Below, piece by piece: positions 1 through 64,000 of a stretch of DNA of 64,000 bases; the first letter of the stretch is position 1; each line of letters begins with the position of its first letter. The translations under genes and the position numbers were made by a program. Source of the stretch: Mesaphorura yosii. Its lineage: Eukaryota > Arthropoda > Collembola > Poduromorpha > Tullbergiidae. The stretch covers positions 1 to 64,000 of the forward strand of contig WIXG01000284.1 in assembly GCA_009869945.1 (NCBI GenBank). Reading direction: 5' to 3'. The notes under the pieces are model-generated. The model saw nothing but the letters and a program-made list of their open reading frames with translations, did no database searches and was not told where the DNA came from.

Positions 1-1986
1 GAATAATATTAATGTTACGAGAAAATAATACCTGGACGCGAGGGAAAGAATCCATCGTTTTCCTTTGCTTCTCTAGCAAGTGCCTGATTTTGAGATTGTG
101 TCTTCCTTTCTTCAAAAACAATGAAAGGAGTCTGGTCAGTCTGCTGAGGTCGAGTAGCAGAAGGCGCGAGAGGTTGAACAAGTGGAACTGAAATCGGATC
201 ACAAGTGACAAATGCCAACTACGAGGAGGAACTAGGAAAAACTAGCGAGAAATTACCAAAAAATACCTGGACGGGGACGCAAAAATCCATCATCATCCAT
301 TGCCTCTCTAGTAACTGCTTCATTTTGAGCTTGTGCCTCCCTTTCTTCAGATGCAATGGTAGAAGTCTGCTGAGGAGCAGCAGAAGCCATTAGGGATGAA
401 GCAGAAGGAACTGAAATAGGATCACAAGTGCTTACAACTAGCAAATACGGACGAGGAATTATGATAAAAATACCTGAATGTGGGTGACCAAATCCCTCAT
501 CGTCCTTTATCTCACTTGCAAGTACCTCATTTTGAGATTGTGCTTTCCTCTCCTCAGAACCAATGAAGGAAATCTGCTGAGGAGCAGCAGAAGGTGTAAG
601 CGGTTGGGCAACAGGAACTGAAACAGGGATAAGATCAAAAGTTTACAAGCAACTAAGAACGAGAAATTCTGAAAAAAATACCTGAACCTTGGCGAAAGCA
701 TCGGTCATCATTCTTTGCCTCTCTAGCAAGTGCTTCATTTTGAGATTGTGCATTTTCTTCTGCAGCAATGAAACGAGTCCGCTGAAGACTCTGAAGAGCA
801 GCAGAAGCCTTCAGGGGTCGAATAAATGGAGCTAAAATAGGATCACAAGTGCTTATGATCAACAAATGCGAGGAGAAATTTTGAGGAAAAGTACCCATTA
901 AGCGCTGCTTCTTCACAGGAACTGTCATTTGATACAACTCGTTCCATCGACTCGACACCCCACTAGAAAATTTTTCAACCACTGAGGCAGATTTCTTCCA
1001 AGTCACTTCAGAGAGATCTTGCTTCTTGTGTACGAAGTATTCAGCAAATTGTACGCACTTCTTCTTGAATTGCTCCCAATGTTCCTTCTGCTCCTTTAGT
1101 TTCAATTTTAATGTTGATTCCAACTTATTTAGATTTAATTGACGTTTCTTCAAAATTTCTTGCGACCGTTTAACTTCCTGCTTTAGTTGCGCAAACATCT
1201 GTCCTTCAGGACTTTCTTCAAAGACCGCATCATAAAACTCCTGTGACAAATAAAAAATGTTCTCAGAGTGCTTCATTTTATTAGTCATTTGCTTTAGACT
1301 TCTGACAGAATAGCACCGAGGCATGTTTAAATAAAATTATCTTACCTGGCGCCTTTGCATTAATATTGAAAATTGTCTTAACTTCTCTTCTCGCGCAGTC
1401 TTCAACTTGTCAATTAGCATGTGTTTCTTTGTTAGTCGTTCTTGCATTTCAGCCAATGTTGTCTCATTTTCCTGAATCTCCTTTTGAACACTAGAAAATT
1501 AAACGCGCACGGCTTAAAGCGGCTTAGCATGCTAGAATCAGCAATGCTGATCAATTGGTTGTTAGAATCGACAGCATATCTTACGAGTCTTTCTTGGATT
1601 TGATGGTTTGGTACTCTGCCTCCGATACTTGATGTTTTAAGCGCAAATCAGCAGCTTTCTTCCTTAACTCTTCATTTTGATCTTGAAGATTTTTTCTTAC
1701 CGAAGTCAGATCTGAAGATGGACAATTGGGTCAAGTTGGAATTCGAGCAAATTGAAAGACAATTACAAAGACCCATGAGTACGAGTTTATTGTAACTGAA
1801 ATGTGTCCACTTACGAGCAACAAAGTCTTCTTCAGCCAAAAGTTTCAGTTCTTTTTGTCGCTGCTCAGCATTAAAAGTTCCCAATGCAGTGTACATGGAG
1901 GAATCTCCAGATGAGTACGAAGGCCTCCCGAATCCGTTTGGATGAGAACTTGGAATGTTCTCTTTATTATTCTCACTGTCCTCCAT
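1..1986 (-). CDS. Coiled-coil protein with KEN motif and tandem repeated exons (3' end outside window)
   Basis: Exons read from splice motifs and phase: 1815-1986 (ATG), 1585-1711, 1346-1490, 895-1240, then repeat exons 682-831, 474-617, 267-410 and 32-187, continuing past the left edge. The N-terminus is hydrophilic and carries MEDSENNKENIPSS, which contains a KEN tripeptide at residues 8-10, the form used by APC/C degrons. The next four exons encode long charged heptad-like helices rich in K, E, Q and L with almost no prolines, so a coiled coil is likely. After the helices the protein becomes a chain of about 50-residue units (see the repeat entry). An in-frame upstream ATG at 2034 exists; I prefer 1986 because the stretch between looks like leader sequence. 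I do not recognise the family. A cell-cycle or centrosome role would be a guess based only on the KEN motif and coiled coil. Confidence 0.7.
32..831 (-). repeat. Tandem array of four duplicated phase 1-1 exons
   Basis: Four exons, 682-831 (150 bp), 474-617 (144 bp), 267-410 (144 bp) and 32-187 (156 bp), recur every 207-223 bp with their introns. Each begins after an intron end of the form TTGTGATCC(T/G)ATTT(C/T)AG or a close variant and ends in a CAG-type donor followed by GTA. Every length is a multiple of three and both borders are phase 1, so any copy can be skipped or added without a frameshift. The peptides share the order (V/A)P..., a Pro/Ala/Ser/Gln segment, E(E)xxAQSQNExxxRE, then DD/ND and an aromatic residue, then a basic G-containing end. 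The array may continue to the left of the window. Confidence 0.85.
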
Positions 1987-2948
1987 TTTGTCGATGCTGG
2001 TCAAATCAAAAGGAGTCAACAATCTTACACACAAGGCACTTTGTAAGTTCTGAAGTTCTTGGAAATTAACTTAAAACTTGTAGAAGAGTGTAGTACTGAT
2101 CGCACGAACGAGACTCCACAAAGTTATGCAAGCGACTGAAATGGAAATGGTGTAAACGTTTCTGGCAATCCAATCGTTGAGACGATGTAGAAACTCCAAA
2201 TTCATTGAAACTTGAGCGTGGAGAAATCCGATTGAAAATTCTGAAGAAAGCCGAACAATCCAAATCTGTGAGATCTCCCCACGAAATCTGTGTGTAAAAA
2301 ATTCGGCATGTAAAGTCGTTAAAATCACTTACGTTCGCATCAGCAGCGACACAAAAGCTTGTAGAGATGATTATGGTTAGCAATTATCAGGCTATCCCGG
2401 TTCTAGTAATTGATAAGCGATAATGAATGAATTGACGAAGACGGATCGAGCCTTTGTTCAAGTGACTTTTTAGTCACAAGCCTGGATTGGAGGTTGAACA
2501 ATCCACCTGACTTTTCAAAACATTTGGCACGTGGTGGATCGACTTAGTGACTGCTTGTAAATTAAAACTCGACCTAAACTTGTTTCTAATTAACTAAATT
2601 GAACCAGTAATTAATTCTAAGAACATAGAGTGAACGTATTGATTGGCATGTAATAGCATGGAACAGCAGACAAGACACCGACGTGTGGATTGGATTTAGT
2701 AAATAAGCAGCTTCTAATATCCGGCACGATAACATTGGATTGGGGTAAGTCATCTTACGACGATTTCTTATCTGTAATTACAATCACGATATACGAGTCC
2801 AACTCAAATTATGATGGATCCACTCTTTATTTGCACAATTTTTACCTTTACCTTAGTGGCTATGCCAGTGGCTTGGATTTCCAGACTTGGGCTAGTCTGA
2901 GGAAGCGACAATACCCGCCTCAGCTTCAGGCTGTGCCAGACTCGACTA
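1987..2948. other. Intergenic or 5' region between divergent genes
   Basis: This is the shared upstream region of the minus-strand coiled-coil gene and the plus-strand HAD gene. Short open frames are present on both strands, but none has convincing splice sites or recognisable protein character. It probably holds both promoters and 5' UTRs; no clear TATA box was seen. Confidence 0.5.
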
Positions 2949-4036
2949 ATGGCCATTCATAGGATAAGATTGATCACATTTGATGTCACTGGCACTCTTC
3001 TAAAATTCCGGAAGCCACCGGTCGAGTTCTATAAAGAATGGGGACGGAAACATGGCGTTATTATTGAAGATACTCAAAAGTTAGAAAATGTGTTCAAAAA
3101 AACTTGGACAAGGCTAAACGAAGAATCTCCACACTTTGGAGTTCGATGGGAGACGTGGTGGATGCGCTTCGTTGTCCAAACTTTTCGAGGGGTAAGAGTC
3201 TCTCTATCTTAGATAAGTTCTAGGTAGTTCTTATTCACCCTCTCACTTCTTTTGTACAGAGTTCAGCAGTTCTAGCCGGCACAGACAGATCACCACCCGA
3301 AACCAAACTACTGCACATTGCGAAAGACTTGATTCAAGAATTCAGCACTGCCAACTTCTGGGAATGTAAACATGGTGCCTTACCCTTGCTGGAAGCGCTA
3401 AAAACTCACTATTCACTAAAAATTGGCATCATATCGAATTTTGACCCAAGATTGCACCACATTTTAACTGCTACAAATATCAGAAAGTATTTCGACCATG
3501 TGATGATTTCACATGAGTACCAAATGAGCAAACCAGATGTAAGCTTTATTCTGCAGGACTAGCACGACACAAAATTGATAAACTTACCGATTCAATCTTC
3601 TGTTTCAGGTACAGTTGTTTAACACTGCCTTAGAAGAAATTGGTGGTAACTTATCTCCTAGTCAAGCCTTGCACGTAGGTGATAATTATGAATTGGATTA
3701 TATCGGAGCAAGAAAAGCCGGATGGAATTCTATTCTGGTCGGTGCCAAGGAGGAAGTTGTTGCATCCGCCAAGGCAAAGATGAATGAAAAGGAAGTGCTA
3801 TTCTTATTGGGTGAACCGTTTTTAAATCTTCTAGATTTAGAGGAACTACTGAATCATTTCTATCGAGAAGGTAATTAAGTTTCCCTCCAAAGGAACGTCA
3901 TTGTGCACCTTGAATTGATACATGAATGTCTGAATTGATAAATCTGATGTTTTTCTTTTTAGGTTTGCTTTTGCGACCCACCGATCAGTTTGGTCAATCG
4001 AAACCGAAAGGCAATGGCAAAAACGTGCTATCTTGA
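2949..4036 (+). CDS. HDHD3: HAD-superfamily hydrolase-like protein, HDHD3 type
   Basis: Exons 2949-3191, 3260-3538, 3609-3870 and 3963-4036 join in phase and give 285 aa. If the last intron is retained, translation stops at 3878 (263 aa), close to the roughly 250 aa usual for HDHD3. The N-terminus RIRLITFDVTGTLL is HAD motif I. Motif II is SNFD, the KPD of motif III ends exon 2, and motif IV is GDNYELDYIGA. The second acidic residue of motif I (DxD) is Thr here; vertebrate HDHD3 also lacks it as I recall, so phosphatase chemistry may be weak or absent. The cap region is a short alpha-helical insert with a WETWW segment, as in HDHD3. The cellular role of the family is poorly known. The start was chosen because MAIHRIRL lies directly before motif I. 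Confidence 0.88.
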
Positions 4037-4351
4037 TGGTAGAAATGTTTAGTTCCTTTCCTTCAAGTCTGGATGGTTGCAACATGTTAACGAAGGAGGC
4101 TTGAGCTGAATTGAAAGAATCCACGGCTAGCTACATAAACTACAAGTACGCCAAAATGATGTCAAACGACAAATTGTTCCTCGTTTGTGTCCACGTACGA
4201 AGACTGTATTCACTGCTAAGAACAGAAAAAATACTTCGATGTAGCTTGTACATTTAGGAAAGTTCACTTGTTCACTAAGAAAAAGAGAACAACATTATTA
4301 TGCTTGAGTTAGTATTTACGGCTACGTCACTGTTATTTATGTCCTGACTTT

Positions 4352-4357
4352 AATAAA
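4352..4357 (+). terminator. AATAAA polyadenylation signal of the HDHD3-like gene
   Basis: An AATAAA lies 316 bp after the predicted stop, in sequence without other coding signal. It is the first canonical signal on this strand after the gene; a second occurs near 4400. Confidence 0.5.
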
Positions 4358-4504
4358 TGCCGACTAAAGATCGTTAAAATATTTTGAAAGCCTTGAAAGC
4401 AATAAAAATCAACAGCGAACTGAACCGAAAGGTTCACTCATCCTTCTCATTAGCAAATCACTTCGTGTACTCGAATTGCGGCACGAGGCACATGCGGTAT
4501 TGAT

Positions 4505-4609
4505 TTAGGCTTTGACTAACTTGGCGGCGAATTTGGCCCTCACGTCCTTCAGCTCACTTCGTCCCAATGAGTCCGTGGGTTTGGTACGAACTCCGTTTTT
4601 TGTTACCAC
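4505..4609 (-). CDS. Possible last exon of a small basic protein (unidentified)
   Basis: Read on the minus strand after an intron end TTGCTAG, this frame codes 34 residues and a stop. It starts VVTKNGVRTKP and ends with a Lys/Arg/Ala-rich helix finishing KLVKA. The composition looks like a real protein end and not random frame translation, but no upstream exon could be joined with confidence. A candidate is the Arg/Lys-containing frame near 4640-4740. The family is not recognised. Confidence 0.25.
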   Translation of the reverse strand: MVTKNGVRTKPTDSLGRSELKDVRAKFAAKLVKA

Positions 4610-4972
4610 CTAGCAAGCAAACTTAATCCAGCGGAACTTAATTTGTAATTTCATGAGCCCAAACTTTTGATTTCAGGTTGATCATATTCCTCGGTTTAAT
4701 GGCAACTCCATCTCTCAGTGAGTCGTAGCAGGAGGAGGTGTACTTACAACAAAACACCCAAAGCATGGAGCTTCTTAATCGTTCATATCGTTTTCCAGAA
4801 ACACCCACTGACACCGCTTCATCCGCACGAAAACCTGTCCACGTACAGCGCTTGTATGCGGAAGGCAAAGTTCAAATGGGTGAAGGAGGCGAAGCAGTTG
4901 GCGGCCATGGACTTCAACCGATAAGTCCCATGCCATGGGGTGGTGCGGATCTCGATACTGCAGTTAACATAG

Positions 4973-5192
4973 TTACGTGGCTGTGGCGCCAACGCCAATG
5001 GTCGTCAGTAGCCTTGGGCTTGGTGGTCTCGGATATGGCTACCCACACTATCAGGGCTATCACCCGTTTGGGTATGGCTATCATCCGCTTGGGTACGACT
5101 ACATGGGATACGGCGGACTGGGTGGAGTCAATGGGCCTGGCATTCACCTGCACGCCAACCTTGGATATGGCAATTCACCATTCTACATTTAA
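4973..5192 (+). CDS. Gly/Tyr-rich small protein (last exon)
   Basis: After a possible intron end (AACATAG) this frame encodes about 72 residues dominated by G, Y, P and H. It has repeated GYGYP, GYHPFGYGYHPLGY and GYGGLGG-type units and ends SPFYI. Such compositions are known from arthropod secreted, cuticular and antimicrobial peptides, but no family can be named from composition. The first exon with a signal peptide was not found; upstream frames are of low quality, so the gene may begin well upstream or be partly degraded. Confidence 0.45.
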
Positions 5193-5892
5193 TTACCGTT
5201 CTACAGTGACCGACTAGAGAACCTTTGTGAAGTACGCATGGATTGTGTGATTCTTATTTCACTCGATGAATCACAAATTCTTGCGCTGAAATTAAGGACT
5301 GGTCTGGCACCAATCAGAAATGTTGTGATCAATTCTCTCAGGCTCAAATTTTTAAGGATATCAACGGCACGAAAAGCATTTCGACGAATGAATGAACCCA
5401 CTTCACAATACGAGGCTCATTTGAAGACTTTTTCATGGAAACATTCGCCTCGTCTCCTCCGAAGGCGCTAAACCAATCTGAAGCTAAAGGCCAATGAGAT
5501 CCCTGATTTGGAATCGTAGATTTTGAAACCATTCACAGGTTACAGCTTTGTGCCAACCCGTTCAAAATTGCCCATGATTTCCCATTTTCCAATTCCATTG
5601 TAAATAGAATCTCCCGATGAAAAAATGTCAGACACAGTATCAGCACCGTCTGACGGCGCCGAACGTCAAGAACAATCCAAGCCTATCTGGGAAAGCCAAG
5701 GAAAGGGTCCTAGTACCGAGAATGACAGTGGACACACGCGCAGAAGGACAACCTGCTCCCAAGTCCAGGGTTGTGTGTTCTGGCTTGCAGCCTACAACTG
5801 CGATTAAAGTAGTTAGTCTACTGGCTTGGAATTTTGCGCACCATTAAACCTGACCTGCACTATTGACTTGGTCTTCTGTGTTCTTATCCTAG

Positions 5893-6783
5893 ATGATGAT
5901 CTTCTATTGGTGCCTGTGCAACGCATTCTCTTCATACATAGACGTCGTCGTTGCCCAGTACCGCGTTCGAACTCGATATTGGCAACATGTACACGAGCAC
6001 GTTCAACGCGAGTATTTCTTGAAGCCCAATGAAGATTCCGACTATCATGAAGCAACAATTTATATAAACGGTAAGTTTACGCTTCTTCAATCTCTATAAG
6101 ACGTGACTACATTACTCTGGTATCAATGTGATTAATATTTTCTATTCGGCAATGGGCATGTGGCTTGTTTGCGTATTCGAGTTCATTATAAATCTTGTCT
6201 TTTGCTGAAGTGCGATGATATTTCAAGAGCTGGATACGTAAGCGTTGTGGGGACTGAACTAAAAACAAAATCATTTGAAAATTGTGGTGATTGTTGCCAT
6301 TGCCATTTTAGGTGGATACGTGCCCTATCTCGCGGTCAATCCCTTCATAAATTCTGTACTTGGTTGTCTTCTTAGCTCAGGCCATTCTGTTAACGCTGTT
6401 CATCACCGAGATGCATGACGCTTCTTTGAAAACTGCGAAGCCTTTGGCATCTCGCGAGATTAACAAGACAGAATTTGTAATTGTAGTCTGGACCCTGATG
6501 TCTTGTGAGTACGTATTATTCTTGCTCAACGTTTGGTTCGTCACGTGGAAGTTGCATTCAGAAATGCGGTGTCCGAAGGAGTAAGATTTAACCCAGCGTA
6601 TGTCCCGTACGCGTACCAATATCAAGGACCAATCACCACGGGGGTGTCATGGTTGTGCTGACTCCAGTTTACGCGCCTTACACAGGGGTTGGAACTCCGT
6701 ACCACAATAACCCGTACGGGCAGGCGCGCCGGCTGATGCGCACCATTATTTCACTCCTTTGGTCACTTGCAATCCCAAGCTAG
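5893..6783 (+). CDS. Multi-pass membrane protein with Tyr/Pro-rich tail, possibly frameshifted
   Basis: Exon 5893-6070 follows a good acceptor and ends in a strong GTAAGT donor in phase 1. It joins in phase to 6376 after CTTCTTAG, giving hydrophobic segments (AILLTLFIT..., EFVIVVWTLMSCEYVLFLLNVWFV) separated by charged loops. After about 6580 the coding signal becomes Tyr/Pro-rich (NPAYVPYAYQYQ, then VYAPYTGVGTPYHNNPYG) but lies in two frames. Either a very short intron (about 6582-6627) or small insertions or deletions, one at a run of five G near 6640, are needed to reach the stop at 6781. An upstream frame at 5625 (MSDTVSAPSD) may be the first exon. The function is unknown, and decay or sequence error cannot be excluded. 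Confidence 0.4.
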
Positions 6784-6806
6784 TCAAGCTTACTATTACT
6801 TTCGTG

Positions 6807-6812
6807 AATAAA
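6807..6812 (+). terminator. AATAAA polyadenylation signal
   Basis: AATAAA lies 24 bp after the predicted stop of the Tyr/Pro-rich membrane protein. This supports the idea that the locus is or was a transcribed plus-strand gene. Confidence 0.4.
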
Positions 6813-8899
6813 ATCACCATTAACCATTAACTCATTAACCCAAATATCATCAACCCGACCGACCACGGGTTAATGTCATCTATTTCTTTTCGTGGAAGCG
6901 GAATTTTTCGGTAAGAGGAAAGAATGCAATACGCAATGAAAGTGCACAAAGTTCCGCCTCAATTGCTCCATGCCTGCCAAGGAGGTTAATGCGATGATCT
7001 GACAATTCATGCTGTGTCTCGGTCATTGTCACGCGCGACACGTTGTAATTCTCGATTACATGCAACATGAGAATCTTGACTTCATTCACTAAGAAACTGC
7101 AAAAGATTGTAATGTTAACAAATGCAATCAGACAGAAAACAAGCTATAATCTTTAAAGCGTCGTTCTTATTGGCATTCATATCTCTGAGAGAAATGTGAT
7201 TGATAGCTCAAAATAGCTTCTTATGGTGCCTAATTTAATAAGAACCCTTGTAGCACCGGTGTGTGAAGATGATTAATGATTTAATGATGATTCGGTCGAA
7301 CGTGCGAAGGATTCTCCATCAGATAAGTGTTCACTTCTGACGTTTGTATCAGTTTTGACAATCTATATTTGATTGACCTGACAAGTGAATCAGCATTCGG
7401 CATCTTCATCTTGTGTAAGTAACTCACAAGAGTCGGATTGTCAAGAGTAAGATTTCGCTACTTTATTCTCTGGCATCAAAATGGGAACCAATTCACCTGT
7501 TTAAAACAACAAGCACGGATCACAATAGATTATAATAGGAAAAAATAATATGTTACCCTAAGATTGAGCACCGTAAGCGCGATTGCATTCAGAAGGGACG
7601 AAAGGAGAGTTTACTCGGACATCCATTTATTACTTTCAACAATAAGATTTGCAGACTGCAACATTCAATATGAATATTTTTCTCATCTTGTAGTATATAA
7701 TATTTGATTTCGAAGATATTTATTGCACCGTAATTGTTTTATCGATTCCGCATATTCCTTTATAATTACTGACAGCACATTAATGCTATATAAATGTACG
7801 AATTGAATAGCACAGCACGTTGGAATCTGACTCTTGTTTGTGTCCGTCCTTCTGTCTGTTGTTGTCAATCTTCAAAGGTTTACAAACAATGGAATCGCCG
7901 AATTTTTGCCGAGTGATTCGAAGAAGCATCTTCAAATAAACGCATTTCGTATTGCGATGCCTTAAGTCTAAAAAATATTACCATTGCGATGGGATTGCGG
8001 TTTCCGTTGTCTTTTGGACACCTGCCGTATCGAAACAGCGCATGCAGCGGCTCGTGAACTCCCTCGCTCCGGGTTACTTGAACCAAACTTAATTAATTTC
8101 GAAATGCAATGCAAAGCAATGCAATGCAGGTTGCAAGTACGGGTTCCTTTATTTGGTTCGTTCACAATGGACAATCAACGGTGGACAGTGAGTAAGCTAT
8201 TATCTCTATCTTGTTACAACGCAAGAATAGACTCACACAAATTCTCAGATGTGATTCGCATCTGCATCTGAATGGCCATAAAAAGCCATCGACAGTCTCA
8301 GGTTGAACTTGAGCGTCTTCTGTGTTTTGTGGTGCAAAAAACCAATTATCTCCTCAACGCATGTCTTCGACAGTTCGGTCGAACTGCGAACCAGTGCAGT
8401 TGCATGCGGGTTAGAGGACTGACGACACTAACGAGGCTGAGAAGATCAGTTGATGGCTGCCTTGGCTTGTCTCAACTTTATCGGAACTACCGCATCACGC
8501 ACACGAATCACAATCAATCAAGGCACGCCAAAATATTTAGTACGTTTTTCCTCTGGTGCATGGTGTTGGTTGAGGTTCAAGAAATTGTGAACAGGACAAG
8601 ATATTTGAGACAAGCTGATGCACCGTCGTGAGGAACAAGAAACGCTGATGAGGCTACCGTGCAAGATAAATATTGACATTGCAGACCTGAACTGTGTAGC
8701 TAATTATGATCTCGATCCGTGGTGAAAAATTCAACCGAATACTTTTGAACAATTCGTGAGACTTCATTTACTACGAAAGATGGTCGCCACAAGTGAACTT
8801 GAAATGAGTTCGGTGTGAGTGCGGTACAGTTCGCAGTCTCATATTTCCTAGAACTTACGCGAGTGTCCAGTCCCGAATACACAGAAAAGGTCTGATACG
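6813..8899. other. Non-coding stretch
   Basis: Only short scattered open frames occur here. The longest, 119 aa at 8272-8631, has no domain, no signal peptide and an unusual composition, so I do not call it. A perfect palindrome, CAGTTCGGTCGAACTG, occurs near 8370. No RNA gene was recognised. Confidence 0.5.
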
Positions 8900-9840
8900 A
8901 TGGTGTTTTCTGTCCAATTTCTTGCGCCGATCCCCTACCTGTTGGTTCTTATTGGATTTAATGAAGTAAGTGACTTGTGACTTTCATGGAGATGTCTTTG
9001 TGCCCCAATTGGACACATAGACATGCCGTACTTCGTTGTTAGACGTTGATTTTAATCCAATTATCCACACAGGTGCACCTCCAGCAAACATTTATACGCT
9101 CCTGCAACGATCCACTCGTTCTGAATCACATAAACCTGTACTCGCACACTTATTGCGATCATGCGTGTGGTTTCACAACGAATCTGCCAACCACCTGCTC
9201 GCCTCAAGGTTTCTGCGTCTGTCCCTGTGATCCAACCGTAAGATTCCATGATTTACCTGGTTGAACCAAATCGCGAGATACTGCACCTGCCATGCCATCC
9301 CAAATTTTGGTTGAATTACAGCTTCCGCAGGCAACCTTCGCGACAGACATTTGCCCACAAGCCGGCGATATTCCCGACACGGATCCAAATGCAATGCCGA
9401 TGTGCCAAGCGCAGTGCGCAGCTCTTTGCCCAGGTGGTCAGGGTCAAATCTGTGGTGAGATTGCCATCACAAACGGAAAAATATGCACATGCATCTGTCC
9501 ACCGTCGGCATGCCCCGGCACTGTAGTCCCGACGGTTCCAACTACAACTCCAGCTCCGGTCCAGCAGACATTCGTGATTATTCCATGGCCGTTGCTGCTG
9601 AAGAAATTCCTGCTTTGGTTGAAGCTTGTCGCGACTAAACTCTACATTTTTGTCCTGCTTCTAGTGAGTTGGTTCCTGAAGTACTTGTACCTGAAATTCG
9701 TGTTTCTTGTACTGTACGAAGCATTTCTACTCATTTTGAGCAAGTTGATGCGCAGATTAGCGCGTGTACTAATGCCAGTGCTGAGGCAGATTTTTCAAGT
9801 TGTGGCTAATCATTTTGTACTGACAGATCCTGATAATTAA
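8900..9840 (+). CDS. Secreted or membrane protein with two tandem CS-alpha-beta-like Cys domains and hydrophobic tail
   Basis: Three exons, 8900-8965, 9073-9237 and 9331-9840, all in phase 0, give 246 aa. Exon 1 is a signal peptide (MVFSVQFLAPIPYLLVLIGF). Exon 2 is one Cys-rich domain with spacing C-x17-C-x3-C-x9-C-x5-C-x-C-x-C. Exon 3 opens with a second domain of the same plan (C...C-x3-C...C...C-x-C-x-C), so domain and exon borders agree. The CxxxC...CxC pattern is that of CS-alpha-beta peptides such as arthropod defensins. A Thr/Pro linker (VPTVPTTTPAPVQ) follows. The last 85 residues or so are very hydrophobic and aromatic with scattered Lys/Arg (WPLLLKKFLLWLKL and onward), enough for two or three membrane helices or a membrane-active amphipathic region. 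The function is not known; innate defence is an inference from the fold only. Confidence 0.8.
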
Positions 9841-10158
9841 ACCAGTTGCCATTAAATGCCAACGAATACAAACTCTCATATGAAATCCCGTTTATAACAA
9901 TTAATTGTGAAAACATAACGAACTTTTACATTTTTAATTTCAGCGTAAAATATGAATTATTTTTGGACATCACCATCCTAGCAGGATGGAATTAAAGCTT
10001 GATTGTATCACAATTTGTAATTTGTAAGATTTACTCTTATTGCTTTGATACCATCAGACAAATAGGAATGGAAACTTCTTTCGATGCGAACAGACCATAA
10101 AATATTTGATTTGAGTATGCACTAAAATAACAGGAAGAGAAAAAAATAGTAACTGAAA
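9841..10158. other. 3' region between convergent genes
   Basis: This short AT-rich stretch separates the stop of the Cys-rich gene from the stop of Dicer on the other strand. It should hold both 3' UTRs. No canonical AATAAA was found on either strand. Confidence 0.5.
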
Positions 10159-13100
10159 CTAAACTAAATCTTTTAAAACGTGTTGATTGCTTCGTTGGAA
10201 TGACGAGAGGCCGGAGGTCAACTGCTTCTCCTCCAACTCCAGCTGATTTAGCTCATTGAGTTTCTTGATGGCACATTTTGCTGCGGCAGTCTTCGCATTC
10301 TTCTTATTTGTGCCGCAGCCATAAACATTATTCTCTAATCCTGGGACCCGAACCCTCATTATCGTCCAACCCAGTTCGTTAGTGGTGTTTCCAGAGACTC
10401 CTTCCGTTGGATCACTGAAAAATAAGAGCATAAAAAGTAATTATCGCCTCAGAAGTTGTCCGATTTACGTTTCACACGTACATGAATTTAATCTTTCCAG
10501 GAAATCGCTCGTACAATTCTCTTATTGGAGACAATGGAATGTCCTTCGTGAAGATATCTGTAAAGATGTTTATAAGTTATAGTTGATTACTCTCAAACGT
10601 CGAACTTAAATACTGAAAGTCGGTGCACTGCACGTAAGTAATTACCAATTTCATTCTTCATGAGTCTATAAAAGACCTTCCATACAGTGTCTAAAGACAT
10701 GCCACTGTCAATATACACGGCACCTGTCAGTGACTCGAATAAATCTCCCAAAATCTTAGGAACTTCCACATCTTCAGCAACGAGACATTCCATATCATTC
10801 AAAAGCTTGAACTGTAATGTTGCACAACTTTCATATCTCAAGCATCGTAATACGAATATTTCGAAGTGAAAGACTCTTACATGTCCTTGAACTTGGTAGC
10901 CGCATTGCTCCTGATACTCAACAAATTTGTCTATAGTATCCTGTAGCAATTTGGAGCTTGCCAACAAGTACTTATGAAAATCGTAACGAACGGTCAGGGA
11001 TCCGAAGGTCACATTGTTGACCAGAGCCGACTTCAAGTCTGTCAATTTTCCAGGCGTGTTCACCATTGGGTAAATGTGGTTTGTGACCAAAAAGTCTACA
11101 ATGCCACAAACGACAAACATGCTACACACAAGCGGAATCTGGGATGACATGAATTGGAAACGATAATTTACCCAGAATTGCATCTCCAAGGAACTCCAGT
11201 CGCTGAAACCCTCCTGTGGTCCTGTTTCCTTTAAAGCCAGGGTGAGTGAAGGCCTCAACCAGCAGCCATTGATTTTTGAACCTGGAAAAGGAAATTTCAG
11301 CTGTGCCTTTTACTCACATCTTGTGAAAAGAAAGAACTGCCAAATCTTACTTGTATTGCAATAATGTCTCCAAATCTTCTACAAGTGATGCCAGAATCTG
11401 TGTCTGAGTACTTTCTGGGTAGTTCAGGTTCACTGGTGGCGGCCTTCCGTAGGTTATTTTTTCACCGTTGGGTCCAGGGCCGCGAAGTCCAATCCACTCC
11501 ATGAATCTCATTGCACTATCCAGGCCACCGTGGAGAAAATATGCGCCTATGAGAGCTTCGACGGAGTCGGCAACACGTTTGTCGCCAAACTCGGAGTGGG
11601 TATAACATGTCCTCAGAGATGTTTTCTCAGCAGGAGCGTTAACTTTCGCCCATTCCAGCAAAGCATTTTCATCCATCTGGCCAACTTGCTCGACAGACAA
11701 TTGGGCAAAAGCTGAGAATGCGATGCCCAACGTGGAAGCAACCATTGAGATTTTGGGGTTGCAAATGTACCCGGGTGGAAGCCAACTATATTCAGGTTTG
11801 AAAACACCGCCACTCAGTATCTCGCCCAAGTCATTCATCTTGGCAAAGTAATACAAATGCGCGTTGGAAACCAATTTGTTCCTCAGGTTGGTCATCTGAC
11901 CTTCCTGCCACTCTGGATATGTTGTATAAATGAACTGTGAGACAAACAGCTTCAGCACAGAATCTCCAATAATTTCAAGGCGCTCCAAACTGACGCTATC
12001 GTTTGCCTTGGACAAGGTCAGTGCCTAAACGTCAGATACTGCCTTAATAAAAAGCTTCGGATGAATAATTTAATTCAGAGCTTGCCTCCATTATTGTGTG
12101 CGTGGATGGGCCGCTTTCTTTACTGAAGTCAGTAAGGCGATCAAGACTTTTGAAGTGCACTTGGTCAGTATTAATCATGGCTAAACGCAGTGAAATAACA
12201 TCATTTTAATTGTTCAACTACTCAAAGAAAGGTAATGTTATCACTTACAAATGCCTAGCATGGCTTGCTTCGATGGTGGTGGACTGTGCCCCGCAAAATA
12301 CCCTCGAACTTGGGCACGTTTCTTCTTCTCTCGTGCAAACTGAGTTACTTCTTCCCTCGTCGTTTGCATTGGGTGCTTGTACTCATAGTGGAATGCATCA
12401 ACATCTGAAAAGGCGGAAGAACTTTCGTACTGTGAACTGTGTAGACTGTATCGGGCTGGCTTTTCCTTTTGCCAGTTGCATACGCTCTGGTCACAAAATC
12501 GAGTCTTTCGATTGGGACTCATTCTTTTGGACAAGCAAACTGGTGAAAGCCAACATGAATTACCCAGAGTTACACCGAACACACCAACTAATTTCTCAAC
12601 TGTTCCCTCCTTTGACGCCTTTGAGGTTGAAAATGTCGCTGCCTCGGAATGGCCGGGCATGGGCACCTTCTCGTCTCTAAAGTTGTTAATTTCTAGAATT
12701 CACAAACTCCTTAGAACGGTGTAGGGAAGCTCAAACTATGATATCCTTATCAGCTTTAACTTACGCTCAGGTTGTTTCTCATCTGCAAAAGCAGCGTCCC
12801 AGGAAAAGTACTTCGCAACAGACTCTTTAATCTCACTACTCATGAGCAGTCGGAACATTCTATGAATGATAGAAGGCAGAAATTTTGCTTGCAGGTAGTA
12901 GGATGACGGAATTAGAGATAAATTGCAAAATTCTGGGAGCAGTCGAGGCAAAACCTTCGACTTTTCCTTTTTCTTTTGTGAGTCAAATTTTGAAGTCAAG
13001 AAGTTCAACTGGCTTCGTATTTGTTTACACTTGAGTAATGGCTGGTTTAAGTTGAATGGAGTGAGTCCATATTGTTGCTTGTAATATGCGCTATAGCTCT

Positions 13101-16100
13101 CGAATTTCGTGGGGTTTTCCACAAAAGATGACTGCGGTGACTGACCCTCCAAAACTTCCACGACGCAAAATTTCTGCAAGTTATAAATTGTTCTCTTTAG
13201 CATTGCAATTCAAATCCACCAGTCTAATATTTTTGGCAAATGAGAATTTAATAAGAACGGCAAATAGGAAGGGGTCAAATTGCAAGTGAGAGGAATGAAA
13301 GAATACGTCAAATTAAGAGAAAGTCGACTAAACGCACAGCTTTTGGGTCTGCATTTCCGTGCCACGGCACAACAATTGCGTCGTTGTATCTTTGTACATC
13401 AATTGGTTTCCTGTGCTTATGATCTGAGGCCTTGTGGATCACCGTGTCATCGAATGTTGTGAGTATTTTCGAGAATTCCCAGTCAAGTTCATATCCTCCT
13501 GCAACTATTCAAGTGCGCAGAATATTGTATAATAAGTACCGGCCGAAAAAGATTCTTTTGTGAAGTTTGCAAATGTATCTTACTTTTCTTTATTGGAGTG
13601 ATTAAAAACGGGGCCTCCACTTTCTCGAAGAATGGGTTGTTCAAAGGTAGTCCAGCAAGGTGAATAAAAGCAAGGTCTTGTGCGTCTCGAAGATGCTTAA
13701 TTTCATCCGGAGTAAATCTTGGAGCATGATTACAAAAGTCAATTTTCTTCAGCATAACGAGAAAAGTTCCACTCCTTGCGAATAATGTAAAAGGTTTAAT
13801 CTGGGAAACAGCAAGCAGTAAAATTGATTAACAAATCTTGAATACTAAGGCATTTAAAGTAATATTACCAACTACTAACCTTTGATAAATCTGCACTCGT
13901 AACAATTCCAAACAAATATTGTCGATGTTCAAAATTATACAGCTGAGCCTCCTCACTGTACGCCTCAACCACTTCAGTTTGGTTAATAATGATTGCGTAG
14001 GTGTTCAATATGAAACCAGGACGGATCTTGGCAGTTATAATAGTTTGAGGAACCTGAAAAAAGACACCTTTGGTTGTCGTGAGTTGCGCATTTTCCTTTA
14101 AGAAATCGGGGTCACCTTTTTGGGGTACCATTTAGTCTTTTTGTTAGTGCCAGCTTTTCCAGTACGACCATCATTCTTGCATTCTGCCTCAATCTCATCG
14201 AGCAACGCCATTATCACGGGAGGAATTTCCCGAGGAATTGGTAGAAACTGGTCATTGAGCCCTCGTTTCTCATGCAAAATCATGCAGGTTTTGAAAAAGG
14301 CACTTCTCTTTGCCCCGACTTTACTCTCCTTCACAGGTCCCTAAGTAATAGTGAAAGCATATAGAAGGAGGCACTAGAAATTAGGACATTTACATCGTAC
14401 TTCTATAATTTCTCTGTGCACTGAGTTGGACGGAAGTAATACATATGCTCGAAACAGGTTCTCTGCAACTCGTTTCCACCAACAGACTGGGGACAAATTG
14501 ACTAATCTGTCACATGAGAGTGTCGCACAATATCTAGAGTAATGTAGAAACGTCTTTAAACTCCAGGAAAATTTGCTACCTGAAAAAGTGAATAGGAATC
14601 GGATCTGGCTTACCTGTGAGCTCGGGAAATAGCGTCCGTTTCAGTTAATTGCGGGCTATCTAATGTGCCTCCAGGACAATAGGGAACCACTTCCTCAGCA
14701 GGAAACCCGGTATCATTTCCACCTGCCCCATCGTCATCTATATGCAAGACGCTCTCACGCATACACTCTGCCAACACCTCGTTGAAGTGCTTAAACATCT
14801 TTAATTTCTTAATTCGCTTGCTTGCCTCAGCTTCCTCCAAGAATACGTAGAAGCTGGCGTCACGTTTTCTGGCCCTTCCCATCGACTGAACGTACGATGG
14901 GTAGGCTTGAATGTCGTCAAATCTTATTACAATGTTGCAGCTTGGAACATTGATACCTTCTTCCAACACTTTCGTAGCAAAGAGTAAATTGTACTCTTTC
15001 TTGTGAAATCTAGTGATATAAATAGAAATCAATCAGTTCATTAGTTTAGATACAGCTACGGTGCTACTTAATCTAGGACATACCTCTCGATAATTTTTGC
15101 CTGCTTTGCCGAAGTTACTCGAGCTTCTTCATAATCTGTGCCGACGCTAGCATTTCCTACTACGAAGTATGCTTTAATATGACTTGACCTGGGACAAACT
15201 ACGGCTCTGTCCTAAAAGTGATACAAAGTTGAAAATAACAGAACAATTCTTCGGAGAGCAACCTTTCCTACCTCGAAGTACCAGGATAGTACTTGCACTG
15301 TTAACCGCTGCTCCCCAAAGACGAGCCCACAGAGGGGTTCCGCGGGGGTGCCTCTGTACAAGACAAAAGTATGTGTAATGTGCTCTTAATAAACAAAGCA
15401 GATATGCTATTTTTAACAATGCGACGGTGGTAAGATTGTACAGTAGTACCGATTTGCCTCTAGAAGCAAGCAAAGTCGCATCAATTTGTCAGATACAAAC
15501 ATGAGAACTTGTTGATCTACAGTTTCTACCCTCATGATACCGTCCAGTTGATGACCAAAGTTCAGCAAGGCGGTGTCCACTAATTCTAGAAAGTACTTGA
15601 TTATGCCATTCTCCTCCACTTCCATTGCCACAAGAAGGTACGAACGCTTTATTTGGCACGCAATGCGAGCGCAATACGGGCCTTTGGGAAAGAATATTAG
15701 GATTAGTATATTATTATTAGATTGACATCCAAGAATCTGAATACGGAATGGGTAGCATAATTATGGCAATTCAAGCTACAAGTTTAAATGTACCTAGGTC
15801 TTTCAGAACTTTGATGATGTCCTTTATGATAGACCCCAATTTTTGAGGCACAGTCTTAGCGTTCGAAGCAAAAACTTGGCCCATATGATTCAGCGATAGG
15901 TGTTCGATGTCTTTAATTTTGGAGCATCTGTCGTCGAACTGCGACTTGTCCAATGCTTTTAGGTATTGCTGAATGTGTTGTAAATTCGATGTTAGTTCTT
16001 CAATATTCCAACTGTAGACCGGATTGGTCTTGTAAGAAATGTACTTAGTTGAAGCATTTGTTGAATGGCTATAGAGTCATAACGTGAAAGTGAATTTTAC

Positions 16101-17713
16101 TTGAAGTGCTTGTTACTTTTACTTATTTTTCATTTAAAAAAGAGAAGAAACCACTCACGCCAAAACCTCTTCATATTTATGATGGGTCACAGCTTTGGCG
16201 TCGAAGCGGTTTTCAATCTCTTTGATGCTATTTTTAATTTTCACTTTCTCCGTACTTGTATTGCCACCGTTTATTATCGTCGCAGTTAGTCCTAAGATTC
16301 GGGGAAGTGATTGATAGTCTTTGCTTTTCCTTTCCCAGTAGTGTTTCATTATCTAAAAGAATGTTGAATTGAAACATCAAAATCAAATAAGAACAAAATA
16401 TATGTGCGCAATGTAGCGCAACCTAATTTGGCAATTCCGTTAGGAGTTCCAGCATTAATTATATAGACCCCTTTAATGATTTCAAATTTCAATGAATTAC
16501 CCCAACCATGCAGTGATCTCCTACCTGAAAAATCAAAATAAAGATAATGAAGACGGTCGAATCACGTGTATTTGTGAAATCGGCTTTAGAATTCACGCTT
16601 ACAGCATTGTGACACTCGTCGAAAATCACCAAACTGACATTGCTCCATTTGATATTTGCACTTTTTAGACAGTCGAGGAAAATTTGTGCCGTCATCACAA
16701 ATATCTAAAGCAGTCAACCAGGTATGTCTCATGAACCAGAATTTGTTTAATTAAAGCATTATTGAAAATGACAATTCACCTTGAATCTCTTCATCCAATC
16801 CTCCCATATCGGTCTCATGAGACTGTCCTTTGAATATATGTCAATATTCAGGTCTCCGGTGAGTTCCATAACTATGTCGTCCTCTTTGGAGAAGGATGGA
16901 GATATGTGATCCCTTAAGTACTTCGCTTGCTGGTGGATCAGTGGAACAGAACACGCCGCAAACACTATGATTTGATCAGACCTGTCGCAATTAAGCACAG
17001 AAACAAGCGAGAAATATGTAACGACAAATTAAAGGAACGTAGCTTGGTGTTGGCAGTGCTGGGACTACTTACTTAGTTTCGCCTCGCAAAAAATGTTTTA
17101 TTAGCTGGACGGCAATGAAAGTTTTCCCGGATCCTGTCGGGAGGCAAATAATAGTATTCTGTACCTTCACCATTTCCAATAAAGTAGTCTGCAACACGAA
17201 ACAAAGGGACCATTAATCATTATTTTGTACTACTTCAAATTCGATATACTCACTAATAAGATGGCTACAATGTCTCTAACGTAATTAATTACCACAACTT
17301 AAACGTTACCTGATAAGATCGTTCAACAAGTTTTTCGCAGGCAATACTCTGCTCCTCCGCTCGCAAACGTTCTATGTATTCCACTATAAAATGAGAATTG
17401 GTCATGTAGGTAACAAATTTACGCTAATTCTCATCAGTTTATCCTTCATGCTTGAATATTAGTAAATACTACGCGTTAAATGAAGTCAATGGAACTCACC
17501 GTCAGCTTCTGTAGAGGAGTTGGACGTATCATCCGGAGAACTTGCAAGATCAGAAGAGTAAACATCTTCATCAGACGAGATTGAATCGTCTAAACCCAGT
17601 TCAGTTGAATCTAAAGCAAATAAAAATAATTAGCGATTTGCACGCTTTAAAGCATGAATTGCTACTACTTGGTACTTACCTTTATCAAATTCGTCGCCGA
17701 AACACCGAGCCAT
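10159..17713 (-). CDS. Dicer: Dicer endoribonuclease
   Basis: All 27 coding exons join in phase to 1774 aa, close to the usual 1,800-1,900: 17680-17713, 17500-17610, 17310-17383, 17073-17188, 16780-16981, 16603-16704, 16501-16524, 16159-16352, 15794-16068, 15450-15681, 15272-15353, 15084-15211, 14614-15009, 14401-14533, 14116-14340, 13880-14053, 13584-13800, 13338-13498, 12765-13173, 12249-12692, 12086-12180, 11351-12024, 11172-11281, 10881-11095, 10646-10811, 10482-10557, 10159-10414. Order: helicase with Walker A (PTGSGKT, 90-96) and DECH (208-211), helicase C (SMGRARKRD), dimerisation domain, PAZ, RNase IIIa (ERLEIIGDS near 1290), RNase IIIb (RLEFLGDA near 1530), dsRBD (about 1690-1765). 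The acidic catalytic residues of both RNase III domains are present. It cuts long dsRNA or hairpins into siRNA or miRNA. The ALTLSKAND before RNase IIIa resembles animal Dicer-1; the intact helicase suggests an ATP-using enzyme. Dicer-1 versus Dicer-2 is not settled. Confidence 0.96.
12025..12085 (-). other. GC-AG intron in Dicer before RNase IIIa
   Basis: The donor reads GAG|GCAAGC and the acceptor CGTTTAG|GCACTG. The join gives ...IMEALTLSKAND, which matches the conserved ILQALTLSNAND of animal Dicers. No GT donor gives this result. Confidence 0.7.
16501..16524 (-). other. 24-bp micro-exon of Dicer helicase
   Basis: Eight codons (VGDHCMVG) stand between TTTTTCAG and GTAATT, flanked by phase-0 introns. 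They restore the GDH motif that follows the DECH box in other Dicers, so skipping would damage the helicase without shifting the frame. Confidence 0.75.
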
Positions 17714-20700
17714 ACTTATAATTGTGGTGATTTGAACTTAGAGTATTGTGGATGCTTGCCGGCTACCTAATATCACACGTCAAATCACATTGCAACTTGG
17801 GCCCATACCAACGATTAAAATGCAAGATGGTATTGCATCATATTCAAATCGGCGAATCGATGTCAGCCGCACGACTTAACATCAGCAGCAGTCAAAACGT
17901 TTAAGCTGCCCAACTGCAGATTTTGAATTCGCGAAAACCAAAACATTGATCATCTGCCATTTGGGACACAACACGCTCACTCGTCTTTGTTTTAGCTATT
18001 TTCAGAAATCAAAATCACTGGCAGGAAATGCGAAGTCAATTAAATCAGAGGTTTCATTAAATGCTAAGAAATAAGAAATCGATGCTCATGAAGTGCACTG
18101 ATGAAGTGTCGATGACTGGATGACAACTAAAATACGAAAGCGTTGGCGTGGGTGCGGTGGACCATGAAATCTTAAATGTCGCATGGCCCCTAGCACTTGT
18201 GTTGATGCATAGTAAATTCCATTTGATAAATTGTCTTGAAAGGTAAATGCTGGAATGTAACTCATGGCATTTATCCAGTAAAACTTTGGGTAAGGTGGAT
18301 GGACGGACGCTTGCAAAGTTAGTGCCTTATCTAGAAGTATGAAGTGTGTATTTATAACGTCAACAGTTAATCCATTTCACTAAAAATTCTTACGAATTAT
18401 TTGCATCCTTAATGCCAAACGCTCATACCGGTGAAGCCGTTCTCTGACTTCCTGCACGGCACGGCTGCTCGTTTTTTTTACATCACAAAGAGTTGACTAT
18501 GATTACACAGAATAGATTACTAAGAGGCTTTGTAACAGCGTTTTGACCTCTTGATTCGCATCGCGGATGGTGAAAGCAGATGTTGAGATGCCACTCCCGG
18601 TCACACTTATGTCCATGAATCATTCCATACGCACATGAGCATGACGTTAGCATTTAACACGAATTGCTAGCAACAAATTGTTCGGTTGATGCATTTACTG
18701 CCCTGTGTTATTGATAGATAAGAGGCATCCGATGAATAATATCAATTTTATTTAGGCAGTCAAGTGTTGAGTCCAGGTTTTGGTTTGTTTCTAGTCAATG
18801 AACAAAGGATCTGGATTTCCTTTTGCATTGTCCGTATTTGCTAACCACGCGACAAACCGAGAGAGTGCAAAGAACGCATGACATTTGGTGGGTAAAAAAT
18901 AATCTATAGCACGAGGAAATTTTGAAGCTCGTAGAAAGTTGGGAAGAAAACTGATTCTGTGGATAGAATTTCAAGAATTAAGATTAAGATCTTGTCCATC
19001 AACAACGCAATGGTACCAGCTTCAACTGTAAGTGAACTCCGAGAAGGTTTGAACAAATCTACGAAGAATTTATTGCGAATTGAACTTTTCATGTACGAAG
19101 GTTGATATTTATAAATTAATTCCAGGAAACCGCAAACTTCGGCGTTCGTCTCAGGCTCAGGTGGGCAGAAATCTCGTTAGTTCGCTGGGTTGTTGAAGAT
19201 CAACTCAAACCAGCAGCTGCGGAATCCTTACCTTAATTTCTTACTGTGCGTACTGGAGCTATTGATAAGGTAAATTACACTGGGTTCTTTGAACTTAGAA
19301 ATGTCGATTGAAATCGCTGCTGACTACTGACCCAAGCATGTTGTCGGGTTCTTATTCTCAAATTCAACACAGCGCAATATGAAGATATCCTATGTGATTG
19401 GTTACAATTATGGGAGTTCATGCCATTTCATCAAGAAAGATAAGCCACCACAAACTTGTGATAATGTGTGGAAGACATTTATGTTTGAATTTTTCACTAT
19501 ACGTACCATAGCGGAGCTAGAGTTCGGAATAATGAAAAACCAGTAGTCGTAGTCAGTGCTCGGTGGAAGGAATAAAGTGATTTGCAGTGTCGTGGCAGAC
19601 CAGAAACGACTTGCATTATCGAATGGTTTGAGTCAACGCAAACGAATTATCGAACAGCGTGTATGGAATCGTAATTGCAATCGAGTGAGTCGAGTCTCAA
19701 ATACGGTGGCGCGTAAGAGGTTAACTTAATTATGAGTTGAACTCTGATTGGTAGTGGTTGGTGACTGGTGACAGCGACAAAGTGAGTTGGTTTAAGATTA
19801 TCCTTGGGCAAACCACAGGACCACTTCTTGTATGACATCAGATGACATTTCGAATAATGGTACCCGTGGCGTTCCAATTAATTTACGTAAGTAGTGATGG
19901 TCAAAGAAGTTTCCCCCAAACTTACATGGCATGGCAAAGAATTGACGAAAGTGCAGCATTGAGAGAGACACCAGAATTATCATGCACACGCAAATTAGAA
20001 TCGTATACGCACACGTGATAAACTTGTGAGATACAGATGCTTTAAATATCTCTTCATCCAACCCATAATTTCATTGCGTTCGAACGAGGATGACTGCTGA
20101 AAAGGACCGGTTTTTTCTGTGCATGCCTTGACCACTTGTCCGGAACAAGTTTTTGTTTCACTTGAAAATGTCATCTTTGTATTCTTCAAAACAGTAGTCA
20201 GATTTTTTCTGCAAAAAGTCCCACGTGGCCACGTTTCAGTTTCAACTAACAATTGCATTTGTTGCGTGCGATGTCAATTCCTGATTCCCGGTTTCCCATA
20301 TATTGTATATTCAAAATTCATGAAAGTTGTTCTTTGATTTATGACGGTCCAAGCTTTGTAGTCAAAGACGATATTTCCCATTCAAGCATATGCAACAACT
20401 TCCCATGCGAAGCCAGCGAATTGTATGAAGCAGTCACTGGATGATGGGAAACCATTTCCCACAATATCAAGCTATGGATATTCATATTCAGACTTCCTGA
20501 ACTCTTGGAGCAGAGTAAACGTGACGGCGTGGGCAATGTGAACAATCTGAAGGCTTTCTCCTTTTTGCTTGTTAGAACTATATTCATTTTATTGGCTAGA
20601 GTGACATCCCCTCGCATCACTGTCGCAATGGGCTGCCTTGATTTTAAATACTCCAAATTAATTCGTCTGTCAGCACTTTGACAGTTGACCTAAATATCAG

Positions 20701-20878
20701 GACAGGATCTCGCATGGTAGTGATTTAATTAACCTTACGCTTCATTAAGGCCAAGTTTAGTTTTAAATTCACAAAAGTGTTAATGGTAAACAACACGCTT
20801 CATGCTTTCTTGCTCTCACTACAATGACACTCATGCTGGCGAGGATTGAGTCGGTTCTTGAGTTGGTTGGGGAATATT
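17714..20878. other. Upstream region of Dicer; no gene supported
   Basis: This includes the Dicer promoter and 5' UTR. Several short frames exist on the minus strand (near 18086, 18904 and 19798-20258). One has a TM-like run (KFITCAYTILICVCMIILVSL), but it lacks an ATG and joinable exons. Nothing else is recognised. Confidence 0.4.
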
Positions 20879-21593
20879 CGGCCACGCAAAAAGGTCCATC
20901 GTCAGAAAGAGACATGGAAAAAAGGGGCCAAATTAAAAGGTTCACAGCATAAATATAGGTCACAGGAAAAAGGGCCAATGTAATAAAAGTTTACAAAGTA
21001 AAAACGTTCATTATGCAATGCATATTTTGCATATCTTAGCTGCAGCAAATATATAGATTACGTGCGCGGATGGCTTCAAGTCAACCAAATTAGTGTCTTC
21101 TGCGCTTCTCATTTTCTTCTCTTACCAGTGCACTGTTACAATTTTCAATTTTAACCTGATATTTAATTTTAACAATTGAGTTTGTCATTGGCAAAGTACA
21201 GAATGAAATGTTATGCGAATAATTAGATCATTCTCCGTTTAAAGTGAACAAAAATGCCAATTGTTTGGTGGCTCATATCTCACTCGCATCATGATCTGCA
21301 CCAACAAAGTCAAATGCTTCGGATAGCCGGGGTCAGGATGCATAAGTTGTAAAATTTTCATTGCTCAAATCGGTTGCATTCCCGAGTTATGGTCGGGCCA
21401 GAGAATGATTCATTTCCCGTACAAAGGTTTCTGTTTTTAAACAATTTTCGTATTCCAAATGTTGTCAATAAACATGGATGTATTTTTGTGGTGTGGATAT
21501 TTCAATCGGTGATCTCTTTTTTCCTGTGAACCTTTTAATCCGTGGCCGTTTTATCCTCTGGCCCTTATTTTTTGGTTCTTTTTCTCGTGGCCG
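20879..21593. mobile_element. Candidate non-autonomous element bounded by inverted repeats
   Basis: The left end CGGCCACGCAAAAAGG and the right end CTTTTTCTCGTGGCCG are inverted copies, matching at about 14 of 16 positions. Inside them a second inverted pair occurs: AAATTAAAAGGTTCACAG near 20932 and CTGTGAACCTTTTAATCC near 21526. Several GGCC-containing blocks alternate with A- or T-runs in both arms. The 0.7 kb interior has no long frame. This is the architecture of a MITE or a foldback element with long degenerate terminal repeats. No clear target-site duplication is visible, so the precise ends are uncertain. Confidence 0.45.
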
Positions 21594-23411
21594 ACCTGCC
21601 CGTGTACATTTATTCCTATTGAGTTGACTTGAGAGTTAGTTGCACACGCAGTTCTATTGGCATTGTCAGTCTTGTGCTGTTGTAGTGCACTGACAAATCC
21701 CAGCTGCAGCCAAAGTGCTAATTATAATTAGGGGCCAGGGTAGAAAATTTAAATAATGTGCATTTCAATTGTGAAACGGCTCTTGACGATCATTTGTAAT
21801 TTTAATGAAGAATGAATGAGCGAACGAGAGACTGACTTTTTGCATAAATACGTATTGCTTGTTGTTCACCTTTGCTTGTTATTATCACGTTCTCTCTGGG
21901 AAGCATTTGAAGCTTCCGTACATGTGTAGGCCTCTAATTAACCTCCAACCAAGAGCCTAAACTAAACTGGATCCCCTATTTTTAATGATTGGTTTTGCGT
22001 AATGCCTCGATTTTGACATTTACCTTCACGAGTTAATGGAAAATCGACCTACCTTAACTGGGATACTGATTTTAGACCGAGTTGAAGCAGTGCCATTTTC
22101 TGCCCGTGCCCGTTGGGTGTTATCTTTTGCTTTTTGTTTATTAGTGGCGTTAGCTGGTTGCGTCACTTTCTTAGCTAACAATCATGAAGAAATAATGAAA
22201 TTGATGATCCACCTGCTACGCGATATTTTCTTTCCTTTTCACTTTTCCTGGTCGCTGATTTGTTTTGAGGACGTGTTCTGGAGTTCAAAGTTTAATGATG
22301 GTCAGTGTTTGGACTTGAAATTTTCCTGTTTTCGTTCCTATTTTGAATGATTGAGTTATTAATCCAGTCTACCCAGTGCGTAAGGCTGAAATATTAATCG
22401 ACAATCGATCATTGCTGACGTGAATGAGTTTCACTCGTTATTAGGCGTGATTGGAAAAAATCAGATCTCGACTTGATCTTTTATGATTAAGCGAACTGAT
22501 TGATTGATTGAGTGCCCGCTTGTCATGTCGCTTAATACTCAAGCCGACCCACCTACTCGACTGATGGCTTGTGTTCTTAATTTTTGAGCTCTTGTTTAAT
22601 TCATTCTTGCGGACAAAATTTCCATACATTGTCACGCTGGCGGACGTGACTTGATTGCAATCGGCATTCAGTCTTGGATCTCACGTGGACGTTTTCCTTT
22701 TGTAATGGACTCCTTTGGAAGTACATGCAAAAACTGGCATACGTCAATAGTCAATCAATGACCATGCCTGCATAACATTCGTGATCATGCTTGTGCACTG
22801 TGTCAAAGAACCTTAAAATGCGGTCTGATTATTTGAATTTGTCAGAATTTCTAGCCATTGTCTTCTCTTCTTTCCATCAAACGACCAGCCAGAAATGTTT
22901 ACTTGACTGGAAATCAAAATCGGGCAAAAAATAAACGCAGCTATTTACACTAATGGGAAGTAATTCAAACCTTCCGAATAATGTCTTCGGAATATTTTTT
23001 CGCGTATTAAACTAAGTATCAAAGTACAAAGAGTCATGACTTCCTCGACGGTATTTCCATTCTTATGTAATTTATAGCAAGATTTGTACTACTCATAAAG
23101 ACAAGATTGTTATTCGCAAAAGTGTTTTTTGGATGTTGAAATTGTTGCAAGCGTGCAACGCCAACCTTGACTTATAAAATGACCCTTCATTGTTGGTTTC
23201 TTGTACCTGGAACAATTATTACTATCATCTAATTTCAGACTTCATAATTTGTTTTCAGATTTCAAGTTATCAGTCAAAACTACGTTTCTAGTCTACCAGA
23301 CTTTGCCCGGTGAAATTCCGCCAGCTGCCACTGTTACATGAAGAATATGCTTAATCCAATATGACAAGGGCAAGATGAAGTTGTAATAACTTGGCGGACG
23401 GACTCCGAATT
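21594..23411. other. Region upstream of FPPS; no supported gene
   Basis: A 104-codon frame at 22036-22350 starts with ATG and has one hydrophobic stretch (WVLSFAFCLLVALAGCVTFLA). It has no splice-linked partner and no recognisable domain. The rest is AT-rich and featureless. Confidence 0.4.
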
Positions 23412-26400
23412 ATGCTTCATAATTCACTCAACTCATCGAAATCATATTTTATGAATCTCAAACACAAGTTCTCATGCTCAACGGCATCACTTTTGTCATT
23501 ATTTCGACCACACGATTCACAAGTCTGCACGAAACCAGTATTAAAATTTTGGTCACAAACCAGAGTCAGACAACTAGGAGCAGCATTAGACAAGAGCTCA
23601 AAGCAATCAGCCGCAAATAATGTGCCAAATCTCCGAAGAGTTCAGTCGAATCCTGTGTTCGTCAGCAATCACGTATCTCAAAATTGCGTTGGAGTTGAGC
23701 AATTAAGACTGTCTGGAGGCAGCCGTCATTTCTCACACGTTGCAAGATCTTTGACTGGAGCTGCCCGAGACAAGTCGTCATTCTCAAAGCCTGCGTTTCG
23801 TAATTTCAGCGCGTCAGCAACAAACTCAAGGTACGTAATTGCCAATACGCACGCAGTTTTGAACTTTCGCATAAAAAATTAATGGCCAACAAAAGCTTAA
23901 GTCTGGATTAAGCAATTGAGCGCATTTAATTAAGCGCATGCTGCATGGGAAAATTATTACGGACATTCCTGAGACTGGAAGCTTTGAATCTTCGAAACTG
24001 AGATTTAGTCATGTAAACCACAACAAAGTCGTCCCAGACTGTTTACCACTTTCGGAGCGAAGTGCATTAAAGGCCGAATAAACAAAGAAACCCAAATAAG
24101 TCTTCCGAAAGCATTGTCTGTGACTGCCATTAAGCTGCAGGGCAGAGCACGCACTTGGGGCAGTTTGGCCGGTATTTCCCTGACTGGGCTGATGGAATTT
24201 TGGACGAAATAATTCTCATCAGTTTAAGAAATGAAGAACTGGCGTAATGGGGTGGTAATTTTTTTCTGTCTTGGTTGAGGTTAAATGCCGGTCTCAATCC
24301 AGTTCGCTGCAATCGAAGTTAGCGTGTGAACAATCGGAAAGGATTTCTCCAAAAAGTCAAGAAGGTAAATCCCAGGAATAAAAAACAAGTTCGTGTTGTT
24401 ACGATGAAGTCAAGATGAGCTGCCCGTTGCGCGTTGCCGTCTTACGTCTTGGGGGAATCTTGATTCTCGTACTGATTTCCCATTCATTTTTTATGCATGC
24501 AACGAGTACCGCTGCTTTGGCTTTGACACCCCGCATGCATTGTACCACTTCTTTTTGTGTGATGTGCGTAAGCCTCCACAATTTACCTGAAAGGGTTTCT
24601 GTGATTCGGTTGAGTGCAAGCACTGTCAAAGCGCTGATGCCGCGGCCAAATACCTTATAAATGGAGGAGCCGATCACAGTGGAGCATCAGTCTCGAATTG
24701 ACTCTCAGCAGGAGCACACATTGAGAAAGGAAGGCCTTAAAATAAGTTGACCTTTAGCTTTTCATCGTTTAAACTTTGTTTGACGTAAAAGTGACACGCT
24801 GTGAAACGGAAGCAGATTAATCTTTTTTGGAACTCGATTTCATCATCAACGCATTCGAAAATGTAAGTGCAATAATTATTCTCGTATCTCTTGTCTCATT
24901 CTTGACAAAGTGCCTCAGGAGCGAGGCGAGAGGTCAACGCGTCAACGATGAGACGAGACAGTCTAATTGAGAATTGACAACTTACTTCACATGAAGTATT
25001 GATTCACTCATTCATTCTCATCTCATCCGTAGCAGTAACAAATGCAAATATTAGGTCATCAAAACAGTGAAAATTACGCGTTGTGTACTTTGTCAAAAAA
25101 AGAAATGATTCATTAAGTATGCATTTCGACATAAGCGCATTATAAAATGTGGAGTCATAAACACATTTTCATCTTTCCCGTCTAACATGCACATGCCTTG
25201 TTATTAGTGCGTTTGAGATACGAGACGCGACAACTTCGAGAATCATTTTTAGTTCCTGCTTTCAGATTCCGTCTTGAGAATCATAATCGCACGCATGGTT
25301 GATATTTAACATTACATTACCTTACCTGTAAACTACAACTTTCCATTCGATTTTCGCGATTCGCGAATTGCCAAGCAAAGTCCTCAATACAACAATAACA
25401 GTGCAGTGCTTAATTTGTAATTTAATTGCCGCAAGTGAAAATGTGGGTATTACATTAAGAACAATCATGTCGTGGTTTTGAGCCTCCTTTTAATTTGTGT
25501 CGTTTGCTGTGTCTTGCAGGAGTATCATCGCATCTCAGAAAATCAGAGTAGACATGGACGGTCAGCTGAAGCAGCAGCAACAAGATTTGCTGAAGGATCC
25601 ACGCCTGCTTACGAAGGAGGAACGTACGGAATTCAACAAGATGTTCAATCAGCTTGTGAGTGATCTGACAGAGAATACCGAATTCCGTGATATGGCCGAC
25701 ACCAATCGCTGGTTGGCTCGTGTCATGCAGTTCAATGTGCCTCATGGCAAAAAGAATCGGTAAGATTCCTACACATTTCTCATCCATTGAGCCAGCAATA
25801 ATCATCATATTAATGTCTCTGCGTTCATATTTACAGTGGACTGACGTGCGTGGTTGCTTACAAGTTTATGGCAAAAGAGCTCACTGAAGAAAATATGCAA
25901 CTTTCCTACGTTCTCGGCTGGTGTGTTGAAATGGTGAGTGAACAATTGAATGTGAACAATGAGCCATGAGCACAGGTTTCTCGTATTGCCCCTGGGCTAC
26001 ACGGCCAGTGCAGTGTGGCGATAAGATGAGACGAGACTTGTCACGTTTCATGGCAATGGTTGCTTGACTTCACCCCTAATTAGTAAATCATTATCTTTAT
26101 AGTTGCAAGCATTCTTTCTTGTCAGCGATGACATAATGGACCACTCAGAAACCCGTCGTGGTCAGCCATGCTGGTACAAAGTTGACAACTTGGGACCGGC
26201 TGCATTCAACGATGCTCTCTTGATTGAGACAGCCATTTATGCGCTTCTCGCCAAGTATTTCCGTAACAAGGAGTACTACGCCGACCTGCTTGAAATCTTT
26301 CATGATGCTACATACAAGACAACGTTTGGACAAAGTCTCGACACCAGAACAGGATTGCAGAGAAGAATGGAAACCTATTCCATGGAGCTGTACACGTCGA

Positions 26401-27356
26401 TCGTCAAGTACAAGACTAGTTTCTATTCCTTCACGCTGCCCGTGTTCCTCGCAATGGCAATGGTAAGTGACATAATGCTGTAATGTAATGCTGTCAACAA
26501 GTGATATTTAGGTAGCACATAATTTCAATTAGGCACAGAGAATCTCAGGTGATATTGTAAGGACAGGGGACTCAAAATCTCGTAATTAAAAACCACCTTC
26601 GTCACGAGCAAAAAAATTGTAACAAGAATCAAGAGATTGTTGTGAAGGCTGAGCTAAGTTTATAAAAAAACAATGACTAGATGAGAGCATAAATTCTAGT
26701 TTGACAGAGATTTCCAGTTCTAATTACCTGATAACTATGCATAAGTTCAAGTTAAACGAGTTTTATTGTTACTTATTGAGCAAACGTTGCATTTACTAGC
26801 CTGTTAGCATGCTGAGGGATTTCCATAATTGCAAGGTGGTCATTGTCGTAATGCATGAGTATGAGTTTATGCTAATTTTGAGACTAGATTCTAACGAATA
26901 TTTTTTATATTGTCCGTAACAACTTTTTTTTCGTTTCTGCAGTCTGGAATTAAGGATCCTGAATTGAGACGCCAGGCGAGAACAGTCACTCTTGAGATGG
27001 GACACTTCTTCCAAATTCAAGATGATTACCTTGACTGCTTTGGCGATGAACAAGTGACTGGCAAGATTGGAACTGACATCCAAGATTGCAAATGCTCGTG
27101 GCTCTTCGTTCAAGCCCTCCAAGCAGCTACTCCAGAACAACGCGAGTTCCTGCTGGCAAATTATGGGCAAAACGACCAATCAAAAGTGGACGCTGTTAAG
27201 AAACTCTATCGCGAAATGGCATTGGAACAGAAATACAAGGACTTTGAAGATTCATCGTACAACACTATCTCAGAGCACATCATGCAAATGTCGCCCGGTC
27301 TTCCAAAATCCCTGTTTGTAGATATGATCAATAAGATTTACAAGCGCAGCTCGTAA
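23412..27356 (+). CDS. FPPS: Farnesyl pyrophosphate synthase, with alternative first exons
   Basis: Common exons 25520-25759, 25837-25933, 26103-26462 and 26943-27356 encode the enzyme that joins DMAPP and IPP to FPP in the mevalonate pathway. The first Asp-rich motif is DDIMD and the second DDYLD, 138 residues apart. FF at positions -5 and -4 before DDIMD is the type I eukaryotic chain-length signature for FPP. The first common exon can take an upstream coding exon 23412-23830 (ATG; phase 2; TNS-R-SIIASQKI), giving 509 aa with a Ser/Arg/Lys-rich leader lacking acidic residues, as in a mitochondrial presequence. Alternatively it takes a 5' exon ending at 24862, where splicing makes the ATG (370 aa, MSIIASQKI). 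Initiation at the internal ATG 25554 is also possible. Confidence 0.92.
24656..24692 (+). promoter_or_regulatory. Core promoter of short FPPS transcript (TATA + Inr)
   Basis: TATAAATG begins at 24656 and TCAGTC spans 24687-24692, putting the initiator A 33 bp downstream. Both the motifs and the spacing fit an arthropod TATA/Inr promoter. It would produce a roughly 174-bp 5' exon ending at 24862. Confidence 0.55.
24689..24862 (+). other. 5' exon of FPPS ending in AT| of a split start codon
   Basis: The exon ends CGAAAAT|GTAAGT. Joining to |GAGTATC at 25520 yields ATG AGT ATC. Unspliced, the same bases read ATG TAA, a start directly followed by a stop. A second candidate donor at 25442 (GAAAAT|GTGGGT) would do the same. 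Confidence 0.5.
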
Positions 27357-28086
27357 GTGCAGCGAGTATCGAGGCTTGCGAGCAGCAGCGGAAAATTCCT
27401 AAATACTTCTAAGTCGCTATCGTAAATAGATTAAGTAAATATTAGTGAGCTTCAATTCTAGGTTAGGGAATCCCGTCACTCGTGCATCCGTCTTCCCAGC
27501 GACAGAATAGACAGAATGACGTGATATTTGACTGAGAAACACGTTGGTAACCCCAATTTTCTGTATCAAGGCTAACTGGGGTTAGTTTTCAAAGTGATCG
27601 TTTTTAATTTTTTCTGTACATATTTTAACATAACTGATCAAACATTACTGACGCTGGCACACAGTGGTCTCGTGTGATATTGTCGCAACTTTCCTCTCGA
27701 AACTCGAATGTCAGTTCTACACACGTGCGATCGGCGTCGATTCTCATGGTGTTGTGCAACAGGAGGAAGTTTCTCATATTAAAGCGTAGATTATAATTTG
27801 TAATCACGTGTGATAAACGTGAAAATGAAATCAATTATGGACATCTGATGTACCTATTCCGTATTCGTATTTATTTCTTGCCCTCATAGCTTAGGCTTTA
27901 TGCTCGGCTCGGCTCAGAAAGTATTACCACCAAGTAACTTGTACGTATTTGATCGCAATCATGACATTCGTGTATTATGTTCTAGAAGCTTGATTAATCT
28001 TCAGTTAAAGCTAAGTTGTACATTTTAGTGCTATCTTGAACTTAAGTAAATTCCAATTTAGAATTACGAAACTTGAACCTCAAAGA

Positions 28087-28092
28087 AATAAA
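28087..28092 (+). terminator. AATAAA polyadenylation signal of FPPS
   Basis: This is the first canonical signal after the FPPS stop and implies a 3' UTR of about 0.75 kb. No other gene lies between. Confidence 0.5.
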
Positions 28093-28837
28093 ATGTGAAC
28101 AGAATTTGAGCATTGAGTTTTATTACATTGCATGACGTGGTTCCTTCTTGAAGCTGAAATGACGCTCGGAAGATTTTACATTTTCATAGTGCATATGAGT
28201 GATGTCATTGAACGACTGAACGAAAGTTAGAACTTGACTCGATTCGATTAAATTCCAATTATCGCTTGTATCAAGCACCCAGTTCAGCGCAATGGTGTGT
28301 TGGCGTGCTGCTGTTCAAGTCAAGCAACTTTTCCTCATGAAATCACGGCAATTTGTGATGGGATGATTTCTTAATGAATTCCGCTTCTCATGCTTCGCCA
28401 TACGTCATTTCATTTTATTACAGGAATTTCCATGACTTGATCTTGATCTTGACTCCAATTTACAAGTATCGTGTTAATCGCGAATCGTCTCTCATGCTAA
28501 AGTCATAGTGCATGCTAACGGTATCAATGTCCCCCTTCTTTATTGGTTTTATCAACGTCATAGATTCACACACGGATTCGTCATACACATTTAATGTCAT
28601 GTGTCATGTACATTTAATTTCTGTCGTCATTATACTTGAGTCTTGTGACGTGCATTAAATTACACACTCAAGGGACGATGGACCATAATTCGTGGAACAA
28701 ACGAATACAGGTTTGAATTTTTGAGCTGGAGGAATCTCAGGTCGGTTCTGGACCAAGTTTCTCTAGTTCCTTGTTCTGGATCTTCGAATTTCTTCCTTAT
28801 TCTTCTTCAGCAAACCTTACAGAGCAATTTAAAACTT
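28093..28837. other. Intergenic between FPPS and the CARD/Death gene
   Basis: AT-rich, with no supported gene. TTTATT at 28539-28544 is an AATAAA on the minus strand and may serve the CARD/Death adaptor. Confidence 0.4.
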
Positions 28838-29694
28838 TTAAAAAATATTGGAGCCAGTCATTTTCGTAGAAAAAAAAATGGTTGCAGTCAACCTACCAGC
28901 AGCTGCCGAATAGCGGGTCTCAAATATTTTGACCAATGCATCGTAGGTTGCGCTCCTTCCACTATTTGAAATGTATTCTCTGAGTGTTGTCAAGAAAGCC
29001 CCGTGTTTTTTACCTTGTTCAAGTAGGCTTTCTACTTTATCATTGACTAAAGTTGATAAGTTGAACTTGTACAGAATCATTGTCCATCCCGCTAAGAGAG
29101 TGGGGTCATCCACCAAGACGTCCGTAATTCTCGGCGCGTCGTTGTAATCCACTGCAAAATAGAAAGACGTCTCGATTTGGCAGTGTTAGCACGTGTGTGG
29201 CAACGACAAACCAACACAGCCAAATTATGCCTTACAAATAAAATCGCTTGCAATTTCAGACGCGGAAGCTGTGTTGCTTGTGCTAATTCCAACAAGAGCC
29301 TCACTCGCAACACGCTGCATCAGAATTTTGTCTGTTTCTTCTTCCAGGCGAAGGACTAGATGTGGTTGCGACCCTTTCACTTTCATAAAAGCGAGCATTT
29401 GATCCAATACTCCGTCACCCCTGAAAAGAACAAATAACTCTTGAACTGGAAATCTAATTCTGACTGAATGAGTAGAGAGGTATTCTGAAAACTCCCTTAC
29501 TTCAATCCCAGACGGTCTAGGAATTCAGAAGCTTGCTCATACCGCGTCTTCTTTGCGTGAATGTTATCTCTATCGTATTCGGTTAGAACGTTTCTCCCGT
29601 ACAAATAATCAGTCAAACCTCCACATGGGTCCAAATCCGCCACCAAGTCAGACCTGCACACACGCAGCACGTCTTTGATGAGGGATGGATTCAT
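28838..29694 (-). CDS. CARD plus Death-domain adaptor, CRADD/RAIDD-like
   Basis: Exons 29501-29694, 29236-29420 and 28838-29151 join in phase to 230 aa (CRADD is about 200). Residues 1-90 look like a CARD: LIKDVLRVCRSDLVADLDP, LTDYLYGRNVLTEYDRDNI, ASEFLDRLGLKGDGVLDQML. Residues 150-215 look like a Death domain: LLAGWTMILYKF..., a Leu-rich middle, then LTTLREYISNSGRSATYDALVKIF with the typical small residues before ATxxxL. The CARD-DD order is that of CRADD/RAIDD, an adaptor between a death-domain partner and a caspase. The last exon could be cut at a GTAGGT donor near residue 213 instead of running to the stop at 28838. The assignment rests on pattern and architecture, since both folds diverge quickly. 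Confidence 0.65.
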
Positions 29695-29978
29695 GGTGGT
29701 GCTTTGGCCAAGCCTTTTTTTAAACTCGTTCGATTTAGTTGGATTGTAATTTTCAAACTGCAGATAGTGACCAGGCCGGGCTTAGGACGATAAATGATAT
29801 TCTACTTATCACAGGAATGCAAAATGACAACAGGGAAAACGTTGGCTGCGTGAGTTTATTCACAATTTTTAATTTATTGCATTGTATTGGTGGTTTGACC
29901 GATTCATTTATCTTATCGTTCTTATCTTTAAATAAACATTATCGGACGCCGAGTCTGAATATTTTTACATCCGCAATC

Positions 29979-30422
29979 TTAAATTTTACAATCCTTATCC
30001 AATTGTTTTGTGATAGTACGAAGATCCGTGTTTGAGCTACTGTTGCTGTTATTTGCACTCCAATAATCAACCGGAGGCTCCTGGTATGGGTAACAGGATG
30101 ACGAACTTGTACTCGGTGCTACGGGTTGTTGGAAGAATGATGACGACGTGGAACCCTTGCTGGTTTCAGCATTCGCCAAATTCCTGTACAATCATATCAC
30201 TTAATATTCCACATATTCGCGTTTCGGAGTCTACACAACGCAAATGCAAATAGCGATTTTTCTTATTTACCCTTTGTGGTTTCCATTCGTGCGACTGATA
30301 GTAAATTTTGGGCGGGGGATCTTTATCATTGTTGTTTCAGTTGTGGCCGTGGCGAACCTATTTGCCTCCACAGAAGCAGCACCACTACCGCTGGCTCCTC
30401 CGGGAGCTTGCAATGTGTTCAT
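29979..30422 (-). CDS. Ser/Thr/Asn-rich small protein, unidentified
   Basis: Two exons, 30271-30422 and 29979-30183, join in phase 2 to 118 aa. The N-terminal half is Ala/Gly/Thr-rich with one basic patch (KIPRPKFTISRTNGNHK). The C-terminal half holds Ser runs and Asn/Ser repeats (SSSFFQQPVAPSTSSSSC, SANNSNSSSN) and ends KQLDKDCKI. There is no signal peptide, TM segment or known domain, and it is predicted disordered. It lies just upstream of the CARD/Death gene on the same strand and could be a separate gene or an alternative N-terminal part; no in-phase link was found. Function unknown. Confidence 0.45.
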
Positions 30423-32376
30423 CTTCTACGAAGTTTTGCACTGCATGAGATGAGGTCTGAATGAATTGTGATCACCTTCTTGCACAAATATATATCCATA
30501 CTTACCACTTACCAGGGTATCGTCTTCCACCTCGACGACTCGGGAGCACGAGCTAAACTTTGAGTCAGTTTAATTGCTCGATGTTGACAAAACAAGTTCA
30601 CGCACACAACTGCAACAAAAGAACAGCAGATTTCGAGATTTCTAATTCTAATTGTGCGTCAAACGGAATCACACGAACTTTGCAGAGTCACGGCAGATGG
30701 AAAGACGTTCAGTCACTGAAGATCAAGTGGAGATCAAGAAGGCCAAGGTAAAAGTTTACGATCGTCTGAAGTGATGATTACAACAACAACCGAGTCGTAA
30801 AACGCAACAGGTGCAGGTGCAGCTGAATGCTGAAGACGGGCTGAAGAGCAGAAGAACGACACAAAAGAAGATGAGTTGTGCCTGGTGCGTGGGATGAAGG
30901 TTAAATCACTGTTTGGCCGGGCTTACTGAATGCGTAATGCAGTAAAGGGAGGATTTCTTTGTGTTCAACAATGAACGCTTTTCAACAATTGGGGAAGAAA
31001 ATGGCACAACACAGGCACAGGCAACAGTGACCGGTATGTTAGGGGCAAATGCACAACACAAAGAGGACAAAGACCAGTCTTATCAAGACCAAGCTGCTTA
31101 ATGCTTACGGAAGGCCTCTTTCACGATGTATTATGCACAGATGCAGAATTTCTGGTTATCTAACCTTCACGTGCGAATTTATTTATTGCGTCTGATTGCC
31201 TGGATTTGAGTACTCTAATCAAATTGGCAAGTCTCTGATAAGAAGGAAGGTGCTTGTTCATGTTTACTGAAATTGCCGATTGCGGCTTCTTTCCTGTGTG
31301 CTGATTTGATTAACGCAACGCTCGGAACTTCCACCTTTCAAGGTGAAACTGCTTGACATTGAACTGAAGATACGCAATGCACAAAGACATCATCATAATT
31401 TGAACAGAAATCGTTGAATGCGTAATTGCGCTGGCTCGTGTTTTGACAACCCCATCATTCAACAGTGATGCAGAGTGGTAAATCATGCTCGTGTTCTAGT
31501 TTCATACAAGTTCGGACGTCGTAATCGAAATTAGCTTGTCCATCTCAGTATTAAAGTATTGAAATATTAATTATGCCATAAAATACGAGTCATGGCGAGC
31601 CCGAGTGTGGTGATGAATGCACACTGCACATGCCGTGCACGGCAAGCCGAAACGACGACAAGCGTACGCAACACTCGTTAACCAGGCCAATTCAAGACCA
31701 GCGGGACCGGATGAGCCAAGATGTGACGGCACGGCAAGCAGAAGAATAACAACTTAACTGAGACCTAAACGCAAAATAATGATGATGATGAATGACTTTT
31801 TATGCATCGTAAACAGCGCGTTTGCAAATCTGCACTTTGAATCCGGTTTCATGTAGAAAATGTGTCAAAATTCGTAGCTTTGGGCCTGAACCATCAAGTT
31901 GAATTCCCTATGCATGCGTGAAGAAACATTTCCTAATTTGCAATTTTCCCTTGCTCTGTACTCTGGTTCTGATTGCCGAAGCTCATACTTGCGAAAAGAA
32001 AGGAAAACAACACGGCAGGAATCTCGTGGACTCGGAAACCGGGTTCTAGATTTCAATTTATGCAGGACCGAGTGCGAAACTGCTATGCGTGTGAAGTTTG
32101 AATCACGAGGTGCGTAGTCATATTTGGAAACTCGTGATTTCTGATTTGCAAAAGTCGTCAAACACAAAGTAAAGTGGAGTCAACATACAAGAGAATTTGC
32201 TGATCTTGACAGTCACATTCATTCCCAAAGCCAAAGTAATGGTTCAAGTTCAGCAGACTTTCACTCCATCAAGTTACTTGTATTCGGCGACAGCAATACC
32301 GGCAGATTAAATAGTTTATTCAGAAGAAACTTCCCACGATTCGCTCCGTGGCGGCTCATAAGGAGGCGAGGTCAGG
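30423..32376. other. Intergenic region upstream of SLC19
   Basis: No supported gene. A short plus-strand frame near 30699 (MERRSVTEDQVEIKKAK, followed by a GTAAAA donor) could be a first exon, but no partner was found. Confidence 0.4.
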
Positions 32377-34180
32377 ATGGAATCGTGGCAATGGACAGCA
32401 CTTTTACTTTGCTGCTTCGGGTTCTTCAAGGAGTTGAGACCCTCCGAACCCTTTGTGACTAAGTACTTAATGCATTTCAAAGGATTCTCAAAGGAAACAG
32501 TGAGTAACAAGTAATATAGCAATTGAGTATTTCTGAATTCAGTTCACTTGAGCACGAGACCACGACCACGGTCTTGATTGTCATGATTGAATGTCCTTGA
32601 TTCAGATTGTCCATGTCGCGTATCCGATCTCAACGTACACGTACTTCACAGCTTTGCCAATCATGTTCCTAGTCACCGATTTCCTCCGGTATCGTCCAAT
32701 CATTATACTCGAAGGTGCTGCTTTCGTTGTAGTTTTTACCATGCTCATATGGACCAATGGACTAACTGCGCTCAAGGTATGCAACTGTTTCGAACTGATT
32801 ACAGTTTATTTGCTAAGTTTAACGCAGTTTCACTCTGTTCAACCTTACAGATAATAGAAGTATTTTACGGATTTGCCGGAGCTGCCGAAATAGCCTACCA
32901 CACGTACATGTACGCCAAAGTTGACAAGGTTCAATACAAGAAGGTCACTTCGTACACTTACGCCAGCGTCTTCGCCGGAAATTTTGTTGCTGCCATAATT
33001 TCTCAGTGTCTGGTGTCATTCGGGCTAATGGACTATCATCAGTTGCATTTCATATCATTGAGCGGTGCTGCAGTAGCTTTATTCATCGCGTTCTTCCTTC
33101 CACGTGTAGCACAGTCAGTATATTTTTATAGAAGCGAGCCGAAGATAGATCGCACAATTGCAAATGCGCCATTAGTAGTGACCAACGAAGGTGGAGATTT
33201 TGGTAACAATAATAGCCTTAAGAACGTCGTCTCAAGACCAAACCAAGACGCCACTACGAAATTGGCATTTGCTCAACGCGTGAGACAGGCGTATCCAGTC
33301 CTCTGGTTGGACTTCAAAAATGCGTACAACCTCAAAAATTCCAACGTTCTGAAGTGGAGCATTTGGTGGGCGATTGCGACGGCTGGCCATCTGCAAATTA
33401 CAAATTACTATCAAACCCTTTGGGAAGAAATTGAGTCCGGTGGCAAAATGTACAACGGGGCAGTCAGCGCTGTGCAATCAGCTTTAAGTAAAAACCTGAA
33501 ACATAAATTACTTGAGCAAACCAATTCTATTACTCATTAAAGAATGCAGTGTCAACATTTAATTCATTATTCTCTTATTACAGGTGCAGTTTTTGCATTC
33601 GGAGTCGGCCACATGAAGATCTCATGGACAAAATGGGGCGAGTCAATTCTCTGCTTTGTCTCAGTCCTGCAGGGTCTGGATTTAATTTGGTTTTCGCAGA
33701 CGACCAGTTTAATGACAGGATATGCTTTATTAATTGTGTATCGGACCCTTTATCAAATCCTGATCACTGTCGCAAGGTATTTTAACTTCCTGTGCTCAGC
33801 GAATGAATATCTGGTTAAAGATTTTTTGTCTTTGATGTTTATAAGTACTTTTAATTTGCAGTGCCGAAGTCGCTCATGGAATTGCAGAAGACAGCTACGG
33901 TCTCATTTTCGGAATCAATACATTCGTTGCTGTCTGTATCCAAACTCTGTTGACGTTGGTCATAAATGAAGAAGGTGGTCTGGCGCTTGATATTCGGCCC
34001 CAGTTTCTAGTTTACGGATGCTATTATGGAGGGCTTGGGATAGCCTTTCTGCTGGTGACTACTTTCACATACTGCAGAACAAGAGGTGCTGGTAGGGTGC
34101 CACGATTGGAAATGAAGACTGATGAGTCGTACAAACTTAATGGTGATGCAGAGACATGTAACAATGAGATTGTAACTTAG
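32377..34180 (+). CDS. SLC19-family vitamin (thiamine/folate) transporter
   Basis: Exons 32377-32499, 32606-32776, 32851-33487, 33584-33776 and 33862-34180 join in phase to 480 aa, the normal size for SLC19. The N-terminus has the family signature CCFGFFKELRPSEPFVTKYL, followed by YP(I/V)STYTYF and TDFLRYRP in TM2-3. About twelve hydrophobic segments are present, with a hydrophilic central loop (about residues 190-230), the YNGAV motif in the second half, and a polar cytoplasmic tail. The family carries thiamine or reduced folate across the plasma membrane, and sequence alone does not settle which. The ATG lies in the first exon directly before the family signature. AATAAA follows at 34345. 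Confidence 0.92.
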
Positions 34181-34344
34181 CATTCATGTAATTGTAATGG
34201 CATTCTAGCGAATGTGTTGTAACTTTTTATAATTCTAGACAGGAATTCAAGACTAGAATCTCAGGGAGAGCAATGACTAAATATTTTGTAGTGCAATAAT
34301 AGCCAAGAATCAGAACTGAGTTAGTAAAGCCGAGACTGAATCTG

Positions 34345-34350
34345 AATAAA
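34345..34350 (+). terminator. AATAAA polyadenylation signal of SLC19 gene
   Basis: This canonical hexamer lies about 165 bp after the stop codon. Confidence 0.6.
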
Positions 34351-37300
34351 CTTGTTGAATGTTGAATCATGAAACTTTAACCATATTGCATCAGGCGCCA
34401 GCACCCACTGCAATGATCACATCGAAATCTTGAGCCACGTTTCTGAATGGACACGTTTCTGCTTTGTGGAAGCCAGAACAGTAAGTCGTTAAAATGGATT
34501 GTCTTCTTAAAATCCTTGACTTTGACTGTGGTCATTGCCAATTGTCAACTTAATTACTGTTGGAAAGCTGTAGCAGGCAATTAAATTATTCGGCTAGCAT
34601 TTTTGGAACCTGCAAATCTCATAAGGAATTATAGAAATATAAATTCTGTCTTGTCACTGGACGCTGTGTATATTGTTATTTGCACGATAAATGCGTTCTC
34701 AGCCCTTTGGACAAAGAAATTGAGAGATAATCCATTAAGCATTGCTTGTACATTTGTTTCCCAGTAAAGGCGTGCAAATTATCACGGTAAGCGTGTCAAT
34801 ATTTGCAAAACGAAGTGTGTAATTCCCCCTTTCCGAGAGCCTTGTGCAAATCCGTTTCCTTTGCTGACACTGGCCCACCTTTCTCCACGCAAATCAAATT
34901 AATCCAGGAATATTTCCCCGTGCCTGCTAATTGGACGGCAATGGCAGGGCATGCACGAGTCGGCGAGAGCCGCCATGTCGCGATCAATAAAGCACCAAGC
35001 TGAGGCTGATTTCCAAGAAGAACTTTGCCAGAAATAGAAAAGTTGTCCTCGTTCCCGTTGCCCTTTCTCATCATTCGCCAAGAAACACAAGAAAGTATTT
35101 CATCAGGATGAGCGACATTGCCCGGAACCACAACTCAACGGCTACGGTGCGGCAGGCATGCAACTTGGCTGCTGCTGGCTTTCAGGTTTTCGCCCGTCTT
35201 TCCCATGCCTGCCGCCTGCCCTGGCTTGGCATCAGCTCAAACTCTAAAATCGATAAGGTGGAAAGTCTCGGAAATAATTCCACGACTCTCGGGACATGGC
35301 CAGGCGAGGCTGCTGCAGAAGCGAGTGTCATGAGTTCGTGTCGTGACTCATGAAATGTGACACCTCACGACTTCTCAGTTTCATGACAAAACTTCATGGC
35401 CAGACCTTTGAAAATTCTGAGTCGTAAATTCATACAAATCTTTCATCTTGCATTGAGCTCGCGACTAACTCTGGTCTGGCCTGGCCTGACTCAGGCTGAG
35501 ATTTGCTTAAGGCCGTAAATGGTGTCTTGTCTTGGTCTCTTGGTTGGTTCTTTGAATTCTCAGTCTCAAAAAGGATGAATTTCTTCCACACGTGTAATGC
35601 TAAACAGCTTACGCGCATGTGGTCCTTCTTGTCGCTGGCGATGCGGTGATCATCGTACAAACAGAGGTTCAAGGTTAAAACTTTTGAGATTCGGAGAATC
35701 AAGGCTATTGAAACTGAAACGTATGCATGGGCGTAATGAAGAGAGACGTAAATGTTTTTGTGGAGTGTGCAGGCACGGCACAGGTTGCATCATCATCAGA
35801 CAGCAGCTCGCAGTTCACAGGAAAGAGTTAACAGCAGGAAGATCATTTAGGATGCGGACACGCCAAACTACTAAACACGTTAATAGTCTGTAGTATGGCA
35901 GAGGAAATGACTTGAGCAAGATGTGTCGTGCAATACATTGGAATGAGGTCTCTCCTCGAACTCGAAGGCTCACGTCTTCAGTTCTTTCAGCTTAATGTGT
36001 GTTTGCAACTTCTCCAGCCGAATCTTGGGACACGGATCATTGCGTTCTGAATTTTCTGAAACTGAATGAGACGGCGCGGCGCAATTATCGAATTCCTAGC
36101 TGAGATTCAGATGAAACCTATACTTTAATTGACTTTTACCCTTCATGTCAAGAAAAATATGCACAAAATCTATGCCTTCGAAAGATTTGTCGATACTTAC
36201 GACCTTTATCACGAAACTGCACCGAAATCCGTAAAATCCTCGACCAATTCCAAAAGTCTCACTGATATTCGAAAGGTAAATGTGAATCATAACCCTACAA
36301 GTTGTATGCCACCTCCCTATTATTCGCTCAAAGGCACAAACACAATAAAAGCCAATCAGCCAATCAACAGGCAGCAGACGTCCAGCTTGTTATACTTCCC
36401 TGCCGCGGCTGGTCTCATGAGCTCATGAAGTCGAGTGTCATTCCAATGCGCCTTTCATGTCATGGGAAAATCGCCCATGAGTCATGAACACGACTCATGG
36501 ACGACTTGTGTTCAGGCTCAGATGATCGATCACTCGCTACCATCGAAGTTGATTCACGACACGGCACGACAATCTTTCGTGAGCATTCACGAGGTGCATT
36601 TTAATTTTTGTAACTTCAGTTTATTTGAATCGTGTCGTCTATTTTCCTAGAAACTTTACTGAATTGATTGCTTAAAAAGTGGTGAGACATATTCACATCT
36701 TTGGCTAAAAGGAGAGTTCTGGAAGCATTAAGGACAGTTCGACAATTGCTCCTCGTTTATTCTTTCGTCAACCAGCATCAGCCAAAAGTAAGTCCAAATT
36801 GTTAAGTTAAGTCCAGTTAAGTAGTCTGCGAGCTAAGTTCCCCAAGTATCATTCGCAATAGTAGCTGCTTTAGAAGTCGGCATAAACCCTCGAAGCGTAA
36901 ACTCGTAAACAGGGTAAGCTGTGACGTGATTCCAAGTTTTTGGCTCGAGGTCGTGCAAAAATAGTTAAGTTTCTGGTTTAGCTCTTAAATTGGTTGTTAG
37001 TTCGATTCTACCTAGAAATTGCTTGGAACGAGCACGGAGCGGTTAACACAGCCGGAACCGGCACCGGGCCAACTAAACAGCCATCGCTCGGAACTCGGGA
37101 GGTTTAATAACATGGCGGCGGCGCGTGCGTAGAATTGGAGCCATCAGGAGTCCACTCAAACACTCGGGCTTCTCTCACCCACTGTTTGTTGTCTTACTGC
37201 TAAATTATTTCAGTGAGTATTGATCTGCTATACTTTGTGCTGAGAGGAAACAGCACGTACATAGTATAGACTCCTGGAGTCCTGGACTTTCTTGGGACTT

Positions 37301-40300
37301 CACTAGCATGAACCACGATATTTCAGAGGATTTGGCCAGGCAATTATTTTAAATTATTGAGCGAATAGCTGAAGAAACAGGACAAAGAACAACGTATCGA
37401 TTAGATTGTGTCAAGGTAAATTTTGTGGGCTCTGTGGTTTTGGTTACGTAAGAAAGTGATCGCGTTCATGTTTTAGAATTCCATTAATTATACCACGCAT
37501 TTCATGCCTTTCCATGTCCAGTCAGCATTGCATAGTTATGTTCCAGGAGATCAGATCTTTGCAAATGAGCTTGCTTGTTTTCAGAAACGAAGCGTTAACT
37601 TTATCTTCACTAAGATCTGAGTGCAGCTTCAGAGCGAATATGAATAGAAAACCCCATCGTCTCTGCAAGTTAGCTTGAGATTCGTATTGAATTAAGCAAG
37701 GCAGTCGAGCGACTTGTCAATACTGGCTTGGCATTTGGCAGCGACATGTTATCGATTTAATTTTGCCAGAAATAAATGCGTGGGCGGCCAGGTAGTATCA
37801 GAAATGATGTGGGTGATCCTGACATTGCTTGCTATCTGCTTCAGGTCGGAATTCCTCATTAAAATAGCAGCAGGAAAAGTCTCTCGAATTAAGTTAGCAG
37901 TTACCACAGCCATGTAGTAAGCTCTCACTGCTGAAAGTTGAAACTGCTGATACCCGACACCGACGAAGACACGAATGCTAAAATTACGGCGCACAAAAGG
38001 TTTAAGGCCGATACTTACTGATTTTCGTTTTATAAATGTTTGCACGTTAGCATCGTCATCGAATATTGATTCAAGTTCCAAGAACAAATTGAAACGTCAA
38101 CCAGACCACTTCTGGGCTGAAGTCAATTTCGGTCCATCTGCTCACTTTCAACGGGCAAGAGGACGAAACAAGGGAGGCAAAGGCTACTTCACGTTTGCAG
38201 CAGCGGTAGCCACAGCCAAAGCATAAAAGCAGGACAAGGAGGGAAACAGAAGAGACACGGGCACGAAACCTGAACGGAATTGAGTTCACGGTATTTCCGC
38301 CGTGAGATTCAGAAAAAGCTCCTGAAAAGTCGAGACCAAGGCTTATTGGACTTCAAAGCAATACGTAAGTTTGTTTCTTGGGAAGTGCCTCCTTGTTTCT
38401 CTCGAGCAAAAATCAATACTGGCCACGTCCTGGCCTGGCTAAGTAAGTGCCTGTCAGCCCGTCAGCGATGCTTGCGCGATTTATTGACAAGGCAGCGAAT
38501 TATGATAGCCAGAGGATGGCAACGGCTTCGATTATTGCCCTGAGTTAATTTCTTATCTGAGAATTCTCCATTTAGTTCACCACACCCCATGTCGTATCGT
38601 ACTAGTCGTAGGATTTTGCCATTTTATATGGGCATAATAAATTCGTAGCGGCTGTGGCTACTCGTGAGTTCAATGTACCGGAAAATGTATACTACGAGTG
38701 AGCCATGCCAGCACAGCACAACCACCCAACCAGTTTGGCCATGCAATTGTTCTTTACGGCGACAACGACAAAGAAGGGTTCAAATTTCTCATTGCTCATT
38801 GCGCGAGAGCTGAAGCTGGGCTGAGATCTCGCATACGTAGTTTTGCTACTGAATAGGCTGAATGTATGCCATTCCTCATTTATTCATCCGCACAGCCAAG
38901 AGCGAACAGAACAGCGCAGCACGGCACCGTCGTCGGCAAATGAAATGACAAAATTCCCTGGACGAAATGCCTGCGCCATGCGCCTGCTGCTTTGTGCATT
39001 GCATTTTTGCGTTGCTCAATCGCTCCGTCCGGTCCAGTCAGTTTGGTCTTAGCATTTCATGTTTCATCGTCGTCGCGTTTCGGGAAGAAAAAAGAATGTT
39101 CAAGGTCTCTCTTTGGGCTGGACAACTGGCAAGTTTCTCTGGAATTAAGTCCGAGTCCAGGCCGCAGAGAATATTCTTCCTGCGTTGGTAGACTGTTGAA
39201 TTGTCAGTGAGAGATTTTGTTCAGGAGAGGATTGACTTCGGGAGCTTTGGATTCTCACGACAACCACGGCGAGCTGTTTGCTGGCAATGGCGTTATCATA
39301 TCTCTGGCTGGTCTGAGTTGTCCGCTCCTATGCTGAGTCAGTTGTTTGCCTGCAATATAATTTTATATGGGCTTCCTGCCTGCCTGCCTCTGCACCCAAC
39401 GAAACAGCCAACAGCAGGAGAATTCTCGTGAAACTCTCGCCTTGGCTTGCACCATTGCGCTCAGCGAACACTCGCTCAGTTCAGCCAACTGCAACCATCA
39501 TCATCACGACCGACCCACGACCAACTGGCTTCACTTCTCTCGACAATCGCACCATGAGAAAGGATATAGGAGTTGGAGCTGAGTTTCTGAGCGAGAGAGC
39601 CTTCGCTTCACTGCAGCACAGCAGATCGGATATGGACTGACTGGGGTTAGCTCGCTGCTCCGCTCGCTGTGTTCAGTGTTCAGCAGTGCAACTTCAAGGT
39701 ATTCTTCCTATAGCAGACAGACTGACGAGAGTTGTATTATTATTATTAAAGTATCGTGGTACTCGTCGCCGTCCGCGTCGCAGTCTTGGGTTGGGTCTTG
39801 GATTCACGAACCTCTGCTCGAAACTCTGTGGTTGAATTTTTTCCTCCTGAAACAGTTCAAGTAGTTCAAGGGAAATCCTAACAGTGCAGTGCGCATTGCC
39901 TCGTGCAGTGTGCGGAGACCAGAAACGCCTCCATCTTGAACGTCTCTGAGAACTCTCTGGCGTGCCCGCATTTCAAGCCCAGAGGTCGGTCTGGAAACAT
40001 TCTCGAGTGTCGGTGCACGAATTTCTCAAGAACTTTTGTGTTGGTCGAGGCGAATATTCAGAAAATCTGGAGAATTCCTGCAGGAAACTCGTAAGAATAT
40101 TTTTGTATTCTTCATTTACTGTTGCATTTATATTGAGACAATTTCATCTTAGAGTTGGCACGACTGTGTACGCAAAAATCGATTATGTTTCTTAACAGCA
40201 CGTTTCAAGCAACTTAAAGTCGTGGGATTGCTGTGCGATAATTCAATGACACTTGCAATTTCGGTATATTCATTGCAAATTGGAATCACCTCAGAAATTG

Positions 40301-42126
40301 TGCTGACTTACATGGTATTTCCAAGAATGATAATTTCATGCAGGATTCAGTTAGGTTTGTTCTAGGAGAGCAGCTGCCAGCCTGAAAATGGCAAGCAGGT
40401 GCTAATTTAAGTCGACTGGAATAGGAACAACGTTCATCCTCGAACCACGATTCTCATGACCATCAGCCAAGCCAAGCCAGGCAAAGAGCCGGTTCTGCTG
40501 CTTTGTGTTGAGTTCTCGGCGTTCTTTGTACATTACGTGGAGTTGTGCTACTTTGTCCGAGTGTTTACTATGCTGCTGCTTTTCCCTCTTGGAGTTGGTT
40601 CTCCTTTTGTTGTGTGAATCAGAGAGCAATGACTACCATGTGCTAATGCTAATCCAAATAATTCTCGGCGTGCCTCTTCTCTGACTCGACTCACCAGCTT
40701 GGTTGTGATTCACATTCATCGCGCTGAGTTCCAGAGAACTGAGAACTCGCGTCGCGGTTGGGCGTTAATATGGCCAGAAAGTGCTCCAATTCCTGGGAAC
40801 TTTCCGCTGCTCTTAATTTTAGTGATTTTCCTTACGAAGCGAAGACTTGTTTCAGGATTACGAGCAGCGAGCTCTAGAATTTCAACATCAATATCGACCT
40901 CCGCATAGAACGAAAGAAGGTCATCGTTCTATGTGTGCTACAGTGGCCAAAATTGTACAGAGCAGAAACTTCTCGTGGAATTGACTAGAAATTGATTCCC
41001 CGAGCGAAAAGTATTGCGCAGTAGAATTATGTCGTGGTCGTCCGTTGTCGAGGAAAGGGCAGAGCAGGGCTGAGCAGAGCAGAGCTCGTGGTTCGTAGTT
41101 CATGGCTCGTGGAGTTCGTGAGTGTTTGCGTTGTATGCGCGGCTCAGAGTTCGAGAGGAGGTGGAAACTCGTAAAGATAAAATTATATTAACGCAAAGTC
41201 ATGTGGAATACAAAATGGATGAAGTCACTGTCAGCCGCCAGCTTTGCTCGTGAAGTTGACTGAGAATTTTCGTATTTGCTGAGTTAATCTTTTCTCATGT
41301 TCTGCTGGTTGTGCTTTGCTGAATATTATTATGGCCGTGCACCGAGTGCCGACTGCGTGCGAGAGCTGAACGAGATTACGACAGCAGAACTCGTGCGTTG
41401 GCCGCAACCTCAAAACAAAATCGTAGTGTTAGTCGTTTCGTTTGTCGAGAGAAGCAAATCAACTGTGCCAAATGTTTAATTTGTCCTGAAGGCAAAAGCT
41501 GCAGACACAGAGGACTTTGATCACCTTCTCTCCGTTCCGTTTTCATGCTCATGAAGGTGAAGTTGAATGATTTTCAAGATAGAGTGAATTCCTATCACTA
41601 CCTTCGATAAAAATGATGGCAATTGTCGTGAAATGTAAGATTATCTTGGATTCAGATCAAAATTCTCAGGGATAACTCCAATTTTATAGTGCAATGAGTT
41701 CTTAGACACTTGGTTGTAAATATTCAGGCAAGCTCTCTGTTAAGTCTAGCTGCAAGTCGGTGTGGCGTTGCTCTTGAGCTCTCTCAGTTTAATGAGTTAA
41801 GTTCCTGCGTCAGCAGCACGAGCGAGGAATTCCAGTTTCCTTCAATCCCATGATCAAGCTTCAAGCACGCTCTTGAGAGAGTCGAGTATTCGAGTATTGA
41901 GTTTGGGCTTTGCACTCTTGCTCAGAGAATGAAGTGATTCAGGCGAAGGTCGCAAAGCCAAAGAAGCCATAGCCAAGAAAGGATATCACATATCTGTGCT
42001 GTTCAGAAGATGTTAATTGTGTTGCACTGTAACTGATTCAGGTCGGGGTTAAAGTACGCTAAACTCAGCATCGGAATTCTGGCACTAAGAAATTGTTAAA
42101 TCCGTAATTTCGTGTTGTATTTTCAG
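34351..42126. other. Long non-coding region, probably including 5' exons of the zinc-finger gene
   Basis: Nearly 8 kb without a supported coding exon, the longest such stretch in the window. It contains dense CATG palindromes (35,328-35,400 and 36,414-36,500), an AACATGGCGGC element near 37,108 that resembles a YY1-type promoter site, and a TCAGT-rich segment near 39,670-39,690 followed by a TTCAAG|GTATTC donor at about 39,698. The 39.6-39.7 kb region may hold the transcription start and a 5' UTR exon of the downstream gene. Confidence 0.4.
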
Positions 42127-42164
42127 ATCTTTTGAGAATTATCTTACGACAGCTAACTTAACAC
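42127..42164 (+). other. Predicted 5' UTR exon of BTB zinc-finger gene
   Basis: A 38-bp exon lies between GTATTTTCAG and GTAAGTACG. The next acceptor, AACAACAG at 42252, leads into the exon with the start codon at 42291. It contains no ATG. Confidence 0.5.
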
Positions 42165-42290
42165 GTAAGTACGCGATACCTCGATACAATGTCGAATTCT
42201 GGCGTTTTCCTGAATTGGTTTGTAATTCAACTCGACTCATTCCTAACAACAGATTGCAAGCATCGGATTTAGTCCTAACATCGGGCGAAA

Positions 42291-45200
42291 ATGAATATAA
42301 CGCTGAAGCAACCCCAGTCCCAATTGCTGGGAAGTATGCTCAGTGGCGGTGGGAGCAGACACGTTGTCCGAAAGCCAGCCCCGCAAGCCTCCGCAGGCAA
42401 ATGTAAGTAAAAATGGAGGATCTAGCTCGAAAGAGACTCCAAGTCTTGACACATAAACTGGACAACAATTCTTTCTATTATTTCGTTTTGCCAGTGATGC
42501 GTTTGAGATGTCGTTTCCGCCCCCTTCACGACAACTACCTCGTGAACGAAGAAATCACAGAAAAAGACAGTGACGTTGTCTTTCTTTGCTTGGACGGCCG
42601 TGTTCGTGCGCACAAGATCATTCTGGCATCGTGTTCAACCTTCTTCGCGAGTTTGTTTGAAGGACAGGTTCGTATTGCCGACTTTAGTGTTTTTGTGTGT
42701 ACAAAGGGGCAATTATATGAAACCAAGGTCAACTCTCGTCTCCTTTGTCATTTCAGCTGCCTGGTCTCATGAGCAATGTTCTGGTTCCGGACATTCCAGT
42801 GGTCATCGTGCGCAACATTCTATCCCTCGCGTACAAAGACAACGTCAATCTGACTCCACAGGAAATGAAAGATGCATCGCAATATCTAAAACTCTTCGGC
42901 TTCCCTTCCAAATTGTTTACGTACGACGGAAACCCTTTGCGAATAGCAGGAGCAGGGACTGTGCGAACAGTTCCAGTGAATGTACCCACCAACTCTGGTG
43001 TCGGTGGCTCGGGAGGGAAGGTCCGCATAGTCAACCAGATGGGAAAGCAGGTCAACATTGCTCCGAAGATTGGTCCAACTGGCGCCATCACAGTTACAGC
43101 TTCCAGTATTTATCGTGACGTGAAAGCAGCGCAGCAGCGACAACAACTAGCAGCCGCGGCACAAAGACAAAGAGTGGAGGCGGCGGAAGCTGAAGAAATG
43201 GAATACAAGTTTCAACTTCAGGGCTACGATCAGCAACCCCTGCAGCAAAAATTTCAACAAAGAATTGTGAATCCACAGATGCGAAAGCCTGGCGGCGATT
43301 TTCAGCGAATGACTGCTGGGACTCAGCAACAACAAAGAAAAACTTTTCCCGTTTCCAATCTCCGGCGCATAGCCCCAAAGCCAATGCCGGAAGCGGAACC
43401 ACAGCAGGACATGCAAGTTCAAATGGAGACCGACGATACCGGAGAAGATGAAGAGCAGGGAACAAACAAAGTGCCCACCGAAGCAGGTTAGATTTTAATT
43501 GCTCAATCATTTAATGTTACCGTTTGGGACGCCCAATTACTATTAATTAGAATTAAACTATTTACTTACGCAGAGAGGAGATTACTTGACGAATGGTTAA
43601 AGGATAAGTACACCGAAGAAAATTCACAATCATCTGCTGCCGCTGGTGATGTGTCTTCAGATGGCAACGAAGCAGTTTTTCAGAAGAATCAGTGTTCAAT
43701 TTGTAACATCGTGTTTGAATCAGCCGAAAAATGGAAATGGCACGAATCACGCCACGTCGGACTTGGACTCTTCAAATGTTCATATTGTGACGAATTGTTC
43801 AGCACCTCACGAAAAGTGTATCAACATGAAATGATGGAACACGGAGTGACTTCAGGCGTAGGAGCATCAGACTCTCCTTCAATTCCACCTGACTTTAAGA
43901 TTGTGCAAGGCCGCAAGCGAAAACCGGTTGAAGACGAATACGCCATAGTGAATCAAGGAGAAAGCAGCGATGGAGATCCACCTAAAATGACTCTGGTTAG
44001 AACCATTCATGGATCACACTACAGAAGGTTGCCGGGAACTGCGGGACCTGTCATCGCACGCACTAAGAAATATCTCGCGGCTGCTTCAGGTTCACCACAG
44101 CTTCAACAGAAATATGCTAAATACGCTAGTTTAGCTCGTAATTTCAAAGCTCGAAATCCTCTGATAGGGGTGGCCAAAACGGATGCGGAAGACTTGATTG
44201 AATCGCGAAAGGTCAAGCAGCTCCACTGGCTTTACGTGTGCTCTAAGTGCGAACATGCATCAGACTCCTCGGCGAAGGCTGAGTCTCACTACAACCGTTG
44301 CTACCCAGACAAAGAAGGCACCACGTTCGAATCCTGCGTTGTCAAATATCGGCAAGGATTCTTCGGAAAATACAAGTGCCCATTGTGCCCGAAGCGATAC
44401 ACGAGCATCGGCGGATTCACGATTCACTGTGGGCACATTCACAGTGACTACAGGAGAAAGTTTGCACACCGCCATGAAGACGATACAATTTCGTGCGTCA
44501 TATGCAAGAAGAAATGGAAGGATCCTGCAGAGTTCCAGGCTCATTTGTCCGACGACGGAGAATGCACTGGAACTCCAGTCTTTGGGTTGGAAGATGGCAC
44601 GTACAGCAGTGGCGAATGGATTGGCAATGGAATTCCGGGCGAGGATGCTCCACCCAAAATGAGCAGAATCAATTTGGGGACTCTTTCCAGAAGCACAAGG
44701 CTTGCAAATCGTATTCTGACCACCGCACAAGATGAGACATCGTTCCAGCCAGTAGATTGCCCAATTTGTGGCACCGCACAGGTACACAGCACAACACAAA
44801 CTTTTATCCCCGAAAATGCTAAAAGGTTGATTGAAATGTATTTGTGCTAAATCGAATTGCTTCTTTCAGATCCAAAAAATAGTCGACCATTTGCAATCCG
44901 AGCATGCTGACTTAAACGTTCAAGTACTGCGTGTTGCTGACACAACTCTTCGGTGTCAAAAGTGTTCTATTTCATTTGGGCTCAGCGACTTGCTTTCTCA
45001 TCAGACATCATGCACTGGATCCAAAGGTGAGCTTTACCCTTGTGTTTGATCATTCTGAAACTTGCTGACGACCTTTTGTTTTGCGCTTACAGAATTTAAC
45101 TTTACAAAGGGCGGAGGTGGAGCTGCAAAGCCTAGAACATCTGGACCAGCAGTTCCGTTGCCAATTCCAGAAGGAGTAGGCAATTCACCAATAGACACGA

Positions 45201-46245
45201 TTGAGTGCACCGATTTAAGTTCACTGGAAACACTTCGTAATGCATTAAAATGCAACGTCTGCCAGCGAACAGCAACCAAACTGGGTACGATATAACTGTA
45301 ATCTTGAAGTCTCGTTTTGTTGATTCGTTCAGGTTCAGCTTGTGCTAATTTATACTTGCGATTTGCTCAGGAACAATTGCTGATTGCTATCGAACTCACG
45401 GAATTGTTCGTTGTGCTCTTTGTTTCAACACGTATGGGGACAAGCAATCGTACTCCATCCATTTGAAGGCCACCCACGCTGGATCAGTTGGCAGTAAGCT
45501 TAGATGTCCTTTGTGCCAGAAAGAATTTACAAATGTTGGCCAGACAGCTGGACACATGTACAACAACCATTGGTTGACTCTACTCGGCTCCAGCCAAGTT
45601 ACCAGAAAGGGACCCAGAAAATTCCTATCAAACGTTATCGACTTGAATCAGCTTGGAACTGCTGCTGCCGCAGCAAACTCATCTGGCGCCGGAGACGATG
45701 GCGAAGCTGAAGGAGGTGAAGGTGACCAAGATAACTCCATGAATGCGAGCACAGTAGCAGAGTCCAGCGAAGGGGAGGGAAATGCGACAAATGACGACTA
45801 CTCCAACATTACTCTCGGGTCGTTGCTGGAATCCGCTAACAATTCCACAAATGCGACTGGACCACCGAAACTTACTGCGACAAAACCTTCCGAAGAAAAG
45901 AAAGATGAGGAAAATACTGGACTAGAGGGGCTTCTGAAGGATGGTGAAGGGAAAAAGGCAGACGGCTCGAGCAAGGAGAACTCGAATGATGCGGAAGGTC
46001 CAACGGACGAAGGAGAAGCAGAAGACGGTGACGGTCAAGAAAGTCAAGATGATGAAATGGGTGGTGAAGAAATGGATCAGGGCGATGGCGAGGAAGCTGA
46101 TGAGGGACAGTATGAAGAAGGAGACGAAGAGGAGGAAGAAGGTGGCGGTGATGGTGATGCCGGTGAAATGGAAATGAACGACGATGACGACATTGAAGTT
46201 TATCCAGGAGAAGAAGAGGAAGATGGAGAAGCTCAAGAAAACTAA
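42291..46245 (+). CDS. BTB/POZ and multi-C2H2 zinc-finger protein with acidic tail
   Basis: Exons 42291-42402, 42495-42667, 42757-43486, 43574-44781, 44870-45026, 45093-45284 and 45371-46245 all join in phase to 1148 aa. The BTB domain is at about 62-145 (DSDVVFLCLDGRVRAHKIILASC, then LPGLMSNVLVPDI and YLKLFGF). A Gln-rich linker with a QQRQQLAAAAQRQR stretch follows. From 379 there are about eight or nine C2H2-like fingers, many with atypical spacing, for example CSICNIVFESAEKWKWHESRH, CPLCPKRY...H and CPLCQKEF...HMYNNH. The last 200 residues are disordered, Asn/Ser-rich, then a long Glu/Asp run. This is the plan of a nuclear DNA-binding transcription or chromatin regulator that dimerises through BTB. 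I do not recognise a named orthologue. The ATG lies in the first exon; the upstream exon has none. Confidence 0.9.
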
Positions 46246-46571
46246 TTCCAAATTGAATACTTTTGTACATTTGTTGTTAGATTTTTTTTATTCTTTGACG
46301 AAATGAATAATTGTTAATTGACCGGATTTTGCATTTATTCTAAATAGTTTTAGTTTTCAAGATCAGATTTCTTAATTAACTTGTAAACTATTCATCTTAA
46401 ATAATTCTTCGTATATATGAATCGACAATAGCGGTTCGTGAATTCATGTATTGGTAAATTCTTTGCCAGTCGCGTTTCATTATTGTGTTAGTTTTCATTT
46501 TACATAGTCATAAAACGCATAAGGGATGGGTTGTTAATTTTAATCTTTGTCCTTTTCTGTAACCTTTGATT

Positions 46572-46577
46572 AATAAA
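46572..46577 (+). terminator. AATAAA polyadenylation signal of zinc-finger gene
   Basis: The hexamer lies about 330 bp after the stop in AT-rich sequence before the convergent receptor gene. Confidence 0.5.
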
Positions 46578-46827
46578 TTAAAAATTAATCTGTAAGATGA
46601 ATCCAGGTTAAAGTGGCTGAAAAATGTTGAATATGCATGGATTGATTAATCTTTTCTCACTTCATGTTGCATTTTAAATAGTTAGCACAGAAAAGGCAAA
46701 CAAGAAGCAAATTCTGAAAATTGTCCATAAACTGTTAATAAAGTGAAAACTTGTGCTTGTACAGCTCGAAGTTGTTAACACGAAGGAGAAATTGGCTTTC
46801 AATAGTGTGTCTATGATCAGTAAACTT

Positions 46828-48206
46828 TTAGCGTGTCTGCAAGTGTAACTGCACAATTACGATCGTATAGGTCAAGGTCACTCCAACTACCTGAAATACA
46901 ACATACAATTATCAGCAATCATTGTCAGGCATTTAGTGCGAAGTGGCTACGCCGGCACCCGGCATTTATTTACTCACAGATCCCAAGAATCCATACGTCA
47001 TTGAAAACATGCTTCCTCCTTTCAGTGCAATCTGGCAGGAATTCATGTCCATTGTCAGCGCAGTCATGACCGACGCGCTTGGGTTTAGTGAGGGCGGGCT
47101 GAAAACCTTCTCAGGACTTCCCAGGACAGAGTCTTCACACGTCCTGGTCGAAACCCAATCGTAAAAGTCCCCTGCCTTGGCGTTGACCTCCGCACACAGC
47201 GTCAGAATGCTCCAAAGTGAGATGGAGCGCCAAATGAAAAGACACCACGCTGCCGCAGACTTGACTGGGCGTCTTCCGTCGTCTACGAAGAAGAATGAGC
47301 CCGCCCAAATCGGGTAGTACGAGATGGTCAGGACAACAATGGCCAGAAAAAGGAAGCCAAATCCCTCATTCATGATTTTGAAGAGCTTCTTGATCTTTGC
47401 ATAGTACCACAGAATCTGCGAATATTCGACCACGATCGGTGCCTCGCCGCCGCCGTTTACGACCGAGTCTTTGCCTTTGCACATGCTCAAGAAGTCGACG
47501 AGACAATGGCGCATGGCCAGCGGTCCAAGCAGCATAATAGACCATGAGACATATGTCGTTAAGTACGTCGGAAATCGAAGCAGGAAATGGAATAGAGTTT
47601 GGGCGGACCAAAGCGCGCCTGTGGCGCCTGGGAAGTAGGCTTGTTCGGCCTCCTTCGCGCAATAATTCATGTAAGTCATGAGATCGCAATTCGACTTTGC
47701 GAATCTCAGCAATTCTTGGCTGAAAAAGCCAAATACGCAAAGAAACACGACCAGTCCACTCAGAAGACGAATCTGCAGAAAGAATTAAATTAACTCATCA
47801 AGTCATATCAACTTTAAGAAGTGTGTTCTCGTTTCACCTTTCGCATCTGCCTTGCACGGCCTTCCTTACTGGCCGGAAACTGAATTTCGGCAAATTCATC
47901 AAAGAACACGCCAAGCTTCCTCGTTTTGAACCAGCTTGTGTACATGAAAAAAAATTGAAAAAAGGGGTACGTGCATTGTTCGGTTGTGGCAACAAGTCGA
48001 AAGACGTTTGAGCCAAGTTCTTGGCGTGACGTGGTGTAAATTCCAACGACCGTCTCATACAGAACGAATATTTGAACGATGGCACACAAAATCGTCTGGA
48101 TCCTGTTTCGTTTGATGGCGTTGACCGGACTCTGAAGAATAGGGCATGCCAGGGAGTAATACCCGAGATCATGCATATACTTGTAGTAGTTTCCGTAGTA
48201 CGACAT
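46828..48206 (-). CDS. Gustatory-receptor-family seven-TM chemoreceptor
   Basis: Exons 47838-48206, 46978-47772 and 46828-46890 are all phase 0 and give 408 aa, typical for arthropod Gr proteins. The N-terminus is cytoplasmic (MSYYGNYYKYMHDLGYYSL), followed by about seven hydrophobic segments, among them TILCAIVQIFVLYETVVGIY, LLSGLVVFLCVFGFF, LAIVVLTISYYPIWAGSFFF and the last one in exon 3. That last short exon encodes VVGVTLTYTIVIVQLHLQ and carries the hallmark TYxxxxxQ of the Gr superfamily. The short final exon holding TM7 after a phase-0 intron is the usual Gr gene layout. The ligand cannot be predicted. The start was chosen because MSYYG begins the family-like N-terminus; an in-frame ATG 8 codons upstream (48230) is less likely. 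Confidence 0.85.
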
Positions 48207-48775
48207 TTTCGGAGCCGAGCACCGTACCACTTTGCGAAGATTGAAAGAATTGCCGACAATTGATTCGAGAAAATAGAGACAACTTCATTCAGTAGACAAG
48301 TTGGGCGTACCATCACGGGGAGAGAACAAAAAGGCACTAATTAATTACTTACACGAGCGATGAACGATGGAAATTGTATCCCATGCAAATTGAGAGGTAC
48401 AATTTCATTATTTTTAGCATTGTTTGCATTTGCCACATGTCGAGTCAGTTTGCATGAATAAATTGAGATCTACTCCACATTATCCAATCAGGTTTCGATC
48501 TCCATTACCCGCCCATCTAATTATTCACGGATCACGGGATAAAAGAATGGAAACTGGCAACAAAAGCAGTCAATTTATTTCTAAAGTACGACAAATTACA
48601 GTAATTGCCGCAAATCACCTGAGCAAATTACGTTCAGTGCATTGCCAATACAATGCTTCGAAGAGCTGATGCGCGTATTGCAAATCTAGCAGCGAAATGT
48701 TTAGCACATCGAAAGTCTTTAAGTATTTAAGCAAATTGCATGTCTTTTAACAAGCACAACCAACTTGACCTTAAC

Positions 48776-50170
48776 TTAAGCATGCGCGCCAAGCCTGCCA
48801 ATGACACCTTCTACCCAGCCAAATTCCGTGTCTACATCACTTTGTTCCATTCCTTGAGTCTGGTTTTCATTATCGTACGGTTCCATGGAATTGCTTTTCT
48901 CACACTGTTCTTCATTTCTGTCTTGGTATTGCCCTTCGCTGGAACTTTGGCCCCTTGTCTTTTCTTTCTCCTCCCATTCCCATTCATTTAAATTGAGCAG
49001 CTCGCGGAACAAATCGACCCGGCACTTGTCGCACCCGCAGGTGAAGTACCAGTAGTTGGCCAGGTACAGCTGCCGCTCCACGACCGGTTTCCAGGAAAGC
49101 ATGTACGAGAAGGTTAGCAACTCTCCAGCTTCAATCCGTCGAGCAGCGAAGAATTTCACCTCAAAGAACTTCTGATCGTACGCCGAACCGCTGCGTGGGT
49201 GAAACATCCAAATCACGTCCATGTTGGGATCACAGTTGTGAGCAATGTAGGAGGCGGCGTGGAAAATGAGTGAGGCGTGCCTGTGCAGGCGAAAAAGTAC
49301 AGTTAACCTGATCGTGGTCAGTACGGCAGTATGCGTAGGGCCAAACATCTGATCTTGCAGATTTTTCAGGGAAAGTTAAACAGGAGCCAAGGTTAATGTA
49401 GGATAAGAGCAAGAACAGAAGCACACAACGCTGATCAAGTATGATAACGAGATTTGAGCTGCGTACCTGTGATAATCATTCATCATGCAGAAAGAGTTTA
49501 TAGCAATAATGCCCATAACACGTTCAATCAAGTCAGATTCGTACACTGCCCTTAGGTGACATCGGTTTTGGATAAAATCGATGACGTATTCACGACATTC
49601 TTTCGTTTTGGCGTCAGATTGTCTCCGACTTACGTGTGATTCATGTCTTAAGAGTTTGTTCCATTTCTTCGGCTCTCGCTCGCGTAACAGAAGACAGCGG
49701 AGAGTTTCGAGTGCGGGATAGTCGAAGGTGAGATTGTTCGGGCGAATTTGGTGTTTTGTGAAGAGTTCGCACTCAAATTGTGAATGAATGAAGGCCTGAG
49801 CAATGGAGAATGTTAGCAGCCATCAACAGTCAAGCAAAAATTACCCACTCCTTACCTTCTCGCAAATGCGATCGCAAACTGGCCACCCGCATCGAGAACA
49901 GACTGATTTCGGAGAACACGTCTTGTAGCAGCCCAGACAGACTCTAGGTTCCTTCGGATCCGCTGGATTGTACTCCCAATCGATCCGCGGTGATATCATG
50001 AGCGGGTTCTCTTCACAGATCTGCTCGCCAGGTTCAATGGTCCGTGCGGCGACGACGTAGATGCCAAACTGGTCATTGCACTTGATGAGTCCTGGTCCGG
50101 GGAATGTGTTGATCTCTTCTTCTTCAGCATTCTGGTCATTGTCTTGTACTGCTTGTTCAATACCTTCCAT
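48776..50170 (-). CDS. SMYD-type SET/MYND protein
   Basis: Exons 49856-50170, 49467-49795 and 48776-49280 join in phase to 382 aa. An upstream in-frame ATG at 50221 would add 17 aa. The split SET domain begins FGIYVVAARTIEPGEQI (about 36-51). A MYND zinc finger lies at 78-103 (CLGCYKTC...CSRCGWPVC). The second SET part has HNCDPNMD (229-236), GELLTFSY, and the post-SET CGCDKC. The family methylates histone or other lysines, and arthropods carry an expanded SmydA group. The canonical NHSCxPN core is HNCDPN here. The C-terminal 55 residues are Glu/Gln/Ser-rich and disordered in place of the helical TPR-like domain of SMYD1-3, which fits the arthropod-specific branch. Activity is not proven. Confidence 0.87.
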
Positions 50171-50460
50171 AATTAAAGGAATTTTCACGCCAAAGAACGC
50201 AACGCCAACGTGATGGGACACGAGGATGCGACAACCACGATCTTATCTTGCCGGGCGAGTGGATAAACGAAAACTGAGAAAGTTGGGTGATTTACCTGCA
50301 CAGATGAAGCAGATGAGGATGAAGACCAAGATGTAATCTTCACGTCGCTGCGTGAACAGCCGCCACCAGCAGCAACACCGAGAACTCAAGGAGAAGATTT
50401 CAGTTTATGATAGACGACTAGGCGGAGATGTGAAAGATTTGGTTACGTAATTTTTTTCGG

Positions 50461-50775
50461 TTAACTTGTTCCAAGTAATAACAGCACGAGTAGCAGGCGG
50501 GTTAGACGAAGACGATCAGTCGTAGTCGTACACAGATCATAACATAAATATTCGTATGGGTTCAATAAACATGTAAAATATAGTAAGATGTGTACTATCG
50601 AATGTGCTATGCCAGGTACGAATTCACAACAGATGAGATTCCAATAAATCTTGCCGGGTTCATCCTGAAAAGTTTGCAAAGATTTCTCATCCTTTTCGAA
50701 TCTTCTAGCCACGTCACGTTCACACATCGCTTCAAGCGAAAGAAAGAATGCCAACAAGAACAAGTGCCATCTCAT
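50461..50775 (-). CDS. Possible small secreted protein
   Basis: The frame opens with a strong signal-peptide-like N-terminus (MRWHLFLLAFFLSLEAMCE), then a charged segment (RDVARRFEKDEKSLQTFQDE) and a hydrophobic, Cys-containing remainder. It may be a single exon of 104 aa or be cut at a GTACCT donor after residue 53. No family is recognised and no downstream exon was found. The signal peptide is the main support. Confidence 0.3.
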   Translation of the reverse strand: MRWHLFLLAFFLSLEAMCERDVARRFEKDEKSLQTFQDEPGKIYWNLICCEFVPGIAHSIVHILLYFTCLLNPYEYLCYDLCTTTTDRLRLTRLLLVLLLLGTS

Positions 50776-52829
50776 TTAGGTTGCAGCAGATGCAGGCGAG
50801 GTTTTGCTAATGTATACAAATACAAAGTTCCCCACTCCTATCCTGTCGGTGGTTCGGTGCACGGTTCTAGAAGCTTAGCAGTTTCTCGACCGACTGTGCA
50901 GATTTATTTTTGGTCTTAATTAGGACGTAGGATACATAATTATCGGAGGATCCAGCTTGAACCGGTTCGTGTTTTCCTCTTCTCGGCTTCGTGCCTGGCA
51001 TTTTTGCATGATTGATGAAATCTGTCAGGCAGGCATAGTATGACCGCGACTGGCGACTGCGAAACCATTTCGATGATTGATTATTACTTCGGGCTGACTC
51101 CTGTCATCCCTGCTTGCCATGAATTGACCTCGCTTCCTGTCCTTCTCACAAATCATTCGAATACAGGACCAGGGAGCAGGCTACTGCTGGACCAACCAAT
51201 TCGGCTACTGGTTATTGGACCCGATTCAAAATCTATTGTGGCCTCACATTGAGTCTGTTGATTTGGTCTACGCGAATTAATAAATACGTAAACACAGAAA
51301 TGAGCCTTGTCGTGTAAATGTAAATGTAAAGTCAGAGCCAGCTCAAAACGCAGCTCAGGTTGTTCAGTTTGTTGCTGCCGCGGCTGTCGCGTTGAAAGGT
51401 GGGTTCAATTTTTCATAAATATAAATAATATTACGACCAAGGACGTGGTCGACCTCATCCTGAAACCGCGTCGTACCGGGACGAGGAAACCTCTCTCGAG
51501 GCGATTGGGTTACAACGGAGCTATATTTAAAATCAGTGTGATGCATTGCGTAAGAACAGAGCAGAACGGCAAGTAATGATAACTGTTGAATGCAAAATGC
51601 GATACGTGCTATCATATGACCATCAAGACGAGGATGACGATGAACACGGCGCTTAAAATAGATCTCGCGTTATTATTAGCGACTGTAGTTAAATATAACT
51701 TGCACTCGCAGAATCATTACTCCTGTGGATCAACCAGAAATTCAAGCAGACTCATAAAACCGACAGCGACAACGCAAACCGCGAGCCGCCACGAGCGCAC
51801 GACGGAATCAACTCAAGACTTACGAGTTAAGAACAAGAATGACACGGTTGTGTAATATGAGTAATGAGACAGCTTCAAAACAGCAGCACAGCAACGCGAC
51901 GTGGCATTATTCTTGGCTGAAAATCTGAGGAAATTCCACGTGGATCGGATCCAGCCGTTGGCCTTTGCCTTGCGTGTTGCGATTATGATGTGGAATTTTC
52001 TTATAAAATGCGACAGCGAATGTAAATTCGCTAATTCACAGAATTATGAAACCGGCTTCAGCACAAAATGACTGGACACGAAATGAATGTTGATGTAGTG
52101 AGTGACCACAGCGTGCGAGTGCTACCAGTGCTTCGTTTCAATTACTTTGACTTTGATGGTTGTCTTAATAAAACCTATGAATATTGTATAGCTTTAGTGT
52201 TCTTTAATTGCAGTAGATTATTCCATTATACATCTATCATCACATATTATGAAATAAAAGCTTGCATTACTCGTAATTCAAAGCCTTGTACTTCCATACT
52301 CGCACAAACATTCCAACCACGACCTGCAGCAGACTAATTTGCAATTTCAGAACGGCTCCGTGGCCGCCACAGCAGTTGTAGGACCTTGGCATGATTTTCA
52401 ACTGAATTGTAACTTCCACCTTCGCACCAAACCACAATTCGCCATCCATGTAATCACGCATTGTGTTCTGCATTCTGTCAGTTCTGCGAAGTACTACCTT
52501 TCTAAAATACAAATCAAATGAAGTCGAGTCGAGTCATTAAGTCATAAAGGTCAGCCCACGTCAATGTTGTGTACATAATAACATTACAGAGCATTATTTT
52601 ATCGTGATAATTAAGACGTGCCTGAGCGGTGCACAGGTGCAGCGTGCAGTTTTGCGATCGCAGTTGTTGAGTTTGCAGTGCACGTATTCCAGCATCGGTA
52701 CGCGCTTGTCGCAGCTGTCTTGCGTCTGCGGTCTTGGCCCAATTTAAAGTGCCAAGCTGAAATCTGGACAGTGCGAAACCTGGAGAAAATTTCATTTTTC
52801 AATTGAAGTTCGATTGGCCTGATTGCAAG
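50776..52829. other. Intergenic region upstream of the P450 pair
   Basis: Only short frames without domain character are present. No RNA gene or repeat was recognised. Confidence 0.4.
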
Positions 52830-54929
52830 ATGCTTGCTGAAATCGTCGTGCTCGTGTTCACATTCCCCGTCGCGTACTTTTTGTACCTCAAGTACAAATT
52901 CAGGAACTTTCCACCAGGTGGGTGTCACCATTCCTTTCATTGACTACGTGGTCGTAGTATAGTGTGTAAGCTGAATTATGCGAAACACGTGTCTAGGTCC
53001 ATGGGGAGTTCCACTGATGGGATACTTGCCGTATTTGGGACCGACTCCGCATCGGAAGTACAGTGAACTGGCAGCAAAATACGGAAATGTGTTCAGTGTC
53101 ACGTTTGGAAACCTGCCGTAAGTCAACAGCAGAGCTCGTGCCAAATCATATAGTTGTCTGCTGCGTGTATTTCTCATATGACCCCGTCTTTTTAGCGTCG
53201 TCGTACTCAATGACTATGAAATCATCAGGAAAGCTCTGAGATCCGATGCCTTCTCCGGACGACCAAACAAAGCTGTACTGGCGATGGCCATGATAAAAGA
53301 AGGTTGCCAATCACAAACTTTAAGACTACTAATTAGTTAGTACTCTACTAACCAAGTTCCGGGTCGGTCAGGGTGCCGAATACTTGAAGATTGTGCTAGT
53401 ACCGCGTTCGATTTACAGGACTGAGCTTCAATGAAGGCCAGGTGTGGGTTGATCAGCGGAGATTCACGCTCAAAGTGCTGAAGGATCTGGGATTCGGCAA
53501 AAGTTCACTCGAAGGCTCAGTTCAGGAGGAACTTCACCGACTGGTTGGGTACTTGAAGTAAGAAATGTTTGTGTGTGAAATGTAAGCCGAGTTTGATGAA
53601 ATGGTTACAACTGCCTTATTTGGTTGCGGCACACAGAACGCAAGTTGACAAACCCGTCAACCTGAAGTACGTGTTCGAGATTTCGGTCATGAACACGCTG
53701 TGGTTGATTACTGCTGGAGAATCACATGCGTACGACGACCCGATTGCACTTCGCTGGCATAAATTGGCGTACGAGTAAGTGACCGACACACCGTTCAAGC
53801 TGAGGTCACGCCGTCGGGAGAGAAAAAAAATAATACAGCATTTCATTGCCATTACAGAGGTTTCATTGAACCGGAAGTTGCTGGCCCCGTCTGGTTTATG
53901 CCCTGGCTTGCGAAAATTGCACCTGACCGCACTGGGTTCACGAATCTTGTAGCTTCCGTGAAGAACCTTCGTAATGAATTTCGGCAGTTTGTCATGCACC
54001 GTGAAGAATCGCCAAATCAGGTACCCATGGACTTTATCGACTTTTACCTGCAAGAAATTCGGGAAACGACAGATCCTGCCTCAAGTTTTTATAAAGACAC
54101 GGGAAGTAAGTCCGCAGAGCAGGCGAAAAAAAACTTGCTCTTGACGTTTCTAGTTAAGACCTTTACATATAGAAAATGATAACGGTTTACAGCTTGCCTC
54201 TTTGTATTTGGCAGTTAAAAATTTAGTTGACTTGCTGATCAACCTGTTCTCGGCTGGTTCGGACACGACAAGTGCCACACTTGGATGGGGCTTTTTGTAC
54301 CTACTCAAGTACCCGGAAATTTATCGGAAATGGAAACAGGAACTGACCAGAGTTTGTGGCCCCGGGAATTTCCCGACGCTGGCCGATAAACCAAAGTATT
54401 AGTTAAATACGCATCGTTTCATTCTATTTGGTTTCGCATTTGGCATTTGTCAAGTTCGTAACATGACTTCTGGTCTTCCTTTTGTAGCCTTCCCTACACC
54501 GAAGCCACAATTCACGAACTCCTTCGCATCACGTCTATTACGTCCGGAGCTTTGCTGCACAGCACAACTGAAGCCATCCAATTCGAGTCGTTCGACTTGC
54601 CCAAAGGAACCATCGTTTTGCCCAACCTGTTCCATTGCCAACACGATGAGAAGTACTGGGGCGATCCGGAAGAATTCAGACCTGAACGGTGGCTCTCGGA
54701 TGGAGTTTTCAAGAAGGATGAACATTCCATCCCATTTTCAGTGGGAAAACGGATTTGTCCAGCAGAACATTTGGCATTGCTGAATCTTTTCATCATTTTC
54801 ACGGGGCTCATCCAGACGTTTGACTTTACGGCGTATGATGGCGAGCCGCTTCCCAGCTTGGACCCGAAACCGGGTCTCGTGTTGCATCCACAACCGTACA
54901 AGATGGTTCTGAAACTGAGGAAGCACTGA
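52830..54929 (+). CDS. Cytochrome P450 (CYP2 clan), copy 1
   Basis: Eight exons, 52830-52917, 52997-53117, 53196-53302, 53419-53557, 53637-53774, 53858-54105, 54215-54395 and 54488-54929, join in phase to 487 aa. An N-terminal membrane anchor is followed by FPPGPWGVPLMGYLP. Helix C is WVDQRRF with KVLKDLGFG, the CYP2-clan form. The I-helix oxygen-activation motif is AGSDTT (294-299), ExxR is ELLR (351-354), then PERW. The heme-binding loop is PFSVGKRICPAE with Cys431; the Gly usually two after the Cys is Ala. This is an ER membrane monooxygenase needing P450 reductase. The substrate is unknown: hormone, xenobiotic and lipid roles all fit. AATAAA is at 54952. It forms a head-to-tail pair with the next gene. 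Confidence 0.94.
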
Positions 54930-54951
54930 AGTGCTTTATACTACTAAATGG

Positions 54952-54957
54952 AATAAA
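54952..54957 (+). terminator. AATAAA polyadenylation signal of P450 copy 1
   Basis: Lies 22 bp after the stop codon, giving a very short 3' UTR. Confidence 0.6.
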
Positions 54958-55213
54958 TAATACAGTTTATTGGAATATTTGCAAGTTATTTTCCTCGCAG
55001 TCGTATGACTGAAAGCTGAGACACAGCTTTTCCGAGCTGAAATTAGGCCGGAAGTCACTTTTCCTTAATTCTTGTTAATTAAACTACGCACATTTATCGG
55101 GAATGAGTTCATTGCTAATTGTTTACACCAAAATTGCAATCAGTTACTCTCCTTGCCTGTCTTATCTCCTACTCGTGGACGAATCGAGCAATCAATCGTG
55201 ATCAGCACGGGAA

Positions 55214-57146
55214 ATGTTAGCCGAGGCGTGTGTATTCGTTCTCGTCTTCACGCTCGCGTACTTTCTTCATACGCGTAGAAAATTTAAGTCTTTTCCACCT
55301 GGACCATGGGGCCTACCCATCGTGGGCTACTTGCCATTCATGGGCTCGAGTCCACACACGAAATACGCAACGCTGGGCAAAAGGTACGGCAAGATTTTCA
55401 GCGTCACGTTTGGGAGCTTGCCGTAAGTGCCTTCAACAGACTCACCTTAAAACCACCTTGGGTCATTTCCCCCATATTTACACACAGAATTGTGGTATTA
55501 AACGACTTGGATCTGATTCGCAAGGCATTCAAGCAAGACGTGTTTCAAGGCAGACCAAAATCCGTACTCGCAATGAGCATTGTTAACGATGGTAGTGTTT
55601 CGTGGTCTTGTAAATATAATTATATCTTCAGTGACAATTTCTAACGATTCTCTTGCGAACTTGTGATTCGAATTCAGGCATTACATTCAACGAAGGTAAG
55701 CCGTGGTTTGAGCAGCGCAGGTTCACCCTGAAAGTGCTTCGGGATTTGGGATTTGGGAAAACATCTCTCGAGAGCTCGCTGCATGAAGAGGTGCAAGGCC
55801 TCATCAATTATTTCAGGTAATTCAAGATACAACAATTTGATTCCAGGTTTAGCTTCAGGACAAGACTTTGGCATGGTTCGGTTTGATCAATTGCAGGACA
55901 CAAGTGAACAGACCGATCAGCCTGAAGCACACTCTTGAGATTGCCGTAATTAATACGCTGTGGTACATCGTCTGCAGCAAAAAGTACTCCCTGGATGACC
56001 CGGAAGCAATTTATATTCATAAGCTGTGCTATGAGTAGGCCAATATTGCATTCATTGGTTTTGTGTTTTGTCACTTAGTCTTCGGTCAAGTCAAAGATTT
56101 TCTTGCACAGAGGCTTCATTGAGCCCGAAGTCGCTGGTCCGTTGTGGTTCATGCCCTGGCTCGCGAAACTGGCACCAAATTGGACTGGTTTGAACGCTCT
56201 TATTCGTGCCACAGATGAGACTTGCGCTCTTTTCCGGAGAATGGTCAACGAAAGGCGCAAGACGTGGAAACCGACTGAACTCCACGATTTCGTGGATGCG
56301 TACTTGCTGGAAATTGAAAATACAAAGGACCCAAACTCAAGTTTCTACAAGGAAGAAGGAAGCAAGTTGACAACAAGCTTTCGCTGTAAATCAAAGTATC
56401 TAAGTCCTGTTGTAGAATGATAGTTTCTGTTTCTTTAGTGAAGAACCTTGTTTGTGTGCTGTCGGACTTGTTCACGGCCGGGTCGGATACAACCAGCTCC
56501 ACATTGTCCTGGGCCATTCTGTATATGCTCCACTATCCTGAAGTGTTGGCTAAAGTGAGAGCCGAGATCGACAATGTTGTTGGCAGGAATCAATTGCCGA
56601 GCACGGAAGATCGAGCCAGGTGAGAGCAAAATGCCAAAATCTTTCCTCCTTTCTGCTGGACAAGTCTGAACTGAACATTGACTGGGCCATTGCCATTTTT
56701 ACAGGCTTCCATACACTGAAGCCACAATCCACGAAGTATTTCGAATGTCATCCATCGTTTGCGGTGCGCTTCTTCACAGTACGCTCGAAAACACACACTT
56801 TGAAGGCTACTACCTCCCCAAAGGCACGATCACCATGGCTAACCTGTATCATGTTCACCATGATCCACAGTACTGGGGCGACCCGGAGAATTTCCGACCA
56901 GAACGGTTTCTCGACGCTGAAGGACGCTTTTCCAAAGACGAGGCTCTTGTCCCGTTTTGTGCTGGCAAGCGAATCTGCCCTGCTGAACAACTGGGCACTA
57001 CAAACGTCTACCTCTTTTTTACGGGATTGGTTCAAAACTTTGATTTCACTGCTGAGTTTCCGTTGCCCAGTGTGGATGCGAAGCCTGGACTCGTGCTGGC
57101 GACTCAAGGCTACAAAGTGGTACTGACAGACAGAAAGGCCGAGTGA
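55214..57146 (+). CDS. Cytochrome P450 (CYP2 clan), copy 2
   Basis: Seven exons, 55214-55422, 55488-55591, 55678-55816, 55897-56034, 56111-56361, 56439-56619 and 56705-57146, join in phase to 487 aa, exactly the length of copy 1. Exon lengths are the same or within 3 bp in every region. The first exon equals exons 1 and 2 of copy 1 joined (88+121 = 209 bp), so one intron was lost here or gained there. Motifs: FEQRRF, AGSDTT, EVFR for ExxR, PERF, and FCAGKRICPAE with Cys432. The fifth donor is GC (GGAA|GCAAGT) where copy 1 has GGAA|GTAAGT. The catalytic motifs are complete, so the gene should be active. A recent tandem duplication is likely. Confidence 0.94.
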
Positions 57147-57261
57147 AGCGGTCAAAGAAATCAAAGTCGAGGCAGAACGAAAATTATTGAAGCCATTGCA
57201 TGAAATTGGAATCACTCCACTGCTTTTGAAACATACGCACAATTGCAATGAAAACATAACA

Positions 57262-57270
57262 TTTATTAAA
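57262..57270. terminator. Possible bidirectional poly(A) signal between convergent P450 and CPEB
   Basis: TTTATTAAA reads ATTAAA on the plus strand (about 120 bp after the P450 stop) and AATAAA on the minus strand (about 360 bp after the CPEB stop). One 9-bp element could serve both converging genes. Confidence 0.45.
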
Positions 57271-57628
57271 GTCATCATTCATATTGGATATGAAATATCA
57301 AAAATAGTACGACTAAATTAGAATCCATGATTATTAAATAAGCTCGCACTTCAAAATAACTAAAGATAACATAAAGCTGAGGCTAACCTATAAAACTCCT
57401 CGATCAAAAATAGTAGTAAAGTAGTAATAGAATTTAGAAAATCAAAAATTGCATCCTAAATGTCAGCAACAAATATTTAGAATGGCATGATTGGCTCAAA
57501 AAATCTCAAACAAGTCAAAAATTACCTTTTCTAAACTAGAAATAATGTATCACTAAAGAAACAAAGTGTTCAAAAAGAACTAAACTTCCAGCATGTAAGT
57601 AAATAAATCCTGTCCAGCCAGTCGTTTC

Positions 57629-59705
57629 TTACTCATAAAATCGTTCCCAACGCGGTTGATCGAAAGAAGGGCCAAACCCAAACCGATTTTGCATATTGCC
57701 TGAGTGTGAAATTTCAGTCAGCGAACTGCGTGCTCGGAAGTTGGTCGGCATGATGGAAGTCGGAGTTCCGATCTTGTTTGCATTGCGCCTGCAACGAATT
57801 ATACAACAAATAAATATTATCGAAACACATCGGCACAACATTCCAAGATTTCTACTTCAATTACTTCAATAGAAAGTACTTTCACTTACATTAAGGGGCG
57901 ATGGGCGCGATATTGAGTGTCCATGTGCACTGACTGAAAGCAGCTGGAGCAAAAGTAGCTGAAGCAGGCTGCGTCCCTGCAGAAGTACGGCCCTTGCTGA
58001 ACCTTGCAAACAGAGCAATTGGCGTCTTCTAAGTAAGGATCCACTTGAATCTTCTTTGTGAATTCATTTGTTCGAATTTCGATGAATGCTGCAGTTACTG
58101 CTTTCAAGTATGACATGTTGTTGTCGAATGTCACACGTCCCGATCCGATGGGATACTTGTTGCGATCGGTGTCAATGCCAGCATACACAACACCCCCGAA
58201 CAGCTCCTGCATGATGTGAGATAGGCCTTCTGCGTTCAACATTCCATGCAGCGCTCCCACGAAAATAGTTTTCTGTGGATCCAGCTTGGTATCGGGACAG
58301 CGAACGAAGTTGCTGTCTCCAACCGCCCACGGGATGACCTGAATGTCCTTTTTGTTGATGTATCTTGAGCACAATCTGATGTAATCTGCGCCTTTGGTAT
58401 AGTCGTGAGTACAGTTCTGCAACAAATGCTTAACCTGTCGCTCAGTGTCGAATAGTACATACGCATAACCCTTCGGGCGATTCCCATCCTTTCCAGGCCA
58501 TTCAACTCGAACGCGTCCAAAAGGCTTAAAGGTGTTGATCAGACAATTTTCAGTAACTTCCCACGGAAGGCCTCCAAGGAATACTTTGGTGGAGTAAATT
58601 TGGTCTCGGTAATTTCTCTTCTGTGGAAGAATTCCAGTCCATTTGAGGTTTGCCGATGATACTTGCGCCATTTCCCGATGATACAAGGCCGCTCTTTCCA
58701 AATATCCATCGGTTCTCGTGCGGTTGTATGAAGGCGGAGACGTCGGAGAAGCCGGATCGTTGTTTGGGGTAAACTGAGTCATCAAGTGCTGTTGAAGCGT
58801 GGTGATTAAGGCACTGATTTGTCTTCGTTGAAAAGGGTCTCCGCCACTGCTGTTTGAGAAGTCTTGAAGTTCTTGCAGCATCTTCAGTTGTTCAATCGTT
58901 TGTCGAATGGTCAGTCCAGTGTGGCTCCGGGGTGGCTCAAGGGCTGCAAGACTACGCATGAAGTCATTACCTCTAGTACCTAGGACACACAAGTAGAAGA
59001 ATTTAGTGATAAATTCATATTTGCATGAGTGACTGACGTGATTTGCATTTGAATTAATAGGTTATTACTTTCTGGCGACAGAGGCGTCCGGTCTTCAAAG
59101 TCCCTCGATGGCATTGAGAGTGCAGGGGGAGTCATCGGTGGTGCATCAAAACCGTATGGTTTACGTCCTGTATATCGATACGGCGACATTTGGTCCACTC
59201 CGTTGAGCAACTGTCCGAAAGCGTCAATGTTGAAATTTGGTGTGTGGTAGGAGCTGGTTTCCGAAGCGCTGGAAAAGGGATACATCTGCTGCGTGTAGCT
59301 CGCGGTTGTGTTAAGTGATTCACCAACCGATAGCCTCCCGAACCCCTCCAATCCAACTGGCATGGTAGGTAGTGGCGAAGTGTTACAGCAAGCAGCCGCA
59401 GCTCCATTTGTAGCCCCATCCTCGTCTTCAATTATACCGCTTTCATTGAATTCAGTCGCTGCTCCGGTTTCATTCAGATTCAGGCTGGCTCCTGCTCCAC
59501 TTGTGTTTGACTCGTCTTCTCCCGACGTACCATTTCCATCACCGCCCTCCAGAATTGTCGATGTTTTACCAATTTGTCTTCCTTCATAACCCCAAAGATG
59601 CGCAAATCTCGAACTGGAGCCGCTGCCACTGCCAAAACTGCTGTCTGGGCTGTGTTCAACAGAACTGTTTGAAACATTGCTCTCGTTGCCACTTGTTAAA
59701 CTCAT
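57629..59705 (-). CDS. CPEB: Cytoplasmic polyadenylation element-binding protein, CPEB1/Orb class
   Basis: Exons 59069-59705, 57890-58979 and 57629-57788 join in phase to 628 aa. The N-terminal half is disordered (Ser/Gly/Asn/Thr-rich with an AAAACC stretch). RRM1 starts near 342 (STKVFLGGLPWEVTE, EWPGKDG, PKGYAYVLF) and RRM2 near 449 (KTIFVGALHGMLNAE). A ZZ-type zinc finger follows (CSVCKVQQGPYFCRDAACF...CSSC, about 540-575) with a short C-terminal tail. The KVFLGGLPW and VEWPGKDG forms separate it from the CPEB2-4 group. CPEB binds U-rich elements in 3' UTRs and controls poly(A) length and translation, especially in the germline and neurons. The middle donor GAAA|GTAATA in phase 1 was chosen because the alternative GTCAGT donor gives a stop. 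The start MSLTSG follows a long 5' leader frame. Confidence 0.94.
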
Positions 59706-61385
59706 GTTGAAATCACTAAAAACTCCGACAGATTTTGTTAAACTGTTAAAGAATATTGCAGAAATTAAAAAGATGCGTCCCTGCCACGACCACCTTAGGA
59801 TAGGAACCCAACTCACCAACTAACTTGGACCAGGCAGTTTTGTCTCTCTTTTCCACTGTCGCTAATCCCAGTCACTGCCCATTGCACAGCACAAGAATTC
59901 TCCGTTCTTATGTGTATTCCGTTATCGGCCGTCGTCATTCTATGGTCTTCAGCCCTCCCTTCCACGCTGCTAAAAATACAACTGTAATGTAACTTTCCAG
60001 TGCTTAATACTTAGTTACTTGGTTTGGTCCCAAGTCGCTTCCCCTTCACAGTCTTTAGACAGCATCACGTCTTTAGTCTTTGATCATGCGATGTTTGGTA
60101 CATGGGGACTATGGACCGTTATCACTTATCACTGTTGGGGTTGGAAATTCCATCGCTTCGCTGTCCTGACCCTCTTAGCTGCCTGGTGTGATTGAAACTG
60201 GCTCGTACCGTACCCCTCGACCTGTCCTAGCAAGCTATTCCCAGTTTCTAAGCGGTCTTAGTTTAAGGACTCGACGCTGACTTAACTTCATAACGATGAG
60301 ATTTCGTATCATGTTTTCGAAATCGCTTATTTCAATGAGCGAACGTGGAGTGCGTGGTAGAGCTGCATGGCTTTAACTTGAAGACGCAAATGAATCACAA
60401 GGACGCCAGTTCAGTTTGTCGTTTTTTCCATTCATACGTACACAGTGCAAGGCTCAAGTGATGGCTTGGATTGCAGATGTCGAGTTAATTGTTATCAGCA
60501 CAAAATAGCCAAATTCCTCTCCTCATCGTCCCTTTTCTGCGGTTGCATTCAGTGAACGTATACTATTCAGTGCAAATTTCAGTTCCAAGCTTGAACTCTA
60601 AGCGAGCCATGGACGGGAAGCATGAACATGAATTAATGAATGTGCTTATCGCTCGCTTTAATTGTTTTAGTCTCAGTTCAATCGCTCATTTACTATTCAT
60701 GTAAATTCAGTCGTGCCATGTCAGTCGTAGAATGTATTATACTAGATTGATTGGTCATAGAACTGTAGAACTCAGGTTACTACTCAGGTTAGAGCAAACT
60801 ATTGCAAAATGAAGCTGGAGAAGCCAGTTAAATGTGGCTTACCATTCCTGGTGACATGCGTATGAAGAATTTTATGATCGAAATTACAATTTCATGAATG
60901 CAGTCAACACGAAGGCAAACTGGAAGACTTCAAAGTGGAAGTGTGAAGAAAGCATGCAATTTTAACAGATATGTGATTTGCCCAATCTTGGCTTAAACTT
61001 TTTAATTATTAAGATTAAGGTAGTTTTACATTATCTGTAAATAAGAGCAAAGGACCGCCGCTTTCGGTTCATGTTCAGTTTTGTAAAAGGAATTCTATTT
61101 TTGGATACTTATTCGTCTTTACTCACACACTCACGCACTAAAAGCTTCTTAAAAAGGTTCTACTCGAAAAATGCTTTCAACAGTGCACTGTAAAACGGTA
61201 GGCATCTTTCCCGATGATTTTCTCCATGCTTGTTTCTCGTGCTTCTCCCTTGCATACTTGTATTTCAAGGTAAAATTAGTCAAAACTTTGGCCGATGGCG
61301 TTTCAAGAAAATCTTTCCGTTCCATTCTTTTACTCATAAACTTTTTACCACAAACCTGACACGGATCCAGAAGTACGATGCAAAA
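59706..61385. other. Intergenic region between divergent CPEB and galactosyltransferase genes
   Basis: Upstream sequence of both genes. No coding exon is supported; a Cys-containing minus frame at 61149-61415 overlaps the 5' part of the transferase and is judged a shadow. Confidence 0.4.
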
Positions 61386-63325
61386 ATGCAGTCGCTCCTG
61401 CAGGATGCCAGCCATTGGTCAAAATTCAAGAAGGAATGCAGCAAATTAGCCATCTCTTTGTCAACCACGAAGAATATCCTCGTTGTATTGCTTCTGCTGG
61501 CTGCACTCGTTCTTCTTCATAATTTTAGTCTCAGCGTCAGCCAAAGAAGAACTACTGCCGTCCCGCTTCTGGTCCGAGTTCCACGGTGCGCTGATTCTGG
61601 TCACACAGCCAAGTCAAGACAAAATCAAGGTAAGAAATTCCAATTTATCAAGTGAGCCAAACCAGGCATAATTACAGTCAATTCTCCCTCTCAATCATTC
61701 AGGCCATGTTCAGCGTCTTCCAACGCCGAGAATCGAGTCCAAACTTGATTACAGCATCAATACCAGAAGACTTGTTCTGCTGGCCATACACCGAATGAAT
61801 GAACTCGTCCAAGATGGAAGTCGAAAGCTGAAGACACAGACTTCCTGTTCAAAATGGTGGGCGAATCCGCTGGATGTGCGAAGAAACGTGATTGTGAATT
61901 CCACCACCCTGTACGATGATCACGACTTGGAATTTCTCGCCGTCTCCAACTGGGAAATCGCGACCTTCCGAACCAAAGTGCGAGTGTTCGTGCATCAGCG
62001 CCCCGAAGGTATAGAGTTCCTGAATGGTGAATTTATACGGGTGCTTGATAAGAATGCCACAAGTCGGAGACGAACTTGCTTTCAAGACGAAGACGGGGCT
62101 TGGGCTCAACTCTGCTCCTGTGATCAAGGATCGCCAGCCGTTATAATCGACGATGGTCATCTGTCCGCCAGAGCGTGGCCCGTAAACGCTTCATTCATAG
62201 TTGGTGACTACCTCAATTTTGGTGATGTAAGCAATTTCTTCAATATCGTACCGTCGTCGCCCGCTTGCAACCCGCTGAACATGGTCATTGTAATCATATC
62301 CGCCCCAATTCACTTTGCTCAACGTTACCTGATACGGAACACATTCGGAGCCAAGACTGAGCTGGAAAGTCGAAATGCGTCGCTGTTCTTCCTCCTGGGC
62401 AGAGTGCATGACCAGAACCTGCAGCACATGATCAACGAGGAGGCGTCAATCTATCAGGACATCATTCAGCCCAATCTTTTCGATGCGTACCAAAATTTGA
62501 CGCTGAAGCACTTGGCAATGCTGGCGTACGTCTATTTCTCATGCTCCGAACCCCAACGTGGTGCCAGTTCACAATGCGAGGTGAATCCCTTCGAAAGGGC
62601 TTCGTACAATCCACCGCCGTACCTGCTCAAGGCTGACGATGACATTTTCTTGAATCTGGACGTGGCGTTTATGCTAGCCGCTGCCAATCCGGATGTAGAG
62701 CTGATGTAAGTTTTGCCGTCATACGCATCGGAATTTAAAGGTAATTTGTTATCACTCCATTTGATTGCAGGGGTTCATTGATGTGCGAAGGGTTGCCAAT
62801 TCGCGATATCACACGAAAGTACTACGTACCCAGTTACGTGTACCCTGGAGAAAAGTACCCTCCCTTCTTGCTCGGCGGCACTATTCTAATGAGAACTGAT
62901 GTAATTCCGAAGTTTCTTCAGGCTTCTCTCGCCGTGCCCATGATGAGCCTTGGCGACCCGTACGTCACCGGTCTGCTCTGCAAGGCGCTGGGAATACTGC
63001 CGAGAGGCTCGTCACTGTTTAGCACGCACATCACGGTCAAGGAAGAACAAAACCTCGAGCGGTACTATCAGCTGCGGACAATGGTGAGAATTCTTGCTGG
63101 AATTATCTGTAATACCTACGAAAGGCGAACTGGTGATGCTAATCTCCTTTTCCTCACTTTCAGATTAATTCGCACATGGAAACCGTCCCGGAATTCCAAA
63201 GGGCATGGGACATGTGGTCTTCTCCTCCTCCGCCACCTCCAAAGTCAAACAATGGAATTACTTTGAATATTACTGTTCCCATTACGAACTATGACACTGC
63301 ATTCTGCCCTACGGTGAAGTTGTAG
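61386..63325 (+). CDS. Beta-1,3-galactosyltransferase-like (GT31) type II membrane protein
   Basis: Exons 61386-61629, 61703-62705, 62771-63083 and 63164-63325 join in phase to 573 aa. A short cytoplasmic N-terminus leads into one TM anchor (ILVVLLLLAALVLLHNF, about 31-47), the plan of a Golgi glycosyltransferase. A long stem of about 230 residues follows. The GT31 domain begins near 265 with VIIISAPIHFAQRYLIRNTFG, then FFLLGRV, EEASIYQDIIQPNLFDAYQ and the metal-binding KADDDIFLN. The YPxYxxGxGY motif is altered to YPPFLLGGTI, and EDVxxG to GDPYVTG, in which Asp is kept. The length exceeds the usual 330-420 aa because of the stem. The acceptor sugar is unknown; the changed acceptor-side motifs suggest an unusual specificity. 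Confidence 0.85.
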
Positions 63326-63399
63326 AGTGGTATACAGTTTTATATACGTAGCCAATTGACAATCGCATTCTCAAAATTATGTATTTTAATTTTATGCTT

Positions 63400-63405
63400 T
63401 TTATT
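63400..63405 (-). terminator. AATAAA signal on the minus strand
   Basis: TTTATT on the plus strand, about 85 bp beyond the last visible exon of the minus-strand Cys-rich gene. It fits that gene's 3' end. Confidence 0.35.
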
Positions 63406-63485
63406 GATGCTCACTATTCGTTAACGAGATACAGAGGTGACCTTTAATTAAGGCGAGAAGCAAACACAAATTAAACAGAGAAGCC

Positions 63486-64000
63486 TCATACCTTAGGTGT
63501 AGCCTTACAAACATTATTAGGAACCATATATTTGTCGGTGCGATTGATGTAGCACTCTCTGCCCGTGTCCTCGTCCACCACCTTCACATCAATGAACTTA
63601 CCCTCGACGCAGGCGCAAATGTGGAATGTCACTCGCCCTTTGGCGTCGTCTTCTTTCTGCTCTGCATTCGGGATGCAGCACAATAATTTTTCAGAGTCGC
63701 GTTGTTCTGTAAATCAAGAAAATTCGCATTCGCATTTTGCCGAGTGTCTTCAATTTTCGCAACGTTATTAGTTGTTTACCGTCATCAGCTGCAATGCAGG
63801 AGTCGCCCCATTGCCTGGTGTGGTTCTGCTTCGGAATGCTTATCGTACGGGTTTTTGATGGCGCCTGGTTTGCAGTGGCATACCATTTCGTAGTTGTGTC
63901 GAACTGATTCAGAACAAGCCAGGTGACTTTCGGGGCCGCATGGCTTCGGACCCTTTCCACTTGCTACTGTGCCGAGGAGTCTTGAAAAGTCAGCCACGAT
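63486..64000 (-). CDS. Cys-rich protein, 3' part (5' end outside window)
   Basis: Three exons fit: from the edge to 63884, 63780-63825, and 63706 down to the stop at 63486, with an alternative donor at 63492. The phases agree (0, then 1). Peptides include KPCGPESHLACSESVRHNYEM, RQWGDSCIAADD and EKLLCCIPNAEQKEDDAKGRVTFHICACVEGKF..., ending VPNNVCKATPK. The first intron is only 58 bp (GTATGC...GAAGCAG) and could instead be coding, which would add HCKPGAIKNPYDK but break the frame. The composition suggests a secreted Cys-rich protein. The family is not recognised. Confidence 0.5.

Follow-up and report, generated by a model that had tools for sequence, protein, structure and literature searches.

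The CS-alpha-beta cystine framework, C1..C2x3C3..C4..C5x1C6, is defined in PMC5234102, where antibacterial defensins are described as usually cationic and more than 70% of the fungal defensin-like peptides as neutral or negative. In a collembolan AMP survey (PMC10051947), defensins are reported from one of five species and have the motif C-x5-6-C-x3-C-x9-10-C-x7-C-x-C. Tandem defensin domains in plants and fungi and hydrophobic extensions in big defensins have already been published. The bi-domain plant defensin MtDef5 has domains that are 84% identical and a net charge of +16 (PMC5700942), Bizyarsin is a fungal two-domain defensin (PMC5234102), and in big defensins (PMC6805989, PMC3182236) a hydrophobic region is fused to a Cys-rich domain.

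Here we describe a three-exon gene on the plus strand, at 8900-9840 of the 64,000-nucleotide stretch of contig C284 that was analysed (the window), whose product, read from the sequence, has 249 residues. Among its closest described counterparts are the invertebrate CS-alpha-beta defensins, such as those of Sminthurus viridis (PMC10051947) and insect lucifensin (PDB 2lld). As compared to the collembolan motif given there, the C1-C2 loop of domain 1 is x16 instead of x5-6 and the C4-C5 loop is x5 instead of x7. The protein also differs from the invertebrate defensins in having a seventh and further cysteines, acidic domains, two domains, a stalk and a tail, and in lacking a sequence match to them. 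It is like MtDef5 and Bizyarsin in carrying two domains of CS-alpha-beta kind per precursor, but unlike those of MtDef5 its domains have no detectable similarity to each other and are acidic, and are followed by the stalk and a hydrophobic tail. Big defensins have their hydrophobic region at the N-terminus, and their Cys domain belongs to the beta-defensin kind. No description of the stalk-plus-tail architecture was found in a partial survey of the open-licence literature.

Gene structure and a paralogue on contig C708

The three-exon model (Table 1) and its copy on contig C708 bear out the architecture proposed in the earlier note, that is, a signal peptide, two Cys domains, a Thr/Pro linker and a hydrophobic tail. 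The signal peptide shows a KD19 hydropathy of 1.99 across residues 2-20. One open frame (9265-9840) runs without interruption through Cys domain 2, linker and tail, so that the tail is reached without a frame change.

Table 1. Features of the 8900-9840 gene and other coding pieces in the window
Feature	Position	Strand	Remarks
Exon 1	8900-8965	+	signal peptide, 22 codons, phase-0 donor GTAAGT
Intron 1	8966-9072	+	GT-AG, 107 bases, phase 0; position and phase as in C708 paralogue model
Exon 2	9073-9237	+	holds Cys domain 1 entirely
Intron 2	9238-9321	+	GT-AG, 84 bases, phase 0; position and phase as in C708 paralogue model
Exon 3	9322-9840	+	Cys domain 2, linker, tail, stop
Cys domain 1, first to last Cys	9103-9228	+	7 Cys, spacing 16-3-9-5-1-1, CS-alpha-beta framework
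Cys domain 2, first to last Cys	9352-9513	+	9 Cys, spacing 16-3-3-7-10-1-1-4
Linker	9514-9567	+	Thr/Pro-rich, mucin-like
Tail	9568-9837	+	hydrophobic Leu/aromatic with Lys/Arg, net charge about +8
Polyprenyl synthetase piece	26895-27356		
Reduced folate carrier piece	32587-33540		
C2H2 zinc-finger protein piece	43492-44850		
SET-domain protein piece	48776-49375		
CPEB-type RNA-binding protein piece	57886-59061		
Galactosyltransferase piece	61672-62709		

When the whole, small genome (93.0 Mb, 1127 contigs) was searched with the protein, a second locus was found on contig C708, matching in two exons (E 2.3e-20 and 2.0e-10); the shorter match contains a single reported stop, which falls past the splice donor, within the intron. 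This paralogue encodes 256 residues in three exons, with phases as in the C284 gene. The two proteins are 40% identical across 227 aligned codons, with 45% identity in domain 1 and 59% in domain 2, and all 16 cysteines (7 + 9) are conserved and align. The order of stalk and then hydrophobic tail is common to both, the linker of the paralogue being longer and more Thr-rich. Against composition shuffles the similarity of domains 1 and 2 between the genes gave z values of 23.5 and 23.1, respectively, and with the cysteines fixed 12.8 and 13.6. In a descriptive comparison, synonymous sites were saturated (pS 0.79), with pN at 0.42 overall. On these figures the two genes form an old, constrained two-gene family. 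The paralogue and the single domains, used as queries against the same genome, gave no third copy, and the count of two is a lower bound, as strongly diverged members may escape such a search. One contig scan for bacterial relatives, run with the domain 2 alignment, and one scan of viral contigs, run with the full alignment, produced 41 and 23 pattern matches, respectively, of which none was confirmed.

Cysteine framework and fold of the two domains

The CS-alpha-beta framework was present in all four domain sequences (two domains, two genes) and in 1-5% of shuffles, the fractions for this looser framework being 0.011 for domain 1 and 0.053 for domain 2. In 20,000 shuffles per domain, a stricter layout defined post hoc from these data (C x14-18 C x3 C .. 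C .. CxCxC) occurred at a fraction of 0.0001 for domain 1 and of 0.00245 for domain 2. The two domains had been noted earlier as sharing one layout, and this holds for their cysteine spacing but not for their sequence: similarity between domains 1 and 2 equalled that of shuffles in four comparisons (z -0.4 to 0.4), and in three comparisons with fixed cysteines z was -1.0 to -0.5. With similarity at the level of shuffles, a recent duplication of domain 1 is rejected as the source of domain 2. Phase-0 introns on either side of exon 2 would allow the two-domain form to have arisen by exon shuffling or by a very old duplication.

Structure models of both Cys domains showed a helix/strand order that would suit the CS-alpha-beta type. 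In domain 2 a helix carrying CxxxCxxxC is followed by two strands, the second carrying CxCxC, and the model of domain 1 had four CS-alpha-beta structural matches. In contrast to this support from cystine framework, modelled order and structural matches, the CS-alpha-beta-like reading of the earlier note found none in defensin profiles, sequence matches or cationic charge. Pfam searched up to E 10 returned zero families for the C284 protein or either domain, and for the paralogue three sub-cut-off matches only (New_glue E 0.54, Glycoprotein 4.2, DUF4293 7.3). PF01097 run over the same genome hit six sub-cut-off places, none of them at either gene. PDB sequence searches gave zero rows or a single meaningless row (E 0.41; E 7.4), and five defensin sequences, compared by profile, lent no support to a defensin reading. 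Counted over K/R/D/E, the Cys domains carry charges of -2/-4 in the C284 gene, the value of -4 for domain 2 being computed over residues 78-141, and of -5/-4 in the paralogue. With acidic domains and precursors of 249 and 256 residues, neither product resembles a small cationic mature peptide. A defensin (CS-alpha-beta) fold of the Cys domains is thus weakly supported.

A further gene served as a control of search sensitivity. The C-terminal domain encoded on contig C703 (C703:1-2000, minus strand, frame 32-568) was detected by PF00304 (E 0.00011) and PF01097 (E 0.0059), both sub-cut-off, and by phmmer it matched MGD-1 (E 2.5e-4) and other defensins. Since defensin profiles picked up this domain, the search method is not blind. 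Its spacing, C-x5-C-x3-C-x9-C-x7-C-x-C, agrees with the collembolan defensin motif of PMC10051947. By eye, a second CxxxC...CxC region lies upstream and has a loop that is long, hydrophobic and Gly-rich, and the gene perhaps encodes another two-domain CS-alpha-beta-like protein. Its single match in the genome was itself.

Tail, proposed surface protein and alternatives

The threshold for membrane segments is a hydropathy of about 1.6. Over 19 residues the C284 tail peaks at 2.18 (174-192), 2.05 (199-217) and 1.39 (226-244), and that of the paralogue at 1.90 (171-189), 1.21 (190-208) and 2.78 (209-227). On hydropathy, the membrane-type tail described earlier is thus upheld, and signal peptide and membrane-type hydrophobic segment are found together, as in a membrane-anchored protein. 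The C284 tail was modelled as a single helix (9586-9816). Aligned with each other, the two tails scored no better than shuffles (37.0; shuffle mean 36.7), but z rose to 4.2 (3/1000 shuffles) when the linker was included, which indicates that composition and order were kept and sequence was not. Net tail charge is +8 (C284) and +6 (C708), and the summed charge of the Cys part is -6 and -9, respectively. Residues about 208-240 of the C284 protein form a strongly amphipathic cationic stretch, with a moment up to 0.83 (216-233); in the windows printed, the paralogue's tail has no comparable stretch (moment <=0.41).

We put at about even the chances that the gene encodes a membrane-tethered tandem CS-alpha-beta-like surface protein, most likely a surface-bound binding/adhesion module. 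The signal peptide would route the protein into the secretory pathway, and the outer part would consist of two small disulfide-rich CS-alpha-beta-type modules. A Thr/Pro stalk, probably O-glycosylated, would keep the modules off the membrane, in which the hydrophobic, Lys/Arg-bearing helical tail would anchor the protein. The acidic charge of both Cys domains in both copies makes a binding module likelier than a free lytic peptide; a ligand, microbe or matrix may be bound. Disulfide geometry was not observed, and the disulfides of each domain are predicted as C1-C4, C2-C5 and C3-C6. The third helix Cys of domain 2 may pair with the third Cys of CxCxC, giving a three-rung helix-strand ladder with helix cysteines i, i+4, i+8 opposite strand cysteines j, j+2, j+4, and the spare Cys of domain 1 may form an interdomain bond with the final Cys of the second domain, a scheme that would account for all 16 cysteines. 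The complete picture, a cell-surface tandem CS-alpha-beta protein with mucin-like stalk, three-rung ladder and interdomain disulfide acting as a fixed receptor or trap in the animal, is doubtful. If fold and anchoring were true, CS-alpha-beta modules would here have changed from freely acting effectors to modules fixed at a surface, and the extended cysteine ladder would newly elaborate a very old fold. The first interpretation of the locus, a tethered CS-alpha-beta protein perhaps for defence or surface display, stands in part: the two-domain-stalk-tail architecture is real and conserved in the paralogue, but support for the defensin fold is weak.

The Cys domains might instead be a different, undescribed disulfide module, CS-alpha-beta-like in spacing only, of an ordinary lineage-specific Cys-rich membrane glycoprotein. 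This is possible, if on the unlikely side; the lack of any meaningful sequence or profile match to a defensin, the additional cysteines, the acidic charge and the frequency of the loose framework among shuffles favour it, but both structure models show the helix/strand order and domain 1 has its four structural matches. An artefact, in which a mistaken gene model links a tail and Cys domains that are neighbours by accident, is very improbable. The model was read from sequence alone and the signal-peptide exons of the two genes have no similarity beyond hydrophobicity (z -0.7), but Cys domain 2 and tail form a single uninterrupted frame in both copies, and in the tail regions the other two frames have 13/11 and 4/4 stops. 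On these stops and the paralogue, a chance frame or mis-joined tail is rejected.

Two further alternatives concern the tail. Cathelicidins likewise join a conserved Cys-containing part to a variable cationic C-terminal part, but their Cys domain is unrelated to those of the C284 protein, whose tail is far more hydrophobic. In a precursor of this sort, the conserved acidic Cys part would hold the tail, cationic, hydrophobic and fast-evolving, in an inactive state until it was freed by proteolysis as a membrane-active peptide. The opposite charges of the two parts in both copies, the conservation of the Cys part but not of the tail sequence, and the amphipathic stretch of the C284 tail agree with such a precursor, which is nevertheless improbable: the paralogue's tail is without that stretch and very hydrophobic, as expected of an anchor, and a processing site was not identified. 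Of similarly low probability is a secreted matrix protein with a structural or adhesive role (cuticle, glue), whose tail would self-assemble extracellularly without spanning a membrane. The Thr-rich linker and the paralogue's very weak, sub-cut-off New_glue match point that way, but the match comprises the Thr-rich tract and its edge, and the hydropathy peaks of 2.0-2.8 have the size typical of membrane segments.

Genomic surroundings and a duplicated exon 1

The window is an ordinary animal gene neighbourhood (Table 1). Tail to tail with the 8900-9840 gene lies a Dicer-like gene (10593-12024, minus strand), read as two frames with one RNase III domain each, the first having an additional sub-cut-off Dicer dsRBD match (E 0.048); this gene probably continues on both sides. 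Two adjacent cytochrome P450 C-terminal pieces lie on the same strand at 54462-54929 and 56682-57146. The frames 42721-43491 and 46966-47784 had zero Pfam matches at E 0.001.

The stretch 8812-8986 (+), comprising the 5' flank, exon 1, the splice donor and the start of intron 1, is duplicated on contig C484 (20485-20660, minus strand) with 94% identity over 175 bases. A Cys-domain match was not found on that contig. The stray copy of exon 1 matches residues 1-24 of the query at 92%, and it lies on the opposite strand, past the last frame read of an OATP-family transporter gene.
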